NCBI GenBank assembly: GCA_019915135.1
Contig: JAHLMK010000018.1
Location: forward strand, 124,001 to 188,000
Reading direction: 5' to 3'
Source of the DNA: Strobilurus pachycystidiatus
Lineage: Eukaryota > Basidiomycota > Agaricomycetes > Agaricales > Physalacriaceae
Length of the DNA: 64,000 nt
Part shown: positions 1-64,000 of the stretch, one piece after another
Layout: the number at the start of each line of letters is the position of its first letter
Position numbering within the stretch: position 1 is the stretch's first letter
The notes under the pieces: model-generated
The model's database searches: none
What the model saw: the letters and a program-made list of their open reading frames with translations, nothing else
Told to the model about the DNA's origin: nothing
Translations under genes and position numbers: made by a program

Positions 1-1079
1 CAATCCCTCCTTCTCCCGGATCTGTAAAAGATGCTTTGCGAAACAGTCCGGAACTTGCACATCCGTATCTAGATCGTGTTGCATCTGGGTGAGCATTCCG
101 CCGTAAAAGTGCAAGGTGTCCTCGTGCAGTCGTTTTCCTCGGAGGTACATAAGTGTGCGCAGGTATTGGAGGAAAGGCACAAAGTCGACGAGGTTTGAAA
201 CGGGGCCAGTGCAGTTCCTTTGAGAATGAGGGGTAAAGTCAGAGCGCGCTCGCAAGCGTCGTTAGACTCGGAGCACATACATGAACTCTCGGCTGATGCG
301 AAGAATCTCACATAGGAGGGCATCGTCAACGCTCGCTGTGCGAATACCAAACGTGATGTTTAGCATGTTATTCAGCGGGTAGCGCCCTAGATGCTTCTGG
401 GGGTGCTTCTCAGACTCGATTCAAGATACATGGCTTGCACAGACCTGGGGATTGAGAATACCAGAAACGCCGTTACACGCCTGCTGCAGTGACCTTACCA
501 TATCCACTGCTTCGTATGTCATACTGTTATCGAACCGACGAAGAGCGGCGACCTGAATGTATGATACCGCAATTTTGCGATGCTTGCGCCTATTGGCCGT
601 TAGCAAGCCGGAAGAGCGCAAAAGCCTGCTGAGCGCTCACCAGAGATCTCCATATGGTGATCCAGTAATTGCGCGACCTTTGAATATAGTCTGGGCCTTC
701 ACGAACATGTTCTTCCTGGATGAAAATATGGCGCCATGCGTGATCAAAAGGTCCTTCACAGCGACTGGATCTGAGACACTGAGGAAAAGTTGATTTCCGA
801 GGCGGAAAGAATACAGATGTCCGTAGGCCTTTGCCCACTTCTGGAGTGTCAATTCGGGGTAGTGTGTGAGGAATGGGAAGGATCCTTGCAAAGATTCAGC
901 TCTTGGTCCCGAATGCGAGTAAACGAGAACAAACCGAAGAAAGGTACACCGACAGGTCCACCGAACGGCCTGCCGCGACGTTCATAGAGGATGGAGATGT
1001 ACGAAAAGGTGATAAAAGCAATCAATATAAGACCACTAAGAGGAGTGCCAGAGGCAACATGCAGATTGTGGATATCCAT
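1..1079 (-). CDS. Cytochrome P450, N-terminal half (runs off the left edge)
   Basis: Haem-thiolate monooxygenase, probably anchored in the ER membrane. Reading leftward, exons are about 1079-935, 885-641, 589-445, 396-281 and 217-1. The intervening introns have clear GT..AG ends (63 nt for 218-280, 48 nt for 397-444). The start at 1079 gives a hydrophobic anchor (residues ~14-32) followed by a Gly/Pro-rich hinge (RPFGGPVGVPFFG). Next come the fungal P450 signatures KWAKAYGHLYSFRLGNQ, GRAITGSPYGDLW, RKHRKIA, and NNMLNITFG. The I-helix, ExxR and Cys haem loop would lie beyond position 1 and cannot be checked. Nothing in the visible part is broken. The substrate cannot be inferred; fungal P450s of this type serve secondary metabolism or xenobiotic oxidation. 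Confidence 0.92.
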
Positions 1080-1340
1080 TGCCTAACTCGAAGAAGCCGA
1101 GAAACCTCTTTATACTACATTCGTGCTGCAATCAGATGGGAGCAGGATGAGAGAACCCGGAGAAAAAACTATATAACGGACACATACAAAATAAATCAAT
1201 CAATCAGTCCATACTACACGGACTAGGCTGTTCCCGCGTGACACCAAGGTACAAGTGAGAAGGAAGGAAGGAAGTACACGGCGCGGGTCCCACCCAATAT
1301 GGAACGCCCAGGTTGCGCCTGCCGGATTGGCCTGCCGCCC

Positions 1341-1721
1341 TGCAGAGTCAAGAGGTGTGAGATCTCTGGATCTCGTCGGTTCATCAGGCCACGCGAGGTG
1401 GCCGGTGATTCCCGAGCATCACTCGGATCACTTGCGGCTTGCTGGTGGCAGGCAATAGCTGAGCGACGCTGGCGTACGATATCCTCTGGGCTCTATCGAC
1501 ATCACATTCAGAATTGATTTGAAGTACGTTACAAGGATAGAAATGCACCCATGGTACTACTTCCAGCACTGAATCGACTCTGTCCGAGTCTAGCCCGACG
1601 TAGGTGGCTTAGTCAGATGTCCCAATTTGTAGGGGGGGGGGGTCGTGGGAACGAAAATGCTGGCCCAGCTCGCGTGGCCTGATGACCGACGAGATCCAGA
1701 GATCTCACACCTCTTGTGCAG
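1341..1721. repeat. Inverted repeat, ~55-bp arms around a ~270-bp spacer
   Basis: The arm at about 1347-1404 (containing AGAGGTGTGAGATCTCTGGA and TCATCAGGCCACGCGAG) recurs in reverse complement at about 1661-1715, with only a few differences. The spacer holds no convincing gene. It could be a small palindromic transposon remnant between the P450 and HIT genes. No target-site duplication was identified. Confidence 0.7.
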
Positions 1722-1872
1722 AGTCATGGTGACGAGTCTACGACAGCTTGACGGCAGCGGGCTCGGCGGAGCAGACCCGGGCAGTGCCGAAAGCAATTCA
1801 AACTCCGAAGGAGGACGGTTCATAAACGCGACCGTTCGTTGTGATACATCATCCTCACCATTCACTTCCATC

Positions 1873-2609
1873 ATGTCCTTGAACGAAGACCCCACGCAAG
1901 TCGCACTTCACTGTCAGACAATTCCTCTTACTCATCAGTCCGTAGCTGCTTGTTCTGCGCTATCATCTCTGGTTTGTTGGGGCACGTACCTGCGATCCTG
2001 TCTCATTGTTACTAGGAAAGGTTCCATCTCACAAGGTATACGAGACGGATGAATGGTAAGAATACTCACTTGACCATGCTTCTAGTCAGCCACTCACGCG
2101 ACCTTGATTGTATTAGTCTCGCCTTCCTTGATATCATGCCAACTACCGAAGGCCACACCCAAGTCATCCCAAAATGTTGGAATACATCTGAATCCGACGT
2201 CGTGAACCTCACCATCTTCATCTAGATCACGCGAAAACGCTCGGGGATCTTCCCGATCAGTATCTACAAGCGATAGGCCCAGTCATCAAGAAGATTGCTC
2301 TTGCCACCGGCGTTGAGCAGTACAACGTCGTTCAGGTTCGCAACTCGACTTTTCTATTGCAATACTCTGACTCAAGATCTCTCTCCAGAACAATGGCAAG
2401 CTTGCCTTCCAGGTACGCTCATATCCAGTGTCGGAATTTTGACTCACTGCTTCCACGCCTAGCATATCGATCACGTCCATTTCCACGTCATCCCGAAGCC
2501 CAACGAGACCGAGGGCTTGGTACTGACCGTGGGCCAGAACTGGCCTCAGAAGAAGGCCGACAACGCGGAATTGGCTGTGACTTGTGAGAAGATGAAGAAT
2601 CGTCTTTGA
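1873..2609 (+). CDS. HIT (histidine triad) family nucleotide-binding protein, HNT1-like
   Basis: Small purine-nucleotide phosphoramidase/hydrolase of the HINT branch, expected in cytosol and nucleus. Exons read ?-1971, 2016-2055, 2117-2175, 2226-2335, 2389-2412 and 2463-2609, all with GT..AG introns of about 44-61 nt. The protein opens with a CLFCAIISG zinc-type CxxC segment. It continues with FLDIMPTTEGHTQVIPKYHA and QNNGKLAFQ, and ends with the catalytic triad HVHFHV in HIDHVHFHVIPKP, then a short tail stopping at 2607-2609. Spliced length is close to the ~140 residues usual for the family. The first exon is uncertain: the ATG at 1873 is not in frame with CLFC, so an additional 5' intron (possibly ending at the CAG before 1920 or 1938) is likely. 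Confidence 0.88.
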
Positions 2610-2789
2610 TGTTACTGAGATTTTTTGCTGTAAATACGAGAAATGAACGAGCACGTTCAAAGGCATGATTGTTGTATACAAATTTGAATCTATACGAGTC
2701 GTGAAAAAGTTTCTTTCCAGCTGTCAGGTGGGCAACGGGAGTGACTCAGAGGTATTTGAGTTACGCGCCTGTCGGGCGCCTGTATTCTG

Positions 2790-3900
2790 TTCATCATGAT
2801 CGGCGTATTTTTTCCGTGTGTAAGATCGAAGACCGTCTGATAAGCGACCGTAGATCAGAACTGGCCCCAAAACGATTTCAGAGGAAGACCACGAATCGTC
2901 TAGCTCCCCGCGTGTGAAATGAGAGCCCAGAATATGAACTCGTTGAGACTCGTGTCTCAATAGGATCGTTGATCAATCAGAGCTTCCGTGTACTCTACGC
3001 TTAGTGCATCAGCATTGTATGTGGATTCCGCGTGGTAGTGAGAAACAAGGCTGCTTGATCCGCAAGAGAAGCTTTCTTAGCTTCAGATGGATGATAAAAT
3101 TGAAGTGCTTCATCCCGTGTGTAATAACAAGACTGTGATCTGGCGTGTCACTGCCCCCCAGAACAATCCCAGAAGAAGACCAGGGAACGTCTGGATACCC
3201 CCGCCTGAATTGAGAGCTCAGAATATGTACTTGTCGGAATTCCGTGTCTCGCTGGGATCATTGATAAGTCAGAGCTTCATTGATCAATCACAGATTCCGT
3301 GTACTCTACGCTCGGTGCATCAGCGTAGTATGTGAATTCCGTGTGGTAGTGAAAACCAAGGCAGCGTGAGCCGCAAAAGAAGCTCTCTGAGTGTCAGATG
3401 GATGATAAAATTGGAGTACTCCATCCCGTGTCTAATATCAAGACTGTCACTGACCCCAGAACAATCCCAGAAGAGGACCACGGATCGTCTGGCTACTCCC
3501 GCGTGTATTGGGAGCTCAGAATATGAACTTGTCGGAACGCCGTGTCTTGCTGGGATCATTGATCAATCAAAATTCCGTGTACTCTACGCTTAGTGCATCA
3601 GAGTTGTATGTGGATTCCGCGTGGTGATGAGAACCAAGGCTGCTTGAATCGCAAGAGAAGCTCTCTGACCGTCAGATGGATAATAAAAATCAAGTACTCC
3701 ATCCCGTGTGTAAGATCAAGACTGTGATCCGGCGTGTCACTGACCCCAGAACAGCCCCAGAAGAAGACCACGGATTGTCTGGTCCCCCCGCGTGATTTCA
3801 AGTTGGGCGCCCAAAATAGTCTCGCCGGGATCATGGATTAGTCAGAGCTTCTGTGTACGTTACGCTGGGTGCATCAGCGCTGTATGTGGATTCCGCGAGG
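2790..3900. repeat. Degenerate tandem repeat, ~280-310 bp units, about four copies
   Basis: The motif GATGGATGATAAAATTG followed by CATCCCGTGTG recurs at about 3086, 3399 and 3675 (diverged). Each copy is followed by the same order of blocks: CCCAGAACAATCCCAGAAG, CGTCTGG, GTGTACTCTACGCT, and GCATCAG..GTATGTGGATTCCGCG. A more diverged first unit lies near 2800-3080. Unit spacing is about 314 and 277 bp. Short ORFs on both strands are by-products of the repeat and do not keep frame between units. I see no gene here. Confidence 0.85.
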
Positions 3901-4192
3901 TAGTAAAGACCGAGATTGGGTGAACCGCTAGGAGACTTGCCCATACCGACCGTGATCTGCCGTGTCCGCTCGTCATTGTGTATATGCGCCTGCTCCGCGC
4001 TCGGCGTGCCAGTATCTCTAACAGCTGGGCAATGGACATTGCTATAAGCGTCTGTGAACTGTCTATCACAACTTTGTGGGTACGTAACAACTCATCACCA
4101 TGGGATTGCCAACGGGGACCTGGCGGAGAGTGTGAGAACGAGCGTTTGCATTGTTGTGCCAGGGCGTCATCCCACGACTAATTCACTGAAGA

Positions 4193-5692
4193 ATGTCAGC
4201 TCCGATGTTTGCGTCGCATCTATCATCCTTCTCGTTGGATGGTATCGTCCAAAGTGAATGTATCCAGCTTCGAACCCATGTGTGGCTTCATCAGCAGACG
4301 AAACTCACCGGCCGGGCCGAGCTGGCGATCGCCGAGACCTCTATCAATATAACGTTGCGCATTTTTCTGATGCTTGCTTACTTTCCTATGGCCCTCACTG
4401 TCTCCCCTATCCTTTCCGTGCTTGTCTCTATATGGACAGAGACACTTTTCTATGGTACTCACTCCGTGAGGTGTTTGACTCGTCATTCACTTATTGTCTA
4501 CTAGGGATCAACGTTGTCCTTATCGTTCTTACCATAGTCACTCTTTTGTCGGGCGCGTCCCGCACGAGCCAGCAGAATAAAGTGGTCGTGCTTCTGTCGG
4601 TCATGCTGTATGTTGTTCAAATCCCTGAGGATGTACTACTCGGTCTGACCCACAGGCTAGCTTTCTCTGTGCCTCAGCACATATTGCGATCAACCTCTGC
4701 CGTCTTATCCAGGGCTACGTCTTTCCAAAAACTGAAGGCGCAATCTTCGAGTACTTGGTGGATCTTACCCAGCACACGAATGTCGCCAAGCAGTATCTCT
4801 TGGTCATGGTGGTAGGTTATGTTGTACCTCGAACTTCAAGGTCCCGGGGCTGACCCATGACACGAATCCTTCACAGAACTTGTTCTCGGACATGCTACTG
4901 GTAGTCATTCAACATGCACGACTGCCAGTAATTGAGTCTCATGCATACTCCGTAGATCTGGCGTGTTTATCTCGTGTGGGGAAGCTCCCTCAAAATTGCG
5001 ATGATACCCGCAGCCATATCTGCAGGCTACTTCGGTGCGTACGCATTGCTCTTTAATCTGACTTGTAGTGTTAACTGCTCCTCAGTTTCCGGAATCGCGG
5101 TACGTACGATGGTTCAGCTCATTACACGAACCTAACATCGCGACAACAGACTGCCATATACGAAAGTCTTGTCGTCCCAGGTCAAACAATATTCCTTACC
5201 CGTATTCGCCATTGGGCTCTCGCACAATTCTCGTTGGGACTCGTCATGAACTTCACTGCGACTGCACTCCTCGCATCTCGCATCTGGTATGTAACCAGGA
5301 ACGTTCATACCAAAGTCCACATGCGGCTCTATTGGCGCATTATTGTGATCATCATCGAAAGCGCCTCCTTCGCCGCATTCATGCAGATCGTTCAACTGGG
5401 ATTTTACGCCGCCAAGTTCCCCGGCATCTACTTCATCTCAGACACGATTGTGCAGATCATTGTACGTCCTCAGCTTATACCGCGTAAAGATAACTCACGT
5501 TACTAGGCGTCGGCGCCATTGATGATCGTCGTACTCATAGGAATATCAAACAAAGGCCGAAGCGATGTGGTGCTTTGCTCATACGACACGCGGCAGCCGG
5601 CCCAGACATCTACACTGTCGGGCATGCAGTTTGCGGAACAGCACACCAAGGAAGAGTCGGCAATCAATGTGGATTCTGCCAGTGAAGTTTAA
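4193..5692 (+). CDS. Basidiomycete multi-pass (about seven-helix) membrane protein
   Basis: Typical of the large family of fungal seven-helix hypothetical membrane proteins (DUF6533/DUF6534-like); ligand and function unknown. Exon 1 ends at 4454 after the helix ending in LFYG. The next exon starts at 4505, continuing INVVLIVLTIVTLL. Later exons give KQYLLVMV, IWRVYLVWGSSLKIAMIPAA, then ALAQFSLGLVMNFTATALLA and RIWYVTRN. These are followed by RLYWRIIVIIIESASF, a helix ending near FISDTIVQII, and a hydrophilic tail ending at 5692. Order and spacing match the family (YRVY/W..W after helix 3-4, RIW after helix 5, long IIIES helix 6). The start at 4193 is the first ATG in frame but leaves an unusually long N-terminus; a later start is possible. 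At least five introns. Confidence 0.72.
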
Positions 5693-6338
5693 GTAGTCTT
5701 GACAAATGTATTACTCGACAGCAGACCCTATATCATGCTTGACGTTCATTCTCGCAGATTGACCTAGCGTCGCATTATACCTCGAGCCACCGTCCAGCAA
5801 CATGTGGTGATGTGTGCTGAGGCGGGCAAAGCAAAGAGCTGCGCGAGGCCCTCCATGTCCCGGGCCTGCGGAAAGTCGTAGCGGCCTGACGTGTGTTGGC
5901 AAAGAGGCGGCATTGGGGGGATGCCGCAAACCCATCTGTACCGACCGTCGTAAGTGCCCATGCGATCATCTTGTTCGGGAACAGCCTATGCGATGGAAAG
6001 CTTAGAATACGAAGCATACTATGCGGATTTTGAAGTCAGTACCCTGGTAGAATCGCGCTTACGCCTGTCCGAGTCGTCCGATCAATTATTTAGCACAGAG
6101 TTGGGGAGGGATGCGAACATAGGTGACATGCTTCAGGACGAGCTTCCTCGCCATAGAAGCCGTCAAGTGGTTGACCGCCGCACATCTTTGACTGACCTAC
6201 ATAGAACAATGTCATCTGTCGGGGCGCGAGGGAAAAGTGCAAAGCGCGTTTACGGCTCCACTGTCTGTGTCCGTCAGCCCTCAACGGACCCTTGGTCGAT
6301 GATATGCTGATAACGCGCCTGGGGTCGAACGTAGTCCG
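5693..6338. other. Intergenic stretch, no supported gene
   Basis: Several overlapping ORFs of 60-118 codons occur on both strands (the longest forward one is 5954-6310). None shows recognisable domains, signal peptides or splice continuity with neighbours. I cannot support a gene here. Confidence 0.5.
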
Positions 6339-6935
6339 TTAGGCTGGGGATGGGCTGTTCAGGGTGGACGCGGGGTCGGGGAAGGATTTGTGGGGGCCGC
6401 CTGACCCAGCTCTTACCCCGCGGTCACGGAGACTTGTCAAAGCCGGTAATCCAGATGTACACGCACTGTAGAAGACGATTTGGGCGTTGTCGTCGAGGAC
6501 GTTGCCTTGGCCTTTGGGCTCGTCAAAGTCGTCGCAGGCGCCGCCCCAGCTGATTTCCGAGTTGTCGACAGGCATGTGTAGTTTGATTTTGTATTCCTTG
6601 AACCCGGCGATGAGGGCATTGTAGCTGGCTTGCTCTGGGCAAGCTCTGTGAGGGTGATCGAGACAAGGGCGCTGGCAAGGAAGGAGGAAGTGTGCGTACC
6701 CGATGTTGGCGACAATGTGTTCCAACTTTTCGGCTGTCATTTTCCACCTGAAGGTGGGCGGAAGCCTGGATAGCTGATGCGCGTCAAACATTGGGAGTAT
6801 TGGGGGTGGAGTAAATGGCGCGCCTTTTGCAGTTGTTGTTTTTCCGTCGGCACTGTGCACGCTAGCGCCATCCTGCGCAAAGCCGGCCGCTATCACGTTC
6901 CTGTTGAGAGAAACGCAAGAGGCATAAGCGCGCAA
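6339..6935 (-). CDS. Unidentified protein-coding fragment
   Basis: A 198-codon open frame on the minus strand. The internal stretch reading GFKEYKIKLHMPVDNSEISW, then GGACDDFDEPKGQG, looks like genuine protein (ordered acidic/aromatic pattern). An upstream stretch RWKMTAEKLEHIVANIG precedes a GTACGC donor, with a CAG acceptor about 50 nt later. A further donor (GTGCGT) follows the VFYS end near 6470. So the real gene probably has at least two introns and its true ends are not fixed. I do not recognise the family, and I see no obvious signal peptide in the visible part. Confidence 0.35.
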   Translation of the reverse strand: MRAYASCVSLNRNVIAAGFAQDGASVHSADGKTTTAKGAPFTPPPILPMFDAHQLSRLPPTFRWKMTAEKLEHIVANIGYAHFLLPCQRPCLDHPHRACPEQASYNALIAGFKEYKIKLHMPVDNSEISWGGACDDFDEPKGQGNVLDDNAQIVFYSACTSGLPALTSLRDRGVRAGSGGPHKSFPDPASTLNSPSPA

Positions 6936-7943
6936 CCGCCGCAGGCGGTATATTGCGTAGGCTCAAGCTGGTTGTTGTTGTGGCTTACGCGGCACCAGCG
7001 CGGCACGGTCCACTGGACCCGCCGGTTGACACAGTCTTACTCGGCCCGGTCTCTTCCCCCACCGCAACCAGCCGGCATCTTGGACTCGGCTTGTCTTCGC
7101 TCAGTCTTCGCTGGTACTGACATACAGTCTGCATTCGACGTCGAGACTATATCAACTTGTAGCTCATCCTGCAATGTCTATAGAATAGAGTTGGCAACGC
7201 GTACCTTCTTCCTCATGCCCGATCTAACACTGACAGGCGAGCTTTCCTCTTCCGTCGGTCGGACACTCGCCGCTTGTCATGAAGTGCACACACTGAACCT
7301 CGGATCAGTCCAAAGAGCGACTTATATCTGTGCGCAAGTATCTCACATTACTCGCCCATACCTTCTGTATGATTCCAAGCCGTTTCCTTTTTCTTTCTTC
7401 CCCTTTGACAGTCGTCGTATACTTATGTTTTATCCGCTCGGCGCTTGCTTCGAGATTTAATTTGCCTCGCCCTCAAAGTCAATGCATAAGGGTTTCTTTT
7501 GACTGGAGGTCACATATTCACTTCTTAATCACAGTAGCTCCTGATGAGATCTTTAGCTGCTGAAACTCCCTCCGAGTCTTAAGGCTTCTGATCTTGATTC
7601 TTGACTGCTCCAGTAGGTTCTCGCACTTCTAATCTTGTATGTATTGTGGTACAATGGCTCATCCCGTCAGCGCCGCCTTTCCGATAGCACGTCAATGTTT
7701 TTGCGCTGCCCAGTGTTTTCGCGCCAGCTTCGTCCGTCTGTTGACGTCCGATGAGAGTGTATTCTCTTTTGGTGTACTTGGACTCATCTTGACAATGTAT
7801 ATGTCACAATCTTAAGTTTGGCGTGTGCTCCTTCTGTGCTGGTCAGTATTCTTCTCGAGTCCCTACATCTGGAGGAAGGATAAAACTGAAACTCTGCTGG
7901 GTAACCAGGCTGTTGTAGGTGGACAGGCAACACAATAGCTACA
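6936..7943. other. Intergenic stretch, no supported gene
   Basis: A 227-codon forward ORF (6777-7460) overlaps the minus-strand ORF. It has low-complexity composition without motifs, and I take it as chance. The remainder up to the tRNA gene contains only short ORFs. Confidence 0.45.
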
Positions 7944-8025
7944 TGCCCCATGGCTGAGTTGGTTACAGCGTCCGACTGTTAGCATGACAATCGGAAGGTC
8001 GTGAGTTCGAGCCTCACTGGGGCAG
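7944..8025 (+). tRNA. tRNA-Asn(GTT) with an 8-nt intron
   Basis: The acceptor stem TGCCCCA pairs with TGGGGCA at the 3' end. The D arm is GCTG AGTTGGTTA CAGC. The anticodon stem TCCGA/TCGGA encloses CTGTTA + GCATGACA + A; removing the 8-nt intron after position 37 gives a normal 7-nt loop with anticodon GTT. The T arm is GTGAG TTCGAGC CTCAC. All cloverleaf parts are present. Confidence 0.93.
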
Positions 8026-8095
8026 ATCCCTGACATCCTTCAGATTTTGTCTCCCATTTTATACCTTTTTAGACACTATAGTCTCGAGTCTTGAG

Positions 8096-8426
8096 TAGGG
8101 TGGCGCAGTAAACCTCGGCTGTCGGTTTGAAACCGTTACTTACCGACCTCCATTTTGGCTTAGGTTTCGATACCGTTACTAACGGTTTCGGTACCGGCAC
8201 GTGATGGGCACACGTGATGGGCGCGCCGCCCTCCCGCCCCATCCCCGCCGTCTTGTCGTTGGCCTCAGCCGTGCCCAGCAGCGCCGCGGCCGTCACGTGA
8301 AGCCATCACGTGCCGGTATCGAAACCTCTAAACCTACTCATCGACCTTTCGATACCGTATCAATACCGTTAATAACCGCAGTAAACCTGAGGTGTATCAA
8401 AACCTAGGGTTTACTGCGCCACCCTA
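8096..8426. mobile_element. hAT-like MITE, 331 bp, perfect 19-bp TIRs and 8-bp target duplication
   Basis: The left terminus TAGGGTGGCGCAGTAAACC (8096-8114) is the exact reverse complement of the right terminus (8408-8426). The element is flanked by the direct repeat GTCTTGAG (8088-8095 and 8427-8434). An 8-bp duplication with TAGGG termini is typical of hAT superfamily non-autonomous elements. The interior has paired CACGTGAT boxes and imperfect GGTATCGAAACC/GGTTTCGATACC inverted motifs and no coding capacity. Its left end lies about 70 bp beyond the 3' end of tRNA-Asn. Confidence 0.92.
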
Positions 8427-8733
8427 GTCTTGAGTCTTGACTCTAAGCTCTTATGATTTATCTGACTCTAGCCCGAGCAGCGAGCTTGCTCGCAACGCCG
8501 TCAATCGTGCGAACGTCGATTCTCGAACGACGAACGTACTCCGTAACTCATCACGAGCCTCCATGTCCCCTGGTTCTCAAGTCGTATCCCGACTTACTTA
8601 GAAAGGTATCATACGAAGTAGCAACAATATCACAGCAAAGAAATTTTGAGCGCGTGAGTGTCCGTCCGTAATTTCAGTATTGGGAAGGGTCTGTCAGCAT
8701 ATGCAAGTCTTTTCCTTCCTCCCGGTCCATACC

Positions 8734-10093
8734 TCATTCGGGACTCCTGGCTCTCACACCCTCGTAATGAGAACCAGGTGCGAGTGAGCTCGGCGTCTGC
8801 GCCCGATTCGCAAGCGGCATTGGCTTCATACGATCTATTCCTGTGCATCAGCGACAGCGACGAGGCGAGCAAGACGATCAACTCACCACCAGCGAGGTTG
8901 ACTCTCGAACTCTTCCTCATCACCTCCTCCGCCACTTCGCTCCCGTAAGCGCTCTCCAACTCCCGCCTATAACCCTCCCTAATGACACCGACACTGCCCT
9001 CACTCAACCGATACTCAACCGGCATCATTCCCTTGCCAAATCTCCACGTAACGTGATTGCTGCATAACACACCCGTCACCACCAGGACCAAATGCCCCAG
9101 CGCGACACCAAATGCAGAAGTATACCACCACCTCAGGACGCGCCTCTCGAACTTGATGTACGCGAGCTTACACCCGGGGAGGACGGACCGGGCGTAACAC
9201 GAAGGGGATACGGTCGCTTCGACGAAGGGAGAATAGTACCCACAACATTCGAGGTGATTCTGGATGACGAGGCGCGCGGAGGGCGGGAGGCCGCGGGACC
9301 ATTGCAGGTTGACTTTGCCTTCGAGGTTGAGGTGCCGCTTTTTGTACGCGACGTACCCTGGGGCAACGACGAAACCGAGCGTGACCCATAACAGGAGCGT
9401 GTAGACCGCAAGGAACCCGCGATTGTTGAGCAGGATTCCCGCCCATCCGACGAGGGAGGTGATGAGAGCAATGCACGCGGAGACGGTGCTGAGAGCGAGC
9501 TCGGTCTCGTTGGCGACGCGCACGACGGAAGCATCGGGGAAGACGGTAAACCATGTCATGAGAAGGAGGAGCAAAGCAACCAGGGCGTAGACTGTCAGGA
9601 TGACATTGGACGCCAGCAAAGCCCATTTGAACCAGGTCCACTTCATTTTCTTCTTCTTCGACCGTGGATCGACTCCATCGTAATCAACGTCGCCCTCCGC
9701 GGCCACGCGCTGCTCACCCGCACGAAATGCGCCTGTCCCGCCGCCGCGCTTCCGTGGATTTGGGCGGCGGAGCATGGAGTTGGAAAACTTGGTAGGCAGG
9801 TAGTTGACGCTGAGACTCTGGCTCTGTCCCTGGAGCGGATCTGCGCTGCCTAACCAAGCGGAGCGACACGTCAGCCAACTACCGCAATCGGTGGACGAGG
9901 GCGGGGACGCACCAGGCCGACTAACCCCGCTCATGGGTGTGCTCGAGCCACTAGCGCTCGTCGCAAATGGCGCAGAAGGCGGGTCGAGCATCCTCGCCGT
10001 CGATGAGTAGGTTGCCATGAAGTGCCTTGTGCTTGTCGCTTGAGACGACACCGATGCCGGACGGGAAAGGCTAGTGGGCGTCAGCTTGACCAT
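8734..10093 (-). CDS. Tetraspanin (basidiomycete Tsp2 type)
   Basis: Four-helix plasma-membrane organiser. From the start at 10093 there is a long Ser/Pro-rich cytosolic N-terminus (~150 residues), then a basic stretch SKKKKMKWTWFKW. Helix 1 (VILTVYALVALLLLL), helix 2 (LSTVSACIALITSLVGWAG) and helix 3 (LAVYTLLLWVTLGFVVAP) follow. The large extracellular loop bears the diagnostic CCG in NHLECCGYYSPF plus further cysteines (PSCYARSVLPGC). Helix 4 (FGVALGHLVLVVTGVLC) is followed by HVTWRFGKGMMPVEYRLS. Reading straight on would run to 8630. However, a 46-nt GT..AG intron at 8841-8886 restores the family-like tail NLAGIDRMKPMP and a stop at 8734-8736, so I prefer that end. Confidence 0.9.
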
Positions 10094-10979
10094 TCGATCA
10101 GGGAGAAAAGGAGAAATCTAGATGGAGAGCGATGTGGGAGCCCCGATGCAGCACAGAGAGCGGCAGCGCACGACCCGGATGGAGGAGAGCGGGACAGCGA
10201 AGAGCACAAGGAGAGGAAAGGCAGGCAGAAAGGTTGGGATTGCCAGCTAGCATGGAGCAAGGACATATGAGGAAAGAAACGTACGTATCGGACATTGACG
10301 CCCGTCGTGGTCTGCTCTTCGCTCTTTATTCCTTCTCGTGGAGTGGTAGTCGCAGCCAAGCAAGCAGGAAGCGAAGAAGACCCAGAAGCAAGCGTCATGC
10401 TACTGCCACGTTCGTCCGATCACCAGCCACCAATTCGTCCGAGCCATAATTGTGAACAAAAACAGAGCAGACTCAAGACGCGCTGTAGGTCCGTGTTGTC
10501 GATGATGGGAAGAGACAAACCTCACAATGCGCAGCGGCCCTGCGAAATCATCAAATTCTCCGAAGAACATACGAAGAACGGGTGTTGCCGCGATTAGATT
10601 AGTTCTTGGTGCTATGCTCACTTGACGCATGACATGATGCCGTAGCGACTCTGAGTCCTTGCAGGCAGACAGGCGCCACCGCGAGCTTGAAGTAGACTCT
10701 GATTTCTGATTGGCAATGGTGACTGCAACGATCAAGCGTACAGAGAGCCAGGAGTTCGGAACAGGTCTCAGATGATAAGTGATCAGAGAAGACTCGAAAC
10801 TTAGCGCTCACTTGAGTGCTTAAACGTTGAGCAAAGAGCAAACATTCAGGAATCAGCGAAACTCAAGACACAAAGGTTATTTTGGTTTTGGATAATGATA
10901 AGAGCTTAGCTGGGCTGCTCAGTTCACTGCTCAGCGCTCAGCGATCACTGGTTGAGCCTCCCCGGACGGTGACCTCGTC
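10094..10979. other. Upstream region of the tetraspanin gene; no gene seen
   Basis: Only short overlapping ORFs without motifs. The stretch probably contains the 5' UTR and promoter of the minus-strand tetraspanin gene, and ends at the first base of the transposon cluster. Confidence 0.45.
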
Positions 10980-12311
10980 TAGGGTGGCGAAGCAAACCCT
11001 AGGTATTGGTACCAAGTTAGTTTGTGACGGTTTGTTACCGGTAACTTACCGGTAAGATACCTCGGCGCCTGAGGGGGAGGTAACTTACCTCCACGTGATG
11101 TTTTCACGTGACTGATTCACGTGAGAGGCGCGCGGCGCGACGGGAAGTGGCGGGATGACATTGGGAGGTGTGGCAGGGCTCAGATCATCTAAACAGGGTG
11201 GTATTTAAAGCTCGAGACTGAGAGTTGACATTAAGAGGTAAAATGTATTGGCGATATACTGTAAAAAAATTCATTTTCATCTTACTACTCACTTTTCTGG
11301 CGGGGAGCGCCACAGATCAATCACCAACACACTTTATCAATGGTCAACACACTTTGTTCAACTGAATTTCACTTTACACGATAAACTATCACTTTTCAGA
11401 ATGGTATATCACTTTGAGAAACCTCGTTGCACTTGTGCCCGTTCAAATCCCACTTTGATCGGTCCATTATCTCACTTGGTTCAACTACGCCACATGATCG
11501 GGTCACAACGTGATCGTTTCAATTACTTAGGATAACGTTTCAATTAGGATAACCAACGGCGCCGTGGCGGTACTCCTCCGGTCATAAACATTGCCCAATA
11601 GATAACCGCCACAGCCAGGCTTCGTCAACACCGGCTGGAGCTGATCATCTGTGATCCTACCTGCCGCTGATGTTATAGTTATGCTGATCAATGGTCCCAA
11701 GTACGCTCAGCCACTGGCGGCAAGCATGGCGGCGAGCCGCGAGCGGAATCCGCCTCACCTCCCCATCTTGATGATACCAATTTTGCATGGTGACGTGTCC
11801 ACACTGAACACTGAAGGACATATTCGGACATTGTCTTCCTCCAGGAGGCAGATACCTTGTACTCCAGAGCTACAGAATGTAATAAAAAATTGTCGCATTG
11901 AGACACTTGGTGGTTCAAGGGTGGAATGTATAGCGACGGACAGGATGATGCCAAAGGAGACTGGCAGCATAAACTAATAGAAGATAGCAACGAGTACACT
12001 GTATGATGTTGAAGGTAATATCAACCAGGAGGGACTTCCAAATACATGCAGAAGGAAGACGCGGACACGGACGTAGAAAGAGTAGCTGGAGGTATTGGAG
12101 TTGGTGCAGCTCTTCGTCATCAACATCGTCAATATCACTCAGAGGGTACGGCTTCCACGAGTCGCGTGGTCGACGAAAGGTCGGCGGCCTGTGCTATGTA
12201 AGTGGCAGACCAAGTGATACAATTTGACAACATATATTCTGTATTCAATCGTGCTTACAGTGCTGGTCGTGCTCGCGGTGCTGGTGCTGTTCGGACTCAT
12301 CATGATCATGG

Positions 12312-13400
12312 TGTTATGATCTTGGTCCGGGTGTCCGACAGGCACAAGGCCTTGCCATCCTCCTGGTTCCCGAAAGGTCGTCTGAAACCCTTCGGGGCGC
12401 TCGAGGAGCGTACCCGCGGGCGAAATCTATATCTTGTTCCACCACGAACTCCGTTCACGGATATCACCTCCGCGGAAGCACCGTCTTCCTCCCTCCCCCT
12501 GCAACATACCATTGGATACGACCTTACGAGAAGCCAGCGCAATCAGGTTGCGGACTCTCTCCGTCATTTCGACACCTCAGGGAAATCCTAGCGAACTAAG
12601 TAACATACGCGCCCACATCCGGATCACTCGGTCCGACTACAGGGAAGCCCGAAGGAATACTCTCGCCACATCACCTACCGAACTCGCTTGTACGAGTCTA
12701 GACTCAGCAGGGCGGTCGACCACCGTAGGGGAAAGGCGCGCCCGACCGTCTCCGCTCGGCCGAGGACCTTTCCCGATCGCCCGCCCCTCGCACAACTATG
12801 TTCACGAGGGCTCTCTCCTCTGGTAGAGCTGGCTGGCGCTTCTTGAGAAGAAGCACCACGCGCTCCCATGATACCGCCCGCCCTATCGCGCCCATCGCCA
12901 TCGATCCCGCCTCGCGACCGCATGGGTGAATCCCGCCGCTGATTGGCATCGACTCCCGCCGCGTCGGCTGACAACCCGCCATCGCCGGATAGGCCTGGGT
13001 CGTTTACGCTTTTAGCCGGAACCTTGAAGAAGGTTCTCGATGTTTGGAGAATGAGTCAGGAGCGCCCTTTTGGGTAGATGGCGGGACAGCGCGGTCCCGC
13101 CGCCCGACGTATAAATACAGCGCTATCATACTTGTAAAACCTTAGAGTGGACTTTACGTTTAACCATCCCGTTCTTCGTCCTCGTCCCCGTCTCCTCATC
13201 CAAACAGACCGTCCTCTTAAGATATTGACCGGGTCGATTTCTAAAGTGAACGAACTCTCGCGAGAACAGACCAATAGACGACTCGGGGAGTCCGTCTGAT
13301 TGACATCTCGACCCTCGCTCGTGTTGATTCCTGCCAGCGGAACACTCTCGATCTCGATAGACGGCCCGACCTACTTAGGATCCTAGGACGGACGCTAACA
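12312..13400 (+). repeat. 5' LTR
   Basis: This is 1089 bp, TGTTA..TAACA. A TATA-box-like TATAAATA lies at 13110-13117, about 290 bp before the LTR end, consistent with a U3 promoter. Confidence 0.93.
13110..13117 (+). promoter_or_regulatory. TATA-box candidate in the 5' LTR
   Basis: TATAAATA inside the LTR, preserved at the same offset (20743-20750) in the 3' LTR. It would drive forward transcription toward the gag-like ORF. Confidence 0.5.
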
Positions 13401-13444
13401 ATAAGTCCACTCTCTACTATCGCTCCCAGGAATAACACGCCACG

Positions 13445-13825
13445 ATGAACCACCTCGAATTAGCGGGCGCTGTAACGACCGCAATCGCCCTCGCACTCCT
13501 GGGGAGATGCGTCTGGCTACTGGAGACCAGGCTGAAGGGTGGGGATCGGGGATCCTCACCGCTTCAGAGGAACAACCACCTCATAACCCCGTCCCGCACC
13601 TTCCTCCCGAGGCCCCCTACCATCAATCCCGTCCGAGTACGACGCGATATAGATCAAGTCGCGGAACGCGTCCTCCACTCGTTCCGTACGCACCCACCCG
13701 TCCCGCGTCACATTGGAAACCCCCCTCGTCCAAGGAACCAGCAAGCGATCACCACGGAATGCTTCCAGTGTCGACGTGTGGGACACTATCGACGGAACTG
13801 CCCCCAGCTCCCCCTTCGAACCTAG
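13445..13825 (+). CDS. Small gag-like ORF with a CCHC zinc knuckle
   Basis: The ORF has 126 codons and starts 45 bp after the 5' LTR. It has a short hydrophobic N-terminal segment (LAGAVTTAIALALLGRCVWLL region), then a Pro/Arg-rich middle. Near the C-terminus is a retroviral-type knuckle CFQCRRVGHYRRNC, which fits Cx2Cx4Hx4C. A nucleic-acid-binding nucleocapsid-like role for packaging or for binding the element's own RNA is the likely function. It is far shorter than a normal Gag, and no Pol frame follows it. Confidence 0.65.
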   Translation: MNHLELAGAVTTAIALALLGRCVWLLETRLKGGDRGSSPLQRNNHLITPSRTFLPRPPTINPVRVRRDIDQVAERVLHSFRTHPPVPRHIGNPPRPRNQQAITTECFQCRRVGHYRRNCPQLPLRT

Positions 13826-13946
13826 ACGAGCGGAACGACCACGAACTTATCATTCAAACGGACACATATAACTACTACGGAAAATCGCTATAGGACACCC
13901 GAACAAATGACCTGATCATACACCAAAGATCAACACACGAACCTCC

Positions 13947-14978
13947 TCACACTCGACGATGAGGCAGAAAGGGGAAACTCTGAGAAGGGCGTGGCGCCTT
14001 CCGGGGACCCCGAGGGGGACGAAACTCCGACCGAGAATGATACTCGGGAAGTTCGTCAAACGCTGCATCGCCCTCCCCAGTCCCATGAAGCGGACAAACC
14101 CAGGAGAACCTCTTCCCCTCCATCGACTTCCCCGTCTCGAAGTAATGGCCGGTGTAATACGCCTCCGGGAACTCATAGTTCACATCGCGAAGGAAGCGCT
14201 GAGTGCGCAAGTGCCACTCGTAACCACCCCGACTATCCCCAATAGCAACACAAGTTCGGAGCGCATCTCGAGCCTCACGAGAAGATCGCAGGACCAAAGC
14301 CAGCGAGCACAGAACCCCCCGAGTTCGACAGCACACACAGGCAAAACTCCCCGCCTTCCACGCCCACTGGTCCAGACGAAAGAAACACGGATGACTTTCG
14401 GGTTGGCCCGACTGGGAGCAGGAGCGACAGTCTTGTTTGGGGAACAAGCGGACCTCATAGGGTACTGGATCTGCGGCGGCCACGAACGTCTCGACCTCCG
14501 AAATCTAGAAGGCAAAGAATTCAGCAAAAGACATACGACGAACTATATGAAGAGGGAAACACACCGTCTCTTCGAACTCGGGGAGTTCAAGGGATGGTGC
14601 CGAAGATCGCGAGTCCGTCTCCAACGAAGGCGTCGAGTCCACGCCCCAAGAAATCGCATCGTCATCCTCGTACGATGCCTCGAACCAGTCCAAAGACTTG
14701 GGCTCTACGACGACCGATGGCACAACAAGAGAAGGCTCGGCGACGGAGCGGACAACGCTAAGCTGGGTCGGCCTCATGGAAGAACGAGGAGGATCCCATC
14801 GCCCCTCGAAAGCGTCGTCCCCTTCCGACGGTTCGTACGCCAGGGAAGCGAAGACCGGGGGGTCCTCCCTCTCCCAACAAGTGACCTGAAGGATGGACAG
14901 GTCCAGGGGATGAGAATCCGAGTCCCACCAGTGAAGAGCCTCGGCAAAAATCCCCTCGGTAACGCCTAGGTCGAACAT
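13947..14978 (-). pseudogene. Antisense ORF carried inside the retrotransposon, interrupted by one TAG
   Basis: Minus-strand frame of about 340 codons from 14978 to 13947 (ending before a stop), broken only by a single TAG at 14505-14507. The downstream half has a cysteine-rich segment (CRSCSQSGQP.., then CVCCRTRGVLC). This resembles zinc-binding Cys clusters of basidiomycete hypothetical proteins often found in repeats. The upstream half is Trp/acid-rich (EALHWWDSD, FEGRWDPPR). It runs opposite to the gag-like ORF. The 5' end lies about 30 bp from the inner transposon insertion, and related antisense sequence continues at 18971-19297. Function unknown. Confidence 0.5.
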
Positions 14979-15006
14979 CAGGTCCAGTCAGCCTTGGCTG
15001 TCAGAT

Positions 15007-18000
15007 TAATGTATGAAACAAGCCCAATGGGCTGAGTTTTCCAATACATTATACAGCCCAAAAGGGCTCACTGCCAAAATGGCACCCAGGCTGAATGTGA
15101 CTGGGCGTGACCGCTGCTTTGAGCGGGTAGGGGATGGGCTCATTGCCGGGCCCCGCTCCTTGCTCACTGTCAAATCCCGCCTCTTGGTTGTTGAGGGCGG
15201 GATTTATTATATTTTTATATATAATCATTCTATTATCCGAGCGGGTTGGGTCCGCCAGTATGGAATACCATTTGGGATAAAATCCGGGGCATTTCCACCA
15301 TCCCAAATAGGCAGCTCAATCATTTGAGCGGGTGGGAGACATTAATAGTGGGCGGGATGGTTTTTGGGGGGCTCATACTGTGGCGCACTATCATACGGGC
15401 ACTCATGGACATAAATAGAAATTTTTGACATGCTCAGCGGGGCAAATGGAGTGTGGCGGGGGCTGGATGCGCCCCGCCGTGCTTGGATAAATGTGAATAA
15501 AAATTCATTCAGCTCGATCTCATTGATAAGTCAGCAAGTGAATTCATTTACTATTCAGAACATCGCTATATAATTTATTTCGTGAACGTGGGCGGGGAAG
15601 AGCTGGATGCGCGCCCAGCATCCTGGATGTCGGTGGGCGCACGGCATCCGGAACCGAAATCCGGGTGACGTCATGTTGTGAATGGACGCGGCGCGCTGCA
15701 GATAATGAGTGGAGTATATATATGATACCCCCTCGGAGGACTCGAACCTCCCGAGGTTCCGATTGCAAGGGGTGTGCGAGGGGAGGGGGGCTGTACAGTA
15801 GTGGCGGGTCACCGCCGTACTATGTTGGTGGTGAGCGCAAAAATGCGACCCACCATAGCCCGATCCGGATCTTCGAGATCTCGAATCGTTCTACCAAGTG
15901 GCGGCGGAAGGTGTGGTGCGTGCACGGGCGTCGTCGTCGCCGTACGCCACTGATGCTTCCCGCGTCACGGTCGGTCGTTGTGGGTGATCGTTGTCGGTGG
16001 ACGGACCGTCAGTCGCGAATCTCGGAATGTGCAGGTGTTCAGCTGGGGAAGGCTCTAGATATGAAATGAAGCTTACCTGCCTGGCAGAACCCCGTAGGCA
16101 TTCTGCCAGGCCCGTACCGTCCTCCGCGCCCGGGCAGTCGCATCCGCGGCGCTCCCATCATCGCCCAGACCTCCCTCGTCGTTGCCGGCGTCGTCCAAGA
16201 GCTCGGATGCCTCGTCCTGAGGGCTTATACGCGACTGGCTGCGTCGTCGAACGACGGCTTACCCGAATGGTTGAGGTTGAACGTTATCCGCGCCAATTGC
16301 AAGGCGCGGATGCGGCGTCGGCGTCCGAAACGTCCGGTATTCGAGAGAGGAGGGTAGTGGGAGGGCCCCAGAGGAGAATGGGGGCTGGATGCGTCGTTCT
16401 CGCCATCCTGCTGTGGTGGCAGGAGGCAAGGAGCGAGCTCGATCGTTGCTCGGACGATCGGACCGGTGAATCCGATCGTCGTGCGCGACGACGTTGAACG
16501 CGTTGGCCGCGAGTCTGCTCATTCCGAGTGCCCGAGACGTACTCAGACACATGTAGTAACATGTACTCCATCATATGTAGTTCAATTGTATCCATCATAA
16601 TACTGTACGCTACGCATTGAACTGATCATTTGATCATCGAGCTCGGCGTCGAGCTCGACGGCGGAGCAAATACAAATTTGAAGATGTAGCAACATGAAAT
16701 AGCTTGCAATTATACATTCCATTGCCATGCCAAATTTCAAGCCAGTCCGTTTCCTGTGGCCGACGCATAACTATCTCTTACCAGTTTACATTCACCAAAG
16801 GCATGTAACTACAAACATCTATACGATGTTGTACTCACAGTGTAAAGGTTTTTGACATTCTTCAGCAAAGGTGCTACTAATCATCCTTTCTAGCTTCTGC
16901 TAAGTTTCAGTGGCCCCGCCTTCGCCGTTCGGCCTCTACGTCGTCTTGAACGACGGGCGGAGAGCCGGACCGAACGATCCGAACAGTGATCGACCGCTGT
17001 TCGGAGTCGTTCCTCTGCTTCCAACCACCACCACCCACACGACCCCATCGCCGGCTGGCTCGCAACCACCGCCAAACTCGACGCGCTACCTCTCGGCGCT
17101 GTCTTCTCCTGTCTTTAGCTCCCAGAGCCCCGGATACGACCCGGAATGGGACCACCGCGTAAGCCCCAGACGACGGGCAGCAGTACGCGGAAAACAGGCG
17201 CCGTCGACCTCAGGAGTCGACGTCAAGACACGCCAGCGCCGTGGCAACCCCGGCGTGGGCTCTGCAAGGACGGTGGCGGCTGGATACGGCGCTGCTCGTC
17301 TGCTGGCGAGCAGCGCATCCAGGTGCGTTTTTTTTTTGATCTTGTGAACCCCCGTCGCTGTAGCTAGCCGACGCCGAGCAGCGGCGGCCCCGAAGGAACC
17401 CCGGGGTGGGCTCTGCTCGCAGGGCGGCGGTGGAATACGGGGCTGCTCGCCTGCTGGCGAGCAGCCAAGCGGGCGCGTTTTCGTTCATTCGACGGCGCCG
17501 TAGGCGTAACCACTCGACGCCAGGCATCTCCACCCCGTCGCAAGCCCGGAATGGGCCTCTGCGTGGACTGTTGCAGACGACTGCGGCGCTGCTCGTCTGC
17601 TCGCGAGCAGCGCCATTCAGTCCTCCCTTTTTTTTTTGCTTTCATTCAATCGCTTTCCCCAGCTTCTGCTGCTGGGAATGGCATTACTGACTTCTCCTCA
17701 GGTTTCACTCCGTGGACGATCCCTGGACGGAGCCCTGGTCCACCACCATTTCAATCAATTCCTGCACCCCTTGCACCCCTCCCAGCCTACGCAGGCACAC
17801 TCGTGTAGCCCAGTACGCGATGGTCCGCCCTTGGACCAGCGGAAAAGCCGGGGCGAGCGTGTAGCGGGGCTGGCGGGAGTGTTGCGGGGCGACGGAGCAA
17901 CGGCAACGAGCAACGGCAACGACAGCGAGAAACGACGACCGTGCCGCCACCGCCAACAATAGCGACCACAATTGCGATGCGCCGACGTCGGCGGATTTGG

Positions 18001-18841
18001 CGTAGGCAAACCCTGCCCCACCACCCCCTACACTCCCATCTCCTCACCTCCCTCACGTGGTCTCCTCTATCCTCACCTCACCCTACGTCTCCTCCTCCCC
18101 CTTCCCCTTCCCTCCGTCATTATTGACGGAGGATGATTTCATGCCGGGTTGACGCCCCGCGCACAGTTGTGTGCGGGTGCTCGTCCTGCATGATCAATCA
18201 GTGTGCCCGCGCCTGGCGGCGCACTTTTATGTGCGGATTTCGTTGGTTCGGGGATCTCGGGGATCGGGTCCATCCAATCTCATACCCCGCATCCAACGAC
18301 TCTGTTGCTTCAAATCACCCTTCTCTTTGTAGATAGTGTGTTGAATGCTGTAGTGTACCGTGTATCAAGCTACAGAGCATAGAGTACCCGTCAACCCGAG
18401 CAACGGGGGCGGGATCAAAATATTTCCTAATTTGGAACGGTATCCAAAGTGAACCCGCTCCATCCAGCTAACGCCACACTCTAATTGCCCCGCTCGCTTG
18501 CTAGAATAATATTAGACCCCTCTGGGTATGTGCGCCCGCAAACGCGCCCCCATCCCGCTCAAAATTGAGGACGCTAGAGCCCGCCCAATGATTTGATGGC
18601 TTATTCTGAGCCTCCTTCCCAAAAGGGAATTCACACGCTCCCGCTCCCGCTAGGCAGTGAGCGGGGCCTGTCTGCTCCCGCCATATGGCAGTGAGCACCC
18701 CAGATAGCTCATGGTGCGCTCACCATCCACCCCCGCCCCCTAGAGCAAGGTGACATTGAGTGACATCTTTTTTGGCTGGAGCCCTTTTGGGCTGTATAAT
18801 GTATTGTGAAACTCAGCCCATTGGGCTGATTTTATACATTA
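15007..18841. mobile_element. TIR DNA element (~3.8 kb) inserted in the retrotransposon
   Basis: The left end (15007-15068) and the reverse complement of the right end (18780-18841) share about 60 bp with few differences. Both contain AGCCCAATGGGCTGAGTTT and CAATACATTATACAGCCC. ATT flanks each side, so a 3-bp duplication is possible but ambiguous because the termini are AT-rich. The interior has recurrent GAGCGGG/CCCGCTC motifs near both ends and GC-rich hairpin units at 17.29-17.61 kb. Only unconvincing ORFs are present, so it is probably non-autonomous. Confidence 0.82.
17289..17614. repeat. Three spaced GC-rich hairpins, ~145-150 bp apart
   Basis: Perfect palindromic stems of 10-11 bp with the same core GCTGCTCG../..CGAGCAGC lie at 17289-17316, 17441-17466 and 17585-17614. 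Each sits in a similar context (..GCGGCGGTGGAATACGG before, a T-rich run after copies 1 and 3). They look like degenerate tandem units. Confidence 0.75.
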
Positions 18842-18970
18842 TTGGGGCGCCCACAGGTGGTCCAGTTGGACAACGCACTTCAGGCAGATGACTACGTCTC
18901 GGAGCTCTGGACGAGCCCAGAGGATACAACCCCAAGCTCGTAGCTCTGCCGTCACACGACACAGGGATTC

Positions 18971-19297
18971 CTATCCAAAGAAGTAAAGAATCAGAGCACG
19001 CCCGAGGACCCCTCGACGACCAGCACGCACCAACGGGACCCGAATCTCCGCCCAGCGTTCCAACGCTGGAACGTCCGACCCATCTACGACCGCGTCGCAT
19101 AGGATCCCCGACTGGACCGCTAGAGAAATCAAGAGCGCAGGCCCTGCCAGCGCATCATGAATCTCGTCCTTCGCCGCCTCCGTAATATGTGACAACTGCC
19201 GCGGGATGGCCACGTCCAGGAGCTCCGCGCCTAACCAGAAGTGGGATAAGGTGGGATCGACAGCGACTGGCTTGGAAGGGTTGGAGGAAACGGACAT
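18971..19297 (-). CDS. Antisense ORF in the retrotransposon, right of the inner insertion
   Basis: 108 codons starting at 19297. It includes regular protein-like helices (TEAAKDEIHDALAGPALLI and VPALERWAEIRVPLVRAGRR) and ends in ILYFFG at the stop near 18971. It has the same orientation as the broken ORF at 13947-14978. Removing the inner element would place the two about 130 bp apart, so they may once have formed one antisense gene. No domain recognised. Confidence 0.4.
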   Translation of the reverse strand: MSVSSNPSKPVAVDPTLSHFWLGAELLDVAIPRQLSHITEAAKDEIHDALAGPALLISLAVQSGILCDAVVDGSDVPALERWAEIRVPLVRAGRRGVLGRALILYFFG

Positions 19298-19944
19298 GGC
19301 GGCAGCGATACGGGCGAAACGAACGAAGGCGGGCGGGTGGCGACTTCGCAGCCCCGTCCTCCCTTTAAAAGGGCGTCAGACTTGGGTAACGAAGGGTCGA
19401 TTCGATTCTGGAAAGGCGGCGGCCTCAGGGAGGACCGTCGACAGCTACGACGAAAACATGAGGACAAACGACCGCGAGGCGGGACCGGTTGTACCTCGCA
19501 GAAGAGCGAGGCTCTGAGATTGGGTGGCAGCCGCAGACCTCTGAAACACCGAAAGCAAATAGGAGAACACGATCGCATCGTTCCCCCAGAACTGGGATCG
19601 CCGAATTTAGGACGAATCGACACCCAAATACTCGCATTTCCAGGCGATCGCCACACAACGGGAACATATCTTACCCGACAGATCGATCTATCATTTCACA
19701 ACCATTCATAGGGACTCGCCTGTCCTGGTCCTCGAGTTTTTGAAAAGATTTCTTAGACGCACGATTAGCGCAGAAGGTGGCGCAGGTATTCACTCTGCGC
19801 CACACCCCGCCTGTCCCGGTCCCGAATTCCCGGTTCTCAAAGCGTCGATCGGTGATATCGATCGCCAAGAGGACCGGGCTCCGCGCAAGCGAATGGATTT
19901 GTCCTTTGCGATTCTTGGGGACAAGAATCTTGAAGAGGAGATAT

Positions 19945-21033
19945 TGTTATGATCTTGGTCCGGGTGTCCGACAGGCACAAGGCCTTGCCATCCTCCTGGT
20001 TCCCGAAAGGTCGTCTGAAACCCTTCGGGGCGCTCGAGGAGCGTACCCGCGGGCGAAATCTATATCTTGTTCCACCACGAACTCCGTTCACGGATATCAC
20101 CTCCGCGGAAGCACCGTCTTCCTCCCTCCCCCTGCAACGTACCATTGGATACGACCTTACGAGAAGCCAGCGCAATCAGGTTGCGGACTCTCTCCGTCAT
20201 TTCGACACCTCAGGGAAATCCTAGCGAACTAAGTAACATACGCGCCCACATCCGGATCACTCGGTCCGACTACAGGGAAGCCCGAAGGAATACTCTCGCC
20301 ACATCACCTACCGAACTCGCTCGTACGAGTCTAGACTCAGCAGGGCGGTCGACCACCGTAGGGGAAAGGCGCGCCCGACCGTCTCCGCTCGGCCGAGGAC
20401 CTTTCCCGATCGCCCGCCCCTCGCACAACTATGTTCACGAGGGCTCTCTCCTCTGGTAGAGCTGGCTGGCGCTTCTTGAGAAGAAGCACCACGCGCTCCC
20501 ATGATACCGCCCGCCCTATCGCGCCCATCGCCATCGATCCCGCCTCGCGACCGCATGGGTGAATCCCGCCGCTGATTGGCATCGACTCCCGCCGCGTCGG
20601 CTGACAACCCGCCATCGCCGGATAGGCCTGGGTCGTTTACGCTTTTAGCCGGAACCTTGAAGAAGGTTCTCGATGTTTGGAGAATGAGTCAGGAGCACCC
20701 TTTTGGGTAGATGGCGGGACAGCGCGGTCCCGCCGCCCGACGTATAAATACAGCGCTATCATACTTGTAAAACCTTAGAGTGGACTTTACGTTTAACCAT
20801 CCCGTTCTTTGTCCTCGTCCCCGTCTCCTCATCCAAACAGACCGTCCTCTTAAGATATCGACCGGGTCGATCTCTAAAGTGAACGACCTCTCGCGAGAAC
20901 AGACCAATAGACGACTCAGGGAGTCCGTCTGATTGACATCTCGACCCTCGCTCGTGTTGATTCCTGCCAGCGGAACACTCTCGATCTCGATAGACGGCCC
21001 GACCTACTTAGGATCCTAGGACGGACGCTAACA
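19945..21033 (+). repeat. 3' LTR
   Basis: This is 1089 bp, the same length and terminal bases as the 5' LTR at a constant offset of 7633 bp. It is followed by the CATGG target duplication. Confidence 0.93.
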
Positions 21034-22785
21034 CATGGTCATTGCGCACAGTCCTAGGGCACAATGAACGTCGATAGTTGGAGGGTAGCCTGCGACATCG
21101 AAGTCCTCGAACAATTTGGCATCCTGCTATTTGATGAACACGTCCATGACTGACGTCGCGTCGCGTCGAAGAACTGGGATGCGAAGAGGTGATCCATGGT
21201 CAATGTTGAGAACAGCGCCCAAACGCGTGGTCTCGTGCTACGGAAAGTCCGTGGTCAACAAGTGGAAGTAATTGTCACCAACATTGAGTCTGTATCAAGA
21301 CATGAGTACCAAGTCAGACCGAAAGAAAATAATGCATGAAAGGTGATGCAGTCTTCACAGCCAAGCGCCATTGGTGGAGGTGACGTCAAGGTTGCCTTGC
21401 CGTCGACATCAATGGCGACTGACTGTGAGGAGAAAATATCGTACAAGATAAACAGACCTTGTTGCCACGGATCGTCTCAAGTGTCCGTGCTTGCACACCC
21501 AGTGAGCAGCACTCCAACTGCGTTTGTCTAGACTTGAGTGTGTCGTTGGTCGTAGGCTGTGAACGCCATCATTGTCCTTGCGACACAAGCGATATCCAAT
21601 GGAAGGTAAGCTTTCCAACTCGACTTGACCGCCGTTGGTGCTCACCTTGTTTGTGTGTCCATCTAGACGGCGGACTCGTGAAACTTGACGCGCCCTTTTC
21701 TGTGAGAGGTAAGCACTGATTTACGACTCGACCAAAACGCAACTCACGAGGTATGTTCTCGCAGACGCGCGAATGGGATGATTCCATAGCGTACTAGTAT
21801 CTCTAGACCGTGTTGCTTGCTTGGAGAGCTGGTAGGCAAGGCAAGATGAGTGTGACAGTTGGGTTGACGGGTACTCTGGCTTACCTTGAGAGTCCAGGGC
21901 GGGTCGACCGTAATTTCGAATATGCAGATTCAAAGGGCTGAACTTCAAGGGGCGGGAGAAAGGTCATGGTTAACGAGGCATCCTGGTGCTGTGGCTGTTC
22001 CGGCAATGTGCATACCTCAGATCACCGAGCTGCAAATACAGATGACAGTATCTAGTAGCAGGTGAGCTAAGTATCTGGAAGGCTCGGTGTCGCGAACGCA
22101 CCAAGAATGTCGGATGGCCCGGGATGGCAGCCCAAAGAAGGGACTCAGAGAGTTGGCAGCACTTATCTGAAGGCCACATGTCAGACAAGTGATCCCAAGA
22201 GTAGTCGAAAGGATATGCACTCAATCTCGCCACCACATGAGACGCCATGCAAGCTCATGAGGGCAAGAAGGGAGCGAGAACATACGGCATCATGTCTCGA
22301 TCACTTTCCGGAAGGACACGGAGGCCGAGGTAATCCCGGACAGTACCTATTTGGGATACCGCCCCGTTCCGCTGACCTCGGGATGGAAGCTGTGCCACCA
22401 AGTGCGCCACTGTCAGGTGACGGTGTCCGGGAAGTGAGATGAACAACACAAAGTGGGAGATAGGAGGTCAAAGTGCGGCGGCATATTGCACAGTGAGTTC
22501 AGATTATGCAAAGTGAGATAGCAAAAATGAAAGTGAGATAGCAAAAAGTACGAGTGAAATGGCAAGGGATTTTTTTACAGTATTACCACCAAAAAAATGC
22601 AATGATTATGAGCTGCAGGAACAAAATTCTCATGTCCTTTTGAGCTGGGCGGAAATTGCGCCACGAGCATCACGTGAAATAGTCATGTGACTATCGGACG
22701 GTAACTTACCGTATCGATACCTGGGGGGTCCGGATGGGTCGATTAAAAACCGGTAAGATACCGAGGGGGAGGTTTACTTCGCCAC

Positions 22786-23750
22786 TAGGGCAGTGGAAAA
22801 AACCGAGGTTTGGATACCGAAACATTTTTTACCGGTTAATTACCAGGTAAAATACCGGTTCGAAACCTCGGGGGTCAAGAGGTAGGTTCGGAACCTGTCA
22901 CATGATATATTCACGTGATGCGCTGGTGGGAGGTAGACATGAGCACGAATGTCGGATATTTTCGGATATTTCAATTATATTTGTATCCGACATCCGAAGA
23001 TATTCGGATGTCGGATGTCGGATACCTCTCGGATGTCGGATGCTTCTCGGATGTCGGATGTCCACTTTCTGAGCAGACATCCGAGACATGATAGTGTGGG
23101 CTGTAGTATATGAGTGTTCTGTGTTAGCTATGTGACTCTAATTGACATTTACACACAGTGTAATACCATAACTTCATAGTAGGTATGGTTTCAGGCTGCT
23201 CTTGATGCAATATTATGCCAATACTCATGGATATTCAGATATATTCGAATATATTCGGATGAATATTCACAAATATTCGGATATTGGACAATTATCTCGG
23301 ATGCAATGTCGGATATCCATCCGAATACGAATATCTGGGTTTGAGGTGCACATATTCGTGGTTCGGATGTCGGATACATCCGAATAGACACTCGTGATCA
23401 TGTCTAGTGGGAGGACCGAGGTTCGAGAAGTTGGAACCGTTTGTGGCGCACAGTGGTAATCATGTCCTGGTACATTGTATATCTGTAGACAATACAAGTA
23501 GTGACATATGAAGCTTTTCATGAGTTTGATAGGGCATAAAGGATTGGAGACTCCAGAACTGGGATTTAGGAAGCCATTTGTGGCTGCTAGACTGAGGCGG
23601 GGCTGGGGCGAGAGGCGCGCGGCGGGATCACGTGAGAGAGCCACGTGCAGGGTTGGAACCGGTAAAAAACCGGTTCGAAACCTGGCGGGGCGGCGGGGTA
23701 GGTAAAATACAGGTATGATACCACCCCCAGAGGTTTTTTCCACTACCCTA
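22786..23750. mobile_element. hAT-like MITE inserted in the terminal repeat of the outer element
   Basis: Termini TAGGGCAGTGGAAAAAACC (22786-22804) and GGTTTTTTCCACTACCCTA (23732-23750) match inversely at 18 of 19 positions. The 8-bp target duplication TTCGCCAC lies at 22778-22785 and 23751-23758. The target is the right TIR of the outer element. The interior again has ACCGGTT/GGTAAAATACC and CACGTGA motifs like its relatives, and carries the TCGGAT-rich element. Confidence 0.88.
22936..23404. mobile_element. TCGGAT-rich palindromic element, 469 bp
   Basis: GACATGAGCACGAATGTC at the left end and the reverse complement of the right end (GACATGATCACGAGTGTC) match at 16 of 18 positions, with TA on both outer sides. 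More than ten copies of CGGAT (often TCGGATGTCGGAT) or the related ATATTCGGAT lie in its two ends. This is typical of transposase-binding subterminal repeats. Non-coding. Confidence 0.72.
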
Positions 23751-23803
23751 TTCGCCACCCTACTGGCCCCGCCACAAGCCAAAAGCTCATCGAGCAAAAT
23801 GTA

Positions 23804-23885
23804 CTGCCCCAGTGAGGCTCGAACTCACGACCTTCCGATTGTCGTTCTAACAGTCGGACGCTGTAACCAACTCAGCCATGGGGCA
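23804..23885 (-). tRNA. tRNA-Asn(GTT) with an 8-nt intron
   Basis: The mature sequence is the same as the tRNA at 7944, in opposite orientation. Only the 8-nt intron differs (GAACGACA here, GCATGACA there). All stems are intact. Its 3' end lies about 40 bp from the end of the transposon cluster. Confidence 0.93.
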
Positions 23886-24159
23886 CATGGACGACCCTCA
23901 GCAGATTGTTTCGAATCCAGTCAGTAATCAGTAAGGTATAAGCCAATGTGTATAGAAAGCGTCCTCCCCGTAGCGATCTTCGGATCTTTCTTGCCCCGCT
24001 GGCCCTCACGCTCCTTCCTGACTCGCTGTGTTTCATGCAAAAGTCCGCACGAGCTCCTACTACTGTGTATGCTCTTTTGCAGCCAAAGCTGCCAAACCAC
24101 ACCGTCGTAAAGGTGTATCAAAATCATGAGGAAGTGTTCATGTCAGTCCGTGCACTGCT

Positions 24160-25079
24160 TTATTGAGACCAGCTTTCGGCGTTCACTCTTGTTCTTCTCG
24201 GCCATCGCCAGTACCATCTTCTCCCATCGGTACACCTCGATTTCCCTCGCCGAAGCTGACCGTTACCCCGTCTTTTCCGTCTCCGCAGTACGAGCAAGAA
24301 CAGCAGCAAAAATATCAACGCCAGGCCAAGGCCAATCCCGATCGGTAATCCGATTGCCAGCCCCAGACGTTTCGAATGCGAATAAGTCGGCTCAGATGTG
24401 CCTGTCGCGGACGGTGCGATAGTATGCACGATGATAGTCGGCCCAGATGGTAGTGACATCGTCGGCAGCGCCGTTGATCTGTATAACACTCATCAGGACC
24501 AAAGTCAAAATCTGTTCCAGACGTACGATTGCTCGTCTACCGTCAGCGCCAGCGATCCGATGTCCAGTCTCTGCTTCCCATCACCCAGGTACGTCACGCA
24601 GAAGATCGTTTCGTCCCCCTCTCGAAGATTGATCACCGAAACTATACTTATGGGTGGTGAAAAGGACCGCGCGACGGTAGTGTTTGCTTGCACGACCGTG
24701 ATATTCATGGGAGAGGTCGTGAGGGCGGACGTGGTCAAGTATATCGCCGAAGCTAGGGAACAGATCGACTGTTTAGGTCGCCGGCTTTAGAGGGAATGCC
24801 ACGCACCGTGCGCTCTGAAGAACATTTGCGGTATAATCGCACCTCCGCCAGAAGTAGATATCACGACATCGTCATTCACGGCAAGAGTTTTCCTTCATCG
24901 AGTCATCTCTCTGCAGTTACACATATGGGAAACGCTCACCAGCCACCGTCTTCACAAGTCTGAGAGTTCTCCTGACATAGGAAGGGTGTATAGGTAATCG
25001 AAGAATTCGTGTTTGAGATGGTGATATTAGTTGACGCTCCCAGAGCAAGGAGAGGAAGAAGAAGCAGGAGCAAGAACAT
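24160..25079 (-). CDS. Single-pass membrane protein with signal peptide, unidentified
   Basis: The start at 25079 gives a strong signal peptide (MFLLLLLLPLLALG), then a Thr/Ser/Asn-rich secreted domain with N-glycosylation sites (NITISN, MNITV, NTTV). A single helix IGLPIGIGLGLALIFLLLFLLVL follows, and then a basic stop-transfer RRRKRRG. Predicted introns include one beginning GTGAGCG after the CEDGGW region and another ending CCCTAG before SAIYLTTSA. The middle exon ends near 24505-24530. The topology resembles fungal Mid2-like or other wall/surface sensor proteins. The cytosolic tail to 24160 is Arg/Trp-rich and its exact end is uncertain. Confidence 0.62.
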
Positions 25080-25306
25080 TGGCGGGACACAAGATGGTAC
25101 GCATCGTTATGAATGGCATGCGAACGTAAGGCATGCTTATGAGGGCGGCTCAAGTCAGATCTGTCTGCATGGTGACGGATCGACGAATGAATAGAAGTGA
25201 CTGACATGTCGATGGAAGCGTGATTGATGGTGATTCGGCCTACCCGGTGAGTACAAATACCTACTTTGTACTAACTTAAGTCGTCGCCATCATTTGCCGC
25301 CGACCA

Positions 25307-27115
25307 TCACATTCCCAACTTCTTCAGTATCTCATCCGGCTTCATCTTCTTGAGATCGTCCGCGCCGAGGTTATTGTCCTTCATCTTAAGTGCAAGTTGT
25401 TCGAATAAGCTCAACAAACCAGCCTGTCTTTCTTCGCCTGTCGCAGCACCCAGGGCAAAGCCTTTTGGGGCCGTGAGGGGGTCGACTTCGTACTCGTCAA
25501 GGAGCTGCTGGCGGACTTTAGACGCCGAGATCCCGACGCTCTGTGCGGACGGGATGAGCGCCTCGTACATGAGACGGACAGCCTGAGGGTCTCCGCTCTT
25601 GAGGGCGCGATAACGCGCAGAGGCAAATGTGGCCTTATCTGCATAAGTGTGGGTGAAATGATTCGATGTTCGGAGTTAAGGGTACCAACCTCGACCGAGT
25701 TCAAACCGTACGCCGTGATCCTCATGAGGATATGGGCGCGTAATCTGCGAGTTGTGTTAAGTAGCTGGTCTGTAGATCTATAGATACTGCGGACTTACGA
25801 CGTAATCCAAATGGTGTTCACGAGATTCTTCGAGTAGCGAAAGCTGATTCAAAAGTGCCGGCGAACGCTTGAAGGACGGGTCGGGAGTGGGGAAGGATGC
25901 CGAGTCCAAACCGTTGCCACTGTCAGTGTCTTCCGTAGCAATGCCCTTCCCTTTTCCGTTCCCCACAGGTGGCGACGACGTGTTCAGATCGAAAGTCTGC
26001 TTGCCACAGATCTGTTTATGTGGGGCGGGAAAGCCCTGTTTCCAGTCCTTGACTTGGCACTCCCTGCGTGAACGTCGTTCAGTAAGGTTCAGTGGCAAAG
26101 AAAGGTGATACTGGCTTACCTTCCGCAATACATGATCGTCCTACCCAAAGGCTTGCACTTGGCGCACGCCCTAAGGGTAAGTCCCTGCTTGCGACACATG
26201 TCTTCGTCCTTCCTGCATACCTGACACAGGACTACCTCGCCTTTGCCGTCACTCATAGCCTCTTTTTTCAGTTCCCTCGCCGCCGAATTACCCATTGCAT
26301 CCTTGACGGACTGCCAGCTCTCCTTGCCCACCTCCGTCTTGGCGGTCTTGCGCGATTGATTCTGGACCGTCTTGACGGCTTCTCGTATGCCGCGCTGGAA
26401 TGACCCCTAATCAGTGATATGTAAACGAGAGCACCGAAGGGGAACGCACATAAGCATTGAAGATGCTCCAGAGCGTCATGCTAATGAAATAGCTGCGATG
26501 GATACGATACGCATTCGCCAGTTTGGAAAGACAGGCGTTCTGTTCTCCGGATGGGGGCTCAACCATCTTCTCAAACTGCGCGTTCGGAAGGTGAACCACT
26601 GGCCGGAGCTCATTCGAGAGAAGGTCGTCTGGAAGATGCTTCTTCAGGAGCGAAAGGAACCCAGGCTCAGCAAGGCCCTTGACGGTCATCTCGGGGCACC
26701 ATCGCCTGTGGTCCTCCATGTCGGGACCAGCGCAGCACGCCACGTACAACCCTTCCAGGACTAGCTCCTCTCGGCGCTTCTGAGACAGCCCGAGCCACTT
26801 CTGTTCGAGTTCTTCTGAAGCAAATGCAGGAACGACAGCTTTCGCCAGGTCGCCTTGTAGTCGACTGATCTCCTGGGTCTGGTTGTATGCGTCGAGGTCG
26901 AGAGTCCCTGAGCGCGATATGGTTCGAGACATATTGAGTTCGGATGGTGAAAGGATTTTGAAAATGTTGGGCCCGGATCTGCCTTTGGGGAAGATTCTCT
27001 GGAGTTCATCTTCCCAGCTTCTGTTCCAGGCAGTGCGATTGTTGTGTTTGTCGGGTCGCATAGTGGCAAGTTGAAAGATCGAAAGATCGAAAATTGGAAA
27101 TGAATTTGTCGTCAC
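25307..27115 (-). CDS. MYND-type zinc-finger protein
   Basis: From 27115 the N-terminal exon gives ~230 residues of helical unknown sequence (VLEGLYVACCAGPD, WCPEMTVKGLAEPGF). Next comes a linker exon (KESWQSVKDAMGNSAARELK). Then the MYND finger has the full ligand pattern: CQVCRK..MC, ACAKC, MYCGRECQVKDWK, and HKQIC. The C-terminal exons are RYRALKSGDPQAVRLMYEAL and a tail ending KPDEILKKLGM at 25307. MYND fingers bind Pro-rich peptides; many basidiomycete genes carry this domain without assigned function. A second possible start (internal ATG at LATMRPDKH) lies 18 codons downstream. At least four short introns. Confidence 0.82.
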
Positions 27116-27493
27116 GATCAGGTGATCGAGTTATTCTCCCAGCCAAACATGTACACAGTGACACAGTGACACTGCGAACTTTGAAGCTGGGCGAAGCTTC
27201 TGCTTTCACGATGTCCCATCTGCCGGGGGCCAATTTTACGATAGTATCCGTTCATCTAGGACCAACTCCTGGCGCTGTAAAGTGAACGTATCCGCCAAAG
27301 GAGTTGTCCACTCGAACAAGGTTAGGGGGAAGGAGACTGGACGAGGTATTGGAGGGTCGGAGATGATACCAAAGACTCCATCGTATGAGTCGGAAGTTGC
27401 ACTAATAATGACAGATCTTTCCAAGATCGTTCGTAACAGTCGGACCAGTAGTATTGCTTTTGAGGATGTATGCATCTGATACAAGAGAGTATT

Positions 27494-29426
27494 TTAATAC
27501 ACGCTGAAAGGAGGCGAAGGGGGTGTATAAATTGGCATCGCCGTCGGGCCTGGCGACACCATGGCCTGCCTTGTTCTCATCTCATCTTCCATTCGTTCCC
27601 GCCTCTTCTTTTCCCGCTCCGCCTTCTCGCGTTTCTCCTCCCTCTGCATCGCAATCCATCTCTCCATGCAACGCACCGCCGCCCCGGGATCCTTCTTATG
27701 TCCCAATAAATACCCCTGCAGTTCAGCAGTCGAAAACTCGTCCGATGGTACGAGCTCTGCGAACTGCTTTGTCAGGCTGTCCAGCGATACATCTTCCTTT
27801 GACTTTGTGATATCATACTCGGGCATCCGACTAACGGGGTAAAATCGACGGTACAGCGCCTCGGCCTGTTCCTGTGCGGCGAGACGGTACTCGATCTTAC
27901 GGTCAACACGGCCAGGACGAAGTAAAGCGGGGTCGAGACGGTCGACATAGTTAGTGGTAGCAAAGAAAAGCTTTCCTTCTTCGCTGCCAACTCCATCAAT
28001 GACATTCAAGAGACCGCTCAGGGTGACCGTGGAACGTCGAGGAGTAGGTTGATAGCCGTGGGGAATGAAACGATGATTGGAGAACCTTTGCTCCTCGTCT
28101 TCCCGAGACGGAAAGGCACAGTCAATGTCCTCAATGAGAAATATCGAGTGTTTGGGCACAGAAGAAGCTGCGCGCTGGAGAAATGCATCATCGACTCTGC
28201 AACGTGATTTAGTTGACTATGGACGACGATTGAGCATGTCCTTACGACTGAGAAGCGAGGGAGAGAGAGTAGATTTCGAACCCCATCTCGCCAGCCAAAG
28301 CGTAGATTGTGGAACCTGAGTAGACCTACTAGTCAGAGGATTCTCGCAGATAGAGAACTCAAGGACGTACTCTTTCCAGTTCCTGGTGGTCCATAGAGTA
28401 GGAACCCCATGCGGTGAGGAATGCCGGCCTCGTTGTACCACGCTTCAGACTCGACAAATTCGCGTGCATCCTGGAGGAGTGAGTCGAGAACACCATCGCG
28501 CAGAATGATAGACTCGACGGGACGGCGTTGCTTGCGCTTGACATCTGACCACACTCCAGACGGATTTGGCGGATATGCATGGGGCATCTGTTTCGCTTGT
28601 CAGCTCCATGAAAGCTACATGGCATGACTCCGAGACCCACATAGCTGTCCGTGGAATGCACGATAACATTCGGCTTACTGACAGCGATGTAGCTTGTGCG
28701 CGCGTCCTCTACAAGGTCCGACAGTACCGACATGTCGAGGGAGTACACCCTACATCAGCAATCAGAACAAATCGGTCGACATCATCATCGATCGCACGTC
28801 AAGTATATCGTTCCTGCAGACGAGGTACCAATTCCCATGGGCAGTCCAGTATAGAAACCGTTTGTTCGCTTAATCTCCAGCCAGTAGCCATTCCACCGGA
28901 AGAGCTGGGGTAGATTGTACGTTGGTACGTAGGAAGCGTTGCCCTTCCTCATATTTTCCGGTCCATTTTCGATGCCCCATTCACGCTTCGAGCTCTTCGC
29001 GCTGACCTTGAAATCTTTTGAAGGCGACCATACCTTTCGCCGTGTCTATGAATGGCTGTTAATACCCTGATTGACGGCTTGAACACTTGTAACTCACGAT
29101 GAAATGAATAATCCATTCATACGCTGGATCTCCCTCATCGAAACGCGCCGTCATTGAGTATTCTATCAAACATGTCGGAATCATTAATGCCTTTCATAAT
29201 GAACCCAGGACGTACGAAACCGCACTCTCTCCATGAGCCAATGGCACAGCCGTCGCCCAGTCTCAATGAGGGTCCCCAGGACAAGTAGACGAGCACTTCT
29301 TCCGATATACGACTCACCGGCGACCAGGGCAAAAAGGGATAACAATGGTCCCAGAAAGGAAGTCGAAGTCGTCAGATTCGAGTACGACGACGTCGCGGCG
29401 TAGGAGTAAGACGGAAGGTCCATCAC
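27494..29426 (-). CDS. BCS1-type AAA ATPase
   Basis: Mitochondrial-type AAA ATPase of the Bcs1 clade; Bcs1 itself translocates the Rieske protein for complex III. From 29426 the N-terminal exon holds a hydrophobic segment (TSFLGPLLSLFALVAG). A short exon with MTARFDEGDPAYEWIIHFI matches the BCS1_N pattern. Walker A GPPGTGKST lies near 28366-28392, Walker B is IFLIEDID, and the second region of homology is FATTNYVDRLDPALLRPGRVD with its Arg fingers. The C-terminal tail after LQGYLLGHKKDP is a highly charged EKREKAEREKKRRER coiled coil ending at 27494. Fungi often have many divergent Bcs1-like paralogues. The charged tail suggests a paralogue rather than canonical Bcs1. Several introns. Confidence 0.87.
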
Positions 29427-30145
29427 GAAGCCGATAGTTTTCGATTCACAAGTTGGGCCTTTTCAATGAGCGAAGCCGGGTAAAGGAAATGCGCGAAGTG
29501 GCGCAAATAAAGACAGAAACGTCGACTTCTTAACTGCTATGCACACGGCCATAATCGGAGATAGACGGCCACGAGGCTGTTCCGGATCCTATCCTATCTC
29601 TCAATTTCTCAGCGACACGTTACGGTCAAGTGGACACAGACCTGGAATCCTGGATCAAAACCTGCCACAGCTAGGCGCCAAACAGCAGTGATAAACGATC
29701 AGAAATAGGAGAAGAATCGACAGGATTGGGAATTCTGCGAGGCGGAGGTCCAGCGGAATTCGGAACCACTTTCACGACTGTGGAACCCGGACATCAAAGC
29801 AGTGCACATCCGGACGAAACAACGCCCACTGTCTCCAGGTCTCGGCACAGGTATCATATTGCTAGAGGGACGCTTGGTCAAGAAGGGTCAAGAATACTCC
29901 AAAGGAGATCAATAACAACGAGGATCGCCGGAACAGCAATTGTACTCGTGTTGACCGCCCCACTCGGAGGAGCAAGCAGAATTCATTGATAAGCATCGAG
30001 GGGAAGAATTTACCGAAAGACGCGGTGTGGATCTGCACTGACGGCAGCGCTGTAAGGGTATCTGCGTACAATTCGCATACAGCGCTTCGGAGAGAAGCGT
30101 TCTGACTATTGACATATTCGTGTCAGATGGAGCGAATGTAAGATT
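29427..30145. other. Intergenic stretch, no supported gene
   Basis: Overlapping ORFs of 60-87 codons on both strands. One minus-strand frame (29862-30071) has a hydrophobic run, but no splice continuity to the next ORF could be established. Confidence 0.4.
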
Positions 30146-30595
30146 CTACTTGAGCCAGACACATACGCTAAAGAGACACCGACCGTCGACGATAGTAAGT
30201 ATATCCGAATGCGCAGCTAAACTGAGTATCAATCTTCTGTTGAGATACATACGCTGACGAAGACCCAGGCAGGAAATTGGAGTATGCTTGAACGCAGAGC
30301 CCGAATCGGCTGGTCTATATGGTTCCTCGCGACAAGACGGATTGTGGCGAGTGATTAGGTCGCCATCTACTTGATCACAGAGATCTCGCGCGGGAAGAAG
30401 AATGAAGCAGGATGATGCCAAATCCACTTGACTGAGCTCAAAGATGCTGTTAGGCGCTCGTTTTGATACTGCGATCAAGAGGAAATCACCTGTTTGCAAA
30501 TCGTAAACGACTGTCCACACCTCCGTTTGGATTGCATACCATAACGTTCGACTCGGTGGACGAGGGGAAGTGTGAAGGTGCGGTGTCTGGGACAA
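30146..30595 (-). CDS. Hypothetical protein
   Basis: 149 codons, reading WTVVYDLQTGDFLLIAVSKR followed by ELSQVDLASSCFILLPARDL. It has an ordered mix of residues but no recognised domain. Donor-like GT sites exist near its end, so the gene may continue leftward toward 29.9 kb. I cannot name a function. Confidence 0.35.
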   Translation of the reverse strand: MSQTPHLHTSPRPPSRTLWYAIQTEVWTVVYDLQTGDFLLIAVSKRAPNSIFELSQVDLASSCFILLPARDLCDQVDGDLITRHNPSCREEPYRPADSGSAFKHTPISCLGLRQRMYLNRRLILSLAAHSDILTIVDGRCLFSVCVWLK

Positions 30596-31605
30596 AGAGC
30601 GGCCAATTTGACGCGAACTGAGCGCCTATTGACAATTGCAGAGCATGCGGTCAGGGGCAGAGTGTGGTTAAAGTGCCAAGCATCGCGTTATACTGTCGCT
30701 TATACATGGTCTGAAGTGGCATCTGCTTGTTGTCAAAATTAGCGCTGCACAATCCAGAGTCAACAGGTGATACACACAGGACTTCTGATATTCCAGCGTC
30801 TATGAGGACTCTGTCATTTGGAGCGCCAGTGTTCGGATCGTCAAGTCCACGACATTCTGCACGGACTGGCAGATCTCCAAATTAGATCCTGGGACACTAT
30901 ATGACTGGGTGGTATCAGACTCAAGACGAGCAGAGAAAGAATTTCAATGAGATCCCGTGGTGGTCAGAGGGGAAGCACGATTCACTGTCAGGGAAGGGAA
31001 AATAGTGAACAGGCCTGATACTGATGTAAATGTCAGCGTCCACAGCACTGTAGTCAGTTGCTGGCATAAATAGTCTTGCCAGCGTCTGTTTCACTGGAGA
31101 ACCTTACCAGAAAATTGGCACGACAATCCGTAGACGGTTCATGCTAGTCATGACTCATGACGGTTGTGCATAGGAAATCAAGATAGGGGCTCTTACCCTT
31201 TTGTGTGATCGTGGCGCCGATCGTGTTCTGCATCTTTTCGTCCTAACTTCGACAGCACTCTCAATCTCCTGGCTCGTTCAAGGCTGAATTGCATGCCCTA
31301 TTTCTGGCGTCGAGCTTATGCTCCTGTCTGCATGTACCGACGTGACTGTCTTGCTTGTCCGAGAATGGCACAACAAATGTCGGATCTCAAATCGACCCAA
31401 GAACAACACTCTTCGAATTTGGCAACTGCTGTGCATCCGTCCCCTTGTGCCAATTCTGTACTTGAATCTTCGCCGTCAATTGCCGTTCCGCTTCTTGGAC
31501 AATCACTAGTGCGCACCTTTACTTATTGTGTCTGTCGTTATTGTTCAACACAACAGCACGGCTATAAAGGCCTCACCCAGGGTACACTACTTCGCATCTC
31601 CCACC
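30596..31605. other. Intergenic stretch; upstream region of the next gene
   Basis: No coding signal seen. A forward ORF at 31293-31688 overlaps the start of the downstream gene in another frame and lacks motifs. Confidence 0.4.
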
Positions 31606-33593
31606 ATGCTCTACACCACACCAAAACAATTTTCGTCATGGATGAACAGTCCTCATCCACCCAGTCCCCTACGCTCGTCTTTCGGTAACGACAATGTCTG
31701 CTCTGAGCCACCGCCACCCACTTTGCCTTGCAAGCGACCGCGAGGCACGATCCTAGAAAGGTGGACGCGCAGAGGAGCCCTGAGACGACGCTCTCATTCG
31801 CACGCTAAACGAACTAAAGTGGCGCGCTTTCGGCAGCGCGTTGCTCAGCGACAAATTGATCTGGCCAGCCAGAACGGCGACGCCTACTCATCTGATGGCG
31901 GCTCGTCTTGTTTCAACGTCTCGCCACTTGGATCTCCGACTGGCTCCTACTCTCCTTGTGCGGACATCGACATCGAAATCATGAGCTCCGGAACGACGAC
32001 CCCCCCCAGCGAATATTTTGCGGCTGAATGGGGAAGCACCGACTCGATGGACTCCTCGACAACTCCCTTCTCAAACTCGTCTACTTCCAGTCACCCCGAT
32101 GAGTCTGAACCCGAACCCTTCATTCCCCCCTTCATGGACACATCCCCACCAAGCTCACTGGGCGAATTTGATATAGCCAACTGTGACGAGGATGCCATTG
32201 TCATCATGAACAGCTCACCACCTTCTGCTACGCCACAAAGAGCAAGTCCATTCACTTCGCAGGAGGGCGTAGTCGACATTTCTGGTTCCTTGACTTCTGA
32301 TTCAAAATCGCAGTGCGACAATGGATTGACCTTTTCTCTATACCTAAGCGCACCTCCCGGACTGGGGCCACCGTCACATAAGAATACTACATCGATCTCA
32401 GGTGACTGCTTTGGGACTTTCTCAGGTGGATTCGATGCTCGGACTGCGTCTGATTTGACTGCCAGCCCCAGGGTGAGAACTGTGGAGCTCCCGGAATCCT
32501 TCTCCAGTGTTCCCTCCGATATCTGGCATAGCAGACTGCTCGACACGTCACGTGAAACCGAAGGAATGTCTAGTTTCGAGGCACCTGCTACCTTCTTCTA
32601 CGACACACATGTGTCCACCCATCCCCATCATCTCGAGTGGTATCGTTACACCGACGGTTATTCGGAGAACAAATCACTGAAGGACTCTCACTTGAATCAT
32701 ACAGTGGACAGATTACTCTCCTGGAGTGAGTATTCCGGGTTCCGATCTATGTGTTCATGCACTTACCGCGTCGCGTCATAGTCGACTCACTAATGCTGCA
32801 CAATGCAGACCGCTACGAAGACAACCCATTCATCGTTTTCTATCGCCCAGCTGGCTCCGGCGTAGACAACGTCCTGCCCATTGACGTAGAGGACCTATGG
32901 CGAGTAGTACGACACGAAATGCCCTTGGTTTACTTTCCTATCAAGATCTACGGACGTTTTCACGACAAGGATAACAATCCCACTCAGGACAGGTCGTCGC
33001 CTAAGACCTGGAACGAGCTCCACAGAGGTACAGCTCTGTTGCTAGCCATGAAGGCAGGATGATTTACCCGCTTGACAGATCTTTTGCAGATCGAATCCCA
33101 CTTGAGCATGCTTCGCAAGATGGTTGTATGGTGTACGTGCTCCTTAGAGCCATTTCTTCCCATCTGACCAAGTTCTGTCTTCAGGCGACGTTTGGCTCAG
33201 TGTCAATCGCAAAACCAGACCAGAGGCAACGCTGTTCACTTCGCCGCAAGACAAACACAGGCTCTGTAGCGCCACAGACGCCATGCGCAACATCCGTGAA
33301 GCCGTCTGGCCCTGCTTCTTCCCCCCTTGGATGTCCGAACCAGCAAACTGGAGCAATCTCGAGCAAAGTGAGCGTCTTTGCGCCTACCCCTGGCATAAGT
33401 TCTGACGTGATCTGCAGTTCTAACCGGCATCATATCTCTGATCTGTAGTTTTCATAGGTTTAGCATCGTTGTCAAAGCAACTCAAAAACTGTGGTATATT
33501 CCCCCAACCCAACCGAAGCCGCTGAGGAATAGGAAACGGGAGTCTCTGCTTCGTGCTGTGCTTACCGGGGCGAGTTCGCGCGAGTTCGAATAA
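31606..33593 (+). CDS. Ser/Pro-rich hypothetical protein
   Basis: The start at 31606 (MLYTTPKQFSSWMNS) is preferred over an in-frame ATG at 31528 because it lies closer to the first ordered sequence. The first exon (~385 codons) is a disordered Ser/Thr/Pro-rich region with a basic patch (RRGALRRRSHSHAKRTK) that could be nuclear targeting. After an intron starting GTGAGTATT at about 32727, conserved-looking sequence follows: RYEDNPFIVFYRPAGSGVDN, VLPIDVEDLWRVVRHEMP, then GDVWLSVNRKTRP and WPCFFPPWMSEPANW. A last 3' exon after CTGCAG near 33419 ends at 33593. At least four introns. No named domain; the folded C-terminal part looks like a basidiomycete-specific family. Confidence 0.68.
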
Positions 33594-34012
33594 TGAAGTG
33601 AATGTATTCGCAGTCATGATGACGACCACATTTGAATGACCTTTGATGCTTGACTCTAAGTTTCGTTGGGAATACTAGTTTGCATATCTCTCCCTACTCT
33701 CTAGTTTCTACGTGTAAAATGTCGACGGCCCCTTCCTTCGCCAGAGGAGCACACCTCCCTTTTCGTGCTTCCTGTATCGGATTACAGAAATGTGCGAAGT
33801 GAGTTTACATTCATACTCATGACGCCTGTTGACCCGTGAATAATGCTTTCCAGACGCAGGGCTATATACCGCTTCTCGAAGTGCCCAGCTACAGAGAAAA
33901 AATGTGCAGCAATGCACCACGCCCGCCGTATGCATTGAAAGACCAACAAATATATCGAAAGCGATCTAAATTAACTAGTGATGTGGTACCCGACAAATAA
34001 AGAAAGAAACTC
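33594..34012. other. Short intergenic stretch between convergent genes
   Basis: Contains only ORFs below 80 codons. It presumably holds both 3' UTRs. Confidence 0.4.
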
Positions 34013-36571
34013 TCATAATGCTATCCCAACCGGGTCCATGAGATGTGGCTCGTCAGACAAATACGCCAATGCCGAGGGTCCGTCTTGGTGCTCGTTGGTG
34101 ACAGTCCGTGGTACGTGATCCGATGCATCGAAATCTCCCTCATCCGCTGCGAGTTCCGGACCATTCAATGCGACAACGTCATCCACCCCCAGCTGCCCCT
34201 TCCCCACATCCAAACTCGCCATCCTCCGCCTCTTCTCTCCCACCTTCCAAATCACATCTTTCAGTTCCTGCACCACCGCCCCCTCCGGTCCCCACCTCTC
34301 CTTATCATTCTCCTCCTGTTGCTCCCGCTTCTCCTTGGCAATCCTTATCCTCTCTTCCCTGCTCAACTTGCTCCGTTCCCTTCCAAATGACACCACGTCC
34401 GGCTCGCCCTCGAACACCTGTTCTATCCCAGGTAACGGCAATTGCTCCTCGTCGTCGCTCAACTCCTTATCGAAGTCTAAATCGCCCATAACACGCGGCT
34501 CGACGCGAGGCGGAGTAGATATCTGCTCGATGGGCAATGAAGGGCCTTCAGAGTCGCTACTGTGCAGCTCGTCTTCAGACTGCTGCGGTCTAGGCGGTGA
34601 GACCAAATCCAACAAACGTTCCCTCCCCCGCTCGCACTCCCTCAGCGCGATCCCCAGCTCGCGCCTTAGCCTCTCATAGGCCTGTAAGGCTGGATGATCC
34701 TCGCTCGGCTCGATGCTCAACGAGCCGGTACAAGTATCCAAATGCTCCTTTGCATCCTTCAGAGCCTCCGCAATCGCGTCCACATGGGCGCCAAATCGCG
34801 CTGCAGAACTGGGCATGGGTGCAAACGTGAAGCTCGTATGGCGTGAATGTGTGGGAAGACTTTCAGGACTGGGGTTCTCGAGCTTGAGGCGGATGCGTTC
34901 GTTCTCCTCAAGAGCTTCGGTTAGACGCGCGGCTGCGTCGGCGAGGGTGCTGGTGAGGAGACCCATCAGGCTCCGTACATCCTCCCAATAGCCCTCGTCA
35001 TCCTCTTCGTCGAAACGCAGCGCCAGGAGATGCGAGCATGCGTATCGCTTGGCGGATAGTGCACCGTGTAAGGAGTTCTGAAGAGCCGAAAGGGAGAGCG
35101 GATGTCTTGAGGGCTGTATAGACGTGAACTTGGATGCTGCCATGGACCTCCGCTTTCGCTGCATATCCAGCGCCGCCAGCCCAAACGTATCGTCGAGCGT
35201 AAAAGAAAAGTCATTAGTATCGTCGTCGTCGTCGTCCTCTTCTGTGACACCGGCCAATTCGGACGGGGTAACCGGAGCGCTTTGGCTAGGCGGGATAGAG
35301 GGGGATACACCTAGTAATGAGGACAGATCTGAACGCCGCTTTTCACGTCGCTTCAAAATCTGGGGCGTAGGACTGCCGGCCGAGGCAAGCATGGTATAAG
35401 ACCCGTTCCATGTGGATCGTTTGTTTCCCCATGATGGGGTTGAGATGGTCCTTCTCCGACCGGGGGTGGGAAGGGAAAGCGGGCGGGTGTCTGGGGAACT
35501 AAATCCCGAATGTGATTGCGGCGAAGGTGGGGCATACATCTCCGAGAGTTGAGATAGTTCGGAGGGACTCGTGAGTGCGGAAAAGAGCTGGCGGACATTA
35601 TCGCATTGATTTTGTGTGGTGTGGAGGGTTGAGTTGAGGGCGACACGCAGTGAGGAAGAGGGAGATGCGGGATTGGTCGGAGGAGAGAAGACATATTGCT
35701 CGTCCTTTTCGAGGATAGTGACAACTTCATGGACAACAGAGTCCCATAGATTCCCCGCAAAAACCAGCTCCTGCAGCGCATCCATAGACTAGGATACTTT
35801 CAGAAAGGAAGCAATGGTTTCACTGGGCAACATACCGGTTTCATGTCATGCTTGACGTCCATGGTTTCAAGACGTGCCGTCACGATGGTCCCGCCGAGCG
35901 CCAATATAGCGAGGAAATAGTGTCCTGCGCTCACGGAGAGAGCGACCATCACCAGAGCCAGAGATGATACCCAATAATCGGACGATGGCCCTGCATGGTT
36001 TATGTGCTGCGTGGAGACGGACGACACCGTTGAGGCCTCCAGACTGGAGTCGCGGCTATGAGCTGTTGCAGGTGACAATGTGGGTATATTGCCAGGGAAA
36101 GTCGGTGTTCGAGGATGTGGAAAATGGGAGTGATGATGGTGTATCGCCGTCGCCGCAAGTTCGGAGGCCAGCAGCGACGAGGAGATGATGTCGTATTTGA
36201 AGCGCTCGACAAATGGCTGTGGGCGGTTCGATATCTTGCTGAAGAGCTCTTGGACCACCTGCATAATGGCGATGTGATGAGAGCTAATTCAGGTGGACCA
36301 GCCCCGTTCCAGTCCAGTAATGGCATGGAATATGGTGCGGTTGGAGAGCCTGAACGCACCATTGTTGCTTTCCAAATGTAGTCAGCTCTTGGGCCGTCGG
36401 ACACGACATCGCTCCCGGTAATGAACTCGGAGGAACCCCCTGGCATCAGCTCCGGTGTCTCGCCCGACTCTGTACGCGTTGTCAGCGACCTTCAGCTAAG
36501 AAGCACCGCCGTGGGCGCTTACCTCGCAGATACTCGCCAAGGGGGCCGTCGTCGAAGAATGCTTGTGCCAT
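34013..36571 (-). CDS. Vezatin/Inp2-like membrane protein (myosin-binding type)
   Basis: The start at 36571 gives MAQAFFDDGPLGEYLR. Middle exons give PQPFVERFKYDIISSSLLAS and a transmembrane block (SSLALVMVALSVSAGHYFLAILALGG). The last exon (to 34013) is joined by a 48-nt intron, with KHDMKP before and SMDALQELVFAGNLWDS after. It contains long Ser/Pro linkers, an acidic run (EEDDDDDD), a coiled region LADAAARLTEALEENERIRLK, and the charged helix SKLSREERIRIAKEKREQQE. This layout (PLGEYLR start, paired membrane helices, large cytosolic tail) matches fungal proteins with the vezatin/peroxisomal myosin-binding domain, which link organelles to class V myosin. Assignment is by pattern, not alignment. 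Confidence 0.6.
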
Positions 36572-39500
36572 TTGCCTCCGTAGGTAATTAGGGTGGGATA
36601 TAATCGTGGAATTGGTCGTAAAGCGGTCAAGATGTGTGGCGCACAGTATGTGCGCAGAAACCAGGTAGTAACGAGCGACGAAGGCGGCGGGAAGGCGGAA
36701 ATTAGGTGAGAATGGTAAAAGGCCCTGGCGGTGAGAGCATAGAATACAAGAGGTCATGTTGCTGATGAAATTCGCTTAGCTAACGGCTGCCGTCGGCAAG
36801 CTTTCTGGCCGGTGATTCGCCGAGAGTTCATTCCACCCTCCATGATCCTACCCTGTCGACCAGTAAGTATCGTCCATGACCATCGCATTGAGGTGCGCTG
36901 AGCAAATTGCGCCCAAGTGGGGATCTCCTGTCATGTCTAATGAAATGTCAATATCGCCAGCCGCCCTCAACTAACTACAGGGTCCTCCCGATTGCTTCCA
37001 TTTAGTCAACCTTAAAAAAGGTGGCGCACTTGTCGTCCATGCAATTACAGGTCTCAGAATGCAGCCATGATTCAGACGCTGGCCCGAAACTCTCGCAGAA
37101 GTAATGCTGGATCTGGAACGGCACCTCGAGGTACGCTTCAATTGGCCTCGCTAACAGAGCGTGAGTCTCGTCAAGTGTTGCTCGGGATCCCCATACTCCG
37201 CACCTCAATGTAAGACCGATACCGAGCTCGTAGCTGCTGACGACTGCTTGATATAAGGTTTGATGATAGGTAAGCGACTACGTATCGGATACCTATCTGC
37301 AACTGCCCCACTTTACAAGTACCGGTACCTAAGAAGTAAGTCACGGTGAAACTCTTCAATCTGACAGAGACGGTATGCCGCGAACAGTGACCCATGACAC
37401 ACAGGACACATTGCATTCAACTCTCTACAATGTGTTTAGTCGTGCATCCGTACCAGTGGCACCACTACTTGAGCACTGGGAGCTGCTGACAATGGAAAGA
37501 TGAGCATTTCTTCCCTGGCTCGATCCTACAACTCACTGATTCCGCTTCAGACCCTGCGCCCAAGTTCAAGCCCAAGTCCAAGCTCAAACAGGCGACGACT
37601 TATCTTCGCTCGCACACGACATCGTCAACGCCGCATACGACGAGAACTTATCCATAAGCTATCTTGAACTTTACTGGGACGAGTATGTAGCACTTTCTTC
37701 ACCACGCCCCTCGCCTTGATATTCACCGTGGACAGAGGACCGAGCCCAAGTACCTAACTCGTCGCCCAGTATTTGCATTACTCATTCGCCAACATACAGG
37801 CTCGTGAATAGACATAGGTGACTTCCCCCGGAAACTTCACTATCGCCGCTCATGCTCGAGGTCTAGAGACTGTTCCCGATGTGTTTATGTCACCGCCTCG
37901 GGCCAGGGCTTGCCGCTTGTTGGTCTAACACACTGCGCAAACGACGTGCCAGAGAGCGGATGGGTTCGAACGAGCTTGTCATCAATGATCATGGGGATGG
38001 CGATGGGCTGTCTAGACTGGAATGGCGCCAAGGAGTAGCTGTGTCTAGCGAGAAGGGATCCTCATCGGGTTGTGGTCTCTGGTGAGCTCGAATGACGACG
38101 TAGTCGCGGGATGTGATAGTGTCGTTGAGTGAGTTAGAGACATGATGACAAGCCAACTGGCAGATAAATGACAAGTCCTAGCGGGAAAAGCCTCCTCATT
38201 AGTCATATAGCCGGCTCAGCTACTTCATCGTCGCACCGGCGCCAAATGATGATCAGGGCGTCGGTGCCAGATATATATTGACCACATGTCAAAGCACTGA
38301 GGCAGAACCTCAGCGGATACAGCGAGAAGTCATAGAAAATAAAATGATACTACTCGAGATAGAAGAATTGACTCTTTGCCTTCGACAAACGTACTGAATT
38401 TTTTCTTCTCAGATCCCACGAGCGGTCGAACCACCGCTCAGAGTCACACTCAAAATTCGTGTCTCCAAGGAGAAGATACTCTTCGAAATCTGATTCAGAG
38501 GTCAATCATAGATATGACTTCAGTAATTCATGGATTAAATTTCCACTAGGACTGTAGTTACATCATTCTGAGAATCTACAGAACGTGAATAAACATATTC
38601 ATACCGTGACGCAGATAGGAGGAGAGGACATCGCCCGAAGTTCCTCTGAGTTCGTGCGACCGCGTTGATTGAATCTGAGGACGCCACAAGGCATGAGGCA
38701 CAACATTCTTGCAGCAGACATTTTTATTAGAAATTACGTTTAGGCATGGATGAAGACGAGAGACAAATGTGGCGCACTCTAGCTAGTAGCTCCCTAGGCC
38801 CTCACCAACATCGCTCAGGAGCTCTATGACGACGCGCTTCGGGAGGTTCTCAACCTTGCAGACTTCCGGTGTGACTGCGTTGCGTGAGTGGTGACGGTCA
38901 ACGGCTGGCGGCGGCACTCTTTCAAGCGTAACAGTTATGTCCATGTCGTTGGCATTTCAGAACTTCAATGGTGCCCTTATTTCAGCAATGGCATGAAAAC
39001 GTCTGCGCTGTAATCGGCATCGATATAGTCGGCTAAAAGCGAGTCTTAGCCGAAGAGGTGCCTGTGGCCAGTGAGTGACTGAGGCGCTTCGCGATACACT
39101 CGTATCATTGATGTTTCAAATTATTGATTACATCTATATTGCCCTCACAGTATGATACATGACGCGTCGCATCGTCTGACCGCGGTTTTGAGGCGGCTTC
39201 GAGTTGGAATGGGACACAAATTACTGAGCTTGTTTGAAACGATCGATGCGCCTGTGGCCTGGTAAGCACTAGGTAGAGACTAAGATAGTAAAGTCAGCTG
39301 GCGGACCTAAAAGCGCGAGAGACAGATGACGTTGTCATTATCGCAGTAAGCGCGGTAAGATGAACTGCCAGAGGCTTCTGATACGCGAGCTGCGCACAGA
39401 TGGATTGACAACGTTCGAGGACATGATTGGTACGGGAACACGTTACAGCGTTCAGTGTGGTCGAGAGCACAGTCATCTCCAAAACTGAATGCATGAATGA

Positions 39501-39875
39501 CAGAAGAAGGCGTCAAGTTATACCCTTGTCATCCACGGGAACCATTGAGTTGATGCCTCGTTGTGATATGTATGTCAGATCAGTCTGTTGATCTCTGGGA
39601 CGCTGAAGAAAAGTAATGAGAGATACGGATTGTCTGGCAGCATCCATCGTGCAAGAGTAAGCACCTTTGTGTTGAATGTACAGACAGAGGCATATACCAC
39701 GGATCAGGATGGTCTGGCAGTGGCGACAGCCGCTGTTTGCAATGATTCGGCAATGACTCATCGGACCCTCCATTTCAATCTCCGCTGATGCAGGTTCGCC
39801 TCAAATAGAAGGCACAGCATGGGACGATACGCCATAAGGACAGCCTTTCCTTTCCTTCCCCCACCATCTACCCTC
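36572..39875. other. Gene-poor 3.3-kb stretch with coding-like fragments
   Basis: No complete gene. One forward fragment (about 37551-37687) reads as protein-like sequence (TGDDLSSLAHDIVNAAYDEN, then ISYLELYWDEY) followed by a GTATGT-like donor. A second (about 37840-37900) reads AAHARGLETVPDVFM. A third (about 38800-38890) reads ALREVLNLADFRCDCVA. They do not join into one frame and may be gene remnants. The rest is AT-balanced, ORF-poor sequence. Confidence 0.35.
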
Positions 39876-42800
39876 ATGACGCCCCCCCGTTCCACATCCT
39901 CTCGAGGACGCGCAACTCCGACCAGAGCACGACCTCTGGCTGGGGCTGCGACTCCTCTAGCGGGGTCTGCAGGCCGAGGCAACCTGCAGGCTGGTATTGC
40001 TTGTAAGTTCGATATGTTAATGACGACTCGACTCGTATCTTCGACGTCGTGCACCGTGGCGTATCATTATGACATTTTTTGTTGACAAACGCTTGAAGCA
40101 TTCGTGGCTGCTGTCGGTGTTAAGCGCCCTGGCTATGGTACCGCCGGCAGACCCGTCAAGGCCTTCGTGAACACTTGTCGCGTGGACTTCAATGTCAAAG
40201 ATATTTATCAATACGATGGTATGTGGTCATCGATCTCCTCTCTTCTCTACGTCGATTAACTCGAGGACAGTAACGATTCTGACCCAAGACGGTACGCGAC
40301 GCATTGTGCGCACATGTGCCTCCATGTTTACAGTCTGTAGGCACGGAAAAGAGCTTGCCGAAGCGTCTGGCTAGAAAGATTTTCGCCTGTCTCCAGCCAC
40401 AATACCCCAACATCTTCATTCTGGGATCTGTTGTCTACAACGATGCTAAGATCGCATTTGCCGCTCGTCAGTTGGACTTCGGCCCCGAAGATCCCGCACC
40501 TCTTTCCAAAGCGGTATGTCTCCACAGGACTCTCTCATTGCTTGCTGATCGTGTCCACCTAGTTCTCCGTCACTTTCACCCCTGCGGATGTCCAGGAACC
40601 CAGACCCAAGGTCTACCAAATCAAGCTCACCACCGTCCTTGACGAGAGAGGCGCCGTCAAGAAGATCAACCCCGAGTGCGCGTCGCGACCCATTTAGGAC
40701 ATACCCATACTAACGCCATCTCAGGATCCTCATGCGCTTTATTCGCGGGCAGCAGTCCAACGACACCGCCGTCGCGGAAGCCTTGAACGTACGTATCCCC
40801 TGACTCTATCTTCACCTGCTTTCAACACACCATCACTTAGGCTCTTTCTGTCGTCTTGAGGATGCATCCGTTCGAGTCCCATCCATTCTACGGTCGATCC
40901 TTCTATACCTCGCGTGGAAGTCGCTCTATCAGGTCGGGCCTAGAGGTCTGGCAAGGGTATATTCAAACTCTTCGTGCCGCCTCCGCCGGTCTCCTCGTCA
41001 ATTTGGACATTACGGCCGGTGTAATGTACAAATCGGGTCCTCTGGCCGACCTCTGCGTTGAGTACTTGGCAGAGCGCAGTATCCGCGGCCCTCAGGATCT
41101 CAGCCAGACCGTCAAGCACTGGACTGAATATCACAGACGGAAGCTCTCACGCTTCATCGTTGGCATGAGGGTTATACCTACGATCGGAGCTTCAGGAGCG
41201 AAGATGCGCAAAGGGAAGCCGGTAACGATTGCCGCGATTACGAAGGAAGGCGCCTCGTCAGTGACGTTCCAGTCGAATGGTGGTGCACCTACCACTGTTG
41301 CCGAGTACTTCCGACTACAGAACCAGCCGTTGAAATACAATCACACCCTCTGTATCAAGGCGAGTGTATATCTATCTATGTTGATGGTCTTCCTCATATA
41401 CAAATCAGACAACGTCTGGCGCGTATTATCCCCTCGAACGATGCGATGTCGTTCCCGGCCAGCTTGTCAAGAAGGAGATTCCGCCTGATGCCGTCAAGGA
41501 AGTTGTCACTTTTGCCACGAAATCTCCCGGTGATCGCTTCAGAGCAATCAAAGATGCAGCGACAACGGTACAAATGCTTACGTATCCACCTACATGTGTG
41601 CTAAACTCTCATCAGGTCTTTGGGTACGGGGCTTCGGACTACGTTCGCGAGTTTGGCCTTACCGTCCGCACCGATGGGCTGCCTATGGGACTGGAAGGGC
41701 GCATCCTTCCGGCTCCCAAATTACAATATGGAGGAAAGAAGGACGAGTTTGTACGACTCTAGTCGTTTTGTGTCCTGATGATATCTAACATGCATGTCCA
41801 GACTCCATCCGGCGGCGCATGGAACCTGTATGCCTATACAGCTCCTGCTGCTCATGTACTGACTGTCCTGTCATCTCTAGCGCTAACAAGACGCTGTACA
41901 AGGCAGAAGGAATACGAGGATGGATCCTCTTGGTTCTTGTCCGGATGGATGACCCGGCCATTGATCAACTTGCAGAGGACTTTACGCGAGGATGCGAAAG
42001 TGTTGGGATGAAGTTCGGCATCCGCCGACCATGGATCGTGAAATCTGTGGCTGAGAACGCTGCCGGGGTACGTGTGTTCGCTTATCTTCATGCGTTCATC
42101 TGGTCATATGTCCGCACAGGCTCTAAGTGAAGCTGGGCGTGCCTTCGCCGCAAAGGCAAACTTCCTTCCTGAACTTATTGTTGCAGTACTTCCTGATGCG
42201 AACAATGCACACATCTATGCAGCTGTGAAGCAGTGAGTCGGCTTGTTGCTCGACAAGATGGTGATCTGATGGCTTCTTGTAGTTTTGGCATGTGCAATAC
42301 CGGAGTCGCAACGCAGTGTCTTCGCTACGCAAAATGCTCAAGGGCAAAGATGCAATACTGGGCCAATGTCGCTCTCAAGTATGCTTTGTCTGGTTCCAGT
42401 ATCTTACATGCTAACCTTGCATGTAGAGTGAACGGTAAACGAGGCGGTGTCAGCGTTATTCCGTGCAATGAGCCCGGACAGGCAGCCATCACTGACCCGG
42501 CTATGCCCACTATTGTTCTTGGTGTGTATGCTTTTGATCTGTATTGCAATTCTTTACTCATGTACGGCTCCCTAGGTGCTGATGTTACGCATCCGCCCCC
42601 GGGCTCGCAGTCGCCATCGTATGCCGCCCTGGTCTCCAGCGTGGATAGTCAGTGCGCTAAGTACGTAGCCTCGGACCGGGTCCAAGGTGCACGAGAGGAG
42701 ATGATCAAAGACATGGAGGATATGACTGTTAATGCGCTGGAAAAGTACATGGGCTACAGGAAACTCGTCGAGAAGCTTCCGACGTTGAAACCAAAGCGGT

Positions 42801-43669
42801 TGATTTATTTCCGTGGTATGCCAAATTCCTGGTTCCGTGTTCTCGAACTTATATATATAGATGGTGTCTCCGAAGGCGAGTTCAGGAAGGTGTTGGACTT
42901 GGAGCTGCCCCAGATCAGAGGTACCGTCACCTATTTCATTTTGTGGGAAGGTGTCGTTGAAAGCAAATGCTAGCTGCTTGTGCTCGCACTGGTGTCAACC
43001 CGCTCATCACAGTTCTTGTCGTTATCAAGCGGCACCACATCCGGTTTGTCGTTTTCTGAAATGGCTGTCAATGCACTGAGACAACCGTCGCATAGATTTG
43101 AAGACGAAGCGGGAAAGAATCTCCCTGCGGGTACGGTCTTTGATTGTGACATAACCAGCCCAGTCGAGCATGACTACTACCTCCAAAGTCACGCTCCTCT
43201 TTTGGGTACAAGCCGCAGTGGGAAATATTCAGTGTTGTACGATGTGAGCCACTGTCTTTGAAAGTCATGGCATGTTCCTGATATCCTTGTGATTGTAGGA
43301 CAACAATTTCTCTGCTGACGCAATTCAGCGCCTGTCTTACACCCTCTGCTATACCTACGCTCGTGCTACACGCAGCGTGTCAATCCCCACCCCGGTCTAC
43401 TGTATGTTGTCTTTTTGGCGGTGTGGCGGTGTGGGTATATCAATGAACCTGCTATTCATAGATGCCCATCTTGTCTGCGACAAGGCGAAATTGCACTACA
43501 AACCTGCTGAGGCGATGCAGCTCTCCGATGCGGGTACGGATTCGTCTGTCGGACAGGCATACATCGATAAGTATCTACCCCTCCACCGCAACATGAGCAA
43601 CCAAATGTGGTGGCTGGTGAGTTCCCTCCCTAACACCTATACAGCCGTGTCATAATTGTTGTACAGTGA
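39876..43669 (+). CDS. Argonaute (small-RNA-guided silencing effector)
   Basis: Full-length eukaryotic Argonaute split by many short introns. The start at 39876 gives an Arg/Gly-rich leader ([14 protein letters not shown]). The N domain follows ([17 protein letters not shown]), then linker 1 ([17 protein letters not shown]). PAZ comes next ([27 protein letters not shown]), ending at PGQLVKKE. Then MID ([11 protein letters not shown].. [12 protein letters not shown]) and PIWI. PIWI retains [17 protein letters not shown] (first Asp), REEMIKDM (likely glutamate finger), [11 protein letters not shown] (second Asp after splicing) and [13 protein letters not shown] (His). The catalytic tetrad thus looks intact, so slicing is plausible. 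The stop is either spliced TGA at 43667-43669 or TAA at 43653 if the last intron is retained. No Dicer or RdRP gene lies in the window. Confidence 0.95.
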
Positions 43670-44307
43670 ATGAAGGCGTGGTACGAGTCGAGACGGACTC
43701 CTACCTCAGAACATTACCCTTTGACTAATTCCAATCTATCTGCTTTCGTACTGTCTTGATGCTTGTAGTAAAGTTCTCCTGTGTTACCTGCAATATCATG
43801 TTTTCTTTGTTTGCTGCGATTCTACGCGTACAAGGAACGAGAGGCTGTCCTCTCAGTCGCGATGGTTGTCTCGAATAAAGACAATTCATACCTCTGCACT
43901 CAAAATCAAATATGAACCGTCTGCCAGTGACTGCGCGTCAAATCAATATACGCCATCAATGTCAAGGATAGCACGACTATCGGTGGTCGATTGGGTCATT
44001 GAACCAGAGCAAAATGAGGAGGTTTCATCTCTCGCCGTAAGATCAGATCATCCAAGGCCTCGAGGCGTTCACAGCACTAGATGGACTACCTACGCATTGT
44101 ATGCTGCCTCGCCCCACTGACGCGTAACGAAACAAAATACTTGAAGTACGTCGAGTGGAACGTCACTGTCATTTGTACTGCGAAGATGTAATTAGAAGGG
44201 TCCTCCACCACTGGCATCTTTGGACGCAGGACGCAGGCAGTCCAGTCATCGGTATTGGTATAGCCCCACATCGTAATCTTGCGGCTAGCATCGACTCCAC
44301 CTAGCAA

Positions 44308-45702
44308 TCAAGCACTGTCCGACGAGGGGGAAGACCTCTTATCCTCTAAATCCTTTCGACGGCTACGGAAGAACATAAGTTGGGGCTCCGAACTCCCAAT
44401 CTATAAGCTTACCGGTGATCAAACCACGCTCGAATTGTTTTGGTGGGCACCCCAAAGTTTTCTGCCATTTCGTACAACCGGGCGCCTCTCATATAAGGCC
44501 TCTCGCGGTACGCCGCTTCCAGCGCCTCCATGTTCGAGAGACCAATTCGGGACAGGATCGTTGACCCCTTCTTCGTGGGTTGGCTCTGATCCAATTTTGC
44601 TTGTACTCGTCTGGGTAATCCGGGGCATGAACATGAACAGACAAGACGAGTCCGTGGGACGTACCGGTTCTCGAACCACCTCTTGAGTGACAATGCTGTT
44701 ATGCCGAGCTCCGCCGCTAGCTTTTCCCCCCTTTGCTTAGGGAGTCTAGAACTGATAGCAAACTCCGCCTCTAGCTTTTCCATTCCAAGGGCGCCGATCT
44801 TGCTCAGCATGGTCGGGCGTACCAGCGCTTCGCCTCGCTCGCGTCTGTCGGAGGACGTCGGAAGTCACTCAAGGAGGAGAGGAGAGGGACAGCTATACCG
44901 ATATCTGAACCAGTCATATACACGTTTCGGAGACATTTTTGTACATTCTGACAGTTCCTTCATCTCGAGCGCTCCAGAATTCGGATTTCGATCATATGCC
45001 TCGGTCAACATTTTCATCACGGCAGGTTCACGCCGCGTCGCCATTTCCTCATTGAAAGGACTCATTTTGCGCTTTAGGCTATCAAGAATGCACTCAGTCT
45101 GTGGCACAGGCAGTAGTAGCTGTTGTACGTACCGTTTGTAGAACCAGTTGTAGAGTGTACTTTGTGGTATCTCGATACTCTCCGCTAATTTAACGAGAGA
45201 ATCGCCGGCGGGAATAGCACCAGTCTCATCCCAGATCTTCTCGAGCCTCAGCAGAGCCGAGTATGGGATTCGGCGCCGTTTGTCCAACCTTCCAGCTAGG
45301 ATGCTAACATCGTCCTTGAATGCAGGAGGATCTCTATTGATGTAACAATTTCTGCCACACGGGAAGATCAGAAATTGCTGCCGCCATGCACAACATACAC
45401 GGCTACCTACGCCTCCAGAACCACATGTATATGGTATTACGAGGCAAGCCCAGTCGTGCTACGATAGCCGTGAGATCTGTTCCCCTTGGAATGTCACCGG
45501 TTTCTTCCCATATGCGCTGTAAAACGAGGAGACTGTCGTTCGATATGGTGCTGGATCGGCCGCCCTGGCGGCGGTTTTCGCGAATGCCGGACCCGGGGGG
45601 GGCGTCTGCTGTCTCGTGTTGGAGGGCAATGCCAGACGCGCACAGCGGGCGAAGGCCAACTTTACAGTGAAGACGTCCGAGAGCCAGTGGGACACTGAGC
45701 AT
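44308..45702 (-). CDS. Five-homeodomain protein, one homeodomain per exon
   Basis: Putative DNA-binding protein with five consecutive homeodomain-like repeats. Each ends in the recognition-helix core WFxxRR: WFWRR (WF at 45423-45418), WFYKR (45146-45141), WFRYR (44912-44907), WFENR (44678-44673) and WFDHR (44426-44421). Between them the helix-1/2 pattern recurs (LLRLEKIWDETGAIP, LVKLAESIEIPQSTLYN; MEALEAAYRERP, LYEMAENFGVPTKTIRA). An intron follows each WFxxR and splits the next Arg codon (CG|gt). Introns are 45334-45409, 45079-45132, 44845-44898, 44611-44664 and 44363-44412; three are exactly 54 nt. Internal exons are 201, 180, 180 and 198 nt, all multiples of three. The C-terminus is RRKDLEDKRSSPSSDSA. 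The N-terminal start at 45702 is the least certain point. Confidence 0.78.
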
Positions 45703-46090
45703 GATTCGCGTTGAAACGTGATGATAGCACAGGGAGAAAGGTATTCGGCAAAAGCCGGCCGTTCACATGAAACCCACTTGGCTAGCGGCCCTAAGCGCAA
45801 GACGTCGAGGCGTAGACCGTTGTAAAAAGGATGGTTGTTCTGACATCATTCAGCTCGTTCTGTCTGGCACAACACGATCCACCCAGTCCCTGTAAATTAC
45901 CATCCCAGTAAGAGTATATAGATCCGAGTCAGTACAGCTTGAAACAAGATACAGATGGGGCATACAACGAAAGCAAAAAGAAAACAACAACGGATATAAC
46001 TACAGCGAAGAGAAGCAAAGAGGAAAAGAAGGGGGAGACGTCGACATCTACAGCAGATCGCTAACATAAATATGTGAACCAACGTTTTCC

Positions 46091-48707
46091 TCACTTTAAA
46101 CTTTCTAGCGCACCCCCCACGTCGTCCGGATGATTAAACCACTGCCCAAAGTCGCGCTCGAAATTGATGTCCCCGCCCACGGTGAAATCATCCCCCGAGA
46201 ACTGGTCCAAAAAGTCCATCGTCGACACGCCAAATGGATCCACAGTTGGTGCAGGCGTCGTCGGCGCGGTTCCTGGACTGCCGTCAGCTTTCACCCCACC
46301 AACCCCATCCTTCGAATCCTTCATCCCAGGTGACGGCGGCGGGAGCATCTTCTGTTGCTGCTGGGGAGGCATCATTGGTCCGCCCATAGGCCCACCACCC
46401 ATTCCGCCAGGTGGTCCACCCGACATCGATCCAGGTGGTCCATTCTGCATTCCGCCAGGCGGCCCTTGCATTCCGCCAGGCGGTCCACCTTGCATTCCGC
46501 CTGGCGGTCCGCCTTGCATTCCACCGGGTGGTCCGCCTTGCATCGGTCCTGGTCCTCCCATCCCTCCAGGCGGTCCTTGCATCCCAGGATGCCCGCCCAT
46601 GCCGCCAGGCGGGCCACCCATCTGCCCAGACTGCGGCACACCTCCCATACCCGGCGGCGGACCACCCTGCTGTTGCTGTTGTGGCGGTCTCCCCCCAAAC
46701 TGAGGCGGACCACCACCGAACTCGGGCTGTTGAGGCGGCGGCGGTTGCTGCTCTCCCCCAGGACCACCTTGCTGCGGCATATTCTGTCGATGTATCGCGT
46801 GCAGCGATTGGCGGTAATGCGACTGCGGATCGTTCCCCGAAGAAGCGCGATTTGGCATCTGACAAAAAGGTCAGCATCGAGAACGGAAGACATGGATTGG
46901 ATAGACGCCAAAAGGAGGAGGATGAATGAGGGTAAATTGTGAGGTTGAAACTAATCAATGCCGGAAGAACGAAACTGATGCTACGAGCGAAACAAACAGC
47001 AAGCAATGAACACTCACCCCTCCCATCTGCATCATCTGCATGCCAGGACTCATCGTCGGCTGGAACCCGTTCATCGCCATACCCTGCTGCATGCCTGGCG
47101 GCCCAGGCCTCATCCCAGGCTGCATCTGTCCTTGCATAGGACCGCCCTGCTGCATCCCAGGCGGCGGGCCACCTTGCATTCCCGGCGGAGGCGGTCCTCC
47201 CTGCGGCGGGCCACCCTGCATCCCAGGCGGCCCTTGCTGCATTCCTTGTGGCGGCTGCTGCATCATCTGCGAAGGGCCCGGCGTCGGAGGATACATCTGC
47301 TGATCAGGCGTGCGTCGCTGTCGCTTGTTCGGGTTCGCAGGCGACGAGTCTGCGCGCTGCTGGTCCGGCTGAAACGAGGATTAGAGATACACGAAACCGA
47401 ACAGAAGCATTGAAAATTAAATGAACACGCGAAATGTAGTTTGTGTGGAGCGAGAGCGGGGAAGTTGCTTACCTGCTCTTCCGGACTGGTGCTGTTTCTC
47501 TTTCCCGGTCGGGGTCCTTGCTGCTGTTGCTGCTGCTGCTGAGGCAGCCCCCCAAGAGAGTTCCGTGGTGTGGGTGGAGCCATCTGTCCAGGACCAGGAC
47601 CAGGCTTCATATTTGGGGTATGCGGATTCTGCTGGTTCGGTTGTCCCGTTGGCGGTCGCGTTGGGGCACCAGACTGTATACGAGAACGAGATTGTTGCAC
47701 GATGCGTTGCTAAACAGCGAAAAACGAGTGAGAAATGCAAGAGAACTACAAAACGAAGGCGTACTTTATCCTCAAACGTAAGCGCAGAGATGTCCTTGCT
47801 TTCCAGTCCCACTTCGCCCTTCAGTGACTGGACAATATGCTGTGGTAGGCTCCCAAATTCGCGTGTGACCATGGCGTGGACCTCGTTGGAGCGACTGGGC
47901 GGACGGTTGTAACCTCCGACGCCTGGTGGCGGCATTCCTCCACCGGGCATCATCTGCTGTCCTGGCTGCCCAGGTGCGCCGCTGCCAGGAGGAACTGCAG
48001 GGCGCATATTGGGGCTCTGAAATGGCGGTCGTCCTGGCTGTTGCGGACCTGGTCGAAAGCCGGGCTGGCCTTGCTGCACAAATGGCGTCTGTGGACCGTT
48101 TGTAAATGGCGGACCCGGCGTGGGGCCAGGACCAGGACCGGGCGGAACACGTCCATTGGTCATCGGGGGACGAGGCGGACCTGAAAGTTGCGGCGGGTTG
48201 GGAGGCGGAAGTTGGTTGGGTGGAACGTTGTGGATATGGGAAGGGTGGCCAGGATGCTGGCCGTGCTGTGGTGGTGGCGCAGGGGGTATACCAGGCCGCA
48301 GATTCGCCTGTCGTTGCAGTTGTTGTGCATTTTGGTGCTGTATACGCAGTGAGGGATGGAAAACAAAGTAAATGATCCAAGAAAAGATGCGCACCGACGT
48401 ATACAGCAGCGCCTCTTCGCTGCCCGTGCCGTTCGCCTTGGCGGTGAACAGCACCCAGAATACGCTCCACCACTCAAAAAGCAGGCCCTGCTTGGCGTTT
48501 ATCGGCGGCTGCGACTCGGCTGGGATCTCTGCCTCGGACAGCAGCTCCCGCGCCGTCTTTTTGAATCCTCGCTTGAAGCAGTAGTCGTAGATGTAGATGT
48601 TGAACCTGCAGGCCGTCAGCGCCGTCGGACAGCGGCGGAGCATACACGCACATCTTATCCCCCTCCCATGACAGCTGCGACGTCTCCCCCGGCGTCGGGG
48701 CGCTCAT
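46091..48707 (-). CDS. LisH/LUFS-domain transcriptional co-regulator (Flo8/SSBP-like)
   Basis: The start at 48707 gives MSAPTPGETSQLSWEGDK. After an intron the LisH helix pair FNIYIYDYCFKRGFKKTARE follows, then the LUFS signature GLLFEWWSVFWVLFTAK. This N-terminus is shared by LEUNIG, Flo8 and single-stranded-DNA-binding (SSDP) proteins. The remainder is a very long low-complexity region. It has PPG/GPP-rich stretches, poly-Gln (QQQQQQQQ), and a near-perfect GGPPGGMQ tandem array around 46440-46560. The C-terminus MDFLDQFSGDDFTVGGDINF is acidic and activation-like, with a stop at 46091. A nuclear regulator of adhesion/dimorphism or development is expected by analogy with Flo8/Som1/Adn1. At least five introns. 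Confidence 0.85.
46410..46620 (-). repeat. In-frame GGPPGGMQ minisatellite
   Basis: Direct 24-nt-type units encode GGPPGGMQ-like octapeptides inside the LUFS protein gene; several adjacent copies are identical in protein. The repeat is coding and could vary in length between strains. Confidence 0.7.
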
Positions 48708-50452
48708 CCTGGCTCGGCCCGACTAGAGCGTCTGAATCGTGGATGCGTCGGCGGTGGCGTCGAAAAGCGCGCGTTCGCTGCGGGAGCAAGGTGGGGAAAG
48801 GGTGATGGTCGGGGGAAGAGTAAGGGTGGCAGGGAACCAGGCGCCGATCGAATAATTCGGCAAATGCCGCCCGCCTGTCAGTTTGGGACCCGGTGTGTCC
48901 GCGTCGGGTCTAGTGGTGGGCGAGAGTGTTCGCTGGCCGGCCCTTCTCTCTGGATAGCGTCTCTTTGGGGTCACCCGCAGAGAGTGTGCGTATTGGATCC
49001 CAGGGAGTGTATTGGATCTTCTTCGCCGGGCCTCGACTGGTGGGATTGACCTTGATGGGGGCGACTCGTGACGTAGCGGCGGCGGACGCCAATCTCAATG
49101 GAAGGTAAGATATGGGTGCAGCGTAGGCGTGTGGGAGGCTTCTCGCAGATTTACCCTCCAACCTGTGCAATGTGCACATCTGTACCACGTCCATCATCCG
49201 GATCTACCGCTCGGCTCCTTCGCTTCCAACACTGCTCTCGAGCGACAATCACCACCGTCTGATGACACTCGCAATGATCTCTCAATGAATATCTGGTCTC
49301 TCCGTAAACGCTAAAGTCTCTCTTGGGTTTATCGATATATTTAGGAAAGAAGGCCCAAAGGATGGACGGTGACCGAAGCTACAATCTATTTCCATGCTTC
49401 TGATATAAGCAGACTATTACGCATTAGGTGGCAAGCTTGACTTGTGCAATGTTACATCACCGAGGTCTCCGTCCGATGCACTGCACGGGCATCACAGTGA
49501 ACACCAGTATCATGCTTCCATCATCAACAACGCGTCCTCCTTCGTACTACAGGATGCCACGATGTCAATCTGTTGAACGGCATACTGTCTTGCGCGCTCA
49601 CGATGTGGCGTATGTATGTATTCCGTCGTCATCCTCAAATTCAGAACACGGACTGTCATAAACATGTGCGTTGTTGGGATCAACGCCACCTCTACTCAAG
49701 AATGGCTCACACTCTATCAAGTGATTCTCTGAACCCAAGCAAGTAGCTGCGTGCGTGGAGCTCTTCAATCCTCTAAGTAAAGATTATGACCATTGATAGT
49801 GCTCCTGACTTCCGTAAAGCTACCAAACCTGACACAGCCTGGTATCGGAGTATTTCCGCCACAGTGGGAGGCCGTTGGCGCGTGGTATCATATCATAAAG
49901 AGACACGTCTCGCCGCGGTGATCCAAACCTAGCACGCTATTTCTTGAACCGCGCCTTCCGGTACGACTCTATAACGATGGTTAGTAGGGTACATGAAAAC
50001 ACGTATCATCATCAATCAACGCGCAAACGCGTAAACCTCAATTCAACCAGATAGTCTAAACATCTGTGGCAGGGACGCACTCGTCCCTTGCTAAATTTGA
50101 GACGTGCTCGGTGACAGGACAGGAAAAAGTCAGAACGAAAAACCAGATATCTTTCGCATCAGCCTCCACAAGGAAACCATCAGCTCCCTCTAGCGTGGCG
50201 CCATCAAAATTACACACCTCAGAACGATGAAATCCTTGTAGTATTAGCTTTGGGCGACTCCAGTTCGTGAAGCGCCGTACGCCGAATATACAATTTTATA
50301 GCGATTTCTTAGGAAGAACCAGCTTGACTGCCTGAATGGTACAACGAGTACAGAAGCTTCCTCTGGACACGTCCCCGTAAGACAATTCAACAAAGCTTCA
50401 TCCAATCCAGATAAGATACGCGAAATGACGTAACTAGCTCGGGAAGTATCCT
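48708..50452. other. Upstream region of the LUFS gene and intergenic DNA; no supported gene
   Basis: A 60-codon forward ORF (48926-49108, VYWIFFAGPRLVGLTLMGAT) lies in the divergent position and could be a small exon, but no partner exon was found. Beyond 49.3 kb only short ORFs occur. Confidence 0.4.
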
Positions 50453-50703
50453 TTATGGCAAGGAATCATCTGCGAAGAATTGTCAGTGCGTCAGCGTCGA
50501 CATAGTCACAGTACCAATCTCGGCTGGGAGATACTCGGTCGCAACACCAACTGAAATATCCCTAACTACACCATTCGAAGGATCAGGACGCACGAACGAG
50601 ACGAGAATGACTCGAGACGCACCGTTGACATCCGAGGAAGCGTGGCGAGGGATGACAGAATGTAGTCTGAAGCAGAGGATAGGTCCCTCATAGATAAATT
50701 CTT
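50453..50703 (-). CDS. C-terminal exon of an unidentified gene
   Basis: A minus-strand frame reads SSDVNGASRVILVSFVRPDP, then VVRDISVGVATEYLPAEI. A GT..AG intron of about 45 nt then leads to DDSLP and a stop at 50453-50455. The composition looks genuinely coding. Upstream exons between 50.7 and 51.2 kb could not be joined, so the gene may be broken or its 5' part missed. Confidence 0.35.
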
Positions 50704-51757
50704 TTCAGATTCATGATTATATCTTAGAGACTCTGTCCGTCGAAGTAGGAGCAGAGATGATCGATCAGTGAGTCCACCCGTCAACGAGGGCCATTGGCTG
50801 ACGTTGGATCCGAGGCACACGAATTGACCAGTTCTGACGAGCACACAGTCCAAAAAGCCAACGAAATGCTAGTGGGGAAAGGCAACAGTTACATGGCAGC
50901 ATTGGGACGGCTGGAGTTCAAGGATTCGAGCAGTCAGCCCCTGTCAGCCCAGAGTCAGCCTGCGGATTGATCCCACCAAAATCAATCAAGAGCCCATGTG
51001 TATGTGGGACGTGAGCATTGGCGACTAGGACCACACATCCGAAGACCACACGATAACCTCGAGCCTAGTGAAGTCATGAGAAAGAAAAATGAAAAACTCT
51101 TGGCAACTTCGGTCGCGTGTCCTCCACGTGAGTCTGTGAATGTCCAAATCGAGCTTTCGTTGATGGCGCCACGCGATGTTCTTCACCTTCTGACTCTGAC
51201 TCTTGGGCAAGGGGACGCGTAAAGACATCCCGCGCCATATCTCTCATCGATGGTCACAACTTGTCAATACGGTTGTGCTTATTAGGTGGATATGCGATTT
51301 CGGGCCGCTCACTTACTAGAGTCCAATTGCAGCCAATCAGTATCACTCACGCTGATAGCTCGAGAATTGCGACAGCATGTCTCGGAGCGATTATCTCGAT
51401 AGGCTGAGCGACTTTGCTTGAAATGTAGGGACTGTCATGAGAACTCGCCACTGTCAAGTGATTCATCTGTCTTCTCGCCGCGCCAGTGATCAACGTAGAG
51501 CTCTATGAGGCTGTTCAGCAAGAGCCGATGTTCTTTGGCTTCTAAGCACTCATAGCAGATAACCTGGACTGACTGGCCATCGGGTTAAAACCGGAAACAC
51601 TGCTTACATGCAAAGCAACGACTCCATACGCAAGTTACAATCCATCAGAGGTCCGTCGTCCCGTACGGTCCGCTCTATGAAGTCCTTATTCTTATATAAA
51701 CTCATATCTTGACAGGTCCAAAACAGTTGCAACTTATCCACTACGGACATCGACATC
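50704..51757. other. Intergenic stretch upstream of the pectate lyase
   Basis: Short ORFs only (for example minus 51025-51228). It presumably includes the pectate lyase promoter; no individual elements assigned. Confidence 0.4.
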
Positions 51758-53122
51758 ATGAGGTGGTTACTTGCTTTCATCTCACTCGCCGTTCTCAACG
51801 TAATCTCTGTATGTGCTTTCCATCAACTTGGGTACGACTACGTGACAAGTCTGTAGGCTTTGCCCGCAGAGAACAGTCTTCTAAGACGAGCCACTGTTGA
51901 CGATGCGGCTACTCTTGGGTACGCGACTTTGAATGGCGGGTAAGTGGACATGCCTGATGCTATCGTATCATCTCACAGTGGTGTACAGCACCTCGGGCGG
52001 CTCTGGTGGTACAACAACGACCGTAACGACACTTGCCGCGCTGACTGCTGCTGTCACTGGGACGGCGAAGAAAATTGTCATCATTTCGGGTCTGTGTCAC
52101 TATTTTTGTTCGCGCTTTTCGCTCATGCACCCGCCTGAAGGAACTATCACTGGCAACACAGTTGTCAAAGTCGGTAGCAACACATCTGTTCTCGGTGCAA
52201 AGGGATCTTGTATGGTGGCCTCCTTCATACTCGGCTGAATGGTTTACTGACTTGTTGACAGCCCTCGTTGGCGTCGGTCTCCGTGTTCTCAATGAATCCA
52301 ACGTTATCATTCGCAACGTCAAGATCTCCAAAGTCCTCGCTGAGGCGGGTGATGCGATCGGAATCCAAGCTGCCTCGCAGGTTTGGATTGATCATGTCGA
52401 CCTCTCCAGCGACTTGGATCACTCCAAGGACTAGTGCGTAGCCTTGACATCCAACTGTCGCGTGTTTATTCATCGTTTCTCATCAGCTATGATGGTCTCC
52501 TCGACATAACTCATGGCAGTACCGGTGTCACTGTGACATATAGCAAGCTGTATACACACTACAAAGCTTCTCTCATTGGCCATTCCGACAACAACGGCGC
52601 TCAAGACGGCGCCATCACCGTTACATTGGCCTTGAATTGGTGGAACCTCCTCAACTCTCGCACTCCCTCCTTCCGGTTCGGCAACGGACACATCTTCAAC
52701 AACGTCTACGATACCAACCAAGACGGTATCAACACCCGTGACGGTTAGCCCACGTCCTCCAAGGGTGCTTCGTAAACAGTAGTAACATGAAGCACTCATC
52801 AGGCGCTCAACTTTTGGTCGAAAATAACCTGTGGATCTCCCCCAAAAACCCGCTCTACTCGACTGACGGGGGCTATGCCGTTGCCCGAGGAAATGGTAAG
52901 GAGTATATCACACCATCAGATACTGCAATTCACCTCAGACAGACTTCGGAGGTGGAGTGAACTCAGCGCCGAACGGGTCAGCACACCTTCCTTGCTTATA
53001 CTTTGTTTAACCCTTGCCATCATAGGACCTTCACCGCAGCGCCTTACTCTTACACTCTCCTGACAACCTCAGGCCTCAACGCCACGGTTGTCGCCCAGGC
53101 TGGGCAGACGCTTACGTTTTGA
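51758..53122 (+). CDS. Secreted pectate lyase, polysaccharide lyase family 1
   Basis: Cleaves polygalacturonate by beta-elimination outside the cell. The start at 51758 gives a signal peptide (MRWLLAFISLAVLNVIS). Introns interrupt it after VIS, GYATLNGG, KIVIISG, VLGAKGS, SKD, NTRDG and AVARGN. The PL1 beta-helix signatures are present: VWIDHVDLSSD (Ca-binding region), DGLLDITHGSTGVTVTYS, and RTPSFRFGNGHIFNNVY carrying the catalytic Arg motif. The mature protein is about 300 residues with stop at 53122, normal for the family. All key motifs are intact. It converges with the alpha/beta hydrolase gene, whose stop is at 53275. Fits a plant-associated or litter-degrading lifestyle. Confidence 0.92.
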
Positions 53123-53274
53123 ATGTCTATGTAACAGTACTGAAAAACCAATCATCATTGTCTCTCAACTCTGATCGTGTCAATTTGGTCTCTTCCAAGG
53201 AACTACGACAATATTATCATGTAAGTGTAAATTGGTACCGCTTTTACTTTTCTTCATTCGCTACACACTGATGG

Positions 53275-54602
53275 TTATAGTTTCGCGTGTCGATATTCGT
53301 CCCCGTTCTCGATAGCGCTGTGATATATCACGTTACCAAGGACATCAGGTACCTCTTGAGGTATCTGAGGAGACGGTCAATCAGTCAATCGCTGGTAGGG
53401 ATCAGATCAGCGCTCACCAAGTGGCCACAGTCCTGGAGCACGGTTATTGAGGCAAATCTTCGCTTCCCAATGATAGCATCGCATGAAGATTCCGGTCTAT
53501 GATTGCGCTCTCAGGACGCGAAACGATAGGGGTTAATTCTACTGACAGATACTCATGACTGCCCGCCAAGATGAGATGCACGGCGCCTTTATGGCAGACA
53601 CGATCCAGATCTTCAACGGACCTATTGTCCGTCTCCCTATACATTGCCTGTAAATCTCGAATCAGATAGAAGCACCTTGACAGCTGGCGCATCTCTTACG
53701 GCCTCCTCATCACGGGTACAGGCTAACGATAGCCCATAGTACGGGACAGAAAATGATGATCCTGGGTGCGGTCGTAGAGCGTATTTCTACAACCATCGTT
53801 GTCATGAAACCATCATAAGATTGACAGAAAGACAACAAACGTACAATGAAGAGCGCTCTCACACGCGGATCCCATTTACGCATCCTGCCCTGAGTCAGGA
53901 AATACTGCTTCGCACTCGCTAGATCAGGCCAGACATCCCTTCTCTCGTACGCACTGCGTACTAAAGCGACACGGAGCTGCGGAAGGTCCAACTCCGTCGG
54001 CGAGGGATTCACGGTAATCATGGGCTCAATTAGCACGATAGATTTCCAGTGATATTCAGGGCAGATCGCCCTCAGTATTGTCCTAGCGTCGTTGTGTGTG
54101 TGCTCCGATGAACATGGAGGGAAGCAGAGGATATAGCACTCACATAGCTACTCCGCCTAATGAATGGCCAATGCCGATGATTGTGCGACGGTGGAAGTCG
54201 ACACCATGTAGGCTCGATGCCAGAAAGTGACGCGCCGCCAACGCGTATTTTTCGCACGTAACTGTCACTAGATCAACAGTGCCATGAGAGCAGAGCACGT
54301 AACATACAGTTGCAGTAGAACTCCGGTCTTCTCAAAACCGCTTCGTTCAGAACAGCCGATGCGCCATGGTTAGGACAGTCCAGAGCCCATGCGTCTCGAA
54401 TGCACGTTCCGCCAGCCCACTGACCATGTGCCTTGAAGATCTGCTCAATGGTCGGCTCCCAGCACTCCTTGTGGAAACTTGTTGAGTGAAGGAACAGAAG
54501 TGACACGCCCTCCGGTAGCGAGGAGTTCGTCCAATAGCGTTTGACAGTCAAGAAGAAAGGATATTCGTCGTTGGGCGGTATGATATACGACTGTGAAAAC
54601 AT
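53275..54602 (-). CDS. Alpha/beta hydrolase
   Basis: The start at 54602 gives SQSYIIPPNDEYPFFLTVKR, then the oxyanion-region motif LLFLHSTSFHKECWEPT and the AWALDCPNHGASAVLN loop. The next exon has the nucleophile elbow IIGIGHSLGGVAM (54.11-54.22 kb). Later exons give VLIEPMITVN, LSLACTRDEEAVRDA, AMYRETDNRSVEDL, the strand with VHLILAGSHEYL, then FASITVLQDCGHL with the catalytic His. A final exon after a CCTCAG acceptor reads IPQEVPDVLGNVIYHSAIEN, ending at 53275. Ser-Asp/Glu-His layout looks complete. The family is common in basidiomycetes, sometimes annotated as toxin-biosynthesis-like hydrolase, but the substrate is unknown. Confidence 0.8.
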
Positions 54603-55854
54603 AGAGCGTGAGTGGAAGGGACTGAGAGCACCTAGGGTCCACAGTCATTGCTATATAGGCGATGTCCATCAATTCATATGACACTAATGAGATGAACAGA
54701 AAGCGGTGTGAGTCAGGCCTGCCGGCATGCATCTTCTCGGCTCAACAGTGTGTCATTTACAATGCGTTAAGGATAGGCAGGCATACACTTCCATCTCCCA
54801 GATGCACATTATACTGTAACGACGGCTCCTCCCAGGTCTCAGACTGGGGACAACATGAGTGTGCCGCGATTTCCCCCACAGGGCAAAATACTTTGGATGC
54901 TCGCCGCTACGCGAGCCACGGTAGGGTTGTAATTATGTGGCGTTTTGGCCATGAGCGTCTGCGTTCAAACGCGGCAAGCCACTTCAGAAACTCGAAGATT
55001 CCTTGTATACGTACAGCTTATGGGCTTCACGGCGACAGCTCGTTAGGCGATCATGAAAGTCCTGTGAAAGTTACTATTAGTCTGGCGCCCGCCACGTGGA
55101 GGTACGGGCCGACATTTATACAAGGTCCCAGCTCAGGGTTGCACATCTTGCTCTTTCGAGTCCAACAAGTGCACGATGTAGGCGCTTCCGTTCGTGCGGT
55201 CTTGACGGCTTGACATCGCGACTATAGATTGAAAATGACGACCACTGAATTAAGCTCATGCATCGTACAAGACATCCCGAGCGACATTCTCTACGAGATT
55301 ATCTACTGGGCGAATCCCATGTATCCACATGTGAACGTTTGCGCGGAAAATCCCCATCCTCATTTTATCTAATCCCAAGTCTGTGTTCGTCTCGGCGAAA
55401 TATCATCATCTCATCCTCCGGCCTCTGGACCTCCCTGCACTTGAGCGTGCTGGATACGTCGACACGCCTACCGATGCGATGAGGCTGTTACCCCTCGCTC
55501 TATCCCGCAGCGGCGATCTCCCGATTTCATTCATCGTAGTCATGCACATAATCGACAGTTTCCTTTCCCGAGTCTGTCCAGCTCGATATGGCCTGGGGAG
55601 TGATTCATTATCTCGTCACCGAACCTCATAGGTGGAAAAGGCAACCATTTAGGTTCCCCACTCCCTGTTGCGTCAACTGTTGACAGGATCCCCCCGTCGA
55701 TTTGGCGCATTCGAGGAGATGAGCCTGCTTGATCTTGACTGGCCATTCCCCTCGACTGCCTTGATGAATCTTTCTTGAATCATCTCGTCAGCGCACCAAA
55801 GTTGTCAGTGATGCACCACAATGTCTCACTTCCGTTCGACCAGTAGCTGTGGGT

Positions 55855-56463
55855 ATGAGGCTCATGGCCTAGTAATTGATGGGGTCCCATTCAGCCTCAA
55901 AATACATCAATTGCTAGGATTGGGCAATTGCTAGGAATATGAGCCTCATGGTTCAGGGTCCTAACTTGATATATTGCTATTAGATTAGTTAGGTTAGGTA
56001 AGGGTTAGGTTAGAGGTTAGAGGTAAGGGTGTCTCGGTGTCTCGGTGGAAAAAAACAGTATTTATATTCAGTAAAAAAGATTCAGCAATGAATTATCATT
56101 TTTTAATACTTAGGGCTTGTCCCTAAGTATGTCTAATTCATTGTGTTTATTGCCACAAATACTTAGGGCAGTCATGCCTAAGTATGGAATATAGCAGCAA
56201 TGCTTAGGGTTAGTGAAACTAAGCCTAAGTCTGTAATAATGTAAAATCACTGCTGACATAGTAATAAAATACAATTAAAGTTTAGTATAAATAAGGCTCT
56301 TCGGCTGAGTGGTTATGCCACCTAAACTCATCATTTTTAGTCAGAAGGTTAGTGGTTCAATCCCTGCTAATGACAACGATTAAAACTCAAGTTGCTAGAG
56401 CCTAGTAATTGCTAGGTTTGGAGGCTCAACCACCCTGGGCAATTGCTAGGGAAATGAGGCTCC
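55855..56463. mobile_element. AT-rich inserted element with imperfect TIRs and tRNA-like pol III boxes
   Basis: The left end reads GAGGCTCATGGCCTAGTAATTG; the reverse complement of the right end reads GAGCCTCATTTCCCTAGCAATTG, an imperfect ~23-bp inverted terminus. Further copies of CAATTGCTAGG lie just inside both ends. The interior is strikingly AT-rich compared with its surroundings. It includes a TTAGGTTAGG-like tract (55983-56030), three CTTAGGG hairpins (56106-56230) and a tRNA-like segment (56294-56380). No ORF of note. Confidence 0.65.
56294..56380 (+). ncRNA. tRNA-like sequence with A and B boxes (SINE-like head or decayed tRNA)
   Basis: CGGCTGAGTGG (56302-56312) resembles a tRNA A box and GGTTCAATCCC (56354-56364) fits the B box GGTTCRANNCC. 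The ends do not form a good acceptor stem, so it is not a functional tRNA. A pol III promoter from a tRNA-derived retroposon is the best explanation. Confidence 0.45.
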
Positions 56464-57285
56464 AATCTACAGCTAGGACTCTCCGTTCATTCTCCCTTGG
56501 GCTCAGATTACGGTGTACGCCCTGGAGTATTGCATTGCAGAGATGCTTGTACATGGCGCGACGCTTCCTCACCTTTGTCACAATCTGATTTCGTTGACTT
56601 TGCGACGGAATACATGGCAAAGCCCCCGCTTCCAGCCTCAGGCAGTCGACCCCAGAGAACCATGTGCAACTGCCCTCATTCATGACATGTTAGACGATGT
56701 TACCATCGACAATCCCGTCGCTCTTTTCCCCAATCTCCGTCTACCTCGTTTGCACACACTCACCTGCAGGGCGTCGTGCCCGAACGTCGTGTCAGCGTTC
56801 TTTCTGCCACGCACGGCATGGCCCTTACCAGACTCACCTTGCTGGGTGTTGGTGACGTGAACTTCATGGAAATGCTCGAATGCTGGCCAAACATTAGACA
56901 CACTGCTATGCACGGTCCTATTGAGGACCCTATCGCCAAGCTGCGCACACTAGCAAGGAATGCGGGTTCAAGTCTGATTTATTTCGAGACCTTGACCATT
57001 GCGTCGGAATGCATCGGAGACTGGGACCATCATCTTCGTGAAGGTCGCATCGAGGATACCGCCATGGCGATGGTAGATTTGCTTTGCAATCGAAAACTCA
57101 AATCTCTTCAGGTCCGCCTATCATGGACAGGGTGCCAAGGGGGTCATGATTCAACGTATCTACGGGAAAAATCTGCTATCAACTTGCTCAGGAAGCTGGG
57201 GCGTGATGGAGTCAAAGTTCAATTGGAGGTCTGCCGTAAGTTGCAGAACATAGTCTGCGTCGTTGGTCTCACCCGCGCACTTTAG

Positions 57286-59086
57286 ACAGAATCGTACGGT
57301 GGTCACTGGCATAGTCACCGCTGAATCGGGGTGGAAGGCCGCCCCCTTGTACCCGATTCAGCTTTCCTTCATATCCCGGTATTTTCCAGGGATGCCTGCA
57401 CTTGAATGCAACAATCAAGAGCACCCGGACTCGGAACGTAGGTATACGCCATCTTTGCACTATTGTTGCCTCCCAGTACGACGACGAAGTATCTCTACAC
57501 GGAAAATGTGCGAGACGAGCGAGTCTGATGGAGGATGTCATGCGAGGAACGCTTCGAACTTTCTGACGACCATGGAGAGATGTGGCAGTATGGGAGACCG
57601 AAAGAAGCAGTGATCCTAGTCTACCACGGCGAGCGTACAGATTCCAGCTTGTTGGCCATTCCATCCCGTCCACTTTGTCCACTTTAGTTGTTTTTCGTTT
57701 CCAGTTTCTGTTACATCGAGCCCGTACGAAGGAGAGAGTAATCAAGAAATATCAGCGATAACTTCTGGGTCTTGAGTTTCTTGTAGTGCTTGTAGTGCGC
57801 GTCGAACTCCTCGAAACCACTGGGGACTGAGTTCTACGAGTCGTCTCCTCGAAGTCGGCGCCTTTGTCGTCTTCAGCGTATCACGTCAGCCTCGGTTTGC
57901 CAACAAATATGACCGCGAAAGCGAATGACTACTCGATAGTGGGGACGTCGCCGCCGGCTGGAAATACTATGTAATTGCAAGGATAGGATATAGGATGCAA
58001 GAACGCCACAGTGAGATGCATGGGGAGACCTAACTGACGGCGGACCCTTGTTGTCGCCTGCTCGTGGTGTCAACATACTCCTGTACAGTGTAAGTACGAC
58101 CGCAGCTGACACTCACCCCACCGTGACACCATTTGAACGTCAAGCGCGTGGATCAAGAAATCAGCGCAACCTCGACCATCATATTAGGAGTGCCCTACCT
58201 ACTTCTTCTGACGACAAATGCTACTGTCAGTCATTCTCCATGTGATCTAGATTAGAGTTACGCACCAAAAGCCGCCACTGACTCCCTTGGTAACGGCGCT
58301 TGTCACCTGGAGTAAGTACAGTGTAGGACACTCGCCGATAAAGACCATGCGAAACAAGTCAGCGCGACCTCGTGACTGCGCCACTCTCCGAGTCTCAGTC
58401 TCTGGGGTGTCTTCTCATTGCCTGGCGTGTTAGATAGAGGCTACCTGGATCCATCCTCGACTGACACGTATTTCAAGTCGCCGTCCGACCGCAACCACAC
58501 CCTGAAAATCCGACAACAACGCGCAGATCTTCATGACAACGTCGCACTAAGAGCTCCTGAACGTATCAATGACATCCCGTATTGCCAATGCAAGGCTGGA
58601 ACCCCTGGTCTGGTCCTCAAGGACGAGTCGCCGACCGGTAAAGTACACACATAGCCGGATCTGAGGTACGCGCATTCGACATAGACTTAGGCTAGAGTCA
58701 AGTCGGCATGTGTGACGGCGCTCCTTCGGGAAGGACGCCGCCACTAGAGCTTCCAGGCGGTGAATTACCATCGAGAGAGAGAGAGAGAGGAAGAGGGAGA
58801 GATGAACGTCGCTGATGGTGATTGTCAAGAAGATTCCAAAGCCAATTACCTTCTCAGCGACAGGGAGCTTCGAGTTGAGGATGAGTTTGTTGACTGTATG
58901 AATCAACCGTTTCCTGACAGATTTCAATACGCTAGCTTGGGTCGAACACCCTGCGGCATGACAGGAGACAGCGGCGGCGAAACTAGCATGAGTATTTGTA
59001 GAGTATCACACCACACTCGTTCCGTTCGTTGAAGGATTTGTTGTATTTGTGTGACGTCTATGCAAATGCTACGATGTTGTGTGGGC
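57286..59086. other. Intergenic stretch, no supported gene
   Basis: Several ORFs of 80-158 codons overlap on both strands without domains (57269-57745 minus, 58547-58927 minus). A short GA microsatellite lies at 58773-58790. Confidence 0.4.
58773..58790. repeat. (GA)n microsatellite
   Basis: About eight to nine GA units directly visible; the following AGGAAGAGGGAGAG is purine-rich. Confidence 0.85.
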
Positions 59087-60126
59087 TTAAACGGTTTTGG
59101 CCTTGACCATGCCTGTGAGCGATAGTCAGTATACGTGCGTGAGAGGAGAAGTGAGCGACATAGTAGAAGACAGAGAGACGAGATCGTAGGGACGGCAGAG
59201 ACATGGTGGAAACTTGAAGAAGGAAAGACTCACGCTCAACCTCAGCAACAGCCTCCGAGAGGACGTCCTTCTGCGTCTTGGGCTCAGAAAGGGTCTTCAT
59301 GACGTTGCCGATGATGGTCTTGGTGAGCTCGGCCTGCTCGCTCTCCCGGACACCCTGCTCATAGCGGGCCCACGAGTCGAGGACGGCCTTGAGCTCGGAG
59401 GCGATGGCGACCTTTTGCTTCTGCTCAAAGGCGGAGGCTTCGAGCTGGGCGGTCTCCTTGGACAGAGCAAAGAGTGCGGCTGGGGGAATGGATGGTTAGC
59501 ATGACCAGGAGCAAAGACGAAGCGCGAGGTAGTGCAAGTTATGAGGTGCGGCGATGTAAAATTTGTTGGTGACGGGAGTAATGTCCAGGAAACCCACCAG
59601 TAACAGCACCAACATCCTTCATTTGTCCAACGGCATCGATGCGCTGGGTGACGCTGGCAGTGTGCTCGGCACGGGCAGCATTGAGCGTGTTGCTGATCTT
59701 GTCAATCTGGCTCTGCGCCCAGTTCGAGTATGGTGCGCGCAAGGCCTTGAAAACATCCTTCATCAGCCCAAGTGCGGTTTTGCTTCCGGGGTATAGCACA
59801 CCTTGCCGAGGTACGCGAAGAGGATGGCGGTTCCAACAAGGAGGACGGTCTCTTCGTTGACAACGTACAACTCCTGGCTAATGGCCGCAGCAGAGAGAGC
59901 GGTGGCGAGGACGGCGGTGCCGGTCTTGGTGATGATTCCGGGCGACGAAGGGAGCTTGTTGATTATCTGGGACGCTTTTTCGTCGGGCGTTGGTGTCGAA
60001 TATTGCCGGGCCTGTGGACGATGAGCAAGGGGGCGTTGCGGAGGGAAGAGCACGCGCCTGCATGAGAGCAGCGGCGGGCCGTATGGCGCGCGACGACGAG
60101 GAGAGGGCCACCCGGGCGAGAGACAT
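59087..60126 (-). CDS. ATP4: Mitochondrial F1Fo ATP synthase subunit 4 (subunit b)
   Basis: Peripheral-stalk subunit of the inner-membrane ATP synthase. The start at 60126 gives a typical import presequence (MSLARVALSSSSRAIRP). Conserved sequence follows: ARQYSTPTPDEKASQIINKL, VLATALSAAAISQELYVVN, and the paired membrane helices (TVLLVGTAILFAYLGK). Then comes the long amphipathic stalk helix: YSNWAQSQIDKISNTLNAAR, ALFALSKETAQLEASAFEQK, and VLDSWARYEQGVRESEQ. The last short exon reads GMVKAKTV with stop at 59087. The junction of the presequence exon with ARQYS is uncertain, because no ideal donor keeps frame. It is divergent from the HSF gene with about 350 bp between the two starts, suggesting a shared promoter region. 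Confidence 0.88.
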
Positions 60127-60477
60127 GTTGGATAGACGGTGACGGGATGGCGGAAGGACTCGGAGACTGGGAGGCGGGTGCGCGAGTTTGGATCAGAGGC
60201 TGGTGGCAAAGCAGGCAGCACTGCTTCGGCGAGCTGCCGGAAAAGAACTAGGTATTTTGCAAAATGGATAAAATAATGTTTTTGGGAATCGGCATTTATT
60301 TTCACATTGTCGGGAGCACGCGGTGATAAGATCCCTGGGCCACATGCCCTAGATCTGCCCTCATACTTAGCAATACCTTTTGCCTTCGGACCGCATCTCT
60401 CTCTCCTGCCGTCTCCTTGTTCCTTTCCTCTCGCTGTCTCTCCCACCGCCACCAAGCGACGCACGCACTGCCGGACC

Positions 60478-61843
60478 ATGGACTACCCGTACGACTTCCG
60501 CCCACAGCAGTCCCAGTCCCAGTCCTCGCCATCCGCCCAGGGCCAGGGCGGCTCCCCACACTCAAACAACCCTCCCACTCTCAGTCTCAATCTCTCGTCG
60601 CTCTCAGTCAACTCCCAGCCAGTCAGCCCTGTCTCCAAGGACGAGCTCATGGACGACGACCTCGACGCGGACAGAGATACCACCCCGCCCGAGAGCGTCG
60701 CAAACGGCGCGGGCGGCGGCGGCCTCGCGATTGGCGTCCTTGGCCCCGGCAAGCCGCTCCCCACCAACAACTTTGTCACCAAGCTCTACCAGTACGCGCA
60801 TACCGTGCCTTTTTTCCCGTTTTGGCTAATGTGGCGCACCCAGGATGATCTCGGACCCAAAGTCCGCGCCCTTCATCTCCTGGACTTCGCTCGGCACGTC
60901 CTTTGTTGTCTCCTCTGTCGGCGAGTTCTCGCGCACGATCCTCGGCTCCCACTTCAAGCACAACAACTTTTCGTCCTTTGTCCGCCAGCTCAACATGTAC
61001 GGCTTCCACAAGATAAATCGTACCCCGCGCGCGCAGCGCACGTCCACAGACTCGCAGACCTGGGAATTCTCGCACCACAAGTTTCTCCGTGGCCGCCCCG
61101 ACCTGCTCGAGGAGATCAAAAGAAAGGCCCTCGAGCCAGACGGCGGTGTCAAGCAGCGCATCGAGCTCCCTGGTGAGGTCGCCGCGCAGCTCACGCAGAT
61201 GCGCGATGAGAATCGCCGTATGTGGGAGACCATCCAGGCCGAGCGTCGCAAGGTCGACCGCCTTACGCATATGCTCGCGCGTCTCTCCGACGCAGTCGGC
61301 GTCCCGCTCGGCTCGCTCGACGACTCGCCGCCGCCATCCAGCACGACCACGTCCTCGACGTCACCCAATCCGAGCATCTACGTCTCCGCGCCCCAGCCGC
61401 CCTGGGAGGCCGGTCCAGAGCGAAAACGGCCGCGCATCGATACGAACACCGGCGCGAGCTGGCACCAGCATGCGACGCACTCGCCCATCCCGAACATCTC
61501 CAGCGCGCATTCGCCTCATCCGATGAGCGCGCATCATATGGGTGGCCTTCCCCAGATCGCACACAGCCACAGCACGCTCTCGTCCCCTCTTGATGGTGTT
61601 CCTCCCAGCAAAAAATATGCTAGGGCGCGTAGCGATTCTGCTCCTCTGCATCACCACTCCCAGAACCAGCCATACGGCTCAAATGGCGCGTACAGCAACC
61701 AGAATACCGCCAACAACGGTTACTGGGACGTCGGTCGACCACGGAGCGGCGCTGGGATGCGCGCAGGCATGGTCGGCGGCAATGGGATGATGGGCGGCGG
61801 TATGCAGGGTGGGATGGTCAACATCAGTGGACAGGGCGCTTGA
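60478..61843 (+). CDS. Heat-shock-type transcription factor (HSF)
   Basis: Nuclear winged-helix activator. The start at 60478 gives a Gln/Ser/Pro-rich leader. Then LPTNNFVTKLYQ, a 52-nt intron (60792-60843), and MISDPKSAPFISWTSLGTSF lead into the diagnostic HSF core: FSSFVRQLNMYGFHKINR, FSHHKFLRGRPDLLEEIKRK. A heptad-repeat region follows (QLTQMRDENRRMWETIQAER, VDRLTHMLARL), consistent with trimerisation. The rest is Ser/His/Gly-rich and disordered, ending in GGGMQGGMVNISGQGA at 61843. Domain order matches fungal Hsf1/Sfl1-like proteins; which paralogue cannot be said. A pyrimidine-rich tail to about 62.4 kb is probably 3' UTR. Confidence 0.93.
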
Positions 61844-63793
61844 GTGCGTGGTGTGTTCGTTATCGGATTGGATGATACCCAGCAACCGACACTCGTTCAT
61901 TCCCCCGTGTATATATACCCTCTTCCTCCTCGCCCCCTCCCTCACACGAACAGAAAAGGCCCACACAGCACCTCTTCTTTGCAGGGCCACTCCCCCTCCA
62001 TCTCCCCTCCCTTGCCCGTATAGTCTTTCTCCCCCGGACTCTCCCTCCCCTTCTCGGACCTTGTAGAACCCCTCGCTACGCTATCGCTATCACTGTTGTT
62101 CGCTAGACTCTCACACGGACTCTTTTATCGTGTCGACATTTGTACTACCTCCCCCAGAACACTCACCCTCTTTAATGCCAGTTCTCGTTCCTTACCCACA
62201 CTCATTACCGACTCAATTTCCCCGCTGTACTTACCTACTCACGAACACTCACATTCCTTACTTACCTTTCCATTATTGGTCTTCGGTCTTCTTGCCGTGT
62301 ATTTTACCTCACCCCTCCGCCGCCACCTCGTACTTGTCACTCTAAAATTCGGAGGACTCGGAGGACGCCCAACTTCATTTCACTTCTTCGTTGCTTTGTA
62401 TTATTATCTATCTATCATCTCGGAATAAAAATCCCGCTACGGCGTATTGGAATCCCGATTCCTGCATCACCTTCATCCTGCGCCACTCCCTGGCCACACC
62501 TACCGTCGGTTATGTACATCGTCCGTCCAGGGCCGCCAGGAAGTCAGGTCGCCGTGCGATTGGCCGAGCGACCCTGTTTTGCTGCGCGACCGCTCGCACG
62601 GGATAATATTCCCGTGTGGCGTTGACGCGTGGAAACACGATTTTTTAGCACGTTCAAGGCTTGTACAGTATTTTTACGGACACAGTAGTGATACGCGCGC
62701 GGATGCTGCGGACGACGACATAGAGGGGGTGGACGCTACGCGTGTCGTTACATGGTCGATCGTGTCATCGGGCGACTCGGGACCGACTTTCCAATTGAGC
62801 TTTGTCTCTTTGCACTCTAGGACTTACGGCTATTACTCGACGCCACAGCTCACTTACATACCCCACGCGGATCACGCCGAACTCGCCCATCAGAAGTAGT
62901 GGGGTACGAGCGGCAGGCGGGATCGAAATTCGCGTCCGCGGGAGCAGAACCTAGCTTATTTGAAGGGGAGAGTTTGATTTTGAGGCTAGCGTGGACTTAA
63001 GTCACCCTCTCAAGGCGGGTGAACGGGGTCGCTTCCGCGGAAGAGAGCAAGGCGAGCTAGCGAGGAGGAGGCGATCGTGTCACGTTGTACGTATGGGAGA
63101 CTCTCATTACTACAGTTCATGTCTGGAGGTTGAGCATGTGAGTACGATGTACGTACGGCGGACCATCATCTGCGCGCGGGAGTCCGAGTGTATGTATGCG
63201 TCATTTCATGATAGACAGGTACAAGTATCTTCCCATCCGTCCTTCCTTTCCATCGCCAGAACGTTCTGTGCCTCCTCGGGGAACTCTACCATGGAAATAC
63301 ACGCCTCCCAGACTCCCGATTCCGAAATGAAAGTCAAACTGGTGACAGATACTGGATCCTGATCTCTATGCCAACCACGCCAGGCCTGCCATTGTGGATG
63401 GCTGTGTATCCACCGACAAGAGATAATCACCATCTCGACGATGAGACTAAGACTTAAGCACATAGCTTAAGTCCTAGCTGACTCCAAAATCAAATGTCTG
63501 GAGCGCGCAGCCTGCAAGGGCTCTTGCTGTCGTTAGCCGACGCAGTGATGGTTGTAATCTGTCTGAGGTTCATCAAGAACAAGGAAAGGCAGTGTGCATC
63601 CCTTGTCGCTTGGAGTTCGCTTGGGTATCTTTTTTATCAACATACCGGGCTGATTCGCTGGATTCGAACCCGTCCCCCGTGTACAGTAAGATGGGCTGAC
63701 GCCCCAGCAACCGAAACCAGTGTGAATCGAGACCCAGGACTTATCTATGTTTCCCACCAGCTCGCGTCCTGCCCGGAGATTTGTCCAAGATGG
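61844..63793. other. 3' region of the HSF gene and intergenic DNA
   Basis: 61.85-62.45 kb is strongly C/T-rich without reading-frame signal, as in fungal 3' UTRs. Beyond that, ORFs of 110-150 codons (62447-62899, 63494-63883) have no motifs, and I do not accept them. Confidence 0.4.
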
Positions 63794-64000
63794 TCAATGC
63801 ACCTGTACATCCAGAGTCGGGACATATCTCGGACAAAGCGTTTTGTTTGCAAGACTCGGGTGGATACAGGTGGGAGGTCCTGAAAACTTGAGCTCACCAA
63901 TCGATGGATTGAGGCCCTTGGGAAAGACGTAGAAGCACGACGTCTCCACATTGGGACCGGGTGGTCCTGACTCTGGAGTAGAAGAAGTACGAATCCCATT
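63794..64000 (-). CDS. Partial ORF running off the right edge, unidentified
   Basis: A minus-strand frame open from the window edge reads NVETSCFYVFPKGLNPSIGE, LKFSGPPTCIHPSLANKTLC and PRYVPTLDVQ. It then meets a GTGCAT site and a stop at 63794-63796. The spaced cysteines suggest a secreted or disulphide-bonded protein. Too little is visible to classify it. Confidence 0.35.
   Translation of the reverse strand, partial: NGIRTSSTPESGPPGPNVETSCFYVFPKGLNPSIGELKFSGPPTCIHPSLANKTLCPRYVPTLDVQVH

Follow-up and report, generated by a model that had tools for sequence, protein, structure and literature searches.

A candidate five-homeodomain gene in Strobilurus pachycystidiatus and sibling arrays sharing a phase-2 intron in helix 3

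We analysed a window of 64,000 nucleotides from the basidiomycete Strobilurus pachycystidiatus (contig JAHLMK010000018.1, here C18). A minus-strand gene at positions 45702-44308 of the window is predicted to have six exons separated by five short introns, all of them GT-AG and all in phase 2. Its spliced reading frame is open, without an internal stop, across exons of 296, 201, 180, 180, 198 and 55 nt, and encodes a predicted product of 369 amino acids if intron 1 is 73 nt long or of 375 amino acids if it is 55 nt long. The predicted features are as follows (a slash marks a splice junction).

Exon 1, 45407..45702, minus strand: 296 nt; start codon, about 46 amino acids before homeodomain 1, and homeodomain 1 up to helix 3 (WFWRR); ends AG/gtagcc
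Intron 1, 45334..45406, minus strand: 73 nt; preferred alternative 45352-45406, 55 nt
Exon 2, 45133..45333, minus strand: 201 nt (or 45133-45351, 219 nt); tail of homeodomain 1, linker and homeodomain 2 (WFYKR)
Intron 2, 45079..45132, minus strand: 54 nt; phase 2, codon 52; no in-frame stop
Exon 3, 44899..45078, minus strand: 180 nt; homeodomain 3 (WFRYR)
Intron 3, 44845..44898, minus strand: 54 nt; phase 2, codon 52; in-frame stop present
Exon 4, 44665..44844, minus strand: 180 nt; homeodomain 4 (WFENRR), the sole repeat in the window with Asn51
Intron 4, 44611..44664, minus strand: 54 nt; phase 2, codon 52; no in-frame stop
Exon 5, 44413..44610, minus strand: 198 nt; homeodomain 5 (WFDHRR)
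Intron 5, 44363..44412, minus strand: 50 nt; phase 2, codon 52
Exon 6, 44308..44362, minus strand: 55 nt; end of helix 3 of homeodomain 5, a short charged and then serine-rich tail, and the stop

More than one acceptor of intron 1 leaves the frame open. We prefer the predicted 55-nt form, with an exon 2 of 219 nt, because a branch-like CTGAT lies 20 nt upstream of the 45352 acceptor and because its length resembles that of the other introns. The internal exon lengths given in an earlier note on this DNA (201, 180, 180 and 198 nt, all divisible by three) hold in an open spliced frame with every junction in phase 2, and the 219-nt alternative is also in frame. The predicted protein is basic (pI 10.0, net charge about +21). 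Its N-terminal 28 residues include no acidic and three basic residues, but because a stricter criterion, requiring four or more basic residues and no acidic one, still admits 10 of 131 background ORFs, we make no claim of mitochondrial targeting. The gene lies near a LisH-like gene (21.4 bits, just below its cut-off) and a Piwi-domain frame (42197-42973, plus strand, E = 2.5e-20) that is perhaps part of an Argonaute gene. No catalytic transposase domain was found in the six window ORFs scanned, out of eight of at least 220 amino acids between 30 and 60 kb.

On the minus strand, the WF cores of repeats 1 to 5 read WFWRRR, WFYKRL, WFRYRR, WFENRR and WFDHRR, at residues 94, 162, 222, 282 and 348 of the 369-residue form. 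They are spaced by 68 (74 with the shorter intron 1), 60, 60 and 66 residues, so the linkers are short. The reported five WFxxRR cores in one gene were thus correct in number and place, with the exact motif in four and WFYKRL in repeat 2. In homeodomain numbering (W48, F49, N51), four of the five introns interrupt codon 52 between its second and third bases. The CG/gt junction said to follow every core is found at these four, but behind repeat 1 phase 2 is preserved by an AG/gt donor one codon later, after the second base of codon 53. Each exon boundary lies inside recognition helix 3, and an exon completes one domain, runs through a linker and encodes the greater part of the following domain. 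The description of each homeodomain as sitting on its own symmetric exon is therefore inexact: the exons are symmetric and phase 2, but they do not correspond to domains. As modelled, such a boundary still permits frame-safe duplication, because joining any of these exons would give a complete helix 3; predicted splicing restores Arg52 at all four codon-52 junctions and Arg53 at three of them.

The five repeats are homeodomains by several measures. Against Pfam-A, the best family for the whole protein was Homeodomain (PF00046; E = 2.6e-31, 107.6 bits against a cut-off of 22.9), matched in five stretches. It was also the best family for every repeat searched singly, with repeats 1 to 5 scoring 18.9, 15.5, 24.9, 36.7 and 33.4 bits and three of the five exceeding the cut-off alone. 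No domain other than helix-turn-helix (HTH)-type families was found by Pfam in the protein. A profile built from the five repeats matched 109 distinct PDB sequences (E ≤ 0.01), and the 60 highest-ranking of these are homeodomain proteins, with DUX4 first. Structure models of the two weakest-scoring repeats, 1 and 2, contained three helices each (mean pLDDT 82.2 and 75.0), and the best 50 of their 404 and 464 Foldseek matches (E ≤ 10) were homeodomain-containing entries. Four and five of these rows, respectively, bear a co-crystal title alone, and four of the five co-crystal-titled entry codes relate to an even-skipped chain of the PDB profile search or to its series. The best Foldseek E values were 0.025 for repeat 1 and 0.021 for repeat 2, with probabilities of 0.97-1.00 and many r.m.s.d. 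values near 1 Å; neither repeat had a match at E ≤ 0.001, as expected for domains so short. Both checks named in the earlier note, a profile search of each repeat and structure prediction, thus favour homeodomains, and the assignment to a transposase-type HTH family that would have counted against its reading was not obtained. TALE-class homeodomains are longer by three residues between helices 1 and 2. In alignment with PF00046, repeats 3-5 need no insertion and repeats 1 and 2 have a single additional residue, which places all five outside that class.

We searched the genome (51.8 Mb, 61 contigs) for the homeodomain family, with 39 matches at E ≤ 10, and for single proteins. Four sibling arrays were identified.

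C1:6260283 onward: 7 repeats (hereafter C1a)
C12:704555 downward, minus strand: 5 repeats
C1:250344 onward: 3 repeats
C1:241089 onward: at least 2 repeats, with weak possible fragments downstream

Together with the window gene, these loci contain 22 repeats, and a profile of all 22 matched 191 distinct PDB sequences (E ≤ 0.01), of which the 60 highest-ranking are homeodomain proteins. Predicted donors lie in codon 52, phase 2, in 20 of the 22 repeats (18 GT, and 2 GC in C1a), a count of predicted sites in which many junctions have more than one open acceptor, one of which was chosen. Among the 17 repeats of the siblings, 16 donors are in codon 52, phase 2 (14 GT, 2 GC). The two exceptions, repeat 1 of the window gene (codon 53) and repeat 2 of the C12 gene (codon 55), also keep phase 2. 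With the preferred acceptors, chosen among open ones, an Arg53 codon follows at 16 of the 20 codon-52 junctions. Unit length is less regular: at the preferred splice sites, sibling internal exons span 159 to 309 nt, and sibling introns span 48 to 56 nt apart from two of 79 and 105 nt. The 180-nt exon and 54-nt intron emphasized in the earlier note are present in the window gene, twice and three times respectively, but are not rules of the family, and a fixed 180-nt unit is ruled out by the varying sibling exons.

In C1a, the donors after the duplicated repeats at C1:6261013 and C1:6261846 read GC (AACAG/gcatgttc), which suggests GC-AG introns there. The last exon of the C12 gene (C12:703439 downward, minus strand) appears to add about 300 amino acids past the same codon-52 junction; this region had no Pfam match and found only its own place in a search of the genome. 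Two other homeodomain matches, at C7:889250 (WFQN CG/gt) and C2:506473 (WFQN AG/gt), end at the same helix-3 position as the array repeats, so the helix-3 intron may predate the arrays.

The statement that basidiomycete homeodomain proteins normally have a single homeodomain fails in this genome, where six loci have at least two domains by profile match and two further genes appear to be double. A minus-strand locus at C8:761192-762232 contains three homeodomains, each cut by an intron near residue 39-40 and all three with Asn51; it is a second, different intron-marked array. Flanking C1a are two apparently double-homeodomain paralogues (C1:6256582 and C1:6267777, both minus strand), the first domain of which was read by eye. 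Each is followed by a similar reading frame, forming a local duplicated cluster with C1a between.

How such arrays grow is visible in C1a. Over an alignment of 544 bases that takes in introns, its repeats 3-4 and 6-7 agree at 439, and of its 15 intron pairs two stand out, 2 with 5 (z = 7.0) and 3 with 6 (z = 6.9), with weak values for 4 with 6 (3.2) and 3 with 4 (2.4) and the remaining 11 at -0.2 to 1.3. These matches are direct evidence for a younger tandem block duplication of exons together with their introns. The duplicate pairs may differ in constraint, on small counts: dN was 0.165 and dS 0.516 for repeats 3 and 6, and for repeats 4 and 7 the values were 0.155 and 0.141 in the domain and 0.218 and 0.169 in the exon. 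Across loci, mean repeat identity was 0.328 within genes versus 0.230 between them, a gap reached in none of 5,000 label permutations.

In the window gene, the within-gene excess is small (0.249 versus 0.214), and repeats 1 and 2 form the sole clear mutual best match (44%), which points to an array that is old or fast evolving. Its introns have no residual similarity over 10 pairs (z = -1.7 to 2.3), and we rejected intron similarity as proof of duplication there; 30 comparisons with C1a introns gave z values of -2.7 to 3.0, one at 3.0. With dissimilar introns and only repeats 1 and 2 close, we infer exon duplication in this gene from where its introns fall and from the siblings. Tandem duplication of exons between identical-phase introns, as had been proposed, thus agrees with the symmetric phase-2 exons and varying repeat number of the siblings and with the intron-including block of C1a, but draws nothing from sequence similarity among the window introns; the proposed mechanism, unequal crossing over, is a fair guess.

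The helix-3 signature of homeodomains comprises Trp48, Phe49, Asn51 and Arg53, and Asn51 reads an adenine in known homeodomains. In the window gene, Trp48 and Phe49 are present in all five repeats, as are Arg52 and one helix-1 Leu, and Arg53 is present in four, but Asn51 is found only in repeat 4. Across the five loci 7 of 22 repeats retain Asn51, compared with all 8 of the other, hand-listed homeodomains of the genome (Fisher P = 0.002). Those eight exclude three matches whose helix 3 is cut at Trp48 (C8:1355379, C8:1375345 and C2:828325), the TALE place at C8:1356606, matches on C10 (which stops before helix 3), C13 and C22 (weak, with Ser51), and the double-homeodomain genes C1:6256k and C1:6267k (Asn51 in one of four domains). 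When the four double-gene domains are included, Asn51 is present in 9 of 12 of the comparison set (P = 0.030), and with C22 as well in 9 of 13 (P = 0.043); all of these P values are too small because repeats of one gene are not independent. The contrast thus appears real in direction but modest. With Asn51 in so few repeats, most are probably not standard DNA readers, and its loss from four of the five window repeats weakens the suggestion that the repeats have different DNA specificities.

Among 7,995 scored candidates, no homologue of the spliced protein was found at E ≤ 0.01. A single-homeodomain gene of the same genome, used as a control against the same database, matched 39 homeodomain proteins, six of which bear names of fungal species, including Coniophora puteana, Imleria badia, Boletus edulis and Mycena capillaripes. 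As the control gene is more conserved, it shows that mushroom homeodomain proteins are in the database, not that a fast-evolving orthologue would surface. The window gene may therefore be an orphan, very fast evolving or beyond the reach of a word-based search. A search with the repeat profile gave 73 candidates, none at E ≤ 1, and says little because it reaches only proteins of similar short length.

Collectively, these results favour, with a probability of roughly 0.7, a genuine multi-exon gene encoding a small, basic, putatively DNA-binding protein made almost wholly of five homeodomains, one of a group of at least five loci that share a phase-2 intron in helix 3. The recurrence of this intron would allow exons to be duplicated without breaking frame or fold. 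In the model we propose, the five domains would be spliced into one protein that enters the nucleus and binds contiguous DNA. Because Asn51 is kept in repeat 4 only and Arg53 in four of five repeats, we infer one specific, sequence-reading anchor, repeat 4, to which the remaining repeats would add contacts with the DNA backbone, the minor groove or proteins. This anchor-plus-accessory mode is drawn by analogy with animal ZHX proteins, one solved repeat of which is reported to have a disrupted DNA site (PMC2893186). With no other domain found, the protein might act as a competitor, repressor or architectural factor, the weakest step of the model.

A decaying or non-expressed locus, in which an old homeodomain array drifts and its repeats lose their DNA contacts, would account for the absence of Asn51 from four repeats and of any homologue among the candidates scored, and the codon bias is weak, with nearly equal G+C at third (0.573) and first (0.559) positions. 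Near-equal dN and dS in repeats 4 and 7 of C1a point the same way. We nonetheless consider decay unlikely, given six open exons with consistent phase, no internal stop and GT-AG at every intron, the Trp48, Phe49, Arg52 and helix-1 Leu shared by all repeats, and dN below dS in C1a repeats 3 and 6. The locus might instead produce two or more smaller proteins, with retention of introns 2 and 4 or early transcript ends yielding isoforms of one to three domains. Introns 2 and 4 (54 nt each) lack an in-frame stop, so their retention would keep the frame, and introns 1, 3 and 5 contain stops, so retention there would truncate the protein. Still, the Arg52 and Arg53 codons restored by splicing, at the same sites as in the siblings, make such isoforms a distinctly improbable account of the gene.

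Mating-type homeodomain genes form a divergent HD1/HD2 pair, often beside mip. A candidate locus of this kind lies on another contig.

C8:1352738-1354258: peptidase M3 (mip-like)
C8:1355379, minus strand: weak homeodomain match, 18.8 bits, under the cut-off
C8:1356606, plus strand: TALE-type match, 44.7 bits

These three features, within about 4 kb, probably mark the mating-type A locus (C8:1352738-1356725); a further homeodomain fragment lies at C8:1375345, about 20 kb from this M3 and TALE cluster. Basidiomycete HD genes are described as mating regulators (PMC8305134), and the window gene might in principle be an expanded member, but with the likely A locus on C8 and the window gene on C18 this is very unlikely. 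Equally remote is a transposase- or CENP-B-type HTH from a mobile element: HTH_23 (26.2 bits) and CENP-B_N (21.6), like HTH_72 (30.0) and Homeobox_KN (28.6), narrowly exceed their respective cut-offs when the whole protein is scored, and HTH_Tnp_1 (21.1) falls under its own, but on Pfam scores, which favour Homeodomain for the protein and for each repeat, and on the listed PDB profile and fold matches we rejected this identity.

The favoured reading, an array gene of five homeodomains, has counterparts outside the fungi. Vertebrate ZHX1-3 and HOMEZ likewise carry several divergent homeodomains per chain (five in ZHX); ZHX and ZFHX proteins, however, combine homeodomains with C2H2 zinc fingers (two in ZHX), and no zinc-finger family is among the 20 Pfam families listed for the window protein. 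DUX4 and the double-homeobox family, whose DUX4 ranked second to an engrailed chain in the 22-repeat PDB search, also have tandem homeodomains, but only two, and are mammalian. DUXA is reported to have an intron within each homeobox (PMC2211742), a likeness to the window gene in the presence of introns. In C. elegans, approximately 25 unclassified homeobox genes are rapidly evolving, as the window gene may be, and many encode several homeodomains, but these are animal genes and a shared intron phase is not mentioned in the excerpt (PMC6956190). Marchantia MpBELL2/3/4 likewise encode multiple homeodomains each, designated a, b and c (PMC8476127), but are TALE-class genes of a liverwort. Basidiomycete HD1/HD2 and single-homeodomain regulators belong to the same superfamily, with one homeodomain matched at each of C7:889250 and C2:506473. 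In the portions of the open-licence literature covered, we found no description of a fungal protein with several homeodomains, so that multi-homeodomain proteins are known there from animals and a liverwort and the fungal case is apparently without precedent.

A more speculative and rather doubtful extension is that these loci represent a fungal homeodomain array assembled from exon modules, which would parallel tandem zinc-finger genes. The helix-3 intron would make recognition helices frame-safe cassettes that can be duplicated, swapped or lost, and repeat number and DNA contacts would change fast between species, possibly under diversifying selection as in genome defence or self-recognition. 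The route of growth is in any case legible, with one helix-3 intron position in nearly all repeats of five loci and a visible younger block duplication. The arrays thus offer a natural setting in which to study the lengthening of DNA-binding arrays and the share of repeats that still read DNA, and counts of fungal homeodomain genes could miss arrays that are split over short exons.
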